Assembly (NCBI GenBank): GCA_900314885.1
Contig: OMWY01000012.1
Span: forward strand, 1-64,000
Reading direction: 5' to 3'
DNA length: 64,000 bases
From: an uncultured Eubacteriales bacterium
Lineage (GTDB): Bacteria; Bacillota; Clostridia; Lachnospirales; Lachnospiraceae
In this document: positions 1-64,000 of the stretch, piece after piece
How positions within the stretch are numbered: the stretch's first letter is position 1
Layout of the letters: every line of letters starts with the position of its first letter
Notes under the pieces: generated by a model
The model's database searches: none
What the model was told of the DNA's origin: nothing
The model's input: only the letters and a program-made list of their open reading frames with translations
Program-made: the position numbers and the translations under genes

Positions 1-92
1 AGACCCCTCAGAGAGTATGAGGTTGATAGGTTTGTGGTGTAAGCGGAGCAATCCGTGTGCCGAAGAATACTAATAGGTCGAGGACTTACTCC
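1..92 (+). rRNA. 23S rRNA, 3' end (partial)
   Basis: The first ~92 bases match the conserved 3' end of bacterial 23S rRNA: GAGGTTGATAGG, then GGTGTAAGCGGAGCAA, then TACTAATAGGTCGAGGACTT. Only the last helix region is inside the window; the rest of the operon lies upstream. The exact 3' terminus is estimated from the Gram-positive pattern, in which the RNA ends shortly after GAGGACTTA. The 59 bases between it and the tRNA-Asn hold no 5S rRNA. Confidence 0.93.
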
Positions 93-151
93 AAAATTGT
101 AATGTATGAATTTAGATTTTTCAGTAATAGTAATTTAGATGTGCAGTTTAT

Positions 152-223
152 TCCTCAATAGCTCAATGGTAGAGCGCGCGGCTGTTAACCGCGATGTTGT
201 AGGTTCGAGCCCTACTTGGGGAG
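152..223 (+). tRNA. tRNA-Asn (GTT)
   Basis: Full cloverleaf. The acceptor arm TCCTCAA pairs with TTGGGGA (one G-U), the D arm is GCTC...GAGC, the anticodon stem CGCGG/CCGCG encloses loop CTGTTAA with anticodon GTT, and the T arm is GTAGG-TTCGAGC-CCTAC. Discriminator base is G. CCA is not encoded (AAA follows). It lies 59 bases after the 23S end and is probably co-transcribed with the rRNA operon. Confidence 0.96.
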
Positions 224-227
224 AAAT

Positions 228-275
228 ATCTTAGAGAGGGGCCCAAAGCGAAGCTTTGGGAAAGTTGGCTAAGAT
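228..275 (+). repeat. Structured repeat E1 (two stems, internal loop)
   Basis: Outer arms ATCTTAG (228-234) and CTAAGAT (269-275) enclose an inner hairpin CCCAAAGC-gaa-GCTTTGGG (242-260). Between the stems are unpaired AGAGGGG on the 5' side and AAAGTTGG on the 3' side. A second copy, E2 at 31907-31972, has the same internal-loop bases but different, compensated stem bases. It begins four bases after tRNA-Asn, so it is probably in the rRNA/tRNA transcript. Confidence 0.8.
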
Positions 276-296
276 CCATGAGCTCTCTAGGTTAAG

Positions 297-350
297 GTTG
301 TTCTGGATTGCTTCGCAATCCTTAGCACTCTCGCTATGCGAGAGCACAAC
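297..350 (+). repeat. Two-hairpin inverted repeat before tRNA-Cys
   Basis: Outer arms GTTGT (297-301) and ACAAC (346-350) enclose two perfect hairpins, GGATTGC-ttc-GCAATCC (305-321) and CTCTCGC-tat-GCGAGAG (328-344), making a three-way junction. It ends one base before tRNA-Cys. It could be a processing signal in the tRNA precursor or another member of the interspersed palindromes in this window; no second copy of this exact form was seen. Confidence 0.65.
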
Positions 351-351
351 T

Positions 352-422
352 GGCGACATAGCCAAGAGGTAAGGCGTGGGTCTGCAACACCCTGATCAGC
401 GGTTCGAATCCGCTTGTCGCCT
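352..422 (+). tRNA. tRNA-Cys (GCA)
   Basis: The acceptor GGCGACA pairs with TGTCGCC, the D arm is GCC...GGC, the anticodon loop CTGCAAC carries GCA in a stem TGGGT/ACCCT (one T-T opposition at the stem base), and the T arm is AGCGG-TTCGAAT-CCGCT. Discriminator T, no encoded CCA. It is the last gene of the rRNA/tRNA unit and is followed by a terminator. Confidence 0.95.
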
Positions 423-429
423 TCTTTAT

Positions 430-459
430 AAGAATCCGTTTTTTTCGGGTTCTTTTTTT
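430..459 (+). terminator. Rho-independent terminator of the rRNA/tRNA unit
   Basis: AAGAATCCG (430-438) pairs with CGGGTTCTT (446-454) across a T-rich loop and is followed by a T run. It lies 8 bases after tRNA-Cys and closes the rRNA-tRNA transcript. Confidence 0.88.
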
Positions 460-496
460 GTTACCGTTTTTTCGCCTTTTAAGTTAAAAAGTTCTG

Positions 497-525
497 TTGT
501 ATTCTCCCATAAATAAGATTAGAAT
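497..525 (+). promoter_or_regulatory. Putative sigma-A promoter for cellobiose phosphorylase
   Basis: TTGTAT (497-502), a 17-base spacer, TAGAAT (520-525). It is the best match in the 135-base gap before the GH94 gene; start of transcription would fall ~60 bases before the ATG. Confidence 0.55.
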
Positions 526-594
526 ATAAGAATAAACGATTGTGTATTATATAGCAACGTTTTAACCTGCTTAACATTTACATAAGGAGAAAAT

Positions 595-3171
595 ATGAAA
601 TACGGACATTTTGACGATGACAGACGGGAGTATGTCATTACTACACCTAAGACCCCGCTACCGTGGATTAATTATCTTGGAAGTGAGAGCTTCTTCTCGC
701 TACGCTCAAATACCGGTGGCGGTTACAGTTTTTATAAGGACGCAAAACTCTTAAGGCTTACCCGCTACCGCTACAATAACTATCCGACGGATACCGACGG
801 CCATTATTTTTACATAAAAGATGGGAATACCGTCTGGAATCCCGGATGGCAGCCATGTAAGACCGAGCTTGATTTCTATGAATGCCGTCATGGTATGGGA
901 TATACTGTTATTACCGGTGAGAAGGACGGCGTCATAGCAAGGGAAGAGATGCTTGTGCCGGTCCATGACAATGCGGAAATCACCCGCCTTACCGTCAAGA
1001 ACGATACCGATGCGGTCAAGAACCTTGATATTTACAGCTATGTTGAATTCTGCCTGTGGAACGCCATGGATGATATGAGTAATTTCCAACGTAATTTCTC
1101 CACAGGTGAAATCGAGTATGAGGATGGAATAATTTACCATAAGACTGAATATCGCGAGAGAAGGAATCATTATGCGGTATTCGCGGTGAACAGCAAGATT
1201 GACGGCTTTGATACGAGCAGGGATGTATTCTGCGGAGCTTACCATGGAAGCGCGGATCCGGAAATGGTACTTAAGGGTGAAAGCGGTAATTCCATCGCTC
1301 ATGGCTGGGCCCCGGTCGGCAGCCATCATATTAAGGTTACCCTCAAGCCGGGAGAACAGAGGAAATATATATTTGTATTGGGCTATTGTGAGAATCCTAA
1401 GGATAAAAAATTCATTCCTAATACAAATTTCAAGACAAAAGAGGAAGCCTACGAGGCCTACAAGTCAAACCGCGGGAATGCCATATTCACTGCTGATGAG
1501 CTCTATGGAAAGACCTATGTCAGTACATTGGCTGATTTATATATGGGCGGAGTCATCAACAAGGAGCCTGCGAAGGCATTGATCCGGAAGTACAGCACGG
1601 ATGAGCAGTTTGAGAAAGCCATGCGGGAGCTTAACGATTACTGGGACGAGCTTTTATCGAAATTCCATGTTGAGTCGGGTGATCCTAAGCTTGACCGCAT
1701 GGTAAATATCTGGAATCAGTACCAGTGTATGGTTACCTTTAACATGAGCCGGTCGGCATCATATTATGAGAGTGGCCTCGGAAGAGGGATGGGCTTTCGA
1801 GATTCCTGCCAGGATCTATTAGGCTTTGTGCATCTCATTCCCGACAGGGCAAGAGAGAGAATCATAGATATAGCGAGCACCCAGTTAAATGATGGAAGCG
1901 CTTACCACCAGTATCAGCCACTCACGAAGCGGGGCAATGCCGAGATAGGCGGAGGCTTTCACGATGATCCATTATGGCTTATAGCCGCGGTTTCAGCCTA
2001 TATCAAGGAGACCGGAGATTATTCGATTCTTGATGTGGAATGCCCATTTAACAACAATGAAAATGATAAGGCGCCGTTAATGGAGCATCTTAGGAGAAGC
2101 TTTAACTATATCAGGAACGAAAAAGGCCCACACGGACTTCCGCTTATCGGAAGAGCTGACTGGAACGATTGTCTCAATCTTAACTGCTTCTCTGATACAC
2201 CGGGAGAGAGCTTCCAGACAACAGGTCCGGACGAGGGGCCTGTTGCTGAAAGTGTTTTCATAGCGGGAATGTATGTAAAATACGGACACGAATACGCTGA
2301 TATCTGTGATAAGTTGGGGCTGTCGGATGAGGCGGCCAATGTAAGAAGTGAAGCTGACAAGATGACGGAGGCAGTACTTTCGAGCGGTTATGACGGTGAG
2401 TGGTTCATCAGAGCCTTTGACGCTAACGGAAATCCTGTCGGAAGCAGTAAATGCGATGAAGGCAAGATTTTCATCGAGTCCCAGGGCATGTGCGTAATGG
2501 CCGGAATTGGCGTAGAGCCGGGAAATGAAGAGAGTCCGGCAGCAAAAGCCCTTAAGAGCGTTGAGAAATATCTCGATTCCCCTCGCGGCGTAATGCTTCA
2601 CCAGCCGGCCTATACATCTTATAAGCTTGAGCTGGGCGAAATAGGCTCATATCCACCGGGATATAAAGAAAACGCGGGTATTTTCTGCCACAACAATCCG
2701 TGGATTTCGATAGCGGAAACTAAGCTTGGCCATGGCAACAGGGCATTTGATATATATAAGAAGACCTGCCCTGCCTATTGCGAGGAAATAAGTGAGATTC
2801 ACAGAACAGAGCCATACGTGTACTGCCAGATGGTAGCCGGCATGGATGCCGCGAAACCGGGCGAAGGCAAGAACAGCTGGCTCACCGGTACTGCGGCGTG
2901 GACATTTTTCAATGTCAGCCAGTACATTTTAGGAGTACGGCCTACCCTTGACGGCCTGTCACTTGACCCTTGTCTAAGAAGCGATATGCTCCGCGTTCAT
3001 TGTGTAAGAATATATCGAAATATTATATATGATATAACAATTGATAATGGCGAGGGCCATGAGTCGGGAGTTAAGGAGATGCTTGTCGACGGAGATTCAG
3101 TGATCGGCAATGTAATACCTTACAATAAGAGCGATGAGGGCAAGACAATAAAGGTTATTGTCAGAATTTAA
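595..3171 (+). CDS. Cellobiose phosphorylase-like protein (GH94)
   Basis: 858 residues. Family GH94 enzymes split cellobiose with inorganic phosphate into glucose 1-phosphate and glucose in the cytoplasm, saving ATP during cellulose use. The sequence is rich in GH94 landmarks: [12 protein letters not shown] near residue 400, the catalytic-region motif [10 protein letters not shown] (D522 and D525, one being the general acid), then GESFQTT, and [10 protein letters not shown] and GTAAWTF in the last third. No signal peptide or membrane segment. It is somewhat longer than the ~810 residues usual for the family. Start: AAGGAG lies 5 bases before the ATG. It stands alone, with its own promoter upstream and a strong promoter for the next gene downstream. 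A chitobiose or laminaribiose phosphorylase is possible, but the [15 protein letters not shown] wording is closest to cellobiose phosphorylases as I recall them. Confidence 0.9.
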
Positions 3172-3240
3172 ACTGCTTCGGTGTAGAAATGACAGACACA
3201 TACCTTAAAGAAATTTATGACAAAAATGTGACAAAATGTA

Positions 3241-3269
3241 TTGACATTCAGAAAGTGTTAAGGTAATAT
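3241..3269 (+). promoter_or_regulatory. Strong sigma-A promoter for the subtilase gene
   Basis: Perfect TTGACA (3241-3246), 17-base spacer, TAATAT (3264-3269). Confidence 0.85.
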
Positions 3270-3284
3270 AAATATTGTCTAAAG

Positions 3285-3326
3285 AAGGACATGTGAACTT
3301 ATCTTTATGAAAGTTTGCATGTCCTT
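3285..3326 (+). promoter_or_regulatory. 5' leader hairpin of the subtilase gene
   Basis: AAGGACATG (3285-3293) and CATGTCCTT (3318-3326) form a perfect 9-bp stem with a 24-base loop, just after the expected transcription start and before the AAGGGGG ribosome binding site. ATCTTTT follows the stem, so it could be a weak attenuator or simply protect the 5' end of the mRNA. Confidence 0.55.
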
Positions 3327-3358
3327 ATCTTTTAATCTAAATTAAGGGGGTTCTAAGA

Positions 3359-6300
3359 ATGAGAAGGAATCTGAAGTACGCAAGCGTTTTGCTTGCAATG
3401 TTCCTTACTATCGGTTCCATGCCGGTCAGTACTCACGCTGCGACAGATGACGTTGAGGAAATTACTGATGGGTTTGTGACCAACCTTGACGGCAAGCAGA
3501 AGGCAGTCAAGGACGTAAAGCTGTCGGGGCTTGCCGGTGATGATCTTGCTGAGGTTATCAAGACTCACAGTGATGATGACATTGTAACAGTCATCGTTGA
3601 CGTAAAAGAAGAGAGCGCTGTTGAGCAGTTCGCCGAGGAAATCAAGGATGCCGAAGCTGATGGGAAAACCGACCCTGATGGAACAAACGGCGCGGCTAAG
3701 GTCCTCATGGACAATGCAACTGACGTCAACCATATTGATGACAAGGTAGAGGATATCAGTGAAAAAGCAGAGGAGGCAGTAGAGAAGGACGGCGAAACTG
3801 CCGAAACAATCCAGACCTACAATACTGTATTTTCGGGATTCTCTATGAATATTCCGTTTGGAGAGATTAACACCATCGCTAAGCTAAAGGGTGTCAAGGG
3901 GGTTTATCTTGCTCAGGAATATACTATCCAGTCTGAGGATGAAGGCGCAAGTGACGAGGTAAATATGGTCACCAGCCGCGAAATGATAAATACAAGCCTT
4001 GCGAACGAGAGCGGATACACAGGCCTAGGTCAGGTTGTAGCTGTCCTCGATACCGGTATTGACTATCACCACGAGGCATTTAACGCAGACAAGGTCGACA
4101 CAGCTTATACGAAGGTAAGCTTTTCTGCTATCCGGAGGAAGCTTGATGTTCTCGACCTTGATGCTGAGAAGCTTTACAAGGATAAGACGGGTAAGAAGCT
4201 TACCTCTGAAAAGAGCGGAGTAGAAAATGATACAAATATTTATCATTCAGACAAGGTTCCTTACGGCTTCGATTATACGGATATTGATGTAAACCCTATC
4301 CCTGTACACTCTGAAAATCATGGGACTCACGTAGCCGGAACCATTGCCGGAAACAGCGATAAAATCCAGGGCGTAGCTCCGGATGCCCAGCTCTATTCCA
4401 TGAAGGTCTTCGATGACAAAGGAAAGACAAGCGACGCTACCCTTCTCGCGGCTCTTGATGATGCTGTTCTTCTCGGAGCTGACGTTATCAACATGAGCCT
4501 TGGTTCAAGCGCGGGTATATCTTCAGAGGATAATCCTGTTCTTAACACAGCCTATGACAACGTAAGAATCGCCGGCATTAACCTTGACGTATCAGCCGGA
4601 AATTCAGGCACAGCCGCTGACAGAAACAATTACGGCGGATATTTCAAGACAAGCGACCCTGAATACGGAATTGTTGGTTCACCTTCAACACTTCCTGCTT
4701 CGCTTTCGGTAGCGAGCGTTGAGAACGATCACATGAATTATGTGAACTATATCACGGCTATTCGCTCGAAGGCGGCTGTTTCGACAGGTGAAAATACAGA
4801 TACCGACAATGACGATGAAGGAAGCGAAGCTTCAGAAGGCATAAATATTTCTTATATCGATACCCTTAGTGGAGATCTTGCCTTCAGCGCTCTTCCTGTA
4901 AGAACATATGCTGCTGTCAACGTAGGCAAGGGAACATTAGAAGAGACCCTCGCTAAGGCTGATGAGCTTAAGGGTGGCATAGCTCTTATTGAAAGAGGCG
5001 GCCTTACCTTCAGCGAGAAGGTTAAAAACGCCACAGCCTGCGGAGCGGTTGCCTGCGTTATTTACAACAACCAGCCGGGCACAATAAGCATGAGCCTTTC
5101 AGAGGTAACCATTCCTACCGTTTCCATAACGGAGGAGGATGGCGAGAAGATTCTTGCTGAGGCTAATGAGAAGGGAATCGCTGTTCTTAAGGTAAACGGT
5201 AAGGCTGAGACAAGCTTCGTAAGCCCTACGGGATTCGAAATCAGTGATTTCTCATCATGGGGTCCTACTCCTGAGCTTAAAATTAAGCCTGAGATTGCGA
5301 TGCCGGGTGGAAATATTTATTCAGCGTATTATGTTGAGAATGGCGAGAGTGTCTATGGTCTTATGAGCGGTACTTCAATGGCAGCTCCTCATATGGCAGG
5401 CGCCTCAGCGGTTATCCGTCAGGCACTCCTTGAGAAGAAGAAGGGCCTCACAGGAATAGAGCTTGAGGCACTTGTAAATGAACTTGCCATGAGTACTGCC
5501 GATCCTCTCGTACAGAAGGGCAGTGATGAGACTGACGTATTCTATCCTGTAAGACAGCAGGGTGCCGGCCTTGTAGACCTTAATGAGGCTGTTAAGTCTC
5601 CGGTTTATCTTACAGTAGAAGGCTCTGAGCGTCCTAAGGCTGAGCTTGGCGACAGCGCTGACGGAACATTTTCGTTCACCGTTACATTTAACAATATGAG
5701 CTCCGTTAAGAAGGTTTATCCGCTTGAGACCGTAGTTGAGGCTGAGGGCTACGCAAATCGCGCGGGCATGACTGTTTCATCTAAGAGCGATATTGATATT
5801 ACGAAGGGAACTACTGTTACCTACAGCGGTGAGACCGTAAACGGAAATAAGGTAACTGTTCCGGGAAATGGCACCGCGACCGTAACTGTAAACATTTCAC
5901 TTGACTACTCTGATTCCGTAATCGCTGACCTTGCTTCGAAGTATACAAACGGCTTCTTCGTAGAGGGATATTTCTTCGCGAACAGGGGACATGAGCTCGA
6001 CTATTCAGTTCCGTTCTTAGGCTTTGCGGGTGACTGGTCAGCAGCTCCTATATTTGACGCAAGCTACTATGATTACAAAGCATATGGCACTATTCCTTAT
6101 TTCGATGACGGAAGCATAGTATATAACGACGTTAAGGGAAAATCTAACTACCTTGGCTGCAATCTCTTCGACCGTCTTATCAAGGGAAACAAGAATACAG
6201 CATACGATATCAACAATATTGCGATTTCAAGATCCTCACTTGGCAAGGTAAGCTCCGTTCTCGCTACCCAGTCATATTCAATCAGAGGCTCCAAGAACTT

Positions 6301-7879
6301 CGAAATGAAGATTACCGGACCTGACGGAAGCGTGGTCGCTGACAAGAAGGTTGATTACATGAATCGCGCTTACTACTATTCAAGCGCGCAGATATTTATC
6401 TACAACGAAGCCCTCTACTATATGCCTGAGTTCGACGGATACGACGAAAATGGCAAGAAGCTTCCTGACGGTAAGTATACATTTACAATGTCAGCTACGA
6501 CATTTGGCAGCAACCCAAGGACAGAGACCAAGAGCTTCACATTTACGCTTGATAATGAGAAGCCTGTAATTGACAGTGATTCAGAGTTCTTTGAAGAGGA
6601 TGGATATCTCAAATATAGGATGGCTGTTAAGGATAATGATTATCTTTCCGGTGCTGAGATTGACATGCTCAACAAGAAAACAGGAAAATATGACGCTGTA
6701 GCGTCTGTCGTATTCCCTCGTAAGAAGGCAGGTCAGGCTTTCAATCTAAGAGGTAAGTTAGCAAGCCTTGACAAGCTTGAAGCGGCGGGCTACGATACGA
6801 GCAAGGTAAATGTTGCCGTACTTGACTACGCATTTAACTACAATGAAGCTGAAATCGATGTAACCACAGAGATGAGCTTTGATGTAGATGATGACCTTAT
6901 CGGCGGAGGCTCAAAGGGCTCAAGCGCGCCATCCACACCATCAAATCCGTCTGAGACCCCATCAGACCCATCAGATACACCTTCAGATCCTGCTGAGACC
7001 CCATCAGACCCATCTGAGACACCATCGGATCCTTCAGAGACACCTGCAGAACCGGAAACTCCTGAGAATCCAAAGGATTCCTCTAAGACCGAGACTCCTG
7101 CAGAGCCTGCAACTCCGGGAACGAGTGAGGGTTCAGGCAGCTCAGATGCAGGAACAGGTTCTAAAGGCTCAGGCTCCGCAAGCGGCAGCGGCTCAACTGC
7201 AGGCTCAGGCTCTATAGGAGGAGGCAGTGCTACCGTAATAAGCCCATCTGTACCAAATCCTAGGACAACACCTACTATACCTGTAGTACCATCATTGCCT
7301 AATAAGACAAAGTCTACCACTACAGGAGCAGGCACAAGCACTGCGGCAGCTGCCGGCTCAGGCAAGACAACGGCTTCAACCACGGGAACAGGCAAGACAG
7401 TTACGGTAGGCGAGGATAAGACTCCTGCCGGAACCGCGAATACAGCGGCTGCGACAGAGGATAAGACTCTTTACCTTGTAGGAGGCACTACCGTCAATCC
7501 TATAATTACCGGAATCAAGACAACGGAAAGCGCAGGCTTTACATTCTCTACTGAGGGTCTGCAGAAGAATACCAAGTATAAGCTTGTTTCCGCGACACAG
7601 TATAAGAAGCTTCTTAAGAAGGCTCTTGCGAATATTAAGCCTGCGAAGACCGGGTATACTCTCAAAAAGTACGGAAAGGCCACAATTACTCTTAAGAAGA
7701 CTGCTTCGACCGCAAGTATTAAGAAGATTACCTATAAGTCACTTAATACTAAGGTAGCTAAGGTTAACTCAAAGGGCATAGTTACCGCAACAGGCAAGGG
7801 AACTGCTAAGGTAAGACTTATAGTAACCCTTAACAACGGTTCAAGAAAGGTAATGTACTCTACAGTAACCGTAAAGTGA
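3359..7879 (+). CDS. Secreted multidomain subtilisin-like protease (S8, lactocepin-like)
   Basis: 1506 residues. A signal peptide (MRRNLK, hydrophobic core, cleavage near STHA-A at ~28) is followed by an I9-like propeptide (to ~190) and an S8 catalytic domain with D231 (VLDTGID), H321 (NHGTHVAG) and S673 (GTSMAAPHMAG). A PA-type insert lies at ~500-610 (IERGGLTFSEKV). Next come Fn3-like beta domains (~740-1150), a Pro/Ser/Thr linker of ETPSDPS-type repeats (~1190-1240), a Gly/Ser/Thr-rich stretch, and a C-terminal Big2-like Ig domain (~1430-1506). No LPXTG anchor or S-layer domain is visible, so the Ig-like tail may bind the wall non-covalently. Likely role: cell-surface or secreted proteolysis for nitrogen supply, or processing of surface proteins. 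Start supported by AAGGGGG 8 bases upstream; the leader hairpin may affect expression. Confidence 0.92.
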   Translation: MRRNLKYASVLLAMFLTIGSMPVSTHAATDDVEEITDGFVTNLDGKQKAVKDVKLSGLAGDDLAEVIKTHSDDDIVTVIVDVKEESAVEQFAEEIKDAEADGKTDPDGTNGAAKVLMDNATDVNHIDDKVEDISEKAEEAVEKDGETAETIQTYNTVFSGFSMNIPFGEINTIAKLKGVKGVYLAQEYTIQSEDEGASDEVNMVTSREMINTSLANESGYTGLGQVVAVLDTGIDYHHEAFNADKVDTAYTKVSFSAIRRKLDVLDLDAEKLYKDKTGKKLTSEKSGVENDTNIYHSDKVPYGFDYTDIDVNPIPVHSENHGTHVAGTIAGNSDKIQGVAPDAQLYSMKVFDDKGKTSDATLLAALDDAVLLGADVINMSLGSSAGISSEDNPVLNTAYDNVRIAGINLDVSAGNSGTAADRNNYGGYFKTSDPEYGIVGSPSTLPASLSVASVENDHMNYVNYITAIRSKAAVSTGENTDTDNDDEGSEASEGINISYIDTLSGDLAFSALPVRTYAAVNVGKGTLEETLAKADELKGGIALIERGGLTFSEKVKNATACGAVACVIYNNQPGTISMSLSEVTIPTVSITEEDGEKILAEANEKGIAVLKVNGKAETSFVSPTGFEISDFSSWGPTPELKIKPEIAMPGGNIYSAYYVENGESVYGLMSGTSMAAPHMAGASAVIRQALLEKKKGLTGIELEALVNELAMSTADPLVQKGSDETDVFYPVRQQGAGLVDLNEAVKSPVYLTVEGSERPKAELGDSADGTFSFTVTFNNMSSVKKVYPLETVVEAEGYANRAGMTVSSKSDIDITKGTTVTYSGETVNGNKVTVPGNGTATVTVNISLDYSDSVIADLASKYTNGFFVEGYFFANRGHELDYSVPFLGFAGDWSAAPIFDASYYDYKAYGTIPYFDDGSIVYNDVKGKSNYLGCNLFDRLIKGNKNTAYDINNIAISRSSLGKVSSVLATQSYSIRGSKNFEMKITGPDGSVVADKKVDYMNRAYYYSSAQIFIYNEALYYMPEFDGYDENGKKLPDGKYTFTMSATTFGSNPRTETKSFTFTLDNEKPVIDSDSEFFEEDGYLKYRMAVKDNDYLSGAEIDMLNKKTGKYDAVASVVFPRKKAGQAFNLRGKLASLDKLEAAGYDTSKVNVAVLDYAFNYNEAEIDVTTEMSFDVDDDLIGGGSKGSSAPSTPSNPSETPSDPSDTPSDPAETPSDPSETPSDPSETPAEPETPENPKDSSKTETPAEPATPGTSEGSGSSDAGTGSKGSGSASGSGSTAGSGSIGGGSATVISPSVPNPRTTPTIPVVPSLPNKTKSTTTGAGTSTAAAAGSGKTTASTTGTGKTVTVGEDKTPAGTANTAAATEDKTLYLVGGTTVNPIITGIKTTESAGFTFSTEGLQKNTKYKLVSATQYKKLLKKALANIKPAKTGYTLKKYGKATITLKKTASTASIKKITYKSLNTKVAKVNSKGIVTATGKGTAKVRLIVTLNNGSRKVMYSTVTVK
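6930..7070 (+). repeat. In-frame repeats coding for a Pro/Ser/Glu linker
   Basis: Imperfect short repeats around CCATCAGACCC/ACACCATC encode (E/D)TPSDP(S/A) units inside the subtilase. Such linkers commonly span the cell wall; the number of units may vary between strains. Confidence 0.7.
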
Positions 7880-7898
7880 TAAAATAAGCTCTGCAATC

Positions 7899-7935
7899 AA
7901 AGAAGGACTGCCACATGGCGGTCCTTCTTTTGTTT
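7899..7935 (+). terminator. Rho-independent terminator of the subtilase gene
   Basis: AAAGAAGGACTGCC and GGCGGTCCTTCTTT form a long stem around ACAT, followed by TGTTT. It lies 20 bases after the stop codon. Confidence 0.9.
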
Positions 7936-7970
7936 CCGGCGACAGGATGACGCAAAAGGTGCAAAAGTAC

Positions 7971-7999
7971 TTGCAAAATTTCGAAAAAGTGAGTATTAT
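7971..7999 (+). promoter_or_regulatory. Sigma-A promoter for the HD-GYP gene
   Basis: TTGCAA (7971-7976), 17-base spacer, TATTAT (7994-7999). Confidence 0.7.
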
Positions 8000-8079
8000 A
8001 TATAAGGCATACTTTTTATTCGTGTGCCTTGGTAACGTGAATGATCGTAACTAGTTAACATATAAGGATGGGTAAATGT

Positions 8080-9156
8080 ATGCCTAGAATTCTTGTAAGA
8101 GACCTTGTACCTGATATGGTACTGCAGGAGGATGTTTACAGCGCTGATGATACTCTGATTCTGCCTAAGGGCACTAAGCTTACGGATAAGCAGATCACAG
8201 CCCTTTCATTTTATACTGTCCAGTCGGTTAAGGTTACGGAGGAAACCTCCGAGATTAAACCGCCTTCACAGGAGGAGATAGAGGACACCTATTCCGAGCG
8301 TATTCGTAACAGCGTAGAGTTCAAGGTATTTGAGAAGAAGTTTGAGCAGTCGATTGGAAGTCTGCGCAAATCTCTCTCTGACCTTGTCGCTAAGAGAGCG
8401 GTGAATATCAACAGTCTTTATGTAGAGCCGGCTAGGCTTGTCGCGAGCAATCCATCCGGTATTCATATGTTTGATATGCTCCACAATATGCGCCTTTTCG
8501 ATGACCCGACTTATGTCCACAGCTTGAATGTATCCCTTATCTGTAACGTTTTCGGCAGGTGGCTCGGTCTCCCCTACCAGGATGTGAAAACGCTTACATT
8601 GTGTGGACTCATGCATGACGTGGGCAAGATGAAGGTGCCTGACCAGATTATCGGTAAGCCGGCAAGACTTACGGAAGAGGAGTTTGCCATTATCAAGCGC
8701 CATGCCCTCGAGGGCTACTATATGCTAAAGGACATGGATATCGATAACCATATTAAGATGACTGCCCTTATGCACCATGAGAGGTGCGATGGGACGGGAT
8801 ATCCGTCTAGGCTTACGACCGAGCAGATTGACCCATTTGCGAGGATAGTGGCTATAGCGGATGTATACGACGCTATGACAAGCGCCAGGGTTTACAGGGG
8901 ACCGATATGCCCGTTTAAGGTTATTGAGATATTTGAAGAGGAAGGCCTCTCTAAGTATGACCCTAAGTATATTTTGACCTTCTTACACTATATAACCGAT
9001 ACTTACATGAATAACAGTGTCGAGCTTTCAAACGGCAAGGTGGGGAAAATTGTCATGATAAATAAGCTTGACCTCGCGAGGCCACTCGTTAAGACGTCCG
9101 AAGGCTATGTCGACCTCTACGAGGAGAGAGACATTTCAATTGAAAAGATAATATAA
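8080..9156 (+). CDS. HD-GYP domain protein, probable cyclic-di-GMP phosphodiesterase
   Basis: 358 residues from the preferred start. HD-GYP enzymes hydrolyse cyclic di-GMP (some act on cGAMP) and use two or three metal ions. An N-terminal ~130-residue region precedes the HD domain; visible are H179-D180 (LMHDVGKMKVPD), HHE at 232-234 and DGTGYP at 238-242, so the catalytic set looks complete. There is no membrane segment and no receiver domain, so the signal input is unclear. The start at 8080 is chosen because AAGGATGGG sits 7 bases before it; the in-frame ATG at 8068 has the same sequence directly against it, too close. It lies 7 bases before an ABC exporter operon and may be co-transcribed with it. 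A degenerate EAL-HDOD protein at 34119 is the other possible c-di-GMP-related protein in the window. Confidence 0.9.
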   Translation: MPRILVRDLVPDMVLQEDVYSADDTLILPKGTKLTDKQITALSFYTVQSVKVTEETSEIKPPSQEEIEDTYSERIRNSVEFKVFEKKFEQSIGSLRKSLSDLVAKRAVNINSLYVEPARLVASNPSGIHMFDMLHNMRLFDDPTYVHSLNVSLICNVFGRWLGLPYQDVKTLTLCGLMHDVGKMKVPDQIIGKPARLTEEEFAIIKRHALEGYYMLKDMDIDNHIKMTALMHHERCDGTGYPSRLTTEQIDPFARIVAIADVYDAMTSARVYRGPICPFKVIEIFEEEGLSKYDPKYILTFLHYITDTYMNNSVELSNGKVGKIVMINKLDLARPLVKTSEGYVDLYEERDISIEKII

Positions 9157-9162
9157 GGTAAA

Positions 9163-10998
9163 ATGGAAGAAAAGAAATACGAAACGAAGGACAGAAACAG
9201 GCTGCTCATATCGTTTCTAAAGGGCAGCCTGCATTATTTTGTAATAAGCGTTATCTGCATAATTCTTGTTACACTTTTAGACTTGGTTACTCCAAGGGTT
9301 ATAAGCTTCACAGTCGATTCCGTAATCGGGGATAAGGTTACGGATATTTCACGAAGCGTTACGAGGTTTCTTGCCCCCTTTTTGGGGACAGAGGCTTCCA
9401 ATGTTCCACAGGTAATGAGGGCTGATTTGCGCCTTGTCGCGCTGCTTGTGATTATCATTGCACTCTTCTCCGTTACGTTCAGATATTTATTTAACGTATT
9501 TAACTCTAAGGGAGCGGAGAAGCTTGTGAAGACTATCCGTGACAGCCTCTACAGGCACATAGAGATGCTGCCTCTCTCCTGGCATACCGAAAATAAGACC
9601 GGAGACATAATCCAGCGTTGCACCTCTGACGTAGAGACAGTCAAGCAGTTTGTGGCGGAGCAGCTTACAAGCCTCTTTAAGATTATCCTATTAATCGTGC
9701 TCTCCATCACCTTCATGGCGAATATAAATCCCATGCTGACGGTTTTTGCGTCACTCTTCTTCCCGGTTCTGATTTTAATATCGCTCCTCTTCAGGAAGAA
9801 GTTTGACGTGATGTTCAAGGAGGTGGACGAGGAGGAAGGCTTACTTCAAGCGATTACCCAGGAAAACCTCACCGGAGTCCGTGTAGTAAGGGCCTTTGGT
9901 CGTGAGGAGTATGAGAGGGATCGCTTCGAGAAGCAGAACATGAAGTTTAAGAGCTGCTGGGATAACCTGAGCGTTCTTATGGCTTCCTTCTGGACCGTAG
10001 GCGATCTGCTCGCTATCCTTCAGGGCCTCACGGTTGTAGCGATTGGTTCATATTTAGGGGTAAAGGGTGAGCTCACAGCCGGCGAATTCATCGCCTTTAA
10101 TACCTATAATAACATGATAATCTGGCCTGTCAGACAGCTCGGCCGTGTTATAAGCCAGTTGAGTCGCGCAAATATTGCGCTTGACAGAATTAACTATATC
10201 ATGAGCGCTGAGCCGGAGAAGGATATTGAAAATGCGGCGAAACCGGACATGAACAAGGATATAGTCTTTGACCACGTAACATTTTCATATCCGGGCAGCA
10301 GCGAGAAGGTACTCGATGATGTATCGTTTACAATAAAGGCGGGCAGTACGGTCGGAATCTTAGGTTCTACCGGCTCAGGCAAGAGTACCCTTATGTTCCT
10401 CCTTTTAAGGCTCTATGAGCTCCCGGACGGAAATGGATCGATAACGATAGGCGGTGTCGATATCAGGGATATTGACAGATTTTACCTCCGTGAAAATGTC
10501 GGCCTTGTCCTTCAGGAGCCATATCTGTTCTCTAAGACTATAGGGGAAAATATCGGAATCGGTGTAGAAAACGCGACAGACGACAGGATTCGTAAGGCGG
10601 CTGAGACATCGAGCCTCCTTGACACCATAAAGGAATTCAAGAAGGGCTTCAATACCGCTGTCGGTGAGCGAGGCGTTACGCTTTCAGGCGGCCAGAAGCA
10701 GAGAACAGCGATTGCGCAGATAGTAATCCGTAATACTCCGGTTCAGATTTTTGATGATTCTCTTTCGGCTGTCGATACCGAGACTGACGCGAAGATTCGT
10801 GATGCTCTGAGTAAGGAATCCGCGGATACGACAAGACTCATTATTGCGCACAGACTTACCACACTTATGAGCGCCGATAATATTATCGTCTTTGAAAACG
10901 GCAAAGTCTGTGAAGAGGGTACCCACAGGGAACTTCTCGATAAGGGAGGCATTTATAAGAAGATATTTGACATTCAGACAGAGGGGAGGGAAGACTGA
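9163..10998 (+). CDS. ABC exporter half-transporter, degenerate-site subunit
   Basis: 611 residues: six-helix ABC_membrane domain (~1-330) followed by a nucleotide-binding domain. Walker A is GSTGSGKST (401-409), signature LSGGQ (507-511) and Walker B ends in FDD, so the catalytic Glu is replaced by Asp at 532. Known heterodimeric exporters of the TM287/288 and BmrCD type have exactly this substitution in one subunit. Its stop codon overlaps the start of the partner gene, which fits assembly as a 1:1 heterodimer. The substrate cannot be read from the sequence; drugs, peptides or lipids are all handled by this family. Confidence 0.9.
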   Translation: MEEKKYETKDRNRLLISFLKGSLHYFVISVICIILVTLLDLVTPRVISFTVDSVIGDKVTDISRSVTRFLAPFLGTEASNVPQVMRADLRLVALLVIIIALFSVTFRYLFNVFNSKGAEKLVKTIRDSLYRHIEMLPLSWHTENKTGDIIQRCTSDVETVKQFVAEQLTSLFKIILLIVLSITFMANINPMLTVFASLFFPVLILISLLFRKKFDVMFKEVDEEEGLLQAITQENLTGVRVVRAFGREEYERDRFEKQNMKFKSCWDNLSVLMASFWTVGDLLAILQGLTVVAIGSYLGVKGELTAGEFIAFNTYNNMIIWPVRQLGRVISQLSRANIALDRINYIMSAEPEKDIENAAKPDMNKDIVFDHVTFSYPGSSEKVLDDVSFTIKAGSTVGILGSTGSGKSTLMFLLLRLYELPDGNGSITIGGVDIRDIDRFYLRENVGLVLQEPYLFSKTIGENIGIGVENATDDRIRKAAETSSLLDTIKEFKKGFNTAVGERGVTLSGGQKQRTAIAQIVIRNTPVQIFDDSLSAVDTETDAKIRDALSKESADTTRLIIAHRLTTLMSADNIIVFENGKVCEEGTHRELLDKGGIYKKIFDIQTEGRED

Positions 10999-12836
10999 TG
11001 GATGAAGAATTAGATGAGGAATTAAAAGACGAAGGAAAAAAAGTTTCACTTCCATTCTTTGGAATTCCGAAGCTCATGCCCTTTCTTAAGCCTTATGTGA
11101 AGCCGTTTATCCTGTGCGTTATATGCGGTATAATCGGAAGTGCAATTGATGTTATATACCCGCTTTTTAACAGGTACGCCATTGATAATTTTATAGGAAG
11201 GGGCGACCTGACCGGACTTCCTGCATTTATAATACTCTACCTCCTAGTAATGGTTATTCAGCTTATCACTGATTACTTCGCCGTTACAAAAGAAATCGCG
11301 AGCAACATAAATGTGAGCACTGACCTTAGACGCGCGAGCTTTAACCATTTACAGACCCTGTCATTTTCATACTTTAACCAGAATAATGTAGGCTATATCC
11401 AGGCCCGTGTCACGAGCGATACGGCGAGAATCGGAGATATAGTCTTCGATGGCGCCATGCAGCTAGTATGGAACGGAACCTATATGATAGGCGTCTTTGC
11501 GGTAATGTTTTCGATAAACGCGAAGCTTGCCGCCATGATACTGATTCTAATCCCGATTGGCGTTCTCGTGACCATTTTCTTTGAGAAAAAACTCACATTT
11601 CTTAACAGGAAGGTCCGTGAGAAGAATTCGCAGATAACAGGCGATTACAATGAGGGAATTACGGGCGCAAGGGCGCTTAAAACTCTCGTCGTTGAAGATA
11701 AGCTCTATGATGAGTTTAAGGGCGATACCGAGAAAATGCGTCGTCTGAGCGTAAGAACCACGAAATATTCCGCCTTCTTCTGGTCATTTATGGGCTTCGT
11801 GTCTTCACTCACCTTGGCTCTCGTCCTTTGGCAGGGCGGTATTCTCACCCGCGACAACTTCATGATGATAGGTACGCTTTCTGTATTCATGAGCTACGCT
11901 TCGGGTATTCTGGACCCGGTGCAGACCATAGTGAACACCATTTCCAATCTTATCCAGGCAGAGGTAAATATTGAGCGTCTCACTAACCTTATAAATACCG
12001 AGTCTGACGTCGCAGATTCGCCTGAGGTAATTGAGAAATACGGCGATATGTTCCATCCTAAGAAGGAGAACTGGGAGCCGCTTATCGGTGATATAGAGTT
12101 TAAGGACGTTTCATTTAAATATCCCGACGGGGATGAAATGGTCCTTGAGCATTTTAACCTTAAGGTTCCGCAGGGAACGAACGTCGCGATAGTCGGTGAG
12201 ACCGGCGCCGGGAAGTCAACCCTTGTAAATCTTGTCTGCCGTTTCTTCGAGCCTACAAGCGGTCAGGTACTTATAGACGGCCGTGACGCCAGGGAGAGGA
12301 GCCAGGGGTGGCTTCACGGAAACTTAGGCTACGTACTTCAGACACCTCACCTTTTCTCAGGCACGGTTCGTGAGAATCTCCGCTATGGCAAGCCTGACGC
12401 GACAGACGAAGAGATAATGGAAGCGGTAAGGACAGTCGATGCTGAATCAGTCATTGAGAAAATGGGCAATGGTCTTGATTCTGAGGTCGGCGAGGGAGGC
12501 GACCTGCTTTCTACGGGCGAGAAGCAGCTTCTGTCATTCGCGAGGGCGATTCTTGCCGATCCGAGAATACTTGTACTTGATGAAGCGACATCCTCTATTG
12601 ACACAGTGACCGAAAAACGTATACAATCAGCTATAGGGAAGGTTATAAAGGGGCGTACATCATTTATGATCGCCCATAGACTTTCTACCGTAGTTGACGC
12701 TGATGTTATACTTGTAGTTAAGGATGGAAAGATTATCGAACGCGGAACCCATAAGGAGCTGATGGCCGAGAAGGGCTATTACTATGAGCTTTTTAGTAGG
12801 CAGTTTGATACTGTTCAGACCCAACAAATCATTTAG
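10998..12836 (+). CDS. ABC exporter half-transporter, catalytic subunit
   Basis: 612 residues, ABC_membrane plus ATPase. Walker A GETGAGKST (400-408); the signature is the unusual LSTGE (504-508) and Walker B keeps the catalytic Glu (LVLDEATSS, E529). Together with the partner at 9163, one ATP site is canonical (this Walker B plus partner LSGGQ) and one is degenerate (partner Asp plus this LSTGE), which identifies a heterodimer. The last eight codons (TVQTQQII) and the stop lie inside repeat A (12812-12947), so the repeat supplies the present C-terminus. Translation is coupled to the first subunit by overlap. Confidence 0.9.
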   Translation: MDEELDEELKDEGKKVSLPFFGIPKLMPFLKPYVKPFILCVICGIIGSAIDVIYPLFNRYAIDNFIGRGDLTGLPAFIILYLLVMVIQLITDYFAVTKEIASNINVSTDLRRASFNHLQTLSFSYFNQNNVGYIQARVTSDTARIGDIVFDGAMQLVWNGTYMIGVFAVMFSINAKLAAMILILIPIGVLVTIFFEKKLTFLNRKVREKNSQITGDYNEGITGARALKTLVVEDKLYDEFKGDTEKMRRLSVRTTKYSAFFWSFMGFVSSLTLALVLWQGGILTRDNFMMIGTLSVFMSYASGILDPVQTIVNTISNLIQAEVNIERLTNLINTESDVADSPEVIEKYGDMFHPKKENWEPLIGDIEFKDVSFKYPDGDEMVLEHFNLKVPQGTNVAIVGETGAGKSTLVNLVCRFFEPTSGQVLIDGRDARERSQGWLHGNLGYVLQTPHLFSGTVRENLRYGKPDATDEEIMEAVRTVDAESVIEKMGNGLDSEVGEGGDLLSTGEKQLLSFARAILADPRILVLDEATSSIDTVTEKRIQSAIGKVIKGRTSFMIAHRLSTVVDADVILVVKDGKIIERGTHKELMAEKGYYYELFSRQFDTVQTQQII

Positions 12837-12947
12837 CAATACAGCTTGCTGTAATTGCTAAATGGTTGTTGGGTTGTGAGGGGCGTTAGCCCCTTGAGCC
12901 CACTTCATGAGAGATGCGAAGCATCTCGAACGAGTGGGCGGTGAACA
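12812..12947 (-). repeat. Structured interspersed repeat A (three hairpins)
   Basis: TGTTCA (12812-12817) and TGAACA (12942-12947) enclose three hairpins. The first, on the + strand, is ACCCAACAA...TTGTTGGGT containing ATTTAGCAAT/ATTGCTAAAT. The second is AGGGGC-gtta-GCCCCT. The third is GCCCACT...AGTGGGC containing GAGATGC-gaa-GCATCTC. Copy B at 19581-19723 is in the opposite orientation and differs by compensatory stem changes; the related copy C is at 45895. Orientation is set so that the conserved CTCATG/GGGCTCA motifs read 5' to 3'. It supplies the end of the ABC gene and precedes the GDPD gene. Confidence 0.85.
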
Positions 12948-12963
12948 AAAAAGGATTAGCAAG

Positions 12964-13821
12964 ATGGAAAAAGATGATGCTGTGATTATGACGGCTGCGG
13001 GGATTTCCGGAGCCGTGGCCCTCTACCTCTTTATGTCCATGCCGAGAATAAAGAAGCGGAAGGACATGGAGTTCTTTTCAGAATGGGATTTTGCGCATAG
13101 GGGACTGTTTAAAAATGGAACCGAAGCCCCCGAGAATTCTATTCCGGCCTTTAGAAAGGCCATAGAGGCGGGCTTCGCGATAGAGCTTGATGTTCAGCTG
13201 ACCCGTGACAATGTTCCTGTCGTCATTCACGATTTTGATTTAAATCGCGCCTGTGGCGCTGACGTAAAGGTGAAATCGCTTACATTTGATGAGCTTCGGA
13301 CAAATTACAGACTTTTCGGAAGCCGCGAGAAGGTCCCGTCATTTGCGGAGGTACTTGAATTAATAGATGGTAAGGTGCCGATTTTGGTTGAAATAAAGAG
13401 CGTTGACACCGATATGACCGTCTGCCGTAAGGCCTGGGAGCTTTTACGTGAATACGACGGCGAATGGTGCATGGAGTCATTTAACCCGCTCTGCCTTCTC
13501 TGGTTCAGGATGAAGCACCCTGATGTTATAAGGGGGCAATTGGCTGACAATTTCATAAAAGATGGCACCAAGGGAAATAAAGGGCTTCTATGGCTTCTTC
13601 AGAACTTAACCGGCAATTTCGCTACAAAGCCTGATTTCATAGCATTTAACCATAAATACGCTGATACGCTTGCCTTTCAGATTAACAGGAAGCTCTTCCA
13701 TATCCCGGCCTTCGCTTGGACTGTGAAGAGTGAAAAGGACAGGAAGCGGGCCTTGAAGGACTTTGATGTTATGATATTTGACAGCTTCATTCCAACAAGG
13801 CATAGGAAGCACAGAAAGTGA
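12964..13821 (+). CDS. Glycerophosphodiester phosphodiesterase family protein
   Basis: 285 residues. GDPD enzymes hydrolyse glycerophosphodiesters to glycerol 3-phosphate and an alcohol. An N-terminal membrane helix (residues ~6-28, ending SMPRIKK) anchors the TIM-barrel. Motifs are FAHRG (the catalytic HR pair), AIELDVQLTRD and VVIHD (metal-binding Glu/Asp and second His), then LVEIKS. Start at 12964 is preferred because AAGGA lies ~10 bases upstream and because the longer in-frame start at 12907 would be translated from inside structured repeat A. The gene follows the ABC exporter on the same strand. Some membrane-anchored GDPD proteins act in wall teichoic or lipoteichoic acid turnover; the substrate is not decided here. 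Confidence 0.88.
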   Translation: MEKDDAVIMTAAGISGAVALYLFMSMPRIKKRKDMEFFSEWDFAHRGLFKNGTEAPENSIPAFRKAIEAGFAIELDVQLTRDNVPVVIHDFDLNRACGADVKVKSLTFDELRTNYRLFGSREKVPSFAEVLELIDGKVPILVEIKSVDTDMTVCRKAWELLREYDGEWCMESFNPLCLLWFRMKHPDVIRGQLADNFIKDGTKGNKGLLWLLQNLTGNFATKPDFIAFNHKYADTLAFQINRKLFHIPAFAWTVKSEKDRKRALKDFDVMIFDSFIPTRHRKHRK

Positions 13822-13872
13822 GATGTCATGCAGCATTGCTGCAATTTTCATAAATAAGGGAGATTTTATATC

Positions 13873-15267
13873 ATGGAAAAATTAACGACAGTAAGAGGGA
13901 TATTTAAGGACAAGGAGAGCTTCGCCGACAAGGAAGTAAAGGTGGGCGGCTGGGTAAAGAGCATCAGAGATTCCAAGGATTTCGGCTTTATCGTGCTCTC
14001 AGACGGAACTTATTTTGAGCCAATTCAGGTTGTATACCACAGCGAGCTTCCTAATTTCGAGAAAATTGAGAAGCTTAACATCAGCGCATGCATCATTGTA
14101 ACAGGTAAGCTTATTCTTACACCTGACGCGAAGCAGCCATTCGAGATTCAGGCGACGGATATCGCTATCGAGGGCGAGTCGACTCCTGACTATCCTCTTC
14201 AGAAGAAGCGCCATACGATGGAGTATCTGAGGACCATTTCACACTTAAGGCCAAGAACCAATACCTTCCAGGCGGTCTTCAGGGTAAGAAGCCTCGCGGC
14301 TTACGCTATACACAAATTTTTCCAGGAGAGAGATTTTGTCTATGTTCACACTCCTCTCATTACCGGAAGCGACGCTGAAGGCGCAGGTGAAATGTTCCGC
14401 GTGACGACTCTTGATATGGACAATCTTCCGCTCACTCCTGACGGAAAGGTTGACAACACAAAGGATTTCTTTGGCAAGGCTACTAACCTTACCGTAAGCG
14501 GTCAGTTGAACGCAGAGACATTTGCGACCGCATTCAGAAATGTATATACCTTCGGACCTACCTTCCGCGCGGAGAATTCAAATACAACCCGCCATGCGGC
14601 TGAGTTCTGGATGATAGAGCCTGAGATGGCATTCGCCGATCTGTCTGATGATTGCGACCTCGCCGAGGCTATGCTTAAGTATGTAATTAATTATGTTCTT
14701 GAGAACGCAAAGCCGGAGCTTGAATTCTTCAACAAGTTCGTAGATACCGGCCTTCTTGAGAGATTAAACCATGTAGCGACATCTGATTTTGGCAGGGTAA
14801 CCTATACTGATGCCGTTAAGATGCTTTCTGAGCACAACGATGAGTTCTCATACAAGGTTTACTGGGGCTGCGACCTCCAGACCGAGCATGAGAGATATCT
14901 GACTGAGAAGATATTTAAGAAGCCTGTATTTGTTACTGATTATCCTAAGGAAATCAAGGCTTTCTATATGAAGTTAAATCCGGACGGAAAGACCGTAGCG
15001 GCAGCAGACTGCCTGGTACCGGGAATCGGAGAGATTATCGGCGGCAGCCAGCGTGAAGAGGATTACGACAAGCTTAAGAGCCGTATGGAAGAGCTTGGCA
15101 TGACTATGGATGAGTACGATTTCTATCTCGATTTAAGAAAATACGGTACTGTCCGCCACTCAGGCTTCGGACTCGGCTTTGAGCGCTGTGTCATGTACCT
15201 CACCGGAATCGGCAACATCAGAGACGTCATCCCATTCCCGAGAACAGTTGGTACCTGCGAATTGTAA
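13873..15267 (+). CDS. asnS: Asparaginyl-tRNA synthetase
   Basis: 464 residues, class IIb synthetase that charges tRNA-Asn with asparagine; a tRNA-Asn gene is at 152. The N-terminal OB-fold anticodon-binding domain (~1-110, [16 protein letters not shown]) is followed by the catalytic core with motif 2 ([20 protein letters not shown]) and motif 3 ([15 protein letters not shown]). The Asn-type wording ([20 protein letters not shown]) separates it from AspRS. Full length for the family. The ribosome binding site GGGAG lies 9 bases before the ATG. No T-box leader is visible in the 51-base gap upstream. Two hairpins follow the stop codon. Confidence 0.97.
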
Positions 15268-15321
15268 GCACGACGTTTTACGTCGTGCTTGCCAAGTATG
15301 GGCATGCTTGCATGCCCATAC
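15266..15321 (+). repeat. Tandem hairpins after asnS
   Basis: AAGCACGACG-tttta-CGTCGTGCTT (15266-15290) and GTATGGGCATG-cttg-CATGCCCATAC (15296-15321), both perfect. The first could act as the asnS terminator but lacks a T run. The second overlaps the start of the broken AAA-ATPase gene, whose upstream part seems to have been lost here. Confidence 0.7.
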
Positions 15322-16205
15322 AGAATATCATGATGAGCGAAGCGAATCCAGAATATGCGGCGCAATTAATGGGAGATATCTATAAAGAGAGAAAACGCAA
15401 ATTTGTCATAATTATCGATGAGTGGGATTGTATTTTCCGCGAGTATAAGACTGACTATGATGCCCAGAAGAAATACCTCGACTTCCTCCGCGATTGGATG
15501 AAGGATAAGGCCTATATAGGCCTTGCTTATATGACCGGAATATTGCCTATCAAAAAATATGGGACACATTCAGCTTTAAATATGTTTGCTGAGTATTCCA
15601 TGACGAACGCTGTTCCTCTTGACCCTTATATGGGTTTTACGACTGATGAGGTGAGTGTACTTTGCGAAAAAAACGGAATAGCTTTTGATGAAGTGAAAAA
15701 CTGGTATGATGGATATTCTCTTAAAAATATAGGAGATATATACAGTCCAAGGTCTGTTGTCCAGGTAATGAAAACCGGAATTTTCGATGACTACTGGAAT
15801 CAGACCGAGACATTTGACGCTGCTATTAATGTCAGCGATGAGTCGATAGTTAACGCAAAAGAAGGAGATCCACTGGCACTACACAGGTTTATAGAAGCCA
15901 TAATCGGCAAGCTTGATGTTAAGGATAAAATCAGAATCCTTCAAGATGAATACGGCATCAGAATGACGTCAGGAATGGAAGGGAGGTTAATGAATATGTG
16001 TAATCTTAGTTCATCATTGGTTGAAAAAGGTCTTGAGCGAGGTATCGAACAGGGCATAGAACAGGGCATCGAGCAGGGAATACAGAAAACTCAACGAGAG
16101 ACGGTACTGAGAATGAACGACAGAGGATATGATATATCAACTATATCTGATCTTACAGGACTGCCACTTACTGATGTTAAAAGAATAATTGAAGAGAACC
16201 AATAA
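15285..16205 (+). pseudogene. Broken AAA-ATPase-like gene fused to an Rpn/PDDEXK-type tail
   Basis: The ~160 residues after the hairpins match the middle of AAA-ATPase-like/DUF1703 proteins (IIIDEWDCIF, then GLAYMTGILPIKKYG, NWYDGY and IYSPRSVVQ). Walker A and ~150 N-terminal residues are missing. After NQTETFDAAI the similarity stops and a different ~120-residue tail begins (DVKDKIRILQDEYGI, MCNLSS, then GIEQGIEQGIEQGI repeats), as in the C-terminal half of Rpn-type recombination-promoting nucleases. A detached piece of the AAA protein's own C-terminus is at 16493. No ribosome binding site precedes the reading frame, which starts inside a hairpin. An intact relative is at 62117. I read this as a decayed locus in which an internal segment was replaced. 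Confidence 0.75.
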
Positions 16206-16236
16206 AGAAAAAAGCTAGTTTTTGAAAGGGATAAAT

Positions 16237-16524
16237 ATGAGATATGTAGTTTCTTATAAACATCCTCTTTGGAGGGATGAGGCTGAAAGGATGATGAGGA
16301 CTAATCCAAGGTTGCTGGAGCATATCGTTGAACATGCTCCCAAACTGGAAGATGGCAGTTTCTTAATAACTACGTATGATGCGCCTGAGTGGGATATAGA
16401 TTCACCGGACGAAGCATTAAATGCCGTTAAGGCAGCATTGAAAAATGTAGAGGGTGGACTAGAGGATTGTACTGATTTCGAAGTAATGACATATGAAGAA
16501 TATGAAAAACTCAAAGCTATATAA
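16237..16524 (+). CDS. Hypothetical protein, 95 residues
   Basis: Acidic small protein (MRYVVSYKHPLWRDEAERMM...) with no membrane segment or recognised motif. GAAAGGG lies 6 bases before the ATG, giving the start at 16237 rather than the in-frame TTG at 16222. It follows the Rpn-type tail by 31 bases and sits between the two pieces of the broken AAA-ATPase gene, so it probably arrived with the inserted segment. Pfam-level identity is unknown to me. Confidence 0.6.
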   Translation: MRYVVSYKHPLWRDEAERMMRTNPRLLEHIVEHAPKLEDGSFLITTYDAPEWDIDSPDEALNAVKAALKNVEGGLEDCTDFEVMTYEEYEKLKAI

Positions 16525-16693
16525 GACTCTATACGCCGACACAGCCATGAAGCAGATAGAAGAGAAGAACTATCCCGAAGCACTGAAGGATTATAAGGAC
16601 AATCTTCTTATAGTCGGCATCAATTACGACAAGAAGACCAGAAAACACGAGTGCAGGATCAAAGCAGTGCCTGGTCCCGTTAAATTTATCTAA
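16493..16693 (+). pseudogene. C-terminal remnant of an AAA-ATPase/PDDEXK_9 protein
   Basis: The stretch reading YADTAMKQIEEKNYPEAL...NLLIVGINYDKKTRKHEC matches the extreme C-terminus of the DUF1703-type family whose middle part survives at 15285. The frame overlaps the preceding 95-residue gene and has no start signal of its own, and its end runs into repeat R1. It is most simply the 3' stump of the same ancestral gene. Confidence 0.7.
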
Positions 16694-16733
16694 ACCGCGA
16701 AGCGGTTTAGATAAATTTAATGGTACCTGGCAC
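16667..16733 (+). repeat. Structured repeat R1 (GTGCC...GGCAC ends)
   Basis: Terminal GTGCC (16667-16671) and GGCAC (16729-16733) flank conserved TGGTCC and GTACCT loop strands and a perfect 19-bp inner stem (16680-16698 with 16702-16720) closed by a GAA triloop. Copy R2 at 38599-38660 keeps the ends and loop strands but has an unrelated inner stem. Confidence 0.85.
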
Positions 16734-16785
16734 GGGGGTGATAAACTGGGGGCAACCACTGTATGGAGAGAGAAGGTAAGCCTAT

Positions 16786-17100
16786 ATGGAGCAGCGTGAT
16801 AAACAAGAAATCGTTAAAGAAGACAATGTCATCAGAATAGAATTTGAGCCGGAGAAGAGAGCCGTAGCTTACGATGAAGATAAAGAGATAGGCGAGTGCG
16901 AATTTACTGTCAATGAGGGCGTGTGGACCATCACTCACACAGGCGTAGACAGTTCATATGGCGGACGAGGCATCGCGGAAAAGCTCCTCGACCGAGTGGT
17001 CGATGAAGCAAAAGCTGCAGGAGTAAGGATTAATCCTGTATGCTCCTATGCTGCCAAGAAATTCAGCGAGAATAAAGAATACCGGAAAATTCAGGCATGA
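16786..17100 (+). CDS. GNAT-type N-acetyltransferase, small (YjdJ-like)
   Basis: 104 residues. It resembles the short GCN5-related acetyltransferases of the Acetyltransf_CG group: an N-terminal beta region with IGECEFTV, the acetyl-CoA loop YGGRGIAEKLLDRVVDEA (residues ~59-76), then VNPVCSYA-type ending (here INPVCSYAAKKF). GAAGG lies ~9 bases before the ATG. Substrate unknown. A terminator follows ~60 bases after the stop. Confidence 0.8.
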   Translation: MEQRDKQEIVKEDNVIRIEFEPEKRAVAYDEDKEIGECEFTVNEGVWTITHTGVDSSYGGRGIAEKLLDRVVDEAKAAGVRINPVCSYAAKKFSENKEYRKIQA

Positions 17101-17162
17101 TTAAGCTTTATGCCAAATGAAGGAAAAATGTGGAAATATTTTCTAATAGGCTTTTATATAAG

Positions 17163-17197
17163 AGCCGGCAGACATCATGTCTGCCGGTTTTTTTTTT
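17163..17197 (+). terminator. Rho-independent terminator after the acetyltransferase
   Basis: CCGGCAGAC-atcat-GTCTGCCGG followed by ten T. It separates this gene from the convergent MATE gene. Confidence 0.93.
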
Positions 17198-17199
17198 AC

Positions 17200-18537
17200 T
17201 TATCTCGTCAAATCCCTTAACCACTTATATTTCTTAAAATGCACCATCACCCATGGAATCTTGCCTACTTCATCGAGGCATGTACAGGCGTAGACGGCGA
17301 GGACAGGCCAGTGGAAGACGAAGGCTTCCAGAAGCGCCGTCGGTACAGCCACAAGCCACATCATAACAACCAGGGAATATACATCGAACATGGTATCGCC
17401 GCCGCAGTCAAATACGCCATTAATTGTGACGGTATTTACGCACCTTCCGATCATATAGAAGGCCTGGATTATCATCATGCCGGTAAGGTATGACTTAGCT
17501 GTATCTGTGAGAATCATAAAATTCACGATGAGAGGTGTTAGGGCAAGCATTATTCCGGTAGAAATGAACCCTATGACGAAGGACATATTTCTAAGCCTGA
17601 TTCCATAGTCCTTTGCAGTATCCTTGTGGCCGGCGCCAAGCTCATTTCCAAGTATGATGCCGCCCGCAGTCGCTATACCGTTGCAGAGACAGCATATGAG
17701 GTCACGCACAACAGCTGCGATAGAATTCGCCGCCGCAGCGTCCGCGTTTATATGGGCAACAATCGCGGTGTAGCTTGTAAATCCAACGCCCCATATGAGA
17801 GAGGCACCGAGGATTGGAAGGGAGATTTTGCTGAAATCCTTCACAAGGAGACCATTTCTCTTAAAGAAGTGCTTGAAATGAGGGTGAATATAATCCCTTT
17901 TATAAGAAATAATCACGCACCAGAGTATTTCAACGATTCTTGATAATACGGTAGAGATGGCTGCGCCTTCTGCCCCAAGCTTAGGAAAGGGCCCTATTCC
18001 GAAAATGAGAAGATAGTTAAATACTATATTGAGGAGGACAGCGACAACGGATACAGACATACTCATGGTCGCATGCCCCGATATCTTCATTATGGTATGG
18101 TAGACCTGTGAGAATCCGACAAGCAGGTATGAAAATCCCGCTATTACAAGATACTCGCAACCGATACGCTTCAGTTCATCAATATTTGTGAGAATTGACA
18201 TCAGAGGCATCGGGGTGAAGGTGCAGAGAATAAAAAAGAGTATGTCAATAACGGCCATGAATTTTAACATGAGGTTAAAAATATCATCAACCGTTTCCAT
18301 ATCTCTCTTACCCCAGTACTGGGAGCCGAGTATGGAACCGGCGCTTGTCACGGCACCTATGAACATGGTCATTATGAACTGAATCTGGGAGGCCAGCGAC
18401 ACGGCCGCCATGGAATTCTGGTCGAGGCGGCCGAGCATAAAGGCGTCGGCCGCGGAGACCGACGCAAGTAAGAGACTCTGGAGCGCTATGGGGATGGCGA
18501 GCTTAATTAATTTTTCGATAAATTCGTTTTTCTTCAT
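17200..18537 (-). CDS. MATE family efflux transporter
   Basis: 445 residues with twelve predicted hydrophobic helices in two similar halves, the layout of MATE Na+/H+-coupled exporters. Typical family wording is SQIQFIMTMFIGAVTSAGSILGSQYWG split over helices 1-3, and an equivalent GIATAGGIILGNELGAG in the second half. It follows a LysR regulator directly (stop and start adjacent), so the two form an operon read from the promoter at 19531-19559. The pairing suggests regulator-controlled export of a small molecule that the regulator may sense. The substrate is not readable from the sequence. Confidence 0.92.
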   Translation of the reverse strand: MKKNEFIEKLIKLAIPIALQSLLLASVSAADAFMLGRLDQNSMAAVSLASQIQFIMTMFIGAVTSAGSILGSQYWGKRDMETVDDIFNLMLKFMAVIDILFFILCTFTPMPLMSILTNIDELKRIGCEYLVIAGFSYLLVGFSQVYHTIMKISGHATMSMSVSVVAVLLNIVFNYLLIFGIGPFPKLGAEGAAISTVLSRIVEILWCVIISYKRDYIHPHFKHFFKRNGLLVKDFSKISLPILGASLIWGVGFTSYTAIVAHINADAAAANSIAAVVRDLICCLCNGIATAGGIILGNELGAGHKDTAKDYGIRLRNMSFVIGFISTGIMLALTPLIVNFMILTDTAKSYLTGMMIIQAFYMIGRCVNTVTINGVFDCGGDTMFDVYSLVVMMWLVAVPTALLEAFVFHWPVLAVYACTCLDEVGKIPWVMVHFKKYKWLRDLTR

Positions 18538-19488
18538 TTACTCTTCTTCTTGCTTGTTTTTCTTGTCTCGCATTTTGTGGACGAGGTCGGTGAACATCTT
18601 AACTGCTTCATTGTCAGAGGTGTCGCGAAGATAGGAAAAACCTATCTCGCGCTTCCTTACAGGATTCTTAAGCTTAATCTCGGTAAGGGTCTTATCCTTC
18701 AATTCTTCTTCCACAAACTGCTTTATAACACATGCGATACCGAGGCTTACCTTGGAGAATTCTATGAGAAGGTCCATGCTTGAAACCTCAAGGATTCTTC
18801 CGCTCATGAGCTGGCCCGTGAAGAGCTCATTTTCACGCATGTACTCATCTATATGGTGGCGGGAAATATTTTCCTGGTCAAGCAGCATGATATTGGCGTA
18901 CTCAAAAGGATTACTCTTCGCTTCAGGGTGGCGCTTGTAGAGATTCTCCATATATTCAGGTGTCGCCACGAAAATGTCCTCAATGGCGCCGAGCGAGTCA
19001 AACTCATAGGACTCAAGCCTTGAAGGCTGGCCAATGAGACCTATATCGACCTTCTTAGCTGAAAGGAGGGCAAGGGTCTGATAGGTTGACTGGCAGCTTA
19101 TGGAAATCCTTATATGAGGATAATGCTTTGTGAATTCCTTTAAATAAGGTAAAAGGACGTATCTCGCGAGCGTGGTGGATACGCCAATCCTCAGGTGGCC
19201 GATACCGAGCTCATTGTTATGACGGAGGGTATCCTCGGCCTTCTTTATGTGCCTGAAGGCAGCGCTCGTCTGGTCGTAGAGGGTACGGCCTTCGTCAGTG
19301 AGGGTAACTCCGCGGCTGCTTCGCTCGAAGAGCTTCGTATCAAGGTTCTCCTCAAGCCTTGTTATAGCCTTGCTTATGGCAGGCTGGCTTATATAGAGGT
19401 CCTTCGCGGCGTGGGAAATATTCCCGGTCTCCGCAACTGCGTTGAAAATATGATAAAGTGGCAGATTCTGTTCAACTAATTCGCTCAT
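18538..19488 (-). CDS. LysR family transcriptional regulator
   Basis: 316 residues. The N-terminal winged helix-turn-helix (FNAVAETGNISHAAKDLY, SQPAISKAITRLEE, LFERSSRGV) is followed by a periplasmic-binding-like effector domain. AAGGAG lies 5 bases before the ATG. It is the first gene of the LysR-MATE operon and is divergent from leuCD. LysR proteins usually control a neighbouring divergent gene as well as their own, so both MATE and leuCD are candidate targets. The last ~20 residues are highly charged (RDKKNKQEEE). Confidence 0.93.
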   Translation of the reverse strand: MSELVEQNLPLYHIFNAVAETGNISHAAKDLYISQPAISKAITRLEENLDTKLFERSSRGVTLTDEGRTLYDQTSAAFRHIKKAEDTLRHNNELGIGHLRIGVSTTLARYVLLPYLKEFTKHYPHIRISISCQSTYQTLALLSAKKVDIGLIGQPSRLESYEFDSLGAIEDIFVATPEYMENLYKRHPEAKSNPFEYANIMLLDQENISRHHIDEYMRENELFTGQLMSGRILEVSSMDLLIEFSKVSLGIACVIKQFVEEELKDKTLTEIKLKNPVRKREIGFSYLRDTSDNEAVKMFTDLVHKMRDKKNKQEEE

Positions 19489-19530
19489 AATAACTCCTTG
19501 TAATGGCTAACATATTTATTATGTATTTTT

Positions 19531-19559
19531 ATTATAATCGAAACTGTGCTATAATTCAA
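19531..19559 (-). promoter_or_regulatory. Promoter of the LysR-MATE operon
   Basis: On the minus strand TTGAAT (19559-19554), 17-base spacer, TATAAT (19536-19531). It lies 42 bases before the LysR ATG and overlaps the putative divergent leuC promoter. Confidence 0.8.
19547..19555 (+). promoter_or_regulatory. Putative extended -10 promoter for leuCD
   Basis: TGCTATAAT is an extended -10 element (TG-n-TATAAT). The same 11 bases TGTGCTATAAT recur at 21571 before the ROK gene, here as CTGTGCTATAAT. No good -35 is seen. If used, repeat B would be transcribed as the leuC leader. It faces the LysR promoter with overlap. Confidence 0.4.
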
Positions 19560-19580
19560 TCCTAAAGTGTAAAAAATAGA

Positions 19581-19723
19581 AACTGTTCAGGCCTGCCAAT
19601 TCGAAATGCTTCGCATTTCTCATGTGGCGGGCTCAAGGGGCTATCGCCCCTCATAACCCAACAAATACATAAAGCAATTACAGCAAGCTGTATTGCTTTA
19701 TTATTTGTTGGGTCTGAACAGTT
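19581..19723 (+). repeat. Structured interspersed repeat B (three hairpins)
   Basis: AACTGTTCAG (19581-19590) and CTGAACAGTT (19714-19723) enclose three hairpins. They are GCCTGCCA...TGGCGGGC with GAAATGC-ttc-GCATTTC inside, then AGGGGC-tatc-GCCCCT, then ACCCAACAAAT...ATTTGTTGGGT with AAAGCAAT...ATTGCTTT inside. It is the same element as A (12812) in the other orientation. Stem differences between A and B are mostly compensated, while TCATG, GGGCTCAAGGGGCTA and CAGCAAGCTGT are kept. It ends 32 bases before the leuC start. Confidence 0.88.
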
Positions 19724-19755
19724 ACAAATTATTTTATAATAGGGGTGATTTTTGT

Positions 19756-21021
19756 ATGGGGATGACTATGACCCAGAAGATTCTCGCTGCCCACGCCGGA
19801 GTGGCGGAGGTTCACGCGGGAGATCTGATTGAAGCTAATCTTGACCTTGTTCTTGGAAATGATGTGACCGCTCCGGTCGCGATAAAGGAGCTATCTAAGT
19901 TTAAGAAGAATTCAGTATTCGATAAGGACAAAATTGCGCTTGTTCCGGACCATTTTACACCGAATAAGGATATCAAGAGCGCCGAAAACTGCAAATATAT
20001 GCGGGAATTCGCTAAGACAAATGATATCACTAACTACTTCGAGGTTGGTGAAATGGGCATCGAGCACGCCCTACTCCCTGAAAAGGGCTTAGTTACGGCA
20101 GGAGACGCTGTAATTGGAGCGGATTCGCATACCTGTACCTATGGCGCCATCGGAGCATTTTCCACAGGAGTAGGAAGCACCGATATGGCAGCAGGCATGG
20201 TTACGGGCAAGGCCTGGTTCAAGGTGCCATCCGCGATAAGATTTGTCCTTCATGGAAAATTAAATAAATGGGTCAGCGGCAAGGATCTGATTCTGCACAT
20301 CATCGGAATGACAGGCGTCGACGGCTGCCTCTATAAGTCAATGGAATTCACGGGAGAGGGTGTTGAGAGTCTTTCTATGGACGACCGCTTTACCGTGTCA
20401 AATATGGCAATAGAAGCAGGCGCCAAGAATGGCATTTTCCCTGTGGATGACAAGACACTCGAATATCTGGGTACCCACAGTCATAAGCAGTATCATATAT
20501 ACGAGGCGGACGCTGACGCGGACTATGATAAGACGATAGATATAGATTTAGGCGAAATAAAGCCGACAGTAGCATTTCCTCATCTTCCTGAAAATACGAG
20601 GACAGTCGATGAGGCCGGCACTGTCAAGATAGACCAGGTCGTAATCGGATCATGTACAAATGGCCGAATCAGCGACATGGCGACTGCCGCTAAGGTTATG
20701 GAAGGCCGTCACATAGCGAAGGGACTCAGAGTGATAGTGATTCCGGCCACCCAGGCTGTTTATATGGAATCTCTTGAGAAGGGCTATATCACTACGTTCA
20801 TGAAGGCCGGCTGCATCGTGAGCACGCCTACCTGCGGTCCATGTCTCGGTGGCCACATGGGAATCCTCGCTGGCGGCGAGCGTGCCGTATCGACCACAAA
20901 CAGGAACTTTGTGGGTCGTATGGGCGCTATCGACAGTGAGGTTTATCTCGCGAGCCCCGCGGTTGCGGCGGCGAGCGCGATTACCGGAAAAATAAGTGAG
21001 CCTAAGGAGCTTGGTTTATAA
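19756..21021 (+). CDS. leuC: 3-isopropylmalate dehydratase large subunit
   Basis: 421 residues. With LeuD it isomerises 2-isopropylmalate to 3-isopropylmalate in leucine synthesis, using a 4Fe-4S cluster. Visible motifs are [32 protein letters not shown] and [14 protein letters not shown], which hold the three cluster cysteines and substrate residues, plus [12 protein letters not shown]. It has the shorter clostridial/archaeal size. Start at 19756 is preferred: AGGGGTGA lies 7 bases upstream, whereas the longer in-frame start at 19693 runs through repeat B. leuD follows after 10 bases. No T-box or leader peptide for leucine is apparent. Confidence 0.95.
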
Positions 21022-21031
21022 GGGGGTTACG

Positions 21032-21517
21032 ATGATAGTAAGCGGAACAGTACATAAATACGGTGATGACGTGGATACGGACGTTATTATTCCGGCGAGG
21101 TACTTAAATACCTCTGACCCTGCCGAGCTCGCAAGCCACTGCATGATCGATATTGACAAGGATTTTGTTAAAAATGTGAAGCAGGGCGACATAATGGTCG
21201 CAGGTGAGAACTTCGGATGCGGTTCGTCCCGCGAGCACGCACCTATAGCGATAAAGGCGAGCGGAATCAGCTGTGTGGTGGCGAAGACCTTCGCGAGGAT
21301 TTTTTACAGGAATTCCATAAATATAGGACTTCCGATTATTGAGTGTCCGGAGGCCTGTGACGCTATAGCTGCCGGAGACAAGGTTTCTATAGATTTTGAT
21401 TCCGGCGTTATAAATGATGAGACGACGGGGAAGAGCTTCAAGGGGCAGTCCTTCCCGCCATTTATCCAGAAAATCATATCGGATGGCGGGCTGATTAATT
21501 ACGTTAACGAAAGATAA
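21032..21517 (+). CDS. leuD: 3-isopropylmalate dehydratase small subunit
   Basis: 161 residues, swivel domain partner of LeuC. Motifs: [14 protein letters not shown] near the N-terminus and the active-site loop [14 protein letters not shown] (residues ~58-71), then [21 protein letters not shown] lies 5 bases before the ATG at 21032. Operon with leuC, closed by a terminator 6 bases after the stop codon. leuA and leuB are not next to it; an HMGL-family synthase is at 38701. Confidence 0.95.
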
Positions 21518-21522
21518 CTTTG

Positions 21523-21560
21523 CAGGGTGACGAATTTTTATACTCGCCACCCTTTTTTTT
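21523..21560 (+). terminator. Rho-independent terminator of leuCD
   Basis: AGGGTGACGA pairs with TCGCCACCCT (one internal mismatch) and is followed by eight T. Confidence 0.9.
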
Positions 21561-21572
21561 CTTGGAGAAGTG

Positions 21573-21581
21573 TGCTATAAT
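21573..21581 (+). promoter_or_regulatory. Putative extended -10 promoter for the ROK-purA unit
   Basis: TGCTATAAT directly after the leuD terminator, 36 bases before the ROK start codon. The -35 position falls in the terminator T run. Confidence 0.5.
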
Positions 21582-21617
21582 ACTTTAGGATTTTCTATTT
21601 TACAAAGGAGCGGAACT

Positions 21618-22538
21618 ATGAGATTAGGCGGACTTGAGGCCGGTGGTACCAAGATGGTACTCTCAGTCGGCGATGAGAACGGAGAGATATTTGCGACTAC
21701 AAGCATTCCTACCGGGAGACCGGAGGATACGGTTCCACAGATGGTGAAGTGGTTCGCTGTGAGGAATATAGAGGCGCTTGGCATAGGCACATTCGGACCT
21801 GTTGATGTCAATCCCGACTCGCAGACCTATGGAAGCCTTCTTGAGACTCCGAAGCCGGGCTGGGCTCATTTTAACCTCCTCAGTGCCTTTAAAAATGGCA
21901 TAGAAGACAAGGAAACCGGCGAGTATATCAAGGGCCTCAAGGTTCCTATGAAAATAGATACCGATGTAAACGGCTCATGTCTCGGCGAGATGACCTTCGG
22001 CACAGCTAAGGGACTTAGTTCTGTGCTTTATCTTACGGTCGGAACAGGTATAGGAGCAGGCTTCTCAGTCGATGGTAAGCTTGCGCACGGCATGCTTCAC
22101 CCTGAGGCAGGCCATATCAGGATGCTGAGGCATCCTAAGGATAAGGGAGAGAGCGTCTGCCCATTTCACCCTGACTGCTTCGAGGGACTTGCGTCGGGAC
22201 CTTCCATAGAGAAGCGTTGGGGCAAGAAGGCCGTTATGCTTTCAGATAATGATGAGGTCTGGGAGATAGAGAGCTACTATATAGCCCAGGCGCTCACTGA
22301 TTATATATATATAGTTTCACCGCAGAAGATAATTCTCGGTGGCGGTGTTATGCACCAGATGAAGCTGTTTCCGCTTATCAGGGAACAGGTGACGAGGATG
22401 CTTAACGGGTATCTTAAGACACCGGAGCTCGCGGATATGGACAGCTATATAGTACCTAACAGTCTTGATGATAATCAGGGCATCCTCGGCGCCATGCAGC
22501 TGGGGTATGAAGCAGCTAGAAAGAAGGAGAGTAATTAA
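21618..22538 (+). CDS. ROK family sugar kinase, probable fructokinase
   Basis: 306 residues. ROK kinases phosphorylate free hexoses with ATP. The N-terminal phosphate loop GGLEAGGTKMVLSVG, then VNGSCLGEMTFG, TVGTGIGAGFSVDG, and a zinc-type motif HPEAGHIRMLRH...CPFHPDCFEGLASGPSIE are as in bacterial fructokinases. The cluster includes one His and three Cys for zinc. Start at 21618: AAAGGAG lies 7 bases upstream; the in-frame start at 21570 would be inside the promoter. It is 2 bases from purA, so the two are co-transcribed. It probably feeds fructose 6-phosphate to glycolysis. Confidence 0.9.
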   Translation: MRLGGLEAGGTKMVLSVGDENGEIFATTSIPTGRPEDTVPQMVKWFAVRNIEALGIGTFGPVDVNPDSQTYGSLLETPKPGWAHFNLLSAFKNGIEDKETGEYIKGLKVPMKIDTDVNGSCLGEMTFGTAKGLSSVLYLTVGTGIGAGFSVDGKLAHGMLHPEAGHIRMLRHPKDKGESVCPFHPDCFEGLASGPSIEKRWGKKAVMLSDNDEVWEIESYYIAQALTDYIYIVSPQKIILGGGVMHQMKLFPLIREQVTRMLNGYLKTPELADMDSYIVPNSLDDNQGILGAMQLGYEAARKKESN

Positions 22539-22540
22539 CC

Positions 22541-23821
22541 ATGGTTAGAGCAATAGTCGGAGCAAACTGGGGAGATGAAGGGAAGGGCAAGATTACGGAT
22601 ATGCTTGCCGCTGATTCCGATATCGTTGTAAGATTTCAGGGAGGCAGCAATGCAGGCCACACCATAGTAAACCACTATGGCAAGTTCGCGCTTCACCTTC
22701 TTCCTTCGGGAGTTTTCTACGACCACACAACAAGCATTTTAGGAAACGGTGTAGCCCTTAATATTCCTTTCTTCATTAAGGAACTTAATTCAATAACCGA
22801 AAAGGGCGTTCCGAAGCCTCATATTCTTGTATCAGACAGGGCTCAGGTTCTCATGCCTTATCATGTACTTCTTGACCAGTACGAGGAAGAGAGACTCGGT
22901 AAGAACTCATTCGGAAGCACCCAGTCAGGTATAGCGCCATTTTTCTCAGATAAATACGCGAAGATTGGTATCCAGGTATCGGAGCTCTTTGATGACGAAG
23001 TTCTTATGGACAAGGTTGACAGAGTCGTAGTTGAGAAGAATGTCCTCTTCAGAGAACTCTATCATAAGCCTGAGCTTGATAAGGACGAGGTTCTTAACAC
23101 ACTTCGCGAATACCGCGATATGATAGCCCCATATGTCGCTGACACAGCGAAATTTATCCAGGACGGACTTAAGGAAGGCAAGACTGTTCTTCTCGAAGGA
23201 CAGCTCGGAACCCTTAAGGACCCTGATTTCGGTATATATCCTATGGTTACGTCCTCTTCACCGCTTGCGGCCTACGGAGCAATCGGAGCGGGTATTCCAC
23301 CATATGAAATCAAGGACATTATTACCGTGGTTAAGGCATATTCAAGCGCTGTCGGAGCCGGTGAATTCGTAAGTGAACTTCATGGCGATGAGGCTGATGA
23401 GCTAAGACGCAGAGGCGGAGACGGCGGCGAGTATGGCGCTACGACCGGCAGACCTAGACGCGTAGGCTGGCTTGATACTGTAGCGACCAGATACGGAGTA
23501 AGGATGCAGGGCGCAACCGAGGTAGCCTTCACGGTTCTTGATGTCTTAGGCTATCTCGATGAGATTCCTGTCTGCACAGCTTACGAGATAGACGGCAAGG
23601 AGACAGAGGATTTTCCTGTAACGGTTAAGCTTAAGAAGGCGAGACCTGTATTTACTACACTTCCGGGTTGGAAATGTGATATCCGCGGCATAAAGAAGTA
23701 CGAGGATCTTCCTGAGAACTGCCGCAATTATATAGAGTTTGTAGAAAAAAGGATCGGTGTGCCTATCACCATGATAAGCAACGGTCCCGCAAGAGAAGAT
23801 ATTATTTACAGAAAAAAGTAA
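22541..23821 (+). CDS. purA: Adenylosuccinate synthetase
   Basis: 426 residues. It joins IMP and aspartate with GTP to form adenylosuccinate, the first committed step to AMP. The GTP loop GANWGDEGKGK (residues ~7-17), QGGSNAGHT, and the later GEFVSEL, TGRPRRVGWLD and GVRMQGA motifs are all present. AGGAGAG lies ~9 bases before the ATG. It follows the ROK kinase by 2 bases and precedes the large DUF5717-like gene by 23 bases. Full length for the family. No purine riboswitch is visible nearby. Confidence 0.97.
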   Translation: MVRAIVGANWGDEGKGKITDMLAADSDIVVRFQGGSNAGHTIVNHYGKFALHLLPSGVFYDHTTSILGNGVALNIPFFIKELNSITEKGVPKPHILVSDRAQVLMPYHVLLDQYEEERLGKNSFGSTQSGIAPFFSDKYAKIGIQVSELFDDEVLMDKVDRVVVEKNVLFRELYHKPELDKDEVLNTLREYRDMIAPYVADTAKFIQDGLKEGKTVLLEGQLGTLKDPDFGIYPMVTSSSPLAAYGAIGAGIPPYEIKDIITVVKAYSSAVGAGEFVSELHGDEADELRRRGGDGGEYGATTGRPRRVGWLDTVATRYGVRMQGATEVAFTVLDVLGYLDEIPVCTAYEIDGKETEDFPVTVKLKKARPVFTTLPGWKCDIRGIKKYEDLPENCRNYIEFVEKRIGVPITMISNGPAREDIIYRKK

Positions 23822-23844
23822 AATCAGAGGATGGGTAGGAGTCA

Positions 23845-26800
23845 ATGGAGCAGAAGATAGCCGGATACGCACGAGAAGTCATGAACTATAAGCGGCCGGG
23901 TCTTTCTGCGTCTCCTGCCGGACTTAACATAACAGTACAGGCCGGTAACAAGATTACCGGCTCTTTTTTGTTATTTTCATCAGACAAGGAAGACGCATCC
24001 GATATCAGGGCGTATCTTACCGTCGATGACTGTTATCTTACTCTTGATACTGTTTCCTTTGCGGAAAGGGCGAAGAGAATCCACTTCACCTATGATGCCT
24101 CCTTCCTGCCGGCAGGCCTAAAGTACGGCGGTATGATCAACGTGGTGTCAGACCATGGCGGCATTTATGTTCCTTACAATGTAGATGTAACGGAAAAGAA
24201 AATTATGTCATCGGCCGGAGAGATAAAAAATCTCTTCCAATTTGCCTCATTCGCGAAGGACCATTTCGCGGAAGCGGCGAAGATACTTAGAAACCCCGAT
24301 TTCTTAATGCTTATACCGGAGAAGAGAGAGGAAGACAGGGTCTTTGTAAATGCTATCGCCAGAGATACAGACAGCCTTCATGCTCTTGACCTCTTCCTTG
24401 TCAGGGACAGGAAGAAGTCTCCTGTAAGGATAAGTACAGAAAAAACAAGGTTTGAATATCATCTCACAGACAGGACTCTCGATGACAAAATTATTATAAA
24501 GAAGAATACCTGGGGATGGATTAGAGCTAAAATCAAGGTCACAGGTGACTTCATCATCTGTGATAAGACGGAGCTTACCATGGATGATTTTGACGGTGAT
24601 ACCGCGACGCTTGTATTTACGGTAGACCCGACAAGATCGAGAAAGCTACGCCAGAGCGGGAAAATAGTTATTGAGAACGCGAATGATAGGCTCGTCTTTG
24701 ATATTTCTTTGGTCGGATTTTCAGCTAAGACAAGTATTACCGCCGAAAAAAATTCATTTGAAAACGCGGTGAAAACCTTTTACACCCTGGCTGATAACCG
24801 CATGGGAAGGCTCGCTTTAAATGAGGCAGTTACCAGAGCCCGTTCCTATATGTACACAGTAGGAATCGACGGATATGAGACAGTAAGCGGTCTTACGGAC
24901 GTTTATCTCAATATAATCAGTGGGAATACCTCAAGCGCCGTCTATGATTTTGCGAAAATAAAGAAGACTCCCGAAAATGAGAAGATTTTCTTCTATCTGA
25001 ATTTCCTCGCCTCGAGTGATGCGGCGGAAAAGAAGCGCGAGGCAGCAGGGATGAGAGAGTTAGCAGGGAAGACGGGGGATGAGTTCGCCTTTTTCCTCTA
25101 TACCCTTATGGATGAACGCTATATTAATGATAAGAGTAAGAGACTGGGAGCCTTTTCGCGTCTCTATGACGAAGGCATGAGAAGTCCGGCCTTATACTTA
25201 GAGGCATTTCTCATTTATAAGGACAGGCCGGAGCTCTTAAACCGTCTCGGAAGATTTGAGATAGCAGTATTCACCTTTGCGGCAAGGCACGGGTACCTTA
25301 CTGACGAGGAGCTTTCCGACAGGTATGTATTTCTTGCCGGAGATATAAGGAAGTACGAGCCTCTGCTTTTGCTGACCCTTGAGAAAATTTATGAAAATAA
25401 ACCTGATGATGAATGTCTCGCTGTCATTTGCTCGCAGATTCTCCTCTCGCAGTCATTTACAAGGTCGAGCCACAGCTATATATCTGAGGGAGTGAAGCGG
25501 GGACTTAGGCTTTCGGGCATTTATGAGGTTTATATCGAGACTCTTACCGATAAAAATGAGCGGATAGATAAGAGCGCCTTTGAATATTTCAAATTCGGCA
25601 ACCCTCTTAATAACGACAGAAAGGCCGCGATTTACGCCTTTCTTGTGAAGCACAGAAATGAGAGGGAATATTCTGACTACTTCGCGACCTATAAGGATGA
25701 GATTATCCGGTTTGCCGAGGATATGGTTGATTCCGGAACGCTTTCGGATGACATCAGCGTGATAGTGAGGACTGCCCTGTCTGACAAAAACTATGAGAGC
25801 AAGTTTGGCGAGAGCCTCGTAAATGTCATGTTCAAGGCCAAAATAAGCTCTGACAGGTTTAAGGATGCGGAGGTCGATACATTTTACAAGGAATATGAGG
25901 AACCGTCTGTAACAAGAATGACTATTGATGGCGCTTATACAGATATATTCGGCAGCGCTTCCATATCCTTCCTTAAGGACGGTGACGGCCTGCTCTATCC
26001 TGTGTCTGATTATGGCAAGGCTGAGAAGCAGTTCACGGCAGTTCCATACCTTGAGACCTGCTATGAGGCCGGATGTCGCGATGTGAAACTTCTCACCGAA
26101 ATATACTCCCAGAATGAGAAATATCACAGAACGGTCGGCGACATATCGGAAATATGTGAGATCCTAAGTCACGCGGACTGCCTCACCGAGGACTGCAGGC
26201 GTGCGGCTCTTGTGAAGTTAATAGAATATTATTACGGCAATTATGACGGAGCTAAGCTTGACGCGCTTATAAATGAGTGCGATTTTAAAATCGCCGACCG
26301 CGAGAAGGGAGAATATGTCGCGAGCCTTGTGCTTTCAAGGAATATGTATCCTCTTGGAATCGAGGCACTTAAATATCTGGGGCCGAAGAGGTCGCAGGTG
26401 AAGTTTCAGGCGAGAATCGCGGGCAAGCTCCTCTATGATGAGGAAATTCATGACGATGCCTTTCTCGATTATACGGCCATGGCACTCATGCGCCACAAGA
26501 AGGCGGACGATGATCTCCTTATATGGCTTCGCGACCACCATGAGGGCGGCATCGCCGAGATGATGGAAATATATGAGGTCCTCGAGGAGAAGGAATTACT
26601 CACCTCGGAATACGCAGGCAAGGTCCTTGAACAGGCTCTCTTCACCGAGGACATTCCATTTTCAATCGGAAATATATATGAAATCTATATGGCCGATCAT
26701 GATGAAAATGACCTGCTCGCGAAGGCGGTCATCAACTATATGTGTTACCGCTACCTTACGGGAGACAGGAAGATAGATGCGGAATTTCTTCCTGTGATCA

Positions 26801-27420
26801 AGAAGAACGCCATAGCGGGCGACGATATGATGTTCATCCTGACCTATCTCAAGATTCTGGCGAACCGAGATGAGCTCGATGAGACAGAACATGATTACGC
26901 CGTAATGATGATGAAGAGACTGTCCGAAGGTGGAATTGTCATGCCGTACTTTAAGAAATTCATTGGAAAATGCACAGTTCCGGCTGAGATAATTAACAAG
27001 ACCTATGTAAGCTTCTTCGCGGAGCCGACTGATACGGTTACGATTCATTACAGGACATTCATAGAGGATGGAACCGATACGCCTTATACGACTGAAAGCA
27101 TAAAGAGCGTATTTAAAGGAATATTTGTAAAGGAATTCCTCCTCTTCGCTGATGAATCGGTCCAGTATTATATTACGACCTCGAGCGCCGGCAACAGCGA
27201 GGAAAGGGTTATGAAGTCCGAAGCCCTTCGTACCATGAATGAGGCCGAGAATTCCGGAGAAGACGGAGGCAGTCTTTTCACCGATTTAAATGAGTGCTTT
27301 ATCGCGAAATATCTCGGAGATGAGCTCTCGTTTAAAGAATTTTTAAAGCGATATACCTTAAATGAATTAATTATAGACGATATATTTAAGCTTGATAATC
27401 AGACAGATGACGTTAGATAG
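23845..27420 (+). CDS. DUF5717-like protein, large beta plus alpha-solenoid scaffold (function unknown)
   Basis: 1191 residues. I recall Lachnospiraceae proteins of this size and type as DUF5717; not searched. Residues ~1-300 are beta-rich with two repeats of an Ig-like layout (an N-terminal KRPGLSASPAGLNITVQAGNKI stretch split over two strands, then VRISTEKTRFEYHL and VIENANDRLVF). Residues ~310-1080 are almost entirely helical with Tyr/Leu spacing like an alpha-solenoid of TPR or HEAT type. The last ~110 return to beta (TVTIHYRTFIEDG). No signal peptide, membrane segment, or enzyme motif is visible. AGGAG lies 3 bases before the ATG. It is the first of four packed genes (gaps 26, then overlaps of 13 and 17 bases), which argues for one complex, with this protein as scaffold. 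Confidence 0.85.
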   Translation: MEQKIAGYAREVMNYKRPGLSASPAGLNITVQAGNKITGSFLLFSSDKEDASDIRAYLTVDDCYLTLDTVSFAERAKRIHFTYDASFLPAGLKYGGMINVVSDHGGIYVPYNVDVTEKKIMSSAGEIKNLFQFASFAKDHFAEAAKILRNPDFLMLIPEKREEDRVFVNAIARDTDSLHALDLFLVRDRKKSPVRISTEKTRFEYHLTDRTLDDKIIIKKNTWGWIRAKIKVTGDFIICDKTELTMDDFDGDTATLVFTVDPTRSRKLRQSGKIVIENANDRLVFDISLVGFSAKTSITAEKNSFENAVKTFYTLADNRMGRLALNEAVTRARSYMYTVGIDGYETVSGLTDVYLNIISGNTSSAVYDFAKIKKTPENEKIFFYLNFLASSDAAEKKREAAGMRELAGKTGDEFAFFLYTLMDERYINDKSKRLGAFSRLYDEGMRSPALYLEAFLIYKDRPELLNRLGRFEIAVFTFAARHGYLTDEELSDRYVFLAGDIRKYEPLLLLTLEKIYENKPDDECLAVICSQILLSQSFTRSSHSYISEGVKRGLRLSGIYEVYIETLTDKNERIDKSAFEYFKFGNPLNNDRKAAIYAFLVKHRNEREYSDYFATYKDEIIRFAEDMVDSGTLSDDISVIVRTALSDKNYESKFGESLVNVMFKAKISSDRFKDAEVDTFYKEYEEPSVTRMTIDGAYTDIFGSASISFLKDGDGLLYPVSDYGKAEKQFTAVPYLETCYEAGCRDVKLLTEIYSQNEKYHRTVGDISEICEILSHADCLTEDCRRAALVKLIEYYYGNYDGAKLDALINECDFKIADREKGEYVASLVLSRNMYPLGIEALKYLGPKRSQVKFQARIAGKLLYDEEIHDDAFLDYTAMALMRHKKADDDLLIWLRDHHEGGIAEMMEIYEVLEEKELLTSEYAGKVLEQALFTEDIPFSIGNIYEIYMADHDENDLLAKAVINYMCYRYLTGDRKIDAEFLPVIKKNAIAGDDMMFILTYLKILANRDELDETEHDYAVMMMKRLSEGGIVMPYFKKFIGKCTVPAEIINKTYVSFFAEPTDTVTIHYRTFIEDGTDTPYTTESIKSVFKGIFVKEFLLFADESVQYYITTSSAGNSEERVMKSEALRTMNEAENSGEDGGSLFTDLNECFIAKYLGDELSFKEFLKRYTLNELIIDDIFKLDNQTDDVR

Positions 27421-27446
27421 TATAAGGGAAAGGAGGGTGATTGCTG

Positions 27447-28706
27447 ATGGATGAGAGGCTTTTGGCCGGAGTGGATTTATGCGCCGACTATACCCAGATA
27501 GCGTATTATTCCATGAGAAAGGCAGGACCTATCGCCCTGTCCCGTGACGCTGATGACGGTGAACGCCTGATTCCGACCCGACTTGCGCTAAGAAAAGCAA
27601 AGCACGAATGGATAATAGGCGATGACATCCTGTCGGCAATCGAAGAGGATGAGAGCGATGTCGAGGAGGTTCCTGATTTCCTAAAGGCCATCGTCGCAAA
27701 TGAAGAAATTACGGTTGATGGCGAGAAATATGAGAGCAGTCACCTGCTTCAGATATATCTAAGACGGCTCTTAAATGTTTTACGGACATTTGACAAGTAT
27801 GTGGAGATAGGCTATATAGTTTTTACATCCGATATAGCCGGAGAAACATTTTCGACGATACTAAGAGACGCCCTTCACAGAATTAAAATAGAAAAAGACC
27901 GATATTCGTTTGTGAGCCATGAGGAAGCCTTCATTTCATATGTAATTCATGAAAAGAGGGACATCTGGCAGAATGATGTAATAAAATTTGAATTAGATGA
28001 TAAGGCCTTGCACTCAGAAAGACTTACGATAATAAATAATCTTACACCTATGGCAGCGGCTATAGAAAGGCGGGATTTTTCCGATATCACGGTCGAAATG
28101 ATAGAAGCTGACCGCGAAAAGGCGGCGGGAAGTTTTCTTACGTTAGCCTCGCTCTGTATAGACAAGCATGACATTTCAACCATATTCGCTGTTGGTAGAG
28201 GCTTCCTTACAGATTTCGCCGACAGGAAACTGGCTGACCTCTCTACGGGAAGACACGTGTTCCGAGGCCAGAACCTGTATGTAAGCGGAGCCTGCGAGCT
28301 CGCCCTTCTAAGGTCAAGAAATGAGGATGAGAAATATATATATTTTGATGAGGACAGGGTGAGGTCGGGAATATCAATTCTGACCTACGTTGACGGAAAG
28401 GAACGCGAGGCAGTCCTGATACATCCCGCAACCCTGTGGTATGAGGCCTCGTCTGAGCTTGATTTAATTGTAAGCGATGTCGAGGAGCTGACCATACAGA
28501 TAAAGGATTTTATTACGAAGAAGACTGAACGGCGGTTCATTTCACTGACCGGCCTTGAAAATGATGAAGGCAACTTCGTAAGGCTAAGAGTTGAGGCGAG
28601 CTTTAAGGACCGCAATACCTGTGAAATTACCGTTAAGGATATGGGATTCGGTACATTTGTACCTACCACCAACAGAATTTACGAGTTGACATTATGCAAA
28701 AAATAA
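27447..28706 (+). CDS. DUF5716-like protein, Hsp70/actin-fold (function unknown)
   Basis: 419 residues. The N-terminus GVDLCADYTQIAYYS has the position and pattern of the Hsp70/actin phosphate-1 loop. IGYIVFTSDIAGETFSTILRDAL, VSHEEAFISYV and FAVGRGFLTDF match the order of the connect and adenosine-type motifs. VFRGQNLYVSGACELAL is like the VARGAA region. Residues ~330-419 are beta (LTIQIKDFITKKTERRF...) and resemble a small substrate-binding domain. A clear phosphate-2 DxG motif is missing, so ATP hydrolysis is doubtful. I recall the family as DUF5716, found beside DUF5717. Start at 27447: AAGGAGGGTGA lies 6 bases upstream. The 3' end overlaps the next gene by 13 bases. Confidence 0.85.
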   Translation: MDERLLAGVDLCADYTQIAYYSMRKAGPIALSRDADDGERLIPTRLALRKAKHEWIIGDDILSAIEEDESDVEEVPDFLKAIVANEEITVDGEKYESSHLLQIYLRRLLNVLRTFDKYVEIGYIVFTSDIAGETFSTILRDALHRIKIEKDRYSFVSHEEAFISYVIHEKRDIWQNDVIKFELDDKALHSERLTIINNLTPMAAAIERRDFSDITVEMIEADREKAAGSFLTLASLCIDKHDISTIFAVGRGFLTDFADRKLADLSTGRHVFRGQNLYVSGACELALLRSRNEDEKYIYFDEDRVRSGISILTYVDGKEREAVLIHPATLWYEASSELDLIVSDVEELTIQIKDFITKKTERRFISLTGLENDEGNFVRLRVEASFKDRNTCEITVKDMGFGTFVPTTNRIYELTLCKK

Positions 28707-29536
28707 TCAGATGTACCGGGCGCCTCGCTGAAAATCCGTACAAGGTTCCCGGAACTGCCCGCAGACTCTACTCGATAGAGGAAATCTGCTACTACGTTTA
28801 TAACAATATTTACAGTATAGATATTGGCTTCTTCTCTCCGGACCTGCTCGCTTTTATTGAGAATGACCTTGACCTTCCGGAAACCGCGAAGGCGATGAGG
28901 GACCTTCTTGCAAATGGTCATGGGGTCAGGGACATGGTAGCGGCCCTTATGCTATCCTGCGATCTCTATGGCAGGAAAGAGACAGAGGAGCTCCTGAAGC
29001 TGATGGTGAGGCTTTCGGGATATTCCGGATGGGAGAGAAGGGCTCATATAGGCTATAAATACCTTCGCGACGGTTCATATGTTCAGGCACTGAAGCATTT
29101 CAGAGGAATTCTTAAAGAGGAAAATCTTTCTGAAAATGACTACGGGCAGGTGCTGCTTGCGACAGGGATAGCCTTGGTTCACACCGCAGGCTACAGGGAA
29201 GCGGCCGACTGCTTCTATAAGTCATACCGGGCCTGCCATGAGAAAAAAGCGCTTATATACACCATCCTCTGCTTCAAGCTGGGTGGGCTTGGCAAGGAAT
29301 TCGAAGAGAAAATCGGTGAGATGCCTAAGGATGATCCGACTGTTATGGAAGCGGAGAAGCTGTGGGATGAGGCTAGGGAAAAGGCGCTTAATTCCAAGAC
29401 ATATACAGGCCTTTTAGAAATATTGGAAGGACTTTCAGGTGTAAATGCCACAGAGGCTCGTTTGAAATTAAACACGATTTTAGGCGATCTTAAGGACCAG
29501 TACAGGAAGGGCGTGGAAAATGGGCTTGTTTCATAG
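28694..29536 (+). CDS. TPR-like helical repeat protein (function unknown)
   Basis: 280 residues, mostly helical. Residues ~105-185 read as TPR-like pairs (YKYLRDGSYVQALKHFRGIL and GYREAADCFYKSYRACHEK). The N-terminal ~45 residues hold MQKIIRCTGRLAENPYKVPG and an aromatic stretch (EEICYYVYNNIYS). No membrane segment. The gene starts within the end of the Hsp70-like gene and its end overlaps the next gene, so translation is coupled. TPR proteins commonly serve as adaptors for Hsp70 proteins, which fits the neighbour, but no EEVD-type tail is present in the partner. Confidence 0.82.
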   Translation: MQKIIRCTGRLAENPYKVPGTARRLYSIEEICYYVYNNIYSIDIGFFSPDLLAFIENDLDLPETAKAMRDLLANGHGVRDMVAALMLSCDLYGRKETEELLKLMVRLSGYSGWERRAHIGYKYLRDGSYVQALKHFRGILKEENLSENDYGQVLLATGIALVHTAGYREAADCFYKSYRACHEKKALIYTILCFKLGGLGKEFEEKIGEMPKDDPTVMEAEKLWDEAREKALNSKTYTGLLEILEGLSGVNATEARLKLNTILGDLKDQYRKGVENGLVS

Positions 29537-30764
29537 AAAAAAGAAGGAAGATTCCGACAGCGAAAAGACTAATATTTTCGGAAAAAATAAAAAAGCCGAC
29601 GAGAAATCTTCCGAAAATGTGGCTGATGATTTTGACCCGGATAATATTACAAAAAACGGACCACTTATCGGCGACCTTTCAAAAATTGAATTCGATGTTC
29701 CTGAGGATCATGAGGGATATATAAGAAAGAGCTGCGATAACATAAGTCAGGCGAAGGCCGCTATAGAATCAGCAAAAAATGAGTATTCCGAGGTAAATAG
29801 TTATCTCCTTGACGTGCAGACCATAGAGGAAATGCCATCTGAGGATAAGGAGGATCTCACGGAGTGCGCAGAGCATTTGCTCGAATTGAAATCAGATCTC
29901 GATACGCTTGAGAAAAAGAAGAGCGATATAACAGGGCTTCAATTCAGGCTTATTGAAAAAAACGAAGCCTCTGTAAGCAGGGACCTGAAGCAGCTAAAGA
30001 GCGAAGAAAAATATCTTAATACAATTAAAAATGATTTGCGTCTCCTAAAGGGCGAGCATGATAAATTAATAAGAGAAGAAAAGGATGAGAGAGAACGAAG
30101 ACGGTTCCTTAGAAATATGTCTCTTATCGGCGGATTAATAATTATTATATTATTTATTCTGTATTTTGTACTTTACTTTATGTATGAGGCGGAGGTAATG
30201 ACACCCTTTATTCTTACCGCGGGTGGCGCTCTCTTAATAGCTGTATATTTACTTATTGAGTCAGACCGGAATAAGAAAAATATAAAGCTTGTCGCGGCGA
30301 AAATAAATAAAACAATAGGTATTTCAAATACAGTAAAAATAAAATATGTCAACGAGACAAACTCGGTTGATTTTATTCGTGACAGATATGGCGTAAATAA
30401 TTCGGGTGAACTTGAATACAGACTTACGCAATATAATGACATGAAGGAAAATGAAGATCGCAGAAAAAAGACATCAATCACATATGACAATAATTCCGCG
30501 AGACTTTCAGCAATTCTTGGAGCGGCGGGACTTCACGATCCTGATATATGGATTTACCAGGCGAATGCCATAGTAGACCATAAGGATATGGTAGAGATAC
30601 GTCACCGTCTTAATACGAGAAGAGCCCGTATTCGAACCGGAATAGAAAATAATGAGAAGACGATAGAGCTTGAGACAGAGAAAATTCATCGTTTTCGTGA
30701 TCATTTCCCTGATGAGAAGGGAATGGTTGCCGACATCATGGACGATTACCACATAGTAGTATAA
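29520..30764 (+). CDS. Membrane protein with coiled coil and two transmembrane helices (function unknown)
   Basis: 414 residues. A charged N-terminus (MGLFHRKKKEDSDSEK) leads to a long coiled coil (~75-195, rich in Glu/Lys with AIESAKNEYSEVNSYLLD-type heptads). Two hydrophobic helices follow (~200-222 GGLIIIILFILYFVLYFMY and ~226-245), and a C-terminal helical, charged cytoplasmic domain with another coiled-coil stretch near the end. Both long arms face the same side, most likely the cytoplasm. It overlaps the preceding gene by 17 bases and would anchor the three soluble partners to the membrane. Ends 18 bases before aroC. Confidence 0.82.
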   Translation: MGLFHRKKKEDSDSEKTNIFGKNKKADEKSSENVADDFDPDNITKNGPLIGDLSKIEFDVPEDHEGYIRKSCDNISQAKAAIESAKNEYSEVNSYLLDVQTIEEMPSEDKEDLTECAEHLLELKSDLDTLEKKKSDITGLQFRLIEKNEASVSRDLKQLKSEEKYLNTIKNDLRLLKGEHDKLIREEKDERERRRFLRNMSLIGGLIIIILFILYFVLYFMYEAEVMTPFILTAGGALLIAVYLLIESDRNKKNIKLVAAKINKTIGISNTVKIKYVNETNSVDFIRDRYGVNNSGELEYRLTQYNDMKENEDRRKKTSITYDNNSARLSAILGAAGLHDPDIWIYQANAIVDHKDMVEIRHRLNTRRARIRTGIENNEKTIELETEKIHRFRDHFPDEKGMVADIMDDYHIVV

Positions 30765-30782
30765 CTCGACGGAAGGAGTAGT

Positions 30783-31907
30783 ATGCCAGGATCTAATTTC
30801 GGAACCCTGTTCCACATCTCAACCTTCGGTGAGTCCCACGGCCCGGCCCTCGGTGTCGTTATAGACGGCTGTCCGGCAGGTCTTGCCCTTACAGAAGAAG
30901 ATATAATTCCATATATGAATCGCCGACGCCCGGGCCAGAGTCAGTACACCACGGCCAGAAGCGAGAGCGATACCCCCGAAATTCTCTCGGGAACCTTTAA
31001 CGGTGTCACTACCGGAGCCCCGATAGCCATTTTAATTAGAAATACAGACCAGCGGTCCAAGGATTATTCGGAAATTGCGGATATTTTCCGTCCCGGCCAT
31101 GCGGATTTTACCTTTTTTGAAAAATACGGAATCCGCGATTATCGAGGCGGCGGCCGGTCGAGCGCGAGAGAAACCGCAGCCAGGGTTGCGGCAGGCGCCG
31201 TAGCCGCGAAGCTCCTTAGGGAATTTAATATCGAAGCGATTGCCTTTACAAAATCGATATCAGATATTACGGTCGACGATAAATTCTTAGACCCGATGGA
31301 GAATAGGGTGCGCCGTGACGACGTACTTAAAAGCCCCGTATTCATGCCCGACAGCGCTGCCGGCGAAAGGGCATGCGCCTTCCTTGACAAGAAGCGGGAA
31401 GAACTCGATTCAACGGGAGGAGTCGTAAGAATCCATGTTACTGGCCTTCCGGCGGGACTGGGAGATACGGTGTTTGAAAAGCTTGACGCAAGACTTGCCG
31501 GGGCGCTAATGTCAATCGGCGCTGTCAAGGGTGTCACGATAGGGGATGGCTTTAGTGTGTCCCTTTCGACCGGGTCTCTCGATAATGACAGCTTCTACGC
31601 TGATGACGATTTAAATATTCACACTACGTCAAATCACGGTGGCGGAATATTAGGCGGTATGAGTACCGGAGGTATGATTATAGCCGAAGCTGCATTTAAG
31701 CCTACTCCATCTATAGCAAAGGAGCAGGAGACGGTTGACAAAGCGGGAATTTCGCGTAAAATAAGTATAAAAGGACGGCATGACCCTACGGTTGTGCCAC
31801 GGGCGGTTGTTGTATGTGAGTGCATGGTAAACCTTGTCATAGCTGATGCCCTCCTCACAAACGCCACCGCAAGGCTCGACAATTTGCATAAAATATATAG
31901 GAGATAG
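30783..31907 (+). CDS. aroC: Chorismate synthase
   Basis: 374 residues. It converts 5-enolpyruvylshikimate 3-phosphate to chorismate with reduced FMN, the last shikimate-pathway step. Family signatures: FGESHGPALGVVIDG near the N-terminus, RRRPGQSQ, GHADFTFFEKYG, DYRGGGRSSARET and, later, SNHGGGILGGMSTG. GGAAGGAG lies 3 bases before the ATG. The stop codon is the first base of structured repeat E2. Full length. Confidence 0.97.
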   Translation: MPGSNFGTLFHISTFGESHGPALGVVIDGCPAGLALTEEDIIPYMNRRRPGQSQYTTARSESDTPEILSGTFNGVTTGAPIAILIRNTDQRSKDYSEIADIFRPGHADFTFFEKYGIRDYRGGGRSSARETAARVAAGAVAAKLLREFNIEAIAFTKSISDITVDDKFLDPMENRVRRDDVLKSPVFMPDSAAGERACAFLDKKREELDSTGGVVRIHVTGLPAGLGDTVFEKLDARLAGALMSIGAVKGVTIGDGFSVSLSTGSLDNDSFYADDDLNIHTTSNHGGGILGGMSTGGMIIAEAAFKPTPSIAKEQETVDKAGISRKISIKGRHDPTVVPRAVVVCECMVNLVIADALLTNATARLDNLHKIYRR

Positions 31908-31972
31908 TGCCTATTGTCGTAGAGAGGGACCCATAGCTAAGCTATGGGAGAGTTGGCTACGACTAAAGGCAC
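31907..31972 (+). repeat. Structured repeat E2 (long stem with internal loops)
   Basis: GTGCCT (31907-31912) pairs with AGGCAC (31967-31972), then GTCGTAG (31916-31922) with CTACGAC (31957-31963), then CCCATAGC-taa-GCTATGGG (31930-31948). The internal loop keeps AGAGGGA and AGAGTTGG, as in E1 at 228-275, while the stems differ by paired changes. Its GTGCC/GGCAC ends are also those of repeats R1 and R2. It fills the aroC-pepP gap. Confidence 0.85.
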
Positions 31973-31986
31973 GGAAATTAAGAACC

Positions 31987-33786
31987 ATGTCAGATATAAT
32001 AACTCGTTTACAGCAATTACGTAAGAACATGAAATCGGCAGGCGTAGACATCTATATGATACCTACAGCCGACTTCCACGACTCAGAATACGCCGGCACC
32101 CACTTCGCCGAGCGTGAATTCATGTCAGGCTTCACAGGTTCAGCCGGAACCCTGGTAGTCACAATGAATGAAGCCGCCCTCTGGACCGACGGCAGATACT
32201 TCCTTCAGGCAGCAAAGCAGCTTGAGGGAACAGGCATCGACCTCATGAAAATGGGTCAGTCCGATACACCGGAAATCGCCGACTACATTTATGATAAGCT
32301 CCCTAAGAAGGGCGTACTCGGCTTCGATGGCAGGACTGTCAGCGCAAATGAAGGAATTGACCTTGCTGATAAGCTTGCCGCAAAGAAGGGAACTGTCAAG
32401 TATGACGAGGATCTTGTTGACAGTATCTGGAAGGACCGCCCACCTATTTCAACGGAGCCTGCCTTCTTCCTTCCCGAGAAATACACAGGCAGAAGCATAG
32501 GAGACAAGCTCTCCTTCGTCAGAAATTTCATGAAAGAGAAGGACTGCGACGCCTATGTGCTCACAAGCCTCGATGATATAGCCTGGCTCTACAATATACG
32601 CGGGAATGACATACCTTGCAATCCTGTTGTGATGGCTTACTCGGTTATCCTTCAAAATAAGGCCATACTCTTCCTCGACGAGAGGGTTTTAAACGACGAA
32701 TTAAGACAGGAATTCGCTAAAAATAAGATTAAGGTAAAGCCTTATAACGACATTTACAGGTACGTCAAGAAATTCGATAAGGGTGAGAAGGTACTCGCCG
32801 ACCTTTCAAGGGTGAACTACGCCATATTTGGAAATATTCCGGGTGGTGTGAATATTATAGACGAGTACAACCCTACAACCCTTGAGAAGTCTAAGAAGAA
32901 CGATACTGAAATCGCGAATATCAAGAACGCCCACGTTAAAGACGCCGTCGCCATGGTAAAGTTCATTTACTGGCTCAAGACCCATATCGGTAAGGAGAAG
33001 ATTACGGAGCTTTCGGCTTCCGATTACCTTGAAGGTCTCAGAGCCGAGCAGGAAGGCTTTATAGAGATATCCTTCACGACTATAGCGGCCTACAATGAGA
33101 ACGCTGCTATGCTTCACTATGAGCCGACAAAGGAAAGCGATACGGAGCTTGCGCCTCGCGGCTTCCTTCTTGTTGATTCGGGCGGCCAGTACTATGAGGG
33201 AACCACCGACATCACGAGAACCATAGTCTTAGGCGATATTCCGGCTGAGTGGAAACGCGATTACACGCTTACATTAAAGGGAAACATGAACCTTGCGAAC
33301 GCCCATTTCCTCGCGGGCTGCACCGGAGTCAATCTCGATATTCTCTGCCGCGCGCCACTCTGGAACATGGGACTAGACTACCGTTGCGGTACGGGTCATG
33401 GAGTCGGCTATCTCTTAAATGTTCACGAGGCTCCTAACTCCTTCCGTTGGAAGGTTCGCGAGGGCGATAACGCTGTATTCGAGCCCGGCATGATAACTAC
33501 TGACGAGCCTGGGGTCTACACCACAAACAGTCACGGTATCCGCATAGAAAATGAGATGCTCTGCGTGAAGGATGTGGAAAATGAATATGGTCAGTTCCTT
33601 AAATTTGAGCCTGTGACCTATGTTCCAATCGATAAAGAGGCGATTGACATTAAGTATCTCAATGATGAAGACATAAAGCAGATCAACGATTACCATAAAA
33701 TGGTATTTGAGAAGATCGCTTCTCATTTTTCAGGCGATGAGCTTGAATGGTTAAAGCAGGCATGCGCGCCGCTTTCGAGGTTCTGA
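31987..33786 (+). CDS. pepP: Xaa-Pro aminopeptidase (M24B)
   Basis: 599 residues. It removes N-terminal residues before proline; two metal ions. Two creatinase-N-like domains (~1-310) precede the pita-bread catalytic domain. Ligands visible are the Asp pair in LVDSGGQYYEGTTDITRT, His in GTGHGVGYLLNVHE, Glu in TTDEPGVY and Glu in GIRIENEML. The C-terminal WLKQACAPL-type ending is usual for the ~600-residue eukaryote-like group. Start at 31987 (MSDIITRLQQLRK) is chosen because the family begins there; the reading frame continues upstream only through repeat E2 and the end of aroC. No strong ribosome binding site is seen. Confidence 0.93.
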   Translation: MSDIITRLQQLRKNMKSAGVDIYMIPTADFHDSEYAGTHFAEREFMSGFTGSAGTLVVTMNEAALWTDGRYFLQAAKQLEGTGIDLMKMGQSDTPEIADYIYDKLPKKGVLGFDGRTVSANEGIDLADKLAAKKGTVKYDEDLVDSIWKDRPPISTEPAFFLPEKYTGRSIGDKLSFVRNFMKEKDCDAYVLTSLDDIAWLYNIRGNDIPCNPVVMAYSVILQNKAILFLDERVLNDELRQEFAKNKIKVKPYNDIYRYVKKFDKGEKVLADLSRVNYAIFGNIPGGVNIIDEYNPTTLEKSKKNDTEIANIKNAHVKDAVAMVKFIYWLKTHIGKEKITELSASDYLEGLRAEQEGFIEISFTTIAAYNENAAMLHYEPTKESDTELAPRGFLLVDSGGQYYEGTTDITRTIVLGDIPAEWKRDYTLTLKGNMNLANAHFLAGCTGVNLDILCRAPLWNMGLDYRCGTGHGVGYLLNVHEAPNSFRWKVREGDNAVFEPGMITTDEPGVYTTNSHGIRIENEMLCVKDVENEYGQFLKFEPVTYVPIDKEAIDIKYLNDEDIKQINDYHKMVFEKIASHFSGDELEWLKQACAPLSRF

Positions 33787-33787
33787 T

Positions 33788-34042
33788 ATGGGTACGGTTA
33801 GTGAAAGAGTACTTTTGGAAAATAAAAGCGAAGAGGAGCTCTTCAATGAATTCCTTGATACTGACGATCTGAGCCTTAAAAGGGAAATAATCCGCGCGGG
33901 CGGTGAGAAGTTCACCCGCAGGATGATAAATACCATGGCTATAAGCTGTGATCTTGCGATAAAGGGCGACTCCGCCGAAGAAGACTTAGAGAGAATAGCT
34001 GAATATCTTTCCGCAAGAATCAGGTACGAAGGAAGACGCTAA
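33788..34042 (+). CDS. Hypothetical small protein, 84 residues
   Basis: Acidic, helical, soluble protein (MGTVSERVLLENKSEEELFNEF...) with no motif I recognise. Its ATG starts one base after the pepP stop codon (TGATATG), so it is probably translated by coupling. A promoter for the next gene starts 10 bases after it. Confidence 0.65.
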   Translation: MGTVSERVLLENKSEEELFNEFLDTDDLSLKREIIRAGGEKFTRRMINTMAISCDLAIKGDSAEEDLERIAEYLSARIRYEGRR

Positions 34043-34051
34043 TAAAGGCAG

Positions 34052-34080
34052 TTGATTTTTTTTAGCCGATAGGGTATATT
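34052..34080 (+). promoter_or_regulatory. Sigma-A promoter for the EAL-HDOD gene
   Basis: TTGATT (34052-34057), 17-base spacer with a T run, TATATT (34075-34080). Confidence 0.65.
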
Positions 34081-34118
34081 TATTCTGTGGTTTTATACTT
34101 GTATTGAGGTAAATGAAT

Positions 34119-35339
34119 ATGCTTGCATCACTGATACCGGTTTTCGACAGCAACATGATGGTCAGGGCTTACGCGGTAGAGACTCAGCGTGAGAATGAAT
34201 TGCGCAATATCTCACTTAAGGGTACCGGGGAGCTTGACGCGGCATCGAATATTTTGGGAATCGAGCTTGTAAATATCCTGGGAAGCGAGGCTTTCAAGTC
34301 TTCCCAGAAGGTATTTATAAAAATCAACAATGTCTCTGTGTTTACGGAGATTGAGAAAATCTGCAAATTCCCGGCCCAGAAGATGGTCCTCGTCATTGAT
34401 CCGGCGATAAAGCCCGAGAGCAGATATATAGAGCGTATCGAGGAACTGGGAAATCTTGGATACAGGTTCGCCGCATCCGGATTTTCAAAGCACGACCTTG
34501 ACGTATACGCGGATATTATTTCGCTCATGGACTATATTATTATTGACAGCACGGAGAAGGGGACAGGCTCATTCTCTGGTGTGCTTGATAAGAAATACCC
34601 TAATCTTCGTGTCCTTGTCGCGGGAATAAAGGACAGGGAGACCTTTGATCGGTATTCGAGGACTGAGATATGTGACTTTTTTATGGGGCCATTCTTCACC
34701 GTTCCAATAGAGAAGGGTAAAAAGAAGATTGAGCCTGTTAAGATTACCTATCTTGAGCTGATAAATTATGTAAATAAGCCTGACTTCGATATTCAGGGCG
34801 CCGCTGACGTCATAAGCCACGATCCGGCCCTTGTGATATCTCTTCTTAAGGCCGCGAACGTGCGGGCGAGGAATTCGCAGATAACATCCGTAAGAAATGC
34901 CGCCGCCATGCTCGGCCAGAAGGATCTGCGTGCATGGGTGAGGACGACGGTAACGAAGGAGCTATGCTCCGACAGGCCTTCGGAGCTTGCGAGAATCAGC
35001 CTCCTTCGCGCGAAGTTTGCGGAAAACATTGCTCCGCTCTTTGAGCTTGGTGCCCTTAAGGACGAGCTTTTCCTCATGGGACTTTTCTCTGTGATGGATA
35101 TAATCTTAGAGATTCCTATGAAGGAAGTGTTTGAGAAGCTGAAGGTTTCTGATGATATCAAGGACGTTCTGTTAAACCACAGCGGAAAGCTCTTAGAGAT
35201 ATATGATTTTATGATTGCCTATGAGAAGGCGGATTTCCCATTTGTGGATAAGGAGCTTCTCGTAAGAGACATAGAGGATGACACCATTTACGAGGCTTTT
35301 CTTGACGCTCTTAGGTGGTTCGCCTCGGTATATGAATGA
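34119..35339 (+). CDS. Degenerate EAL plus HDOD signalling protein
   Basis: 406 residues. An N-terminal EAL-like domain (~1-195) is followed by an HDOD domain (~205-400: GAADVISHDPALVISLLKAANV, then TSVRNAAAMLGQKDLRAW), the order of YuxH-type proteins. The EAL domain lacks the catalytic EAL triad and the DDFG loop is replaced by ASGFSKH, so phosphodiesterase activity is unlikely; binding of c-di-GMP or another ligand remains possible. HDOD domains are non-enzymatic scaffolds in stress and motility signalling. Start at 34119 is preferred over 34113 because GAGGT then has 8-base spacing. It is followed by a small membrane protein gene 10 bases later. Confidence 0.85.
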   Translation: MLASLIPVFDSNMMVRAYAVETQRENELRNISLKGTGELDAASNILGIELVNILGSEAFKSSQKVFIKINNVSVFTEIEKICKFPAQKMVLVIDPAIKPESRYIERIEELGNLGYRFAASGFSKHDLDVYADIISLMDYIIIDSTEKGTGSFSGVLDKKYPNLRVLVAGIKDRETFDRYSRTEICDFFMGPFFTVPIEKGKKKIEPVKITYLELINYVNKPDFDIQGAADVISHDPALVISLLKAANVRARNSQITSVRNAAAMLGQKDLRAWVRTTVTKELCSDRPSELARISLLRAKFAENIAPLFELGALKDELFLMGLFSVMDIILEIPMKEVFEKLKVSDDIKDVLLNHSGKLLEIYDFMIAYEKADFPFVDKELLVRDIEDDTIYEAFLDALRWFASVYE

Positions 35340-35349
35340 AAGGAATTAC

Positions 35350-35514
35350 ATGGATATGGAAGGAACCGAAAAGGCTTATACAACAATGAGCTTCGCAGGC
35401 GTAGCCAACATTGTGCTTGGGATAATTGTAATAGCCGTTGGCGTATTTGCCGGTACATTTACGATAGTTACCGGCGCAAGTCTTATGCGCGATAAGAAGA
35501 CACTTACCTTCTGA
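35350..35514 (+). CDS. Small single-span membrane protein, 54 residues
   Basis: MDMEGTEKAYTTMSFAGV followed by a ~22-residue hydrophobic helix (NIVLGIIVIAVGVFAG...) and a short basic tail with RDKK. GAAAGGA lies 5 bases before the ATG, giving this start rather than longer in-frame ones inside the previous gene. Likely co-transcribed with the EAL-HDOD gene; function unknown. Confidence 0.7.
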   Translation: MDMEGTEKAYTTMSFAGVANIVLGIIVIAVGVFAGTFTIVTGASLMRDKKTLTF

Positions 35515-35563
35515 TAAGCGGAGATTGTCATAAGCATTATTATATTTAAGGAAGAATTATTAT

Positions 35564-37393
35564 ATGTGCGGAATAATGGGATATACCGGCTCTAAGGAAG
35601 CCAAGTACATTATTATCAAGGGACTTTCTGCCCTCGAATACAGAGGCTACGACAGCGCCGGTATAGGCATTTACAATTCTGATGAGGATAAAGTAAATAT
35701 TTGTAAATGCATCGGCAAGGTCAAGAACCTTAAGGAAAAGGCTGAGAAGCTAAACCTCACCGGGACGTGCGGTATCGGCCATACCAGATGGGCTACCCAC
35801 GGCGGGGTGACGGACGAGAATGCCCACCCTCATAAATTCGGGCGGGTGACGATAACCCATAACGGAATCATAGAAAATTATGAGGAGCTCGCGAGCGAGT
35901 TTGGAATAGAGGATGAGCTTAAGTCACAGACAGATACAGAGGTTGCCTGTGCTGTTTTTGCGCATTATTATGATAAATACACCGACCCTATGAAGGCCAT
36001 CTACAAGGCTGTGAAGTGCTTCAGGGGAACCTTTGCCTTTACTATAATTTTTGACGATATTCCGGGGAAGATTTACGCGGTCAGAAACGTAAGTCCTATA
36101 GTGGCGGCTAAGACCGAGCACGGAACCATGCTTGCGAGCGACCTGACCGCCATCTCTCTCTATGCCCGCGAATACCTTGTTTTGGGCGAGTATCAGATAC
36201 TGGTGCTTTCGCCTGACGATATAGAGCTTTTTGATATTAAGGGCAATCCTCTTGTGACAGAATATCAGAAAATTGACTGGGATACCGAAGCCGCTACCAA
36301 GAAGGGATTTCCTTTCTTTATGGAGAAGGAAATCAGTGAACAGCCTGAAGCTCTTAAGAATACACTTGAGCCTAGGATTAAGGACGGCCTTCCTGACTTC
36401 ACGTATGATGAAATTCCGGATGAGTTCTTTAAGAGCTTTGATAAGATTTTCATCACGGCCTGCGGTACCGCCATGCATTCGGGCCAGGTAGGCAAGGGCC
36501 TTATCGAGAAGCTTGCTAAGGTTCCGGTTGAGACTGAGATAGCAAGCGAATTTATATATGACGAACCAATCATAGACAGCCGCACTCTAGTAGTCAGTGT
36601 CTCCCAGTCGGGAGAGACTATAGATACGCTTACGGCTGTGAAGAAGGCGTCAGAGCTTGGGGCTAAGACGCTCGGTATAGTAAATGTTCACGGGACCAGC
36701 ATAGCGAGAGCCTCAGACCATGTGGTATACACTAACGCCGGCCCTGAGATAGCTGTGGCGAGTACCAAGGCCTACACCGTTCAGGTCGCTGTCTTCTACC
36801 TTCTTGCTGCTAAGCTTGCCCTTGTGAGGGGACTTATGAGCGAGGAAGAGTGCCGTGAATTCATTAAGACTCTTCAGTCTATGCCTTCAGCCATCCGGAA
36901 GGTAATAAATGATAAGGACGAGGTTCATCGCATTTCAACGAAGATAGTAGAGGCCAAAAATGTCTTCATGCTTGGCCGCGGCCTTGATTATTATGCCATC
37001 CTCGAGGGCTCTCTTAAACTGAAGGAGGTTTCATATATCCACAGTGAGGCCCTTCCGGCCGGTGAAATAAAGCACGGCACGATCGCCCTCATTTCAGACG
37101 AAACTCCGGTTATCCTTTCGATTACCCAGGAGAAGCTTGCGGCTAAGGAGATTTCGAACGCGAAGGAGGTAAAGTCGCGAGGCGCCATTGTCCTGATACT
37201 TATGAAGGACGGCATTGAGCTTGAAAATGAATCCCAGTGGGACAAGGTTTACAGACTTCCCGCCGCCCCTGATGAATTTATGATATTTACCGTGACGGTA
37301 GCGCTTCAGTTTATAGCCTACTTCACGGCGCTTGACTTAGGTCTTGATGTGGATAAGCCTAGGAATCTCGCTAAGGTTGTAACTGTAGAATAA
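35564..37393 (+). CDS. glmS: Glutamine--fructose-6-phosphate aminotransferase (isomerizing)
   Basis: 609 residues. It makes glucosamine 6-phosphate from fructose 6-phosphate and glutamine for peptidoglycan precursors. The N-terminal class II amidotransferase has the nucleophile Cys2 (MCGIMGYTG), RWATHG and HNGIIENY. Two SIS isomerase domains follow (TACGTAMHSG, SQSGETIDT, GRGLDYY) and the conserved end DLGLDVDKPRNLAKVVTVE. AAGGAAG lies ~9 bases before the ATG. The gap upstream is only 49 bases, too short for a glmS ribozyme. The stop overlaps the next ATG (TAATG). Confidence 0.97.
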   Translation: MCGIMGYTGSKEAKYIIIKGLSALEYRGYDSAGIGIYNSDEDKVNICKCIGKVKNLKEKAEKLNLTGTCGIGHTRWATHGGVTDENAHPHKFGRVTITHNGIIENYEELASEFGIEDELKSQTDTEVACAVFAHYYDKYTDPMKAIYKAVKCFRGTFAFTIIFDDIPGKIYAVRNVSPIVAAKTEHGTMLASDLTAISLYAREYLVLGEYQILVLSPDDIELFDIKGNPLVTEYQKIDWDTEAATKKGFPFFMEKEISEQPEALKNTLEPRIKDGLPDFTYDEIPDEFFKSFDKIFITACGTAMHSGQVGKGLIEKLAKVPVETEIASEFIYDEPIIDSRTLVVSVSQSGETIDTLTAVKKASELGAKTLGIVNVHGTSIARASDHVVYTNAGPEIAVASTKAYTVQVAVFYLLAAKLALVRGLMSEEECREFIKTLQSMPSAIRKVINDKDEVHRISTKIVEAKNVFMLGRGLDYYAILEGSLKLKEVSYIHSEALPAGEIKHGTIALISDETPVILSITQEKLAAKEISNAKEVKSRGAIVLILMKDGIELENESQWDKVYRLPAAPDEFMIFTVTVALQFIAYFTALDLGLDVDKPRNLAKVVTVE

Positions 37394-38544
37394 TGAAGAA
37401 ATATATTAATGCCCTTCTCTACGGAGATAAAAGCACAAAATGGTTCCTTTGGCGGGTTCTTCTCTTCGGACTCGGTACGATTGCCCTGGTCATAGGCGGA
37501 CTCGTGACCGGGTCCTTCCCGGTTGTGTTTGCGGGGCTTTTCGCGGCGCTCGGTGATTTCATGTACTCTCAGAGCAGAACCCTTACCGATGAGGACTTCA
37601 AGCCGGAGCGTGAGAAGAAGGAGAAGAAGGCAAAGACCGGGAAAAAAGAGCCCCCGAAAGAAAAGGCATCTGAGAAAAGCAAACCCACGGCTCCTAAGGA
37701 AGAATCGCCTGCTTCCGATACAAAGGAAGAAGCTAGAGCCGGACAAAAGGGTGACTCTGAAGAGGAAGACGCTGACTCAGAGAATTCCAAAAAGAAGCCA
37801 AAGGAAAAGACCGACAATAATTTCTCCATTTACACGGAGGATGAGCTTCAGAAAATCCTTAAGAAGAACAGGGTAGCGAGCGGACATAAGGAGGTCATGA
37901 TAGACTCCTGTCCGTCACTCCAACTTAAGGAAGCCCCGGCCTATATGTGGCATGACAAGCGTCACTACTATCTTCTCGTGGTTGGTCTTAACGGCGGCCC
38001 GATGCGGTTAAAGTATGACCTTAAGGATAACATGAAGCTCAAGTTCATAAGGGCCAAGCAATGCGATCCACAGTCTGAGTATCAGGATTATAAGATCCCA
38101 TCGCTCATAACCGCAGCCTTCGGCCTCTATGTGCCTGACTACTACCAGAAGAAGGGAATAGGCGGCACGACCTGGAATAAGAACCTCTATCTTTTGGGGG
38201 ATGATATGTACTTCACAAATCATTCGGCGAAGAATGTTTTTGACGTAACAGGCGCGTCATTTTTCCTTGAGGACCAGAATACTATGGAATCAAGGCACGG
38301 AGGAGATTTCGTCGAGGCCTATAAGTTAAATGTGCTCTGGAAGGACGGGGTTCTATCGAGCAAGGAGTACCAGTCGAAGATAAACGGGCTCCTCTCTGAG
38401 ATAGCGAGGAGTGACAGCTCCTTTGAGTCCTATATGAAGACCCTGAAGCAGATGCTTGAATACAATTTCATAACGGATGAGTACGTCGAGTATTACGAGA
38501 ATTACAGGCGTACCTATCGCGCCCAGCACCCGGTTGGAAAATAA
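37393..38544 (+). CDS. Membrane protein with charged linker (function unknown)
   Basis: 383 residues. Two N-terminal hydrophobic helices (~17-52) are followed by a very charged, low-complexity Lys/Glu/Pro/Ser linker (~65-150) and a soluble C-terminal domain (~155-383) that I do not recognise; the latter has regularly spaced Tyr and Trp (APAYMWHDKRHYYLLVVGL). The linker places the domain away from the membrane, on the cytoplasmic side if the positive-inside rule is applied to the linker. Coupled to glmS by a TAATG overlap, so it may act in envelope synthesis, but this is only context. Confidence 0.75.
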   Translation: MKKYINALLYGDKSTKWFLWRVLLFGLGTIALVIGGLVTGSFPVVFAGLFAALGDFMYSQSRTLTDEDFKPEREKKEKKAKTGKKEPPKEKASEKSKPTAPKEESPASDTKEEARAGQKGDSEEEDADSENSKKKPKEKTDNNFSIYTEDELQKILKKNRVASGHKEVMIDSCPSLQLKEAPAYMWHDKRHYYLLVVGLNGGPMRLKYDLKDNMKLKFIRAKQCDPQSEYQDYKIPSLITAAFGLYVPDYYQKKGIGGTTWNKNLYLLGDDMYFTNHSAKNVFDVTGASFFLEDQNTMESRHGGDFVEAYKLNVLWKDGVLSSKEYQSKINGLLSEIARSDSSFESYMKTLKQMLEYNFITDEYVEYYENYRRTYRAQHPVGK

Positions 38545-38570
38545 AGCCCAATCGGGTGCTTGACTTTTAT
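38525..38570 (+). terminator. Putative terminator overlapping the next promoter
   Basis: AGCACCCGGTTG pairs with CAATCGGGTGCT around a loop containing the stop codon of the preceding gene; TTGACTTTTATT follows. The T-poor tail and overlap with a -35 element make it moderately supported. Confidence 0.5.
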
Positions 38571-38591
38571 TGTATTATTGTATACAATAAT
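38560..38591 (+). promoter_or_regulatory. Promoter with GntR-type palindromic operator
   Basis: TTGACT (38560-38565), 17-base spacer, TACAAT (38583-38588). An 18-base perfect palindrome ATTATTGTATACAATAAT (38574-38591) covers the -10 element. TTGTATACAA is the kind of site bound by FCD-type GntR regulators, and such a regulator is encoded downstream at 40111. Confidence 0.75.
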
Positions 38592-38598
38592 TAAAACA

Positions 38599-38660
38599 GT
38601 GCCTGGTCCAGTATAATTTATGTAAACGTTAGTTTACAGAAATTTTTTTGTACCTGGCAC
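38599..38660 (+). repeat. Structured repeat R2 (GTGCC...GGCAC ends)
   Basis: GTGCCTGGTCC (38599-38609) and GTACCTGGCAC (38650-38660) are shared with R1 at 16667, but the inner stem (AATTT-a-TGTAAAC-gtta-GTTTACA-g-AAATT) is unrelated in sequence. It lies in the leader of the HMGL-type synthase gene, between promoter and ribosome binding site. Confidence 0.82.
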
Positions 38661-38700
38661 GGAAAAAAGGCACGGGTAGATAGCCAGGGGGTATTTCATT

Positions 38701-40107
38701 ATGAACGAACGCAAAGTATACATGAATCCGCAGAACAACCTTCTCCAGCTCGAGGAGCATATGTATCCTCTTGTTGACGTGAAGGATCCAAACTGCTTCC
38801 ACAACCTCTTCCCATACGAAGAGATACCAAAGATAGCATTTAACGACAGAATCGTTCCGCACTGCATGCCGGACGATATCTGGATCACCGACACCACCTT
38901 CCGCGACGGGCAGCAGTCCCGCGCCCCATACACGGCCGAGCAGATTCTCCATATTTACGACCTCTTGCATAAGCTGGGCGGCCCTAACGGAATTATCCGG
39001 TCTTGCGAATTCTTCCTCTATGATGAGAAGGACCGTGACGCCGTGAAAATGTGCCTCGAGCGGGGCTACGAGTACCCTAAGGTTACAGCCTGGATCAGAG
39101 CGAGGGAAGAGGACTTTGATCTCGTTAAGCAGATGGGGCTCTCAGAGACCGGCGTCCTCGTTTCCTGCAGCGATTATCATATTTTCTATAAGATGAAAAT
39201 GACCCGCCGCCAGGCGCTCGACCACTACCTCAAGATGGTTCGAAAAATTCTCGAGAAGGGCATAGTTCCCCGCTGCCACCTCGAGGATGTTACGAGGGCC
39301 GATATTTACGGCTTCGTAATCCCATTCTGCCTTGAGCTTATGAAGCTTAAGGATGAGTACGGCATCCCTGTAAAGATAAGGGTTTGTGATACCATGGGCT
39401 ACGGCGTTAATTTCTCGGGTGCCGTTATTCCGAGAAGTGTCCAGGGCATAATCTACGGCCTCCGTGTTCATGCGGGAGTTCCTTCGGAGCTTCTTGAGTG
39501 GCACGGCCACAATGATTTCTATAAGGCTGTCACTAACTCCACGACGGCCTGGCTCTATGGCGCTTCAGGAGTAAACTGTTCTCTCTTTGGCATAGGTGAG
39601 CGTACCGGAAATACGCCTCTTGAAGCTATGGTATTTGAGTACGCCCAGCTCAAGGGGGCGCTTGACGGCATGGATACCAGAGTTATTACAGAGCTTGCGG
39701 AATATTTTGAAAATGAGATAGGTGAACCGATACCTGAACGCACGCCATTTGTCGGCAAGAACTTTAACGTGACGAGGGCGGGTGTGCACGCTGACGGACT
39801 CCTTAAGAACGAGGAGATTTACAACATTTTCAATACCGGAAAGTTCTTGAATCGTCCGCCTCGCGTAGCTATCTCGAATACATCAGGCACAGCGGGAATC
39901 GCCCACTGGATAAATTCCTACTTCCATGTGCCGGAGGAGGAACAGATCGACAAGAAGGCAGCTATTGTCACAAATATCAAGAAATGGGTCGATGACCAGT
40001 ATGAGCACGGCCGCGTGACGGTCATTTCAGACGCCGAGCTTGACAAGCTTGTAAGGGCTGAAGCTAAAAAAGAAAAATTAAATATAGGAACGTTAAAGAG
40101 CGAATAA
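38701..40107 (+). CDS. HMGL-family synthase (isopropylmalate/homocitrate/Re-citrate synthase type)
   Basis: 468 residues. A TIM-barrel aldol-type acyl-CoA condensing enzyme: DTTFRDGQQSRAP (metal Asp and catalytic Arg of the DxxxRDG motif), HLEDVTRADIYG, EWHGHNDFYKAV (two metal His) and GERTGNTPLEAM. The C-terminal half lacks the leucine-binding regulatory domain of LeuA, so feedback control as in classical 2-isopropylmalate synthase is not expected. Proteins of this size and wording in clostridia include the Re-type citrate synthase as well as unassigned isopropylmalate/homocitrate synthase homologues; the sequence alone does not decide. It is followed 3 bases later by a GntR gene whose likely operator overlaps its promoter. 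Start: the ATG at 38701 lies ~10 bases after AGGGGG. Confidence 0.82.
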   Translation: MNERKVYMNPQNNLLQLEEHMYPLVDVKDPNCFHNLFPYEEIPKIAFNDRIVPHCMPDDIWITDTTFRDGQQSRAPYTAEQILHIYDLLHKLGGPNGIIRSCEFFLYDEKDRDAVKMCLERGYEYPKVTAWIRAREEDFDLVKQMGLSETGVLVSCSDYHIFYKMKMTRRQALDHYLKMVRKILEKGIVPRCHLEDVTRADIYGFVIPFCLELMKLKDEYGIPVKIRVCDTMGYGVNFSGAVIPRSVQGIIYGLRVHAGVPSELLEWHGHNDFYKAVTNSTTAWLYGASGVNCSLFGIGERTGNTPLEAMVFEYAQLKGALDGMDTRVITELAEYFENEIGEPIPERTPFVGKNFNVTRAGVHADGLLKNEEIYNIFNTGKFLNRPPRVAISNTSGTAGIAHWINSYFHVPEEEQIDKKAAIVTNIKKWVDDQYEHGRVTVISDAELDKLVRAEAKKEKLNIGTLKSE

Positions 40108-40110
40108 TTT

Positions 40111-40776
40111 ATGGAATTACACGAAGAAGACATAAAAGAGGAGAATCCGGACAGATTTTCGCTTCGAGGCCGTGTATTTACGGAAATCCGCGAGGCTATA
40201 TTGTCGGGGAAATATGAAGAGGGAGAGGAGCTTAGGGAAGTAAATATTGGAAAAGACCTGGGCGTCTCGCGTACTCCGGTGCGTGAGGCACTGAGGCAGC
40301 TTGAGCTCGAGGGCCTTGTGAGGGTTATACCGAATAAGGGTGCCTACGTGACCGGGATAACAAGTAAGGATATACAGGATATATTTGTGATAAGGTCATA
40401 CCTCGAGGGGCTTGCCGCGGCCTGGGCCTGTGAGCATATCAGTGAGGAGCAGCTTGCCGAGCTTGAGGAAAATGTGTATCTCTCGGAGTTCCATGTGGAA
40501 AAAGGGAATTTTTCGCAGGTCGTGGAGCTCGATTCGAGATTTCATATTATTCTCTATGATTCATGCGGCAGCAGGATGCTCGCAAAGCTCCTAAAGAATT
40601 ACCACCACTACGCTGAGCGCGCGAGGTCGGTTAATCTTTCCGACAAGGAAAGAGCCAGGCACTCTATGGGCGAGCACAAGAGGATAGTGGAGGCGATAAA
40701 GGCGGGCGACCCGGCTAAGGCCGAGCAGTACGCCCACGAGCATATCGTCCACTCCATCGAACGCCTCAATTCATAA
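40111..40776 (+). CDS. GntR family regulator (FCD/FadR subgroup)
   Basis: 221 residues. The N-terminal winged helix (VFTEIREAILSGKYEEGEEL, LGVSRTPVREALRQLELEGLV) is followed by an all-helical FCD ligand domain (~90-215) that has metal-binding candidates D/H/H (LDSRFHIILYD, SMGEHKRI, EHIVHSI). Such regulators usually bind a carboxylic acid and release DNA. Being coded behind the HMGL-type synthase, it probably controls that operon through the palindrome at 38574-38591. The end overlaps the convergent HAD gene by 6 bases. Confidence 0.92.
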   Translation: MELHEEDIKEENPDRFSLRGRVFTEIREAILSGKYEEGEELREVNIGKDLGVSRTPVREALRQLELEGLVRVIPNKGAYVTGITSKDIQDIFVIRSYLEGLAAAWACEHISEEQLAELEENVYLSEFHVEKGNFSQVVELDSRFHIILYDSCGSRMLAKLLKNYHHYAERARSVNLSDKERARHSMGEHKRIVEAIKAGDPAKAEQYAHEHIVHSIERLNS

Positions 40777-41640
40777 TCCGAAGTGTTTAAGCGCCTTGTA
40801 TATCCCGTCATCGAGCAGATCGGCGGTGACATATGAGGCGACTTTTTTTATCTCCTCATTTCCATTACCCATGCATATGGAATTAGGGATTTCCGTAAGC
40901 ATCTCCCTGTCATTTTCGGAATCACCAAACGTGTAGGCATCAGTAAGCGGAAAATCAAGGATTTTGGCAAGCCCCTTAATCCCTTCAGCCTTCGTGCATC
41001 CATTAGGAAGAAACTCAACAAACCCATCACCCGAGTCATCCCCCTCGTGAGGCGGCTCATTTACCATGGTTTTCATATAACTCTCATGCTGATCCGCGTT
41101 TGGATAATTGTGGATAATGAGGTGCATGAAGTCCTTGATATCCTCGGCCATCTCCATGGTGTAATCCCATAGCTCGGGAACAATCATCCCCGAGAACTTC
41201 GCGGCCTCAACCTCCTCGGGATGGTCGGGCTCGTATATTTTCTTCGGAGCCGAGAGAAGTTCTAGGAACATCTGCAGCCGTTCCGGATTCCCGTAGTGGC
41301 TGAGAGGCAGGGTGAAAATGTACTCGTCGCCCTCAAAGAAGCAGGCAACGGGCTTAGCGAGAAACCATTTATTAATGCGGCGCAGCTCGTCCTCCGAGAG
41401 TCGGTGCTGCTTTATTATTTTATCTCCGTATGAGATATAGGTGCCGCCACCGCAGACTATGCCGTCAAAGCCTATGTCAAGCACCTTCTTAGGTAACATA
41501 GCCCTGCTTCTTCCCGAGCAGATGAATATTTTATTACCCTTCTTGCGGGTATTCCTTAACGCCGCAATCGCCGATTCCGGTATGTAGCTCCCCTGATGGA
41601 GTAGAGTACCGTCGATATCAAAAAATAAATATTTTGTCAT
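40771..41640 (-). CDS. Cof-type HAD-IIB phosphatase
   Basis: 289 residues. HAD motif I FFDIDGTLL (nucleophile Asp), motif II ICSGRSRAML, a C2B cap in the middle, and motif IV FGDSENDREML are all present. These enzymes hydrolyse sugar phosphates or flavin phosphates. GAAAGGA lies ~9 bases before the ATG on the minus strand. It is convergent with the GntR gene and divergent from the secreted Ig-like protein gene; the specific substrate is unknown. Confidence 0.92.
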   Translation of the reverse strand: MTKYLFFDIDGTLLHQGSYIPESAIAALRNTRKKGNKIFICSGRSRAMLPKKVLDIGFDGIVCGGGTYISYGDKIIKQHRLSEDELRRINKWFLAKPVACFFEGDEYIFTLPLSHYGNPERLQMFLELLSAPKKIYEPDHPEEVEAAKFSGMIVPELWDYTMEMAEDIKDFMHLIIHNYPNADQHESYMKTMVNEPPHEGDDSGDGFVEFLPNGCTKAEGIKGLAKILDFPLTDAYTFGDSENDREMLTEIPNSICMGNGNEEIKKVASYVTADLLDDGIYKALKHFGL

Positions 41641-41688
41641 ATAATTTTATCCTTTCGCTCGATTTATTCTACACTAAAATCCCCGCAC

Positions 41689-41717
41689 TTGCAAGTATGA
41701 AACTTTTATAGTATAAT
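41689..41717 (+). promoter_or_regulatory. Sigma-A promoter for the secreted Ig-like protein
   Basis: TTGCAA (41689-41694), 17-base spacer, TATAAT (41712-41717). Confidence 0.82.
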
Positions 41718-41759
41718 AAACAGAGACCTGTCGGCTTGTATCATATGCGAGGTGACAAA

Positions 41760-43340
41760 ATGACGACTTCAACAAAGAGAAATTATTTGGCTATAGCGGT
41801 TTTATTTACAACCTTGGTATTTAGCTTTATGCTATATAACCACAGCGAGGCATTCGCGTCCTCATCCTCAGGCCCACTCAGCATAGTCGCGTCATACAAC
41901 GGACCCGATATTCCCGCCGGCGAACGTACTGACAAGGTTAAGCAGACCGTGGATAAATATACCTCGGTATCCGCTATATACACAAGCGGCCCCGTTGACA
42001 TATCGTCGAAGGTTACAATCACGCCCTACACCATTTCGACCATAGGCGCCAACAATCTGACGGTAAAATATACGGAAAGCGGTAAAACCTACTCGACCAC
42101 CCTGACAGTGCCGGGACGCGAGCCAACCATTAAGTCGATTACGGCTTCGTATCCTAACAGCAACAAGAAGGTGCTTCAGAATAAGGCGATTGACAAGAAT
42201 GACATTTCCGTGACCGCCTACGATGAGGTTGGTCAGAGCAAGAAGCTCACGGCAAGCGATGAGTACACCTTAACACCGACTATCGCTACCACACCCGGAT
42301 ATACGGATGTAACCGTTACCTATAAGGGAGCCACAACCACCATCAAGGTTCCAACCGAGCCCCTTGCTGTCACAAAGCTGACCGCGATTTACGCAGGCCC
42401 CGTGCTCGAGGTCGGGAAGACCATTTCAAAGGATAACATAGTTGTGACCGCTACCTATAACGACGGTTCAGCCAAAAATGTTTCCGATTACGTCCTCTCC
42501 GAGACGGTAATCAAGAGCGTAGGGTGGAATGAATTTACCGTTGTCTATACATATAACGGCAAGGCCTACAACGCGAAATTCAAGGTAAAGGGCGTGGAGC
42601 CGCTCGTGACCGGAACCGAGACATTTATTAGGACCATGACGGACGGAAGTAAGATCAGCACGCTGACTATCTACACGAAAAATGAGATAGTCAGAAGGAA
42701 TTTCAAGCCTGTCCTCACTGATATCCCTACTAGCGACAAATCTAAGGTCCGCGCGGCCGTGAGACGTGTCAACAAGACGACGAAATACCTGGCCTTTAAT
42801 ATAGATTTCACGGGCTATGATTTTGATAAAAATAACTATGTGACGGTGGATTTCACGATTCCTTCAGGCTTCAACCCGGCGAACACCGCCCTGTATTTTA
42901 CGCCTGATTTAAATAAGAAGATGGCTGAGGTTCCGGGAGGACTGATAAATTTATACACGAAACGTGGATATATATACAGGTCAGGCACCTACGTCATTAT
43001 GGAGAAAAAATACGGAACCGCCAAATACAACAAGCTTCGCGAGGATACGACTCCGAGCCCGATATTTGTGGTCTATAATGCCCCATCGATAATGACCGTA
43101 AAGGAAATTGTTCATATTAAGCCAACACTGCTTTACAGCACGACTGTTCCGGCGTATAATTATGAGACGTCGGATACAAGCATTCTTACGATAGACGCAA
43201 AAGGAAAGCTTAAGGCGATAAAGAAAGGAAAAGCCGATGTAATAGTAAGGTCAACAGATGGAAAATATTCCTACCGCTACACCGTGACGGTACAAAAAGC
43301 GACGGTGAAAAAGAAAACAACTACGGAAGGTACTAAGTAA
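41760..43340 (+). CDS. Secreted protein with bacterial Ig-like repeats
   Basis: 526 residues. An N-terminal signal (MTTSTKRNYLAIAVLFTTLVFSF..., cleavage likely after AFA) is followed by three Big_3-like repeats of ~75-80 residues, each starting with a strand like LTAIYAGPVLEVGKTI and ending with TVxYxYxGK. A beta-rich middle region comes next, and a Big2-like domain at ~455-515 (YETSDTSILTIDAKGKLKAIKKGKADV). The tail is basic (KKKTTTEGTK). There is no sortase motif. GAGGTGA lies 4 bases before the ATG at 41760. It is likely a cell-surface adhesion or wall-associated protein; its last domain is of the same kind as that ending the subtilase at 3359. Confidence 0.82.
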   Translation: MTTSTKRNYLAIAVLFTTLVFSFMLYNHSEAFASSSSGPLSIVASYNGPDIPAGERTDKVKQTVDKYTSVSAIYTSGPVDISSKVTITPYTISTIGANNLTVKYTESGKTYSTTLTVPGREPTIKSITASYPNSNKKVLQNKAIDKNDISVTAYDEVGQSKKLTASDEYTLTPTIATTPGYTDVTVTYKGATTTIKVPTEPLAVTKLTAIYAGPVLEVGKTISKDNIVVTATYNDGSAKNVSDYVLSETVIKSVGWNEFTVVYTYNGKAYNAKFKVKGVEPLVTGTETFIRTMTDGSKISTLTIYTKNEIVRRNFKPVLTDIPTSDKSKVRAAVRRVNKTTKYLAFNIDFTGYDFDKNNYVTVDFTIPSGFNPANTALYFTPDLNKKMAEVPGGLINLYTKRGYIYRSGTYVIMEKKYGTAKYNKLREDTTPSPIFVVYNAPSIMTVKEIVHIKPTLLYSTTVPAYNYETSDTSILTIDAKGKLKAIKKGKADVIVRSTDGKYSYRYTVTVQKATVKKKTTTEGTK

Positions 43341-43344
43341 TTTT

Positions 43345-44943
43345 ATGTCAGATCTTAAAAATGAAATAGAACGGAGAAGAACATTTGCCATAATTTCCCA
43401 TCCTGATGCCGGTAAGACTACCCTTACCGAGAAGCTCCTTCTCTACGGAGGAGCCATAAATCTCGCCGGTTCCGTCAAGGCGAGGAAGGCCAGCAAGCAC
43501 GCCGTGTCCGACTGGATGGAGATAGAGAAGGAAAGAGGCATATCCGTTACTTCCTCTGTTATGCAGTTTAATTATGAGGGGTATTGCATAAATATCCTCG
43601 ATACCCCGGGCCACCAGGACTTCTCGGAGGATACCTACAGGACCCTTATGGCGGCGGATTCAGCTGTCATGGTTATTGACGCGAGCAAGGGAGTAGAGCC
43701 CCAGACCATAAAGCTCTTCAAGGTCTGCGTACTCCGTCATATCCCGATATTTACATTTATTAACAAGCTGGACCGTGAGGCTCTCGATACATTCGAGCTC
43801 ATGGACCAGATAGAGAAAATCCTTGGAATCGCGACCTGCCCTATAAACTGGCCTATCGGCTGCGGCAAGAACTTCAAGGGAGTCTATGACAGGAACACTA
43901 AGCAGGTCATGGAGTTTAAGGCTGAGCATGCGGGAGCTAAGGAAGTAGAGACATCTTATTTTGATATAAATGATCCGGACGCGAAGGCGACTCTTGGTGA
44001 GGACAACTATGACAAGCTTATGGAGGAGCTCGAGCTTCTTGACGGAGCGGCTGTTCCGTTTGACCAGGAAGCAGTCACAAACGGTAAGCTTTCACCGGTC
44101 TTCTTCGGGTCGGCCCTTACAAATTTTGGCGTTGAGACCTTCCTTGAGCATTTCCTCAGGATGACCTATACCCCAAAGGCCCGCGAATCATCAGAGGGCG
44201 AAATATCACCGCTTGACGACAGATTTTCAGCCTTTGTATTTAAGATACAGGCGAACATGAACAAGATGCACCGCGACAGGGTAGCCTTCATGCGTATCTG
44301 TTCCGGGAAGTTTACGGCCGGGATGGAAGTAAATCATGTGCAGGAGGGAAAGGTAATCCGCCTCTCCCAGCCCCAGCAGCTTATGGCGGATGAGAGAAAG
44401 ATGGTCGAGGAGGCTTATGCAGGCGATATTATCGGTGTATTCGACCCGGGCATTTTCTCTATCGGCGATACCGTCTGCGCCAAGGGCAGCAGCTTCAAAT
44501 ACGCGGGAATCCCGACCTTCGCGCCGGAGCATTTCGCCCGTGTCCGCCAGGCAGACACCATGAAGCGGAAGCAGTTCGTGAAGGGTATCAGACAGATTGC
44601 CCAGGAGGGCGCTATTCAGATCTTCCAGGAATTTAATACGGGTCTTGAGGAGATTATAGTCGGAGCTGTCGGTGTACTCCAGTTCGAGGTGCTCCAGTTC
44701 CGCCTTAAGAATGAATATAACGTCGAAATCGCCCTCGAAACCCTTCCATACGAGTATATCCGCTGGATTGAGAATGATGATATAGACGTCGATTCCCTCT
44801 CTCTCACGATGGATACGAAGAAGATCAAGGACATGCATGACCGCCCGCTTCTCCTCTTCACCCACCCGTGGAGCATCCAGACCGTTTTGGACCGCAACAA
44901 GGACCTCAAGCTCTCCGAGTTCGGAAACGTTACATGGGGATAA
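43345..44943 (+). CDS. prfC: Peptide chain release factor 3
   Basis: 532 residues. GTPase that frees RF1/RF2 from the ribosome after termination. G1 HPDAGKTT (19-26), G2 region KERGISVTSSVM, G3 DTPGHQDFSEDT, G4 NKLDRE are present, followed by the RF3 domains II and III (GVLQFEVLQFRLKNEYNVE). It lies 4 bases after the preceding gene; the upstream GGAAGG is 14 bases away, so initiation may depend on coupling. Full length for the family. Confidence 0.95.
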   Translation: MSDLKNEIERRRTFAIISHPDAGKTTLTEKLLLYGGAINLAGSVKARKASKHAVSDWMEIEKERGISVTSSVMQFNYEGYCINILDTPGHQDFSEDTYRTLMAADSAVMVIDASKGVEPQTIKLFKVCVLRHIPIFTFINKLDREALDTFELMDQIEKILGIATCPINWPIGCGKNFKGVYDRNTKQVMEFKAEHAGAKEVETSYFDINDPDAKATLGEDNYDKLMEELELLDGAAVPFDQEAVTNGKLSPVFFGSALTNFGVETFLEHFLRMTYTPKARESSEGEISPLDDRFSAFVFKIQANMNKMHRDRVAFMRICSGKFTAGMEVNHVQEGKVIRLSQPQQLMADERKMVEEAYAGDIIGVFDPGIFSIGDTVCAKGSSFKYAGIPTFAPEHFARVRQADTMKRKQFVKGIRQIAQEGAIQIFQEFNTGLEEIIVGAVGVLQFEVLQFRLKNEYNVEIALETLPYEYIRWIENDDIDVDSLSLTMDTKKIKDMHDRPLLLFTHPWSIQTVLDRNKDLKLSEFGNVTWG

Positions 44944-44952
44944 AATTTCCTC

Positions 44953-44981
44953 TTGACATTCCCCCGAACCCGTAGTATAAT
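44953..44981 (+). promoter_or_regulatory. Consensus promoter of the infC-rpmI-rplT operon
   Basis: TTGACA (44953-44958), exactly 17 bases, TATAAT (44976-44981): a perfect match at both hexamers. Confidence 0.93.
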
Positions 44982-44987
44982 AGAGAA

Positions 44988-45127
44988 GCTGTGTTGAGCA
45001 GCTATACATTTAAGTGAAGTATCCACTTCCACCCCGGCGCATTGGCGACCCAGGTTACAAGAAAATCAGAGAAGCACTGTCTTCTTTTATTTGGGACGTG
45101 GATATTTATCCGCGTCTTTTGTTATTT
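44988..45127 (+). ncRNA. infC leader with attenuator (probable L20-type leader)
   Basis: About 160 bases of transcribed leader precede infC. It contains a small hairpin GAAGT-atcc-ACTTC (~45017-45030) and ends in a terminator-like hairpin GACGTGGATA/TATCCGCGTC (45095-45116) followed by TTTTGTTATTT, directly before the ribosome binding site. Firmicutes commonly control this operon by binding of L20 to such a leader; the architecture fits, though I cannot confirm the L20 site. Confidence 0.6.
45093..45127 (+). terminator. Attenuator terminator in the infC leader
   Basis: Ten-base stem (one G-T pair) 45095-45104 with 45107-45116, T-rich tail; 4 bases later comes AGGAGGTG of infC. Premature stop here would switch off the operon. 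Confidence 0.75.
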
Positions 45128-45145
45128 AAAAGGAGGTGTTTTTCT

Positions 45146-45652
45146 ATCAGCGATTTACAGATCAATGAGCAGGTCAGAGACCACGAAGTGAGACTGATCG
45201 GCGAGCATGGAGAGCAGTTAGGCATTATGTCCGCTAAGGACGCCATGAAGCTTGCGAGGGACGCAGACCTTGACCTTGTTAAGATTGCCCCTACGGCTAA
45301 GCCGCCTGTTTGCAAAATCATCGATTACAGTAAGTACCGCTATGAACAGGCGAAGAAGGCTAAGGAACAGAAGAAGAAGCAGAAGGTTTCCGAGCTTAAG
45401 GAGATCAGACTTTCGCCGAATATTGATGAGAACGACATGAACACCAAGGCCAACCAGGCAAGGAAGTTCCTCACTAAGGGTGATAAGGTTAAGGTATCAC
45501 TTCGTTTCAGAGGACGTGAGATGGCCCATGTCGCGAATGGCAAGCAGAATCTTGACGCATTCATGGAGAAGCTTTCCGATATCGCTGTTATAGAAAAGCA
45601 GCCGAAACTTGAAGGCAGAAGCATGTATATGGTCATAGTTGCTAAGAAATAA
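45146..45652 (+). CDS. infC: Translation initiation factor IF-3 with ATC start codon
   Basis: 168 residues. IF-3 binds the 30S subunit and checks start codon and initiator tRNA. The N-terminal domain (SDLQINEQVRDHEVRLIGEHG) and the C-terminal domain (KEIRLSPNIDENDMNTK, SLRFRGREMAH) are complete, joined by a Lys-rich linker. No ATG, GTG or TTG lies at the expected start. AGGAGGTG (45131-45138) is 7 bases before ATC at 45146, which is in frame and begins the conserved N-terminus. Non-standard AUU/AUC starts are known for infC and give autoregulation, because IF-3 rejects them. First gene of infC-rpmI-rplT. Confidence 0.93.
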   Translation: MSDLQINEQVRDHEVRLIGEHGEQLGIMSAKDAMKLARDADLDLVKIAPTAKPPVCKIIDYSKYRYEQAKKAKEQKKKQKVSELKEIRLSPNIDENDMNTKANQARKFLTKGDKVKVSLRFRGREMAHVANGKQNLDAFMEKLSDIAVIEKQPKLEGRSMYMVIVAKK

Positions 45653-45688
45653 TAGATTATGATACTTATTTTCAGGAGGTAAGAAGTT

Positions 45689-45889
45689 ATGCCAAAGATG
45701 AAGACTAAGAGAGCAGCCGCAAAGCGCTTTAAGATGACAGGTACAGGTAAGCTCATGAGAATGAAGGCTTATAAGAGCCATATCCTTACAAAGAAGTCTA
45801 CAAAGAGAAAGAGAAATCTCCGTAAGGCTACAGAGCTTGATCAGACAAACGTTAAGAGCATGAAGAGGATTCTTCCTTACAACTTATAA
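45689..45889 (+). CDS. rpmI: 50S ribosomal protein L35
   Basis: 66 residues, highly basic. [15 protein letters not shown] at the start, [17 protein letters not shown] in the middle: the L35 signature. AGGAGG lies ~8 bases before the ATG. It follows infC by 36 bases as usual, but the distance to rplT is 142 bases because repeat C is inserted. Confidence 0.97.
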
Positions 45890-45894
45890 TTATT

Positions 45895-45990
45895 GTCGCA
45901 TCGCTTTAGCGATGCGACGTAGGCCCTGCCTCGCACGAAGTGCGACGCTCATGGCAGGGCTCACCGTTGTTGTAGTGCTTTAGCAAACAA
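45895..45990 (+). repeat. Structured repeat C, relative of A and B, between rpmI and rplT
   Basis: Three hairpins: GTCGCATCGC-ttta-GCGATGCGAC (45895-45918), then GCCCTGCC...GGCAGGGC (45923-45960) with inner CGCAC-gaa-GTGCG, then a weaker TTGTT...AACAA around TGC-ttta-GCA (~45967-45990). The second hairpin keeps the CTCATG and GGGCTCA motifs of A and B at the same places. Confidence 0.75.
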
Positions 45991-46031
45991 GTATTATTTT
46001 ATTGATGTAGATTTCCAGGAGGTTTTATAAA

Positions 46032-46391
46032 ATGGCAAGAGTTAAAGGTGGCCTTGGAGCCAAGAAGAGACATAACAGAACATTAAAGTTAGCTAAGGGA
46101 TATCGCGGAGCAAGAAGCAAGCAGTACAGAGTAGCTAAGCAGTCAGTCATGAGAGCACTCGCTTCTTCATTCGGCGGACGCAGGAAGAAGAAGGGTGACT
46201 TCAGAAAGCTTTGGATCGTAAGAATCAACGCTGCAGCCAGAATGAACGGCCTTTCATACAGCAAGCTCATGCACGGCCTTAAGCTTGCTAACGTAGATAT
46301 GAACCGTAAGATGCTCGCTGACCTCGCTGTTAACGACGCAGAAGGGTTCAAGACCCTCGCAGATACAGCCAAGAAGGCATTAGCCGCATAA
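46032..46391 (+). CDS. rplT: 50S ribosomal protein L20
   Basis: 119 residues. [29 protein letters not shown] is split between the extended N-terminus and first helix; [20 protein letters not shown] is the central signature. Assembly protein of the 50S subunit and likely repressor of its own operon through the infC leader. CAGGAGG lies ~9 bases before the ATG. A perfect hairpin without a T run follows. Confidence 0.97.
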
Positions 46392-46396
46392 GGAAA

Positions 46397-46426
46397 TTTT
46401 GAGTCTGGCTGATGCCAGACTCAAAA
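46397..46426 (+). other. Perfect hairpin after rplT
   Basis: TTTTGAGTCTGGC-tgat-GCCAGACTCAAAA, 13 bp. The 3' side continues A-rich rather than T-rich on both strands, so it is not a classical intrinsic terminator; it may stabilise the mRNA 3' end. Confidence 0.7.
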
Positions 46427-46446
46427 TAAAAAAATTAAAAAAGGTG

Positions 46447-46475
46447 TTGACAAACGCCGGCAACTGTGATATACT
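46447..46475 (+). promoter_or_regulatory. Promoter of tRNA-Leu
   Basis: TTGACA (46447-46452), 17-base spacer, TATACT (46470-46475), 59 bases before the tRNA. Confidence 0.88.
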
Positions 46476-46534
46476 ATTATTCGTTCGGTTGAGCATTATG
46501 AATTGAACAAAACTTAAAAGGAAGTAATTCCTTT

Positions 46535-46619
46535 GCGGAAGTGTCGGAATTGGTAGACGAGCAAGACTAAGGATCTTGTGACTATTGCAGCCGTGTGGGT
46601 TCAAGTCCCATCTTCCGCA
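46535..46619 (+). tRNA. tRNA-Leu (AAG), attachment site of the mobile element
   Basis: 85 bases with a long variable arm. Acceptor GCGGAAG/CTTCCGC, anticodon stem CAAGA/TCTTG around loop CTAAGGA giving anticodon AAG, T arm GTGGG-TTCAAGT-CCCAT. Discriminator A; CCA not encoded. The 3' part from 46600 on is duplicated at 60003-60023, showing that an element integrated here and restored the tRNA. An A at position 34 needs deamination to inosine to read CUU/CUC/CUA. Confidence 0.95.
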
Positions 46620-46620
46620 C
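46600..46620 (+). repeat. att core repeat, left (inside tRNA-Leu)
   Basis: 21 bases from the T-loop (TTCAAGT) to one base past the tRNA discriminator (CCGCAC), identical to 60003-60023. This is the integration core. Confidence 0.95.
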
Positions 46621-46632
46621 TGGGTTTGAAGG

Positions 46633-46674
46633 CTCAGAAGCTTTGAGAAATCAAGGTTTCTGAGTTTTCTTTTT
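46633..46674 (+). terminator. Terminator brought by the element, serves tRNA-Leu
   Basis: CTCAGAA (46633-46639) pairs with TTCTGAG (46658-46664), then TTTTCTTTTT. The last codons and stop of the integrase gene are on the other strand of this hairpin. Confidence 0.75.
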
Positions 46675-48142
46675 GCGGAAAATAGACCAGATTTTGGGGT
46701 TCCCCAGGGGTCCCCGACGTCCGGGGGACGTCGGCATGGGACCGACCGGAGCGAAGCGTAGACCCCTCAGGGTGTTCGTACTGCGAATCCAGTAAAACTC
46801 TTACATTCTCGAGATAATCCTTCTGTGCAAAGCTGTAAAACATCAGGTTGGTCTGGATCGAATGACCAAGCATCGCAGCTCTGTCAGCAACAGATACTCC
46901 CATTGGAAGCAATACGTTAGAATTCAGGGACATCCGTAAGGCGTGGTTGTTGGTGACCTGAAAGCCTTTGGAGAGGCATAAGCGCCTCAGGAACGTCTCA
47001 TAGGCATCGGTCTTGATCCATTCCCCATCCTCATGACAAAAGATATACTCCGAATCAATATGGAGCTCTTTCTGAAGATCTTTGATCTCAGCAAGCAGCT
47101 CCGCTATCTTCTTCGTAAGAGGAAATTCTCTTCCGTCCTGTGATATTCCCTTTTCGTTTTTGGTGCATGTGTCGTAGTAGTAAACTTTCTTTCCGGCTTC
47201 TTTTCTTGTGAGCTGCTGGGCGTGGATGTGGATCGACTTCTCACGGATGTCCTCCCACCTGATCGCACACAGTTCGCCTGCCCTGACACCTGTTTCGATG
47301 GCAAAAAGCATTGCATAGCCGTTGATGTAGTACCTTCCGTACTTCTTCAGAGTCATTCGATGTCTTACTTCCTTTTTCAGGATATCGATCTCTTCGGGGG
47401 AAAGTATCTTTTCTTCCGGCTTTGGCTTCCTGGTGTCACAGGACTTCATATAAGGCTTGTTTTTCATAAGGACCACCGGATTAACTGAAATGATCCTATG
47501 GGTGAATGCATAGCCAAATACGAGGTTTAAAACACCTTTGTAGCCAAAGAAGGCTTTCTGCTTTGGATGTTCTCTGTTTACCCATTCCTGGATATATTTC
47601 TTTAAGTCAATTTCCGAGATGCCACGGATATCTTTTATCGCCAACTCCTTAGAAATAAAGCGTGCGAAATCAGCCTGATAATGTGTTATCGTGTGCTGGT
47701 TTGGATTCTCCGTGACCTCCTTCTCCTGCAAAGCAGCTTTAAATACCGATTCCAGAGAATAGTCCCTTAAGCCGTTGGTATAAAAGGAAAAAAGCTTATC
47801 AACCAGTCCTTCATAGGTTGTGGCTTTCATCTTCTTACCGTCCGGCAGCTTGGTGATGTAGTAATCCTTAGGATTACCGGGCGAGGCTTCGTGATGACTG
47901 ATGGATCTTGGTACGCCTTCAGCAGTAACGTGATTCATCATAACGAATCGCTCACGTATTGCCTTTTCTTTCTGAGATATCATTTCAAGTTCATCTCTGA
48001 CACCGTCCGCATCAATGATACCCGATTTCTCCTGTACCTTCAAGTATTCACGCTGGGTTTCAAGGCTTCCGAGGAGGCGCACGGCCTCCTCGGGTGTAAG
48101 GACTTTTTCGTCCTGATTTACTATATTTACTTCTTTCTTCAA
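46634..48142 (-). CDS. Tyrosine recombinase / integrase
   Basis: 502 residues. It recombines the att sites. An N-terminal arm-binding region is followed by a SAM-like core-binding domain (~120-215) and the catalytic domain with Arg I in ETGVRAGELCAIRW, Lys in TKNEKGISQ, the HxxR box NHALRMSLN, LGHS and the tyrosine in NLMFYSFA. Upstream of the start GGAGCCCC resembles a ribosome binding site. The gene ends 13 bases from the left att core, the usual place. The C-terminal ~40 residues (PRTSGTPGEPQNL) are coded by G/C-rich repeats that may be arm-type binding sites. Confidence 0.95.
   Translation of the reverse strand: MKKEVNIVNQDEKVLTPEEAVRLLGSLETQREYLKVQEKSGIIDADGVRDELEMISQKEKAIRERFVMMNHVTAEGVPRSISHHEASPGNPKDYYITKLPDGKKMKATTYEGLVDKLFSFYTNGLRDYSLESVFKAALQEKEVTENPNQHTITHYQADFARFISKELAIKDIRGISEIDLKKYIQEWVNREHPKQKAFFGYKGVLNLVFGYAFTHRIISVNPVVLMKNKPYMKSCDTRKPKPEEKILSPEEIDILKKEVRHRMTLKKYGRYYINGYAMLFAIETGVRAGELCAIRWEDIREKSIHIHAQQLTRKEAGKKVYYYDTCTKNEKGISQDGREFPLTKKIAELLAEIKDLQKELHIDSEYIFCHEDGEWIKTDAYETFLRRLCLSKGFQVTNNHALRMSLNSNVLLPMGVSVADRAAMLGHSIQTNLMFYSFAQKDYLENVRVLLDSQYEHPEGSTLRSGRSHADVPRTSGTPGEPQNLVYFPQKENSETLISQSF
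46696..46715 (+). repeat. Left-end GGGGTTCCCC repeat (possible integrase arm site)
   Basis: GGGGTTCCCCAGGGGTCCCC, 75 bases inside the left att core and within the integrase gene. A near-copy in the same orientation lies 59 bases inside the right core (59922-59943). A palindrome CCGACGTCC/GGACGTCGG follows at ~46714-46734. Confidence 0.65.
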
Positions 48143-48313
48143 TAGGGGCTCCTTTCAAAAATGGCCCGTCAAGGCACGAATAATCTGCCCTGAAGGCAAA
48201 AAAATAGCCCATGTAACCTGGAATTAGGCACATAGGCACGTGATTGTGAGTTGATATGTATTTTTTCTTTATATAAAAGCAGGGATTAAGTCAGAACATC
48301 CCGCCTACCCGCC

Positions 48314-49717
48314 TTAGCGATACGGGAACGGGCAGCCTTTCAAGGGGTGCAGGGCATACACGCCTTTGTAACCACGTGCCATCTTGTCGTTCGTAGGCAC
48401 GTTCTTCAGGTAGGTGATGCCAAACTTCCTTGAGAGTTCCTTTACTTCCTTTGAAAAAGAAGTCTCGGAGCGGATTTTGGCAAGGTTGTCTTCGCACCAG
48501 AGCTTATAGGCATCATAAAAATCCTTAGAGGTACACATAGCCTCCGGGGCATAGGCGATATAGCCTTCGGACTCGAGGAAATCAAGAATGCTGTCCTCGT
48601 CCCTGCGAAGCTCGTCCTGATTTCTTTTCGTGCGGTCGCTGATGGTGAAGTTGAAACCGTTAGCCGCAAGGCGTATAAGGCCTTCCAGGCACCAAAGAGC
48701 GATCCCTTCGGTTTCTTTTGCAAGTTTCTCGGAAAGATTGCGGTCATCCACTCGGCCTTCCGGCTTATCCTTTACCCTGATAACGATCTGCCTGCGGTAA
48801 AAACCGTCCGACTTGTCATAAAGAGCACTCAACGCTCCGTTACCGAAAGCCATGATGCGTACGTAAAGATACCCTTGATAGCTCTGCTGGCCTTTGCGCT
48901 CCAGATCCATCTTGTCTTCCATGGTGACGATGGATTTAAGGACCCCGGTATCCGGAAGTGCCTCCATCCTCATGTCATCGTCAATCATGAGGAGTTTTCC
49001 TTCCTGATCTGCCGGGCAGAACCTGTCGGATGAAAGTTTCTTAAGGGAGCAGACATTCATGTTGTCGCTAAGGAGATTCCTGCATACAAACCCCACACGG
49101 GATTTTCCTTCTCCGCCGCTTCCGATCAGCATGAACATTACCTGGGCTTTCGTAGTGGGGATGAACATGTAGCCCATGAACTCCTGAAGAGTCACGATAT
49201 CTTCCGGATAAAGAAGTTCCTCAATGAAGTTAAGCCAGGTTTCCGGCTTCGGAGCATCCGGGTTATAGTTCACCCGTAGCCTGTTGGAACAGAATTCCTT
49301 TTCCGGAACGAACCTGCCGTTCAAAAAGAAAGTGCCGTTCATGAAATGCACTCTGTCCGTGTGCTTGGGCAGATCATCGCAGAGAGCTTCATACTTTAAC
49401 ATTTCTATCAGCCGATTAGTTTTGAGGACAAGGCCTGACCTCACATAGGGTTTCAGATCGTCAATGAGCTCTTTTGCAAGCTTTTCGTTGTTGACCAGAC
49501 CATCAATGTCATAGAACTGTCCGCCAACGGATTTGATGGGATGTTTTGCCATAAACCAACGGCAGAACTCCACTTCATCTACTTTGTGGTTTTTGGGATC
49601 GAACCAGCTCGGTTCGTCACCGGCATTCATGGGAACGGATCCCATAAGAGTTGCAACCTTCAGCACTTCGAGCAGTGCCTGAGGATCCAAATTCGTTAAT
49701 TCTTCGTTCAATTTCAA
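48314..49717 (-). CDS. SF3 helicase / phage-plasmid primase C-terminal type
   Basis: 467 residues. D5-like/P4-type helicase of mobile elements: Walker A-like GSGGEGKSR, Walker B LLMIDDDMR and sensor region VRIMAFGNGALSALYD, then a C-terminal winged-helix-like stretch (SKEVKELSRKFGITYLK). It likely unwinds DNA during replication of the excised circle. It overlaps the CHC2 primase gene by 101 bases in another frame, so the two are tightly coupled. Read in the same direction as the integrase after a 171-base gap that contains several short repeats of GGCAC type but no gene. Confidence 0.88.
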   Translation of the reverse strand: MKLNEELTNLDPQALLEVLKVATLMGSVPMNAGDEPSWFDPKNHKVDEVEFCRWFMAKHPIKSVGGQFYDIDGLVNNEKLAKELIDDLKPYVRSGLVLKTNRLIEMLKYEALCDDLPKHTDRVHFMNGTFFLNGRFVPEKEFCSNRLRVNYNPDAPKPETWLNFIEELLYPEDIVTLQEFMGYMFIPTTKAQVMFMLIGSGGEGKSRVGFVCRNLLSDNMNVCSLKKLSSDRFCPADQEGKLLMIDDDMRMEALPDTGVLKSIVTMEDKMDLERKGQQSYQGYLYVRIMAFGNGALSALYDKSDGFYRRQIVIRVKDKPEGRVDDRNLSEKLAKETEGIALWCLEGLIRLAANGFNFTISDRTKRNQDELRRDEDSILDFLESEGYIAYAPEAMCTSKDFYDAYKLWCEDNLAKIRSETSFSKEVKELSRKFGITYLKNVPTNDKMARGYKGVYALHPLKGCPFPYR

Positions 49718-50261
49718 TTACCTTCCTTCCATAATCTGTGACAACAAAAGCCCTGTCAGAAACATCACCATAGAGGAGTAAATCAAGGAGATACTCGATA
49801 TGGTCAAGCTCGTTCAGGGCTTCGTAAAAGTAAGGATGCCATTCTTCGGATGGATCCTTGGGAGCATATTCAGTTTTCCATGTTTGTAAGAGATGCAGAT
49901 AATCGCAGAGGACGTTAAAACACTTTGTTTCAGCCTCTTTGAATATCTGCTCAGGGCTTTTCTTTGGCCGTGCTCTGACCGGAGGAATATAAGATCCAAT
50001 CTCATAAGGAAGCCCAAAGTCTTTGCAGATCTTTATGGCAGCATCTTTCAGAGAGAGGCCAAAGGACCGGGACACAAAATCTACCACATCCCCATCGGCT
50101 CCGCAGCCGAAACAGTGAAAGCGGCTGTCAACCTTCATACTTGGATGTTTATCGTTGTGAAAGGGACAGCATGTCATTCCATGACGGCTCACCTTTAGAC
50201 CGTAGAACTCTGCAGCCTGTCTGGCGGTCACATACCTCTTAACCGATTCGAAAGGAGTCAT
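49617..50261 (-). CDS. CHC2 zinc-finger primase
   Basis: 214 residues. The N-terminal zinc ribbon C-PFHNDKHPS-...-FHCFGCGADGDVVDF (Cys-His...Cys-Cys) is the DnaG CHC2 module; no Toprim domain follows, only a helical C-terminal half. In this element class the domain cooperates with the SF3 helicase downstream. The start codon shares a base with the stop of the relaxase gene (TGATG), and the end overlaps the helicase gene. Confidence 0.9.
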   Translation of the reverse strand: MTPFESVKRYVTARQAAEFYGLKVSRHGMTCCPFHNDKHPSMKVDSRFHCFGCGADGDVVDFVSRSFGLSLKDAAIKICKDFGLPYEIGSYIPPVRARPKKSPEQIFKEAETKCFNVLCDYLHLLQTWKTEYAPKDPSEEWHPYFYEALNELDHIEYLLDLLLYGDVSDRAFVVTDYGRKVIEIERRINEFGSSGTARSAEGCNSYGIRSHECR

Positions 50262-51496
50262 CAGCGTTCCTCCTTTCTGACACGTCGTTCGTTGCCGGAA
50301 GCAGGATGTTTCAGGACTTCTTCTTTCGCCTTAGCCAGCTTGGCCAGAACAGAACCGCGAGCTTTTTCTTTGATCTGGGACACATTTCGATCTTTGATTT
50401 CCGGATCAGAAAGGGTACGCTTGATTGAAGCCAGCATCTTTTCCCTTGCTCTTCCGAAAAGATCTCTTATGCCGGTAAAGATCTGTTTGGCGATGTTCTT
50501 AACTGCAGGTGTATTATCAGAACCAAAGATACGTTTTTCGTAATCATCTATCAGCTTTGCATCCTCTTTCTGTGTTTCGTCCCTTACAGCTTCCGTTATG
50601 ACATCACAGGCCTTTTCATAAGCATCATTTGAAACATCATCAAGCAGTTTCTCTACATCGGAGATCTTTAAGACCAGTTCACTCTTTTCGGCTCTAAGGT
50701 CCGCATTCTCCTGTTCGAGTCTTTCATTTTCATCACGAAGCTTCTGCACGATGTAGTCTTCTTTTTCCAGATAGCTCCTGCCTCCGTAGACCGGTTCCAT
50801 GTCAATCTCAAGGCCATGCTTTTGGCAGATGTCGAGAAACATCCGGCGGCACTCCGCGTCGAAAGTCATCTTCCTGTTGTTGTATTTGCCCTTTTCCTTT
50901 GTGGGGTCCGGAAGTTCGAAGCCAAGTTCTTCAAGTGCCTTGTCCTGCATCGGGCAGAGTTCACCGTATTCGTTCCGGGCATCAAATACATGACGTTCAT
51001 GAATGTGTGGAGTTGTCTCGTCAAGGTGAAGTGCCCAGTCAAGGATGTGAACATGTGAGCCAAATCGTTCCTCGAACTTTTCGAAGTATTCAGCAGAAAT
51101 CTGAGCCAACACTTCAGGCCTTACTGTGCCGTCTATGTTACCAAGCTGAAGAAGTGTTTCCTCCGGGCAGGTCTTTTTGTTTTTGAGGACATCATCGATC
51201 TCCCGGTTTCTTTCTTTGTGTCTTGCTGCTTCATTCCTGAGATTTTGAGCAAATACATGATCCCCGTAGTGCTCGAGGTAATAGCTTTTCTCAACCTCAG
51301 AAAATGTAAATCGCCGTTCTTCATCTGTTCCCGGAAGACGATATCCCTGGTAACAATCCCAGTAGACATTTTTCAAAGAACGTTCCTCGTCGATATGATC
51401 GGCATTCTCAGAATCGAAATCCCGGTCATTGTGTTTCACATCGTAAGCCCCGTGGGAACCGGATCTTCCGTTGTGTCTTGTTGCTTTCATTCCCAT
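50261..51496 (-). CDS. MOBV/Pre-like relaxase (mobilization protein)
   Basis: 411 residues from the ATG at 51496. The N-terminus KATRHNGRSGSHGAYDVKHND and the histidine motif HLDETTPHIHERHVF (HxDExTPHxH) are those of MOBV relaxases, which nick oriT and pilot DNA in transfer. A long coiled coil follows (~255-310: RDENERLEQENADLRAEK). The first in-frame codon that could start translation is a TTG at 51529, but homologous proteins begin near the ATG at 51496 or 51490. No strong ribosome binding site is visible. First of the minus-strand replication/transfer genes. Confidence 0.88.
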   Translation of the reverse strand: MGMKATRHNGRSGSHGAYDVKHNDRDFDSENADHIDEERSLKNVYWDCYQGYRLPGTDEERRFTFSEVEKSYYLEHYGDHVFAQNLRNEAARHKERNREIDDVLKNKKTCPEETLLQLGNIDGTVRPEVLAQISAEYFEKFEERFGSHVHILDWALHLDETTPHIHERHVFDARNEYGELCPMQDKALEELGFELPDPTKEKGKYNNRKMTFDAECRRMFLDICQKHGLEIDMEPVYGGRSYLEKEDYIVQKLRDENERLEQENADLRAEKSELVLKISDVEKLLDDVSNDAYEKACDVITEAVRDETQKEDAKLIDDYEKRIFGSDNTPAVKNIAKQIFTGIRDLFGRAREKMLASIKRTLSDPEIKDRNVSQIKEKARGSVLAKLAKAKEEVLKHPASGNERRVRKEER

Positions 51497-51508
51497 GATA
51501 GTTATGAG

Positions 51509-51820
51509 ATTGACAGGATTCAGAAACAACTTGCGGCATCGGTTCGGGACATTAAGAAGAAGTTGGTATCGGAAGTTTCTGCCGAATATGAAAATCCGAA
51601 GAAACTGGAATATGAAGTAATGGAGAAAGTGAAGGAAGAAGCATTTGCTGCTCCAAGCCTGAAGGATCTGACAGATGAAGAAAAAGTATCTGTCATCAAG
51701 AACACCATCATGCAGGGGATCCTTGTTTATGCAGACTTGAACGAGGATAAGTTGGCATTGATCGATCCGCTGGTAGAGCAGATTGCTCTTCTGTTGATAG
51801 AATTATGGAAAGAAAGTTAA
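51509..51820 (+). CDS. Small helical protein ahead of the sigma-like factor (start unresolved)
   Basis: About 104 residues, reading IDRIQKQLAASVRDIKKKL...LIELWKES, strongly helical and charged. The frame stays open further upstream but only antisense to the relaxase gene. Possible starts are ATT 51509, TTG 51563 or ATG 51620; none has a good ribosome binding site. It is judged real because it shows protein-like composition and its end overlaps the sigma-like gene by 16 bases. Function unknown. Confidence 0.5.
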   Translation: MDRIQKQLAASVRDIKKKLVSEVSAEYENPKKLEYEVMEKVKEEAFAAPSLKDLTDEEKVSVIKNTIMQGILVYADLNEDKLALIDPLVEQIALLLIELWKES

Positions 51821-52494
51821 CAAAAGCGGAACGCAAAGATCGCCACAATCGGGAACTTTGCATTCTTGCAAAACAAAATGATCTGCGAGCCCAAACGGAA
51901 CTGCTTCTTGAGAATGAAGGTCTCATCATGCAGCTTGCAAAGAGCCTTGAGATCATGCACGATCTTGATGTGAATCATTACGCCGGTATAGAACTTGACG
52001 ACATTATGCAGGAAGGGCGTTTCGCTTTGCTGGAGGCCGCAAAGAGTTATGATGTCACTTCGGCTACAAAGTTTTCCACCTTTGCATCCGTTGTCATGCG
52101 AAATGCAATGAGCGACCTGTGCCGTAAAGGCGACTCTTCTTTTGAAAGGCAGCTTGCCGATCATGGCATCGTCCAGGTATTTCTGAATGACAATCCCGTG
52201 GATGAAGATGGTATCCCGGAAATAGAAAAAGTCGACACCAACAGAATACAAGACCCTGTGGGGGATGAGGCAGTACTACGCGTCATGATACAAAAGATGC
52301 GGAACCGTCTCGTCATGCTCCCGGCACGCGAGCAACGGCTTCTCATGTACCGTTATGGTCTTGCATCCCTTGAGTTTAAGACCATAGCTGAAACAGCAGC
52401 CTTCTTCCATCTGACAGAAAAGCATATGCGTCTGATCGAAGAACGATCCCTCGCCAAGCTACGCGCCGGCATGAATGATGGGAAGATATTATAG
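51805..52494 (+). CDS. RNA polymerase sigma-70-like factor of the element
   Basis: 229 residues. Region 2 (LDDIMQEGRFALLEAAKSYD, FSTFASVVMRNAM) at ~63-105 and a region 4-like helix-turn-helix (MLPAREQRLLMYRYGL, TAAFFHLTEKHMRLIEE) at ~165-225 are clear; region 3 is short. Mobile elements of Firmicutes often carry such factors to control their own transfer or excision genes. It is divergent from the relaxase operon and overlaps the small gene before it. Confidence 0.85.
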   Translation: MERKLTKAERKDRHNRELCILAKQNDLRAQTELLLENEGLIMQLAKSLEIMHDLDVNHYAGIELDDIMQEGRFALLEAAKSYDVTSATKFSTFASVVMRNAMSDLCRKGDSSFERQLADHGIVQVFLNDNPVDEDGIPEIEKVDTNRIQDPVGDEAVLRVMIQKMRNRLVMLPAREQRLLMYRYGLASLEFKTIAETAAFFHLTEKHMRLIEERSLAKLRAGMNDGKIL

Positions 52495-52544
52495 GCAAAA
52501 CATTGCATTTAACACAGATTTGCCATGAATCGTAACGAGTGTTG

Positions 52545-52553
52545 TGGTATAAT
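52545..52553 (+). promoter_or_regulatory. Extended -10 promoter for the DUF1016 gene
   Basis: TGGTATAAT 40 bases before the ATG, in the 99-base gap after the sigma-like gene; no clear -35. Confidence 0.5.
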
Positions 52554-52593
52554 CTGATGGATGTAGTGTACAGGAAAAAGGATGGTGAATTAA

Positions 52594-53628
52594 ATGTCCA
52601 ATGATCAACTCATGATAAACGAGGCAAACCTAACTGTTAATCAAAAGACATATGATGCTGTACGTGGTTATGTTGTTGCAGCACAGAGACAAGTAAATAC
52701 TGCCGTTAATTCTGCAATGGTAATGGCATATTGGAATATAGGTAAACAGATTTATGAAGCTTGTGGAGAAAGCGAACGCGCTGAGTACGGAAAGCAGCTC
52801 TTACAATATTTGGCAGATAAGCTAACAAAAGAATTTGGAAAAGGCTTCACTATCAGAAATCTACAAATGATGCGCCAATTCTATTTAACATTTCCAAAAG
52901 CGAACGCACTGCGTTCGGAATTGAGTTGGACACATTACCGTAGTCTAATGAGAGTTGAAGACGAAACAGCACGCCAATTTTATCTTGAAGAAGCAGCCAA
53001 ATGCGGTTGGAGTTCCAGACAACTTGACCGCCAGATCAATTCGTTCTTTTACCAGAGAATTCTAGCCAGCAAGGATAAAGATAGTGTTGCTTCGGAGATC
53101 GATACTTTAGAGCCCAAACCGGAGTATGAAAAGATCATAAAGGATCCGTATGTTTTAGAGTTTCTTGATCTTCCGGCGAATGAGCATTTTTATGAATCCG
53201 ACTTGGAACAGGCGTTAATAGACCATCTGCAGAAGTTTTTGTTGGAACTCGGGAGGGGTTACTCTTTTGTTGCCAGGCAGAAGCATTTTAACGTAGATGG
53301 ACGACACTTCTATATTGACTTGGTTTTCTATAACTACATTCTGAAATGTTTTGTTCTGATAGATCTTAAAATAGGTGATCTTACACATCAGGATATAGGA
53401 CAGATGCAGATGTACGTGAACTATTATACCAGGCAGCTCATGAATGAAGGCGACAATCCTCCTATTGGGATTGTGCTTTGTGCCGATAAGAGTGATACAT
53501 TGGTGGAATATACATTGCCGGAAGATAACAATCAGATATTTGCTGCTAAATATTTGCCGTATATGCCCACTAAGGAGGAACTCAGACGAGAACTGAAACT
53601 AGATGATTTTGAAAAGAAAATTGATTAG
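52594..53628 (+). CDS. DUF1016 / PDDEXK nuclease domain protein (YhcG-like)
   Basis: 344 residues. The N-terminal DUF1016 helical domain (~15-170: YWNIGKQIYE, GKGFTIRNLQMMRQFY, LSWTHYRSL) precedes a PD-(D/E)XK nuclease-like domain (~180-335: FYIDLVFYNYILKCFVLIDLKIG). The (D/E)xK motif is DLK, rather than the commoner ELK. Family members of YhcG type are common near restriction and other defence genes; their exact activity is not settled. Here it is the first cargo gene after the sigma factor. AAAAGGATGG lies ~8 bases before the ATG. An A+T-richer composition than the chromosomal genes fits acquisition. Confidence 0.9.
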   Translation: MSNDQLMINEANLTVNQKTYDAVRGYVVAAQRQVNTAVNSAMVMAYWNIGKQIYEACGESERAEYGKQLLQYLADKLTKEFGKGFTIRNLQMMRQFYLTFPKANALRSELSWTHYRSLMRVEDETARQFYLEEAAKCGWSSRQLDRQINSFFYQRILASKDKDSVASEIDTLEPKPEYEKIIKDPYVLEFLDLPANEHFYESDLEQALIDHLQKFLLELGRGYSFVARQKHFNVDGRHFYIDLVFYNYILKCFVLIDLKIGDLTHQDIGQMQMYVNYYTRQLMNEGDNPPIGIVLCADKSDTLVEYTLPEDNNQIFAAKYLPYMPTKEELRRELKLDDFEKKID

Positions 53629-53640
53629 AAATGGAACTGA

Positions 53641-53796
53641 TGCCAGACATCTCAGGCAAAGAAAAAGCATGGGATCATAGAGCGTGAGAATTATAATAAG
53701 CCCCAAACTCTGGACAACCGCCAGCCGGGATGTCCCCAGGAGAAGATAGAGGCAATCGAAGATGCTATGAGGCATTTTCAGATGATCGTTGATTAG
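53641..53796 (+). other. Short open remnant between nuclease and regulator
   Basis: An open stretch of 51 codons (ending QEKIEAIEDAMRHFQMIVD) without start codon or ribosome binding site. It looks like the C-terminal tail of a lost gene; I do not recognise the family. Confidence 0.35.
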
Positions 53797-53815
53797 TGGA
53801 TAGAGAGAAGCAGAA

Positions 53816-54508
53816 ATGAAAATTGCTATATGTGATGACAATCCGGTGGATATTGATCACTTAACCGGACTTCTTGAAAAATGGGGAAGTAAATCAGATA
53901 GACCCTTTACGATCAGGACGTTCCCTTCAGCGGAAGCATTTCTGTTTCAATATGCAGATGAAAAAGACTATGATCTGCTTTTACTGGATATTGAAATGGA
54001 AAAGATGGACGGTGTGACCATGGCCAGACAGGTCCGGAAGGAAAATGAGACCGTCCAGATTGTGTTTATTACCGGTTATTCGGATTATATTGCGGAGGGG
54101 TACGATGTAGCCGCACTGCACTATTTGATGAAACCGGTAAAAGAGGAAAAACTGTACGAGGTCTTAAACAGAGCGGTGGAAAAGCTGATGGACAATGACG
54201 CTTGTCTGACGATAGACTTTGCAGGGGAGCTGGTACGGATCCCACTTATGGAAATCAGATACATCGATGTGGATAAAAACTATGTGACCATTCATGGAAA
54301 ACAGGATTATCGGATCAAGGCTACGCTTGGAGACATGGAACAAAAACTGGATGCACGATTTTTCCGTTTCGGCAGAAGCACGATCGTTAATTTACATTAT
54401 ATCCGCAGAGTGACAAAAACGGATGTGATCCTGAAGGATGATACTTCACTGCAGTTGCCAAGGGGCAGTTATGATAAACTGAACCGCGCCATCATAGAAA
54501 GAATCTGA
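53816..54508 (+). CDS. LytTR family response regulator (AgrA-like)
   Basis: 230 residues. Receiver domain with acidic pocket DD at 7-8, phosphorylation site D58 (LLLLDIEM), T in FITGYSD and K in LMKPVKEEK, then a LytTR DNA-binding domain (~130-230: IRYIDVDKNYVTIHG, RFFRFGRSTIVNLHYI). LytTR regulators bind paired 9-bp sites before exporter or bacteriocin genes. It forms a unit with the soluble kinase at 54516 (7-base gap) and probably controls the two ABC exporters downstream. Confidence 0.93.
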   Translation: MKIAICDDNPVDIDHLTGLLEKWGSKSDRPFTIRTFPSAEAFLFQYADEKDYDLLLLDIEMEKMDGVTMARQVRKENETVQIVFITGYSDYIAEGYDVAALHYLMKPVKEEKLYEVLNRAVEKLMDNDACLTIDFAGELVRIPLMEIRYIDVDKNYVTIHGKQDYRIKATLGDMEQKLDARFFRFGRSTIVNLHYIRRVTKTDVILKDDTSLQLPRGSYDKLNRAIIERI

Positions 54509-54515
54509 TATATAT

Positions 54516-55178
54516 ATGAATATCTTTGGAAAAAAAGTCGACAAACAGATAGAAACTTATCAGCGAGAGCTGATCGATACCCACTACAAAGAGGTGGATA
54601 ATATGTATCGTCAGATCAGAGGCTGGCGACACGATTATCGAAATCACATACAGGTATTGATGGCATTGGCGGACAAGGGAGATTTGGATGCAATCAAAAA
54701 ATACCTGGACGAATTGAATTTGGATCTGAATACGGTAGATACCGTGATCAAAACGGGCAATGCAATGGCGGATGCAATCCTGAACAGTAAGATCTCGTTG
54801 GCCAAATCCAAGGAGATTGAAGTTGATGCTGAGGCGCACATCCCGGTGAAACTGAAAATGTCGGAACTGGATCTGTGCTGTATTCTCGGTAATCTTTTCG
54901 ACAACGCCATTGAGGCAAGTCTAGCGCTTCCGCCTGAGGAGAGAAAGATCCGTGTGTATATGGATATGAAGAACACACAGTTGTACATATCATTTACGAA
55001 CATGACCGCTGGGGGAAAACTGAAAAAGGTTGGCGGCCGTTTTAGGACCACCAAGGGAGATGGACATGGTTTTGGCCTGGTCAGGGTTGATAGTATCGTG
55101 GAGAGAGCCGATGGTTATATCAGTCGTAATTCAGAAGCAGGGGCCTTTACAACGGAAATATTGATACCGCAAGTATAG
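54516..55178 (+). CDS. Soluble GHKL sensor kinase (AgrC-like, no membrane domain)
   Basis: 220 residues. The phosphoacceptor motif WRHDYRNH has H39; the N box LGNLFDNAIEA (N126) and G box GDGHGFGLVRV give the ATP site. Unlike AgrC there is no N-terminal membrane sensor: the protein begins ~30 residues before the His motif with MNIFGKKVDKQIE. It may sense a cytoplasmic signal or the state of the neighbouring transporters. The same short kinase type with LytTR regulator and two ABC genes is, in my recollection, a recurrent gut-Firmicutes cassette. A terminator follows after 32 bases. Confidence 0.9.
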   Translation: MNIFGKKVDKQIETYQRELIDTHYKEVDNMYRQIRGWRHDYRNHIQVLMALADKGDLDAIKKYLDELNLDLNTVDTVIKTGNAMADAILNSKISLAKSKEIEVDAEAHIPVKLKMSELDLCCILGNLFDNAIEASLALPPEERKIRVYMDMKNTQLYISFTNMTAGGKLKKVGGRFRTTKGDGHGFGLVRVDSIVERADGYISRNSEAGAFTTEILIPQV

Positions 55179-55210
55179 GAATCCGACGTTTCGCCCCCAA
55201 AAACATACAA

Positions 55211-55245
55211 TTCATCCCCGAATCATCTTCGGGGATGATTTTTAT
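55211..55245 (+). terminator. Rho-independent terminator after the kinase gene
   Basis: TCATCCCCGAA pairs with TTCGGGGATGA around TCATC, followed by TTTTTATG. It separates the regulatory pair from the ABC genes. Confidence 0.9.
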
Positions 55246-55328
55246 GTTATGGTAAGCTCGTCCTTCAGAGGGGATAGAACGACATATTATATGGTGGCTG
55301 TTCATGTCGCCATCGGAAAGAGGAAGAA

Positions 55329-57173
55329 ATGGAAAACGAAAACAGGCAATCACAGAAGAAAGAAAAGCCCAGATACAATCTGCTGCAAAATGTGACCTGG
55401 ATGATCCGGATGTCAAAAAGGGCCGATAGTCCGGAAGTGGGATTCTTTGTGGTGCTTATGGGAGCTGTTTCGGCTGGAGTAAATATCGCAGGGCTTCTTG
55501 TCACGCCAATGATATTAAAGCAGGTGGAAGATAAGGCTCCGTTGTCAAAGCTGCTTTTGGTGATAGCGGGTTATACACTTTGTTTATTTGTATTAAATGG
55601 AGCAAAGAGCTACTTCGACACAAGCCTGGCATGGACCAGAATCCATGTCAGAAGCACGATCGGCGTTCTGATTCATGAGAAGTTTTGCAAAACTTCTTAC
55701 CCAAATACAGAGAATCCGGATGTCTTAAAAAGATTTCATAAAGCATGCATGACAACATGGAGTAATAATGCTGCCACAGAAGCAGTCTGGCATCACATGG
55801 AACTATTCCTGGAATATGTCATCTGCTTTGTTGTTTATCTGTATTTTCTCTCACATACAAACTATTTTTTGCTGGGGATCATTACTGTCACAACGGTGGC
55901 TGAGTTCTTTGTATCCAAGAAAGTTGATGATTGGAGATATCAGCACAGAGATGAGAGCAGTGCTGCCAGCAAGAGAATAGAGTATATCACTCGCAAGGGA
56001 GAGTCGAGGACAATCGGAAAGGATATCCGGATCTTTGGAATGAAAGATTGGATGGAGGATATCTATCATGCATCCATGCAAATGGCCTTGGACCTTGAGA
56101 ATAAGCTGAACAGAAGACGCATTCTGGTTGATCTTCTGGACGTGGTACTTACGGTACTTAGAAACGGACTGGCATATTATTATCTTTTAAACCTGACAAT
56201 AAATGAGAATCTACCGGTATCATCATTCCTGCTGTATTTTGGTGCGGTAGGCGGATTTGCAAAATGGATCAACAGCATTTTGAAGGAGCTTGCGAAGCTG
56301 AACACGGAGAGCACAGAACTTTCTGTATTACGAGAGATGCTGGAAATGGCAGAAAGTTTCCGCATGGAGGGTGGGAAGCCTCTTCCGAAATCTGAAGACG
56401 GAAAATACGAACTAAAGCTTGAAAATGTGTCATTCCGATATCCCGGGGCAGACAGTGACACCATTACCGACATGAACCTGACGATAAAGCCGGGTGAAAA
56501 GGTGGCCGTGGTTGGCCTGAATGGAGCGGGAAAAACTACTCTTGTGAAGCTTCTCTGCGGGTTTTACGACCCCACTCTGGGACGGGTTCTGCTGAACGGA
56601 ACTGACATCAGAGAGTTCAACCGGCCGGAATACTATGATCTGTTCACGGCTGTATTTCAAAACTATTCTGTGGTCCAGGTATCAGCAGCCGAAAATATCT
56701 CGGGAGAAGTCAGGGATTTTGATGAAGCGAAGATTTGGGGAGTTATAAAAGAGGCTGACCTGGAAGAGAAATTCAGATCATTACCACAGGGGATTTATAC
56801 GCATCTTGGTAAACAGTATTTCGAAGATGGCATTGAGCTTTCGGGAGGTGAGACACAGCGTCTTGTCCTTGCCAGAGCTTTATACAAGAATGCTCCTGTT
56901 CTTCTCCTGGATGAGCCGACAGCAGCGCTTGATCCTATTGCGGAGGATCGAATCTATCAAAAATACAGCGAGATGACAAAGGGTCGTACTTCTCTTTTTA
57001 TTTCTCACAGACTTGCATCCACAAGATTTTGCGACAGGATCCTGTTTATGGAAAATGGAAAAATTGCCGAAGAGGGTTCCCATGACGCTCTGATGCGTGC
57101 AGGCGGGAAATACAAAGAATTATTTGATGTACAGAGCAAATATTATCGGGAGGGGCCGGTAGATGCAGAGTGA
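55329..57173 (+). CDS. ABC exporter ATP-binding/permease protein 1 of the element
   Basis: 614 residues. A five- to six-helix membrane domain (~25-330) is followed by the ATPase with Walker A GLNGAGKTT (396-404), signature LSGGETQR and Walker B VLLLDEPTAALD. Both catalytic motifs are canonical. AGAGGAAG lies ~5 bases before the ATG. Its end overlaps the next ABC gene by 11 bases, so a heterodimer is likely. Controlled either by its own promoter in the 150-base gap (a weak TATTAT is present) or by read-through past the terminator. The substrate is unknown; no precursor peptide gene was recognised next to it. Confidence 0.9.
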   Translation: MENENRQSQKKEKPRYNLLQNVTWMIRMSKRADSPEVGFFVVLMGAVSAGVNIAGLLVTPMILKQVEDKAPLSKLLLVIAGYTLCLFVLNGAKSYFDTSLAWTRIHVRSTIGVLIHEKFCKTSYPNTENPDVLKRFHKACMTTWSNNAATEAVWHHMELFLEYVICFVVYLYFLSHTNYFLLGIITVTTVAEFFVSKKVDDWRYQHRDESSAASKRIEYITRKGESRTIGKDIRIFGMKDWMEDIYHASMQMALDLENKLNRRRILVDLLDVVLTVLRNGLAYYYLLNLTINENLPVSSFLLYFGAVGGFAKWINSILKELAKLNTESTELSVLREMLEMAESFRMEGGKPLPKSEDGKYELKLENVSFRYPGADSDTITDMNLTIKPGEKVAVVGLNGAGKTTLVKLLCGFYDPTLGRVLLNGTDIREFNRPEYYDLFTAVFQNYSVVQVSAAENISGEVRDFDEAKIWGVIKEADLEEKFRSLPQGIYTHLGKQYFEDGIELSGGETQRLVLARALYKNAPVLLLDEPTAALDPIAEDRIYQKYSEMTKGRTSLFISHRLASTRFCDRILFMENGKIAEEGSHDALMRAGGKYKELFDVQSKYYREGPVDAE

Positions 57174-59031
57174 AAAAATGAGTTTTAAAGAGGCGTACAA
57201 GCTACATTCAAGAGCTATCAAAATGATAAAGACCGAGTCACCGTGCCTGATCCTTATGAATCGCGTTTGGGGGTTTTTAAAGGCTGCTCTTCCATACGGA
57301 GATGTTTATCTTTCGGCAAGAATCGTAAGCGAACTGGCGGGGGACCGTAATCCCAGACAGCTTATGTTATTGGTTGTGATCGCGCTTATTTGGAACCTGG
57401 TTTTATCATCTGCCTGCTCGGTGATCGAAAGCAAAGATGTCTCTTTTGGTTATTTGCTTTGGTTTGTTCAGGATAAATTTTTATCCGATAAGATGATGGA
57501 TATGGACTATTGTCATCTGGACAGGCAATCCACACATGACAGGGTGGCGCAGATCAAACAGAACGCCAATTGGGCTGCATGGGGTATCTACCGAGCATAT
57601 GAATCGGAGAAAGAACTTGCATCCTCTGTTTTCGGTATTTTAGGTGTCATTGTACTGACTGTGACATTGTTTATCAAAAAAATTCCTGGCGATGCAGGAC
57701 GGCTCACGATTCTTAACGCTCCTTACATGACTTTGGCGATCGTTGCCGTGTATCTCGTTACGGTCTGGCTTGCTTCGCACTGCAGAAATCTTGTCTCTGC
57801 GGGAAGTGCGGCATTATCGGCAGGTGCAAGAGAAGGGAATCGGTTTTGGAGGCTCTTTAGTTTTTACGCTTTCGATTCCACGAATCAGAAAGCTGCTGAT
57901 ATCAGAATGTACGATCAGTTTAATATCTGCCAGGCGTACAGGGTTAAAGATACAGCCTTCGGAAAAAACGGAACTTTTTCAAAGTTTTATCATGGAAAAG
58001 GCGGGATGCTTATAATTGCACAGCAAGCGCTTCTTGCAGTTTTTACAGGTATGGTTTATCTGTATGTTTGTCTTAAGGCTTATGGTGGAGCATTTGATAT
58101 TGGCTATATAGCACAGTATGCGGGCGCGCTCACAGCCTTTTCGGGACAGATGATCCTATTGCTGGAAGGTGTATCCGATACTCGTCTAAATGGCAGTTTT
58201 CTTCAAACCTTATATGACCATATGGACCTTCCCGATGAAATGTATCAGGGATCGCTTACAACAGAGAAGCGAAATGACTGCAAGTACGAGATCGAGTTTC
58301 GAGACGTTTCGTTCAAGTATCCTGATTCGGATATCTGGGCATTAAGACACCTCAATGTGAGGTTTAAAGTGGGTCAGAAGCTTGCTGTGGTAGGCCAGAA
58401 CGGATCCGGGAAGACAACATTTATCAAGCTTCTTTGTAGGCTGTATGATCCGACGGAAGGACAGATATTGTTAAACGGAATCGATATCAGGAAATACTCT
58501 TACAAAGAGTATATGGATATCTTCTCGGTTGTATTTCAGGACTTTGAACTCCTTGCAGCTCCTCTTGGTGAAAATGTAGCGGTATCAAAAAAATACGACA
58601 GAGAAAGAGTCAAGGAAGCCCTTGTACAGGCGGGATTTGGGGAACGTCTTGAGACTATGGATAAGGGACTTGATACCTGTCTCTATAAAGACTTTGAAGA
58701 GGACGGAGTGGAAGTGTCCGGCGGGGAAGCGCAAAAGATTGCTATCGCAAGAGCGCTGTACAAGGATGCGGCATTTATCATCCTGGATGAGCCTACAGCA
58801 GCTTTGGATCCGCTGGCTGAGGCAGAGGTTTATGAGAAGTTCAACGAGATGGTAGGAAACAGAACAGCTGTCTATATCAGTCACAGGCTTTCTTCCTGCA
58901 AATTCTGTGATGATATCCTGGTCTTTGACAAGGGAGCAGTTGTTCAGCATGGATCCCATGAAGCATTGTTGGACGATTCGGATGGTAAGTACTATGCTTT
59001 GTGGAATGCACAGGCAAAGTATTACCAATAG
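57163..59031 (+). CDS. ABC exporter ATP-binding/permease protein 2 of the element
   Basis: 622 residues with the same layout as its neighbour: membrane domain (~40-350), then ATPase with Walker A GQNGSGKTT (411-419), signature VSGGEAQK and Walker B FIILDEPTAALD. Both subunits keep the catalytic Glu, unlike the chromosomal pair at 9163/10998. GGGAGGGG lies ~7 bases before the ATG inside the preceding gene. An acetyltransferase remnant follows at once. Confidence 0.9.
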   Translation: MQSEKMSFKEAYKLHSRAIKMIKTESPCLILMNRVWGFLKAALPYGDVYLSARIVSELAGDRNPRQLMLLVVIALIWNLVLSSACSVIESKDVSFGYLLWFVQDKFLSDKMMDMDYCHLDRQSTHDRVAQIKQNANWAAWGIYRAYESEKELASSVFGILGVIVLTVTLFIKKIPGDAGRLTILNAPYMTLAIVAVYLVTVWLASHCRNLVSAGSAALSAGAREGNRFWRLFSFYAFDSTNQKAADIRMYDQFNICQAYRVKDTAFGKNGTFSKFYHGKGGMLIIAQQALLAVFTGMVYLYVCLKAYGGAFDIGYIAQYAGALTAFSGQMILLLEGVSDTRLNGSFLQTLYDHMDLPDEMYQGSLTTEKRNDCKYEIEFRDVSFKYPDSDIWALRHLNVRFKVGQKLAVVGQNGSGKTTFIKLLCRLYDPTEGQILLNGIDIRKYSYKEYMDIFSVVFQDFELLAAPLGENVAVSKKYDRERVKEALVQAGFGERLETMDKGLDTCLYKDFEEDGVEVSGGEAQKIAIARALYKDAAFIILDEPTAALDPLAEAEVYEKFNEMVGNRTAVYISHRLSSCKFCDDILVFDKGAVVQHGSHEALLDDSDGKYYALWNAQAKYYQ

Positions 59032-59032
59032 G

Positions 59033-59299
59033 GGGTCCAAACTATTTTCTGTAACGATAATTTCCAGCCAGGCTGATGCAGATTGCAGCACTGCATATCT
59101 TGATTGGATAAGTGTATTAAAGAGCAAACGGCATGGGAAGATAGCCCAGAAGATGCTCATGGCGTTGCAGGATGTACTTAAAGAAAAGGGAATTCATTTA
59201 CTCATAGCCCTTATGGCCGGGAATGATGAAGCGCAGCGATTTTATAGAAATATCGAAAACGCCGCTATTCATGATGAAGGCGTATGGATGATATTTTAG
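59033..59299 (+). pseudogene. GNAT acetyltransferase remnant (C-terminal half)
   Basis: The frame reads SQADADCSTAYLDWISVLKSKRHGKIAQKM... and ends with QRFYRNIENAAIHDEGVWMIF, the C-terminal half of a GNAT acetyltransferase with the acetyl-CoA loop degraded (KRHGKIAQ). There is no N-terminal half or start signal; the frame runs back into the ABC gene. Probably a truncated gene. Confidence 0.7.
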
Positions 59300-59318
59300 G
59301 AAAGAAAGGTATTTATTT

Positions 59319-59798
59319 ATGTTAGTGGAAGAAAAATACAGCAAAGAACACTTATCAGCCTTATTTGACAAATATATCAAGAAGCTTCGGATTACACCGG
59401 ACTGGGATATAAAGCTTGAATTTGTTGAAGATAAAACCTGGCGAAAGACCGGTGATTTTAAGATTGACTGTAACGATAAGAAGGCAATTTTGCTTTTAAA
59501 CATAGGAAATCCCAAGGCGGAAAATCTTGAAGAAGTGATTGTGCATGAGTTAATGCATATTAAAATGTATCCATTGGATCAGGTGACAGAGTCCTTAATT
59601 ACAAGCCACTTTGAAGAAGGTACTCCGGCATGGAACTTTGCTTATAATCAGTTTTTCAACGCATTGGAACAGACTGTTGAAGAACTGGCGAAGTGCTTTT
59701 TGCTTGAGTTTGGTGATGACAAAGATTTATCTTATGGCAGATGCAGCAAAATGAAATCCTTCAACGAACTTTATGACGGGCTGAACAATATTGAATGA
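59319..59798 (+). CDS. Small HExxH putative zinc metalloprotein
   Basis: 159 residues. VHELMHIKM has the zinc motif H76-E77-x-x-H80; a later Glu in TVEELAKCF could be the third ligand. The N-terminal half is a small alpha/beta region (KLRITPDWDIKLEFVED). No signal peptide. GAAAGG lies ~10 bases before the ATG. It resembles SprT-like or ImmA-like small metallopeptidases in layout, but I cannot name the family. Last intact gene of the element. Confidence 0.75.
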   Translation: MLVEEKYSKEHLSALFDKYIKKLRITPDWDIKLEFVEDKTWRKTGDFKIDCNDKKAILLLNIGNPKAENLEEVIVHELMHIKMYPLDQVTESLITSHFEEGTPAWNFAYNQFFNALEQTVEELAKCFLLEFGDDKDLSYGRCSKMKSFNELYDGLNNIE

Positions 59799-59811
59799 TA
59801 AATACTCAGGT

Positions 59812-59856
59812 TTAACGTTACCACTTTTACACTTTTGACAATTTCGGTAACGTTAA
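59812..59856. repeat. Inverted repeat near the right end of the element
   Basis: TTAACGTTACC (59812-59822) and GGTAACGTTAA (59846-59856), perfect 11-bp arms with a 23-base loop. It could be a protein-binding site for excision control or a terminator without T run. Confidence 0.6.
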
Positions 59857-59921
59857 CAGCTGTTTAATGCATAGTGGACTATTACAAGAAACAGATTGAC
59901 TTTCTTCGAACGGATTTCAAA

Positions 59922-59943
59922 GGGGGTTCCCTAGGGGGTTCCC
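59922..59943 (+). repeat. Right-end GGGGTTCCC repeat (possible integrase arm site)
   Basis: Two tandem GGGGGTTCCC units separated by TA, 59 bases inside the right att core, similar to 46696-46715 at the left end and in the same orientation. Confidence 0.65.
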
Positions 59944-60002
59944 TTGCGGGAGGACGGTGCCAGAACCTCCTTTCTTACTGGGATTTTGAATTTTTTCTAG
60001 AC

Positions 60003-60023
60003 TTCAAGTCCCATCTTCCGCAC
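60003..60023 (+). repeat. att core repeat, right
   Basis: Exact copy of 46600-46620; only the T-arm half and acceptor end of tRNA-Leu are present, so this marks the element boundary. The tRNA's original downstream sequence resumes at 60024. Confidence 0.95.
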
Positions 60024-60030
60024 AAACCTA

Positions 60031-60059
60031 AACCCGTGCCTGTAAGGCACGGGTTTTTT
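60031..60059 (+). terminator. Original tRNA-Leu terminator, displaced by the element
   Basis: CCCGTGCC-tgtaa-GGCACGGG followed by six T, 10 bases after the right att core. Before integration it would have ended the tRNA-Leu transcript. The rest of the 59799-60256 gap holds the inverted repeat, arm-like repeats, att core, a promoter and a structured leader; no gene. Confidence 0.9.
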
Positions 60060-60072
60060 ACGTGCTGTATAC

Positions 60073-60101
60073 TTGATTCTATATTGGCTATGTGTTAAAA
60101 T
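60073..60101 (+). promoter_or_regulatory. Promoter of the polysaccharide cluster
   Basis: TTGATT (60073-60078), 17-base spacer, TAAAAT (60096-60101). Confidence 0.65.
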
Positions 60102-60107
60102 ATTATA

Positions 60108-60246
60108 AGCTATGCTTAAGCATTCATAAACAGCTACGAGCCATGCAAGATACTTCGGGTACAGTATGGCGGATAGCGATCACATAGTCTCTGCTATGGT
60201 GGAATCCGTCAGATCCCGCTACGGCGAAGCTATGCATAGCCGGGAG
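60108..60246 (+). promoter_or_regulatory. Structured leader hiding the first ribosome binding site
   Basis: Stems: GCCAT (60140-60144) with ATGGC (60166-60170); GGAT/ATAGC (60171-60177) with GCTAT (60193-60197) and ATCC (60204-60207); TCCCGCTA (60214-60221) with TAG-c-CGGGA (60237-60245). The last stem covers GGGAG, the only ribosome binding site for the TTG start at 60257. Confidence 0.55.
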
Positions 60247-60256
60247 AATTTAATAA

Positions 60257-61075
60257 TTGAAAGAAAACTACTCAGTACTAATGTCCGTTTATTACAGAGA
60301 GAAACCGGAATATTTACGGGAAAGCATGGAAAGCATGCTTAACCAGTCAGTAAAACCGGACGACCTTGTACTTGTCTGTGACGGCCCCCTGAATGAACCG
60401 TTAGACGAAGTAATTGCTTCATTTACTGAAGCCTATAAGGAATTGACTGTTGTAAGGCTTCCGGAAAATAAAGGTTTAGGAAATGCCCTGAATGAAGGCA
60501 TGAAATATACTAGGAACGAGCTTATCGCGAGAATGGATTCCGATGATATATCACGTCCAGATCGGTGCGAGAAGGAGCTTACGATATTTCAAAATAATCC
60601 CGATATAGACATAGTAAGTGGAACGATAGAGGAATTTGACGAAGATATAAGTAAGATAAACAGCAGAAGGGAGCTTCCGGAAACCAATGCAGAGATACTA
60701 GAGTTTGCAAAAAAACGTAACCCCTTCAATCATCCTGCGGTGATGTTTCGCAAAAGCGCAGTTGAAGCAGTCGGTGGCTACGAGGATTTCTACCTTCTTG
60801 AAGATTATTTCCTCTGGATCAGGATGCTCTTAAACGGCAGCAGGGGATATAATATTAAGGATCCACTCTTATATATGCGAGCCGGAAGTGACATGTACAA
60901 GAGGCGTAGCGGAAAGCGGTACGCTAAATCCCAGAAGAGGCTTTTTAGCTATATGCTGACAAAGGGATTTATTAATAAAAATGAATACATAGCGGCAGCA
61001 TTGACAAGAACAATTGCTTCACTGGTGCCCAATAATATACGAGAGAAATTATATAAAAGGATGCTGAGAGCTTGA
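60257..61075 (+). CDS. Glycosyltransferase family 2
   Basis: 272 residues, GT-A fold: VLMSVYYREKPEYL at the N-terminus, LPENKGLGNALNEGM, the metal DXD-type motif ARMDSDD, and FNHPAVMFRK/LLEDYFLWIRM as in GT2 enzymes of capsule and O-antigen synthesis (WcaA-like). Starts with TTG, 10 bases after GGGAG, and no better ATG exists at the conserved N-terminus. It is cytoplasmic and probably adds a sugar to a lipid-linked oligosaccharide. The stop overlaps the next start (TTGA). Confidence 0.9.
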   Translation: MKENYSVLMSVYYREKPEYLRESMESMLNQSVKPDDLVLVCDGPLNEPLDEVIASFTEAYKELTVVRLPENKGLGNALNEGMKYTRNELIARMDSDDISRPDRCEKELTIFQNNPDIDIVSGTIEEFDEDISKINSRRELPETNAEILEFAKKRNPFNHPAVMFRKSAVEAVGGYEDFYLLEDYFLWIRMLLNGSRGYNIKDPLLYMRAGSDMYKRRSGKRYAKSQKRLFSYMLTKGFINKNEYIAAALTRTIASLVPNNIREKLYKRMLRA

Positions 61076-62142
61076 TAGAAAATGAATATATCCTTACCGT
61101 AGTTGTCCCTGCCTACAATTCCGAGGCCTATATAGAGCGGAATATTAGGTCCTTCCTTAAAACAAAGTCGGCAGGTGATAACATCTTCGAACTCTTGATA
61201 ATCGATGACGGCTCAGTCGACGATACACCGCAGATTCTTGACTCCTATGCGGATAAATATCCTCAGCTTATCCACGTTATCCATAAGGAAAATGGCGGTC
61301 ACGGCTCAGGCATAAATGCGGGTATTAAGTACGCACAGGGAAAGTACTTTAAGGTAGTCGATTCCGATGACTGGGTGAGGCCCGAGGCATTTGATAAACT
61401 CGTGCAAACACTTCAGAATTCCGATGAAGATATAGTGGCCTCAAACTACCTCTGGACCAGGGAAGAAGATGGCGAATTATCATATAAGCGAGAATTCAAA
61501 GAACCCTTCAAGGGCGTAATTTATGGCAGGCAGTACGATTTTAAAGATATCCCCCCCACAACCTATATTAAGATGCACGCCATGACCATCAAGACCTCAA
61601 TCCTCCGTGACAACAATATCCATATCGACGAGCACTGTTTTTACGTAGACTGCGAGTACATCCTTTATCCTATACCATTCGTAAGGACAGTGAAATTCAT
61701 AGACGAGGATGTATATTGCTATCTTTTAGGCAGAGCCGGTCAGAGTATGGATCTTAGTAAAATGAACCGGAACGAGGCCCAATATTGTCGAGTATTACAA
61801 TCCCTCCTGCGCTTCTATGATAACCTGGACCCGGTAAAGAACGCCGGTTGCATACCTTACATTACCACAGCCATAGGAAGAATTTACGCAGGCTATATCA
61901 AGATAATGCTATCATTTCCGGCAAGCCCTGAGAATAAGCAAAGGCTGATTGCTACCGAGCACGAACTAAAAAACAGGTACAACGCTATCTATAAAGCCAA
62001 TATAAATAAGCCAATTAAAGCCCTGAGACTTAGTGGATATTTATTATATAATATGGCGGCAAAGAAAGTAAGCCATCCCAAGAGAGCCGGATACGGGAAA
62101 GCAAGAAAGGAATCAAATGAAGAGACTTCCGACCGGAATTGA
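61072..62142 (+). CDS. Glycosyltransferase family 2
   Basis: 356 residues. VVVPAYNSEAYIERNI, IIDDGSVDDTPQIL, GGHGSGINAGIKYAQGKYFKVVDSDDW are the GT-A nucleotide-sugar motifs; the C-terminal ~120 residues are helical. Start is TTG sharing bases with the previous stop codon, so translation is coupled; no separate ribosome binding site is required. The end overlaps the AAA-ATPase-like gene by 26 bases. It acts with the preceding enzyme in surface polysaccharide synthesis. Confidence 0.9.
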   Translation: MIENEYILTVVVPAYNSEAYIERNIRSFLKTKSAGDNIFELLIIDDGSVDDTPQILDSYADKYPQLIHVIHKENGGHGSGINAGIKYAQGKYFKVVDSDDWVRPEAFDKLVQTLQNSDEDIVASNYLWTREEDGELSYKREFKEPFKGVIYGRQYDFKDIPPTTYIKMHAMTIKTSILRDNNIHIDEHCFYVDCEYILYPIPFVRTVKFIDEDVYCYLLGRAGQSMDLSKMNRNEAQYCRVLQSLLRFYDNLDPVKNAGCIPYITTAIGRIYAGYIKIMLSFPASPENKQRLIATEHELKNRYNAIYKANINKPIKALRLSGYLLYNMAAKKVSHPKRAGYGKARKESNEETSDRN

Positions 62143-63829
62143 GAATTTCGAAGAAATCAGAAGTGAAAATTTTTATTATGTAGATAAAACTATGCTTATT
62201 AGGTCACTTTTTCTGGAAGAGGGAAAGGTCACCCTGTTCACTCGTCCAAGAAGATTTGGCAAGACTCTAAATATGAGCATGCTAAAGTATTTCTTTGAAA
62301 TCGGTCGTGACGGAAATTTGTTTGATGGCCTTAAGATAAGCGAAGACAAAGAGTTTACTGATAACTACATGAACAGATATCCGGTTATCTCCATCTCCCT
62401 TAAGGAAGTGGATGGCCTTAATTTCACTCAGGCCTTTTATGGCTTCTGTAATATTATTTACTACGAAGCGGAACGATTTTACTTTCTGAAGGACAGCGAT
62501 AAGCTCACTGATATAGATAAGGAAAAATATAATGCAATATTGGAGCTTGGAAGGCCGAGCGTAAAATTAAATGATGAAACACTGCGCATACTGACCGACA
62601 GCTTATTTAACCTGACCTTACTCCTTAGAAAACACTATAGCCGTAAAGTAATTATACTTATTGACGAATATGACGTTCCGCTTGACAGAGCCCATACAAA
62701 TCATTTCTATGACGAGACAGTTAACCTTATAAGAAAAATGTTCCACGCTGCCCTGAAGACAAATGACAATCTTGCCTTTGGAGTTTTGACCGGCTGCCTT
62801 CGCGTGTCTAAGGAAAGCATTTTTACCGGCATGAACAATCTCACTGTGAATTCCATAACGAATGACGGTATAAATGAGTATTTTGGTTTTACAGATGGCG
62901 AAGTCGATGAAATGCTCGAATACTATGGATTAGGTGGAAAAAAATCCGAAATAAAAGAATGGTACGATGGTTATAAATTCGGTGAATCCGAGATTTATTG
63001 CCCCTGGGATGTAATTAATTACTGTAAGGATATTAAGAGTGGAGCTAGAACTAAGGCTGTAAGCTATTGGGCGAATTCAAGCAGTAATTCTCTGGTGAGA
63101 GACTTTGTGAAAATCGCCGCCGGGCAGACAAAAGAGACCCTCGAAAGACTTATTTCGGGAGAGCATATAAATAAAAAAATCAGAGAAGAATTAACTTATA
63201 GGGATATTAATGAGGATATTGATAATCTCTGGAGCGTTCTCTATATGACCGGATATTTAACCGGAAAAGGGGAAGGGGGGAATTTCAACCTTTGGATTCC
63301 GAATAAAGAGGTTGGACAGATTTTTGAGGATAATATTATTGGCTGGTTTTCTGATTACGTTAAACAGGAAAAGAAACTTTCCGAGAAATTTTATTATGGA
63401 GCCTTTCATGAAAAAGCCGATGAAATGGCTGATGCCTTAAATGAAATCCTCTATGAATCCGTCAGTCTCAGAGATATACAGTCAAGAAAATATCTTCGCG
63501 AGAACTTCTACCATGCTCTGATATTAGGACTTCTTGCCAATTACAGAGGGATAGACAGTAATTCTGAATCAGGTGACGGCTATTCCGATATAACCATGAC
63601 CGATACAGGTAAGAAGACGGCCGTAATACTTGAGCTTAAGTATTCGGAAGCTGACGATGATAAGGCCTTAGATAAGGCATGCCTTGAAGCGCTTAACCAG
63701 ATAGAAGAAAAAGATTATGAACGCAAATTCAAGGCAGCCGGTCTATTTAATAAAGTAATAAAATACGGCCTCGCATTCAATAAAAAACGCGCGATGGTAA
63801 TGATTAAAAATGAAAGCACCATCAATTAA
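62117..63829 (+). CDS. AAA-ATPase-like / PDDEXK_9 protein (DUF1703 type), intact
   Basis: 570 residues. The N-terminal PF09820-type ATPase has RRFGKT as a Walker A-like loop (~45-50) after YYVDKTMLI, Walker B ILIDEYDVPLD, a sensor region GVLTGCLRVSKES and NWYDGY-type EWYDGYKFG. The C-terminal PDDEXK_9 nuclease has the active-site pattern GYSDITMTD...AVILELKYS. The role of this abundant family is not settled. GAAAGGA lies 5 bases before the ATG inside the glycosyltransferase gene, and its end overlaps the flippase gene, so it is embedded in the polysaccharide operon. The broken relative at 15285 shows that the family is mobile or duplicated in this genome. Confidence 0.9.
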   Translation: MKRLPTGIENFEEIRSENFYYVDKTMLIRSLFLEEGKVTLFTRPRRFGKTLNMSMLKYFFEIGRDGNLFDGLKISEDKEFTDNYMNRYPVISISLKEVDGLNFTQAFYGFCNIIYYEAERFYFLKDSDKLTDIDKEKYNAILELGRPSVKLNDETLRILTDSLFNLTLLLRKHYSRKVIILIDEYDVPLDRAHTNHFYDETVNLIRKMFHAALKTNDNLAFGVLTGCLRVSKESIFTGMNNLTVNSITNDGINEYFGFTDGEVDEMLEYYGLGGKKSEIKEWYDGYKFGESEIYCPWDVINYCKDIKSGARTKAVSYWANSSSNSLVRDFVKIAAGQTKETLERLISGEHINKKIREELTYRDINEDIDNLWSVLYMTGYLTGKGEGGNFNLWIPNKEVGQIFEDNIIGWFSDYVKQEKKLSEKFYYGAFHEKADEMADALNEILYESVSLRDIQSRKYLRENFYHALILGLLANYRGIDSNSESGDGYSDITMTDTGKKTAVILELKYSEADDDKALDKACLEALNQIEEKDYERKFKAAGLFNKVIKYGLAFNKKRAMVMIKNESTIN

Positions 63830-64000
63830 AAAGAACTTTATGATGAACGCTATACTTAGTGTTTCATCAATTATATTTCCGCTTATTACCTATCCGTATG
63901 TGACACGGATTCTCGGTCCCGATGGAATTGGGAAGGTCGGCATGGCTCAGTCAGTGATAAATTATTTTACCCTGGCCGCCCAACTCGGAGTCCCAATCTA
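63810..64000 (+). CDS. Wzx-type polysaccharide flippase, N-terminus (runs off the window)
   Basis: 63 codons visible. The frame from ATG 63810 reads MKAPSIKKNFMMNAI, then a hydrophobic helix and ITYPYVTRILGPDGIGKVG, which is the N-terminal signature of polysaccharide_synt (RfbX/Wzx) flippases that move lipid-linked repeat units across the membrane. It overlaps the end of the preceding gene by 20 bases. Its presence confirms that the two glycosyltransferases belong to a surface-polysaccharide locus continuing beyond the window. Confidence 0.88.
   Translation, partial: MKAPSIKKNFMMNAILSVSSIIFPLITYPYVTRILGPDGIGKVGMAQSVINYFTLAAQLGVPI

Follow-up and report, generated by a model that had tools for sequence, protein, structure and literature searches.

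The window, the whole stretch of 64,000 nucleotides that was analysed, carries at positions 23845-30764 four closely packed genes on the + strand, here called A to D, which lie between purA (end at 23821, gap of 23 bases) and aroC (start at 30783, gap of 18 bases).

23845..27420, + strand: gene A, DUF5717, 1191 aa, putative scaffold
27441..28706, + strand: gene B, DUF5716, predicted pseudo-Hsp70, 421 aa from a TTG start
28694..29536, + strand: gene C, 280 aa
29520..30764, + strand: gene D, 414 aa

An ORF check shows that the packing is real. An earlier, sequence-only reading had described a 26-base gap and overlaps of 13 and 17 bases, and the ORFs agree: the gap is obtained from an in-frame ATG of gene B at 27447, and the overlaps are those of C with B and of D with C, respectively. 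Gene A matches DUF5717_N (PF18984, 1.1e-157) and DUF5717 (PF18983, 2.6e-57) in Pfam, with 526.8 and 194.8 bits for the two models against curated cut-offs of 25, and gene B matches DUF5716_C (PF18980, 3.9e-78; 262.9 bits against a cut-off of 34.7), as the family names given in that reading had implied. The AF2 model of A (mf247edc4659c, pLDDT 83.9) consists of two Ig/ASH-like β-sandwiches and a long α-solenoid, in agreement with the beta plus alpha-solenoid protein seen in the letters, and can be divided as follows.

23902..24225, + strand: A residues 20-127, first Ig/ASH-like beta-sandwich (AF2 strands, Foldseek)
24430..24717, + strand: A residues 196-291, second Ig/ASH-like beta-sandwich (AF2, Foldseek)
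24736..25830, + strand: A residues 298-662, alpha-solenoid part 1 (AF2 helices, Foldseek)
25834..26028, + strand: A residues 664-728, small beta module within the solenoid (AF2)
26041..26994, + strand: A residues 733-1050, alpha-solenoid part 2 (AF2)
26998..27231, + strand: A residues 1052-1129, C-terminal beta module, with lower confidence (AF2)

In Foldseek, the first β-sandwich matches ciliary central-pair proteins and the SPD-2 domain of CEP192, and the first part of the solenoid weakly matches the TPR superhelices of Naa15, Ctr9 and SKI3. In many genomes from other families of the order, residues 1-300 of A form a protein of their own (AN).

Gene B is a true Hsp70 homologue composed only of a nucleotide-binding domain (NBD) and the β-part of the substrate-binding domain (SBDβ). 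The Hsp70/actin fold first read from the letters was borne out when tested in four ways: the family profile matches DnaK (6e-6); the AF2 model has a pLDDT of 90.5; the top Foldseek matches are all DnaK/Hsp70, with full-length DnaK best (E 6.4e-18 across both domains) and Ssz1 of the ribosome-associated complex (RAC) among the matches; and HHalign aligns B with DnaK across NBD and SBDβ (probability 98.7%, E 3.4e-15 as a single pair). An alignment of 21 B sequences was too divergent for patterns, which a tighter alignment allowed.

27456..28340, + strand: B residues 6-300, Hsp70-type nucleotide-binding domain; phosphate-1 and phosphate-2 motifs degenerate, subdomain IIB largely deleted
28365..28697, + strand: B residues 309-419, SBDβ-like domain, not followed by an SBDα lid

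The motifs of B were counted in 40 sequences. The phosphate-1 loop DLGTT is not kept: D8 is present in 35/40, but T11 and T12 are both exchanged in almost every sequence. The phosphate-2 loop DLGGGT, already described as unrecognisable, is lost in the alignment as well: D194 remains in 23/40, and the commonest residues at G196, G197, G198 and T199 are D, E, D/E and G. In the great majority of sequences, the catalytic K70 is changed to L, Y, V, F or I, E171 mostly to H or Y, and T199 is replaced, while the GA of the adenosine motif is kept in all 40. Subdomain IIB, which in Hsp70 forms part of the GrpE contact, is mostly gone; 51-69 residues (median 62) separate the phosphate-2 and adenosine motifs, versus 131-134 in DnaK. 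The SBDα lid is also absent, with a median of 18 residues past the SBDβ motif versus 157 in DnaK. Judged from these residues, gene B is a predicted pseudo-Hsp70: without the lid, the catalytic residues and most of IIB, it is unlikely to hydrolyse ATP or to cycle; what was earlier called possibly non-hydrolysing is now probably so. We infer from the same losses that B has given up the use of nucleotide.

The remaining two proteins are smaller and have the following features.

C residues ~1-110, + strand: conserved N-terminal region
29030-29251, + strand: C residues ~113-186, TPR repeats
~30123-30260, + strand: two transmembrane segments of D, between two coiled coils (hydropathy)

Gene C of the window alone gives only a weak TPR match in Pfam (0.13, below threshold); 22 of its 39 homologues match TPR_1 and the family profile matches TPR proteins in PDB with 4.2e-39, which substantiates its description as TPR-like. 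A J-protein identity for C was rejected, as C has no DnaJ domain either in Lachnospiraceae or in the other families. Gene D is predicted to be an accessory membrane subunit, with hydropathy peaks within residues 195-228 and 224-249; no hydrophobic segment is found in A, B or C. Matches of D to DUF2207_C (Pfam) and TIGR04211 (NCBIfam) are below cut-off and were read as coiled-coil noise.

Genes A and B belong to the core gene set of Lachnospiraceae, being present in ~98% of the 250 genomes (genera) sampled and usually in single copy, consistent with the core cell function suggested earlier; three genomes lack both. The order A-B-C is fixed in 39/39 loci at ~18-33% identity, so the arrangement is not due to chance, and the flanking genes vary among purA/aroC, purF, gltX, valS, dnaK-dnaJ and hisC-like genes. 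Gene D is optional (~44%): 113/250 genomes have it, 109 of them convincingly, and it is absent from ~56% of genera. The core therefore comprises three genes; the co-occurrence expected for four families holds for A, B and C and fails for D, and membrane attachment as a general feature falls with it. A second DUF5716 match in the own genome (2.7e-4) is below cut-off, has a stop inside and was taken as a chance match. No relative was found on plasmids or viral contigs, and a mobile or phage origin was therefore dropped. A scan of GTDB contigs with the single protein B of the window gave no match, and neither A nor B was found outside the order. The supposed restriction to Lachnospiraceae needs correction: in the rest of the order, the PF18980 model (in a sample) and this single-query scan were blank, but at the profile level relatives exist in other families.

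In these families, a fuller cluster is found: AN-AC-Hsp70(H1)-GrpE fusion(X)-pseudo-Hsp70(B)-Hsp70(H2)-Hsp70::VWA(H3)-TPR(C)-(D), in which A is often split in two (AN and AC) and D is only sometimes present. The same-strand order A/AN-AC, H1, X, B, H2, H3 (C) occurs in 13-14 loci with gaps mostly below 50 bases. A motif check shows that H1, H2 and H3 have intact catalytic residues, and X matches GrpE in Pfam (3e-13, 2.2e-9, 2.6e-11 and 5.4e-12). The idea that the long C-terminus of H3 is an SBDα lid was rejected, since this stretch proved to be a VWA domain containing a DxTxS MIDAS-like motif. The cluster showed no J-domain protein. Among 131 sampled genomes of other families, X and A occur together in 59, A only in one, X only in one and neither in 70. 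The intact H2 exceeds the DUF5716_C cut-off (35.2 versus 34.7 bits), and in the tree B and H2 form one clade (support 100), within which Lachnospiraceae B is one clade (98) and B of other families is paraphyletic. Lachnospiraceae B is thus placed by the tree within the B lineage of other families, sister to intact H2; this nesting is only moderately secure because of long branches (1.81 for B of the window). No literature on the A-B-C-D cluster was found, an open-access mention of DUF5716 being unrelated, and a survey of DnaK paralogues makes no mention of Lachnospiraceae (PMC11019930). The fuller multi-Hsp70/GrpE/VWA cluster, new here, appears to be undescribed.

In our view, with a probability of roughly 0.5, A-B-C(-D) encodes the central part of a complex of cytoplasmic proteins that derives from a dedicated chaperone machine with several Hsp70s. 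What Lachnospiraceae carry would then most plausibly be a pared-down Hsp70 machine whose ATPases and exchange factor are gone, along with the subdomain on which GrpE docks. The ancestral stage would be the fuller machine, surviving in other families; in Lachnospiraceae, AN and AC would have been fused into A, B and C (and often D) kept, and H1-H3 and X lost. Loss rather than gain is what we infer here, and since A is carried by only 60/131 genomes of other families, gains or transfers may have occurred instead. In the complex, A would serve as scaffold through its Ig/ASH domains and solenoid, C as a peptide-docking arm via TPR and D, where present, as a membrane tether, and B would most likely be a fixed binding or docking subunit in a role comparable, by analogy, to that of Ssz1 in yeast RAC. 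The whole would most likely act as an ATP-independent scaffold or holdase, collecting particular clients and handing them on to a partner that may be housekeeping DnaK. The case for the chaperone-like character proposed earlier has become much stronger, since outside Lachnospiraceae, in other members of the order, these protein families lie in one cluster alongside a GrpE fusion and three intact Hsp70s. The broader proposition, that the order possesses an undescribed chaperone machine comprising as many as four subunits of Hsp70 type, a GrpE fusion of its own, a scaffold of Ig/ASH domains and solenoid, and a TPR subunit, of which Lachnospiraceae keep an ATPase-stripped, near-universal and ATP-free form, seems to us marginally better than an even bet.

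Alternatively, the complex may be regulatory: B would serve in signalling or as a switch and, together with A and C, control growth or an envelope process at the membrane without handling unfolded clients. Short bacterial Hsp70s can regulate, as StkA does (PMC4319316), D could anchor such a system in about half of genera, and A-D diverge fast (A is 41% identical where PurA is 91%; dS was saturated for most pairs compared in the dN/dS calculation). Nevertheless, the GrpE fusion and three intact Hsp70s of the ancestral cluster point to chaperone cycling, and the proteins scanned contain no kinase, response regulator or cyclic nucleotide domain, which makes regulation rather unlikely. Less probable still is a structural assembly in which B builds or caps a polymer via its actin-like domain and A is the structural scaffold. 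The fold of B and the likeness of A to ciliary central-pair domains and solenoid scaffolds would suit it, but B has SBDβ, its relatives and top Foldseek match are Hsp70s and not MreB/ParM, and actin-like polymerisation normally requires a nucleotide site, which is lost in B; no specific evidence was found for the 'cytoskeleton-like' complex once suggested. It is equally improbable that a modified pocket of B continues to bind nucleotide, so that B behaves as an ATP-locked Hsp70: retention of D8 and of the adenosine-motif GA speaks for this, but both phosphate loops are gone, as is most of IIB, the subdomain that in DnaK covers the nucleotide. That A, B and C are merely co-transcribed neighbours is very improbable, given their constant order despite changing flanks, their joint absence (A and B) from three genomes and an association extending beyond Lachnospiraceae.

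Under the preferred reading, that of a multi-Hsp70 machine in reduced form, DUF5716 and DUF5717 obtain a role that can be tested. Lachnospiraceae rank among the most abundant bacteria of the human gut, and their near-universal cluster has had no described function. It offers a natural experiment on what stays of an Hsp70 complex once the ATPases and exchange factor go and, if the reading is true, an Hsp70 machine now working without ATP.

Among known systems, Pfam DUF5716 and DUF5717, of which B and A are members, are names without function. MreB/ParM differ from B in that B has SBDβ and has lost the nucleotide motifs. StkA of Myxococcus xanthus, a protein of 540 aa that represses exopolysaccharide, is likewise short for an Hsp70 and encoded in a cluster of its own, separate from housekeeping DnaK, and an Ssz1-like regulatory role was one option of its authors, whereas A, C and D are not related to its partners StkB (SCP2-like) and StkC (PhaE-like) (PMC4319316). 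With DnaK-DnaJ-GrpE, B shares homology over NBD and SBDβ, and the fuller cluster shares motif-intact Hsp70s and a GrpE-domain protein. In contrast, B has neither lid nor catalytic residues and little of IIB, the cluster of Lachnospiraceae is without ATPase, GrpE or a visible J-domain protein, and the DnaK system has no large Ig/ASH-solenoid scaffold or TPR partner. RAC (Ssz1-Zuo1) of eukaryotes differs in its independent origin, in the ribosome link, of which the cluster shows no sign, and in its partner, since the cluster has no Zuotin or J-protein relative and the partner of B would be a solenoid scaffold. Ssz1 does not hydrolyse ATP, and what RAC and the cluster would have in common is a non-hydrolysing Hsp70 without a proper lid acting as a structural partner, as is proposed for B from its sequence.

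The four open reading frames found on the forward strand lie where the sequence-only reading had placed them, and the family names given there, DUF5717 for A and DUF5716 for B, agree with the Pfam matches:

23845-27420, +, A, 1191 aa, putative scaffold protein (Pfam DUF5717_N and DUF5717)
27441-28706, +, B, 421 aa from a TTG start, with an ATG at 27447 (Pfam DUF5716_C)
28694-29536, +, C, 280 aa, predicted TPR protein
29520-30764, +, D, 414 aa, coiled coil on either side of two hydrophobic segments

The cluster is flanked by purA, 23 bases away, and by aroC, 18 bases away. The ROK-purA-A-B-C block is conserved in all four same-genus relatives examined, and D in three of them. All four proteins diverge fast within the genus: between the window and L242, identity is 41% for A, 54% for B, 64% for C and 48-52% for D, and in the same comparison 91% for PurA and 63-64% for AroC.

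Judged by its sequence, B is a pseudo-Hsp70. A profile of 40 B sequences matches DnaK in the PDB at 6e-6 over the N-terminal phosphate-1 region, with a second, weaker stretch over the core of the substrate-binding beta domain (SBD-beta; 'LegLpkRpnkttRlrievefedektlkvtvkDlGFGe' against 'LTGIPPAP...VTFDIDANG...VTAKDKGTGK' in DnaK). In a one-pair HHalign comparison, this profile pairs with DnaK 1-482, the nucleotide-binding domain plus SBD-beta (probability 98.7%, E 3.4e-15), and the AlphaFold2 model of B (pLDDT 90.5, pTM 0.85) finds full-length DnaK/Hsp70 entries as top Foldseek matches (6.4e-18), including the RAC subunit Ssz1. The general Pfam HSP70 model did not match B in a scan of its own genome, and B is thus a remote homologue. 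In one joint alignment with the Hsp70s, D8 is retained in 35 of the 40 B sequences, and T11/T12, K70, E171, the phosphate-2 GGG and T199 are lost. The span from phosphate-2 to the adenosine motif consists mostly of subdomain IIB and measures 51-69 aa in Lachnospiraceae B against 131-134 in DnaK, and since only a median of 18 aa follows SBD-beta, B has no lid. Elsewhere in the window's genome, a second Hsp70 (G000:C17:86382-88061) sits in a reading frame of 1107 aa, far more than the length of DnaK; G292 has a shorter Hsp70 frame, of 566 aa, whose profile match is comparable.

The AlphaFold2 model of A (pLDDT 83.9, pTM 0.57) is confident in its domains and not in their relative placement. It predicts beta-sandwiches at residues 20-127 and 196-291, an alpha-solenoid at 298-662 and 733-1050 with a small beta module between, and a C-terminal beta module. 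In Foldseek the N-terminus resembles Ig/ASH-type domains from ciliary proteins, and the remainder weakly resembles TPR superhelices; for this model, with low TM-scores, these are fold analogies. C is assigned to the TPR proteins by its family profile, the window copy by itself being sub-threshold; its N-terminus (residues ~1-60) carries the conserved motif PYxxxxxxxxxYSIEELCYYxxNN, for which Pfam gives no match.

Nearly every genome in the sample of 250 Lachnospiraceae represents a different genus. DUF5716 is present in 244 of them (199 of the 202 near-complete ones) and DUF5717_N in 245; neither A nor B is present in G318, G380 and G512 (joint absence, Fisher p 8e-5, counting genomes as independent and assemblies as complete). 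D occurs in 113, convincingly in 109 and at E ~1e-4 in four, so that the core is A-B-C. A scan of named contigs gave 198 relatives, the best 80 of which are labelled Lachnospiraceae, Butyrivibrio, Kineothrix, Clostridium sp. MAG or Clostridiales MAGs, and a class-wide draw was positive in 10/10 Lachnospiraceae and 0/281 other genomes. No relative was found in the plasmids or viral contigs searched. A, B and C are adjacent in the same order and strand at 39 of 39 loci, each from a different genome, with proteins ~18-33% identical to those of the window. The neighbourhood varies by genus (transporters, purF-purB, gltX, valS, a hisC-like aminotransferase, dnaK-dnaJ), and the linkage therefore belongs to the cluster, not to a frozen region. 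A divergently transcribed HisC/CobD-like aminotransferase stands upstream of A in L047, L051 and L067, and similar-sized ORFs occupy this place in many other loci.

The A profile has relatives in 60 of the 131 genomes sampled from the order's other families; A is often divided there between two neighbouring proteins, AN (~400 aa) and AC (~900 aa). Beyond the order, searches of the class gave no relative of A, and neither did 60 more genomes drawn from the phylum. The fuller cluster continues on the same strand with short gaps:

H1, Hsp70, ~558 aa
X, GrpE fusion, 565-645 aa
B homologue, ~410-535 aa
H2, Hsp70, ~545 aa
H3, Hsp70, ~690 aa
C and sometimes D, at the end

The order A/AN-AC, H1, X, B, H2, H3 is contiguous at 13-14 loci. 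X ends in a GrpE domain (Pfam 3e-13, 2.2e-9, 2.6e-11; 5.4e-12 in the shortened L202 copy). All copies of H1, H2 and H3 retain every checked phosphate-loop and catalytic residue; H1 and H2 stop after SBD-beta, and H3 runs on into a VWA domain, an unusual Hsp70-von Willebrand A fusion that is seen in L206, L211 and other loci and has a MIDAS-like motif, DxTxS. Outside Lachnospiraceae, A and X occur together in 59 genomes, A alone in 1, X alone in 1 and neither in 70 (Fisher 4e-35, counting genomes as independent). Full-length X was not found in 15 Lachnospiraceae genomes searched, one of which gave a weak match in a 211-aa frame, as expected of an ordinary GrpE. L202 (G541) has an intermediate form, with X cut to 279 aa (the GrpE part), B of 494 aa and D present; its H3 and C are each split over two frames by frameshift or assembly error. 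The cluster can also break up: in family f82 (L212, L213) nothing else of it accompanies AN and AC, and X is located elsewhere (on another contig in G642).

In a 74-sequence tree, B and H2 form one clade (support 100), within which the Lachnospiraceae B sequences group as a single clade (98) and those of other families are paraphyletic with respect to them; one H2 scores above the DUF5716_C cut-off. K70, E171 and T199 are already gone from B of these other families, which keeps IIB (123-143 aa); in Lachnospiraceae B most of IIB is lost too. IIB is part of the DnaK surface gripped by GrpE, and X was lost in the same lineage. Because of long branches the nesting is moderately rather than fully secure, and the alternative is that other families gained genes instead of Lachnospiraceae losing them. 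Stepwise reduction is the simplest reading, and this descent is very probable: H2 would have duplicated, one copy would have decayed into B, and in Lachnospiraceae H1-H3 and X would have been lost, AN and AC fused and B trimmed. AN-AC fusion is also seen in L204, L206, L207, L210, L219 and L220.

Open-access PMC text yielded no paper on DUF5717, one unrelated paper mentioning DUF5716, and nothing of relevance to multi-Hsp70 clusters in this group of bacteria. Each component belongs to a family already known; what appears to be new is how they are assembled, with a pseudo-Hsp70 at the core, and that one bacterial family has kept the assembly almost universally.

To the homology, fold, residue loss, gene order and distribution observed by computation, we would add that A, B and C probably form one complex, that B presumably no longer binds or hydrolyses ATP, and that the complex may handle protein clients. 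The complex would be an ATP-independent scaffold or holdase, with C as a TPR arm and D as an optional membrane tether, possibly feeding the housekeeping DnaK. At one Lachnospiraceae locus (L064, G457), A-B-C-D directly follows dnaK and dnaJ (L064:2399-5620), which may point to a functional connection with that system. This present-day function is tentative, and descent and function taken together have a probability of roughly 0.5. The role proposed for B, that of a fixed docking subunit, resembles that of Ssz1.
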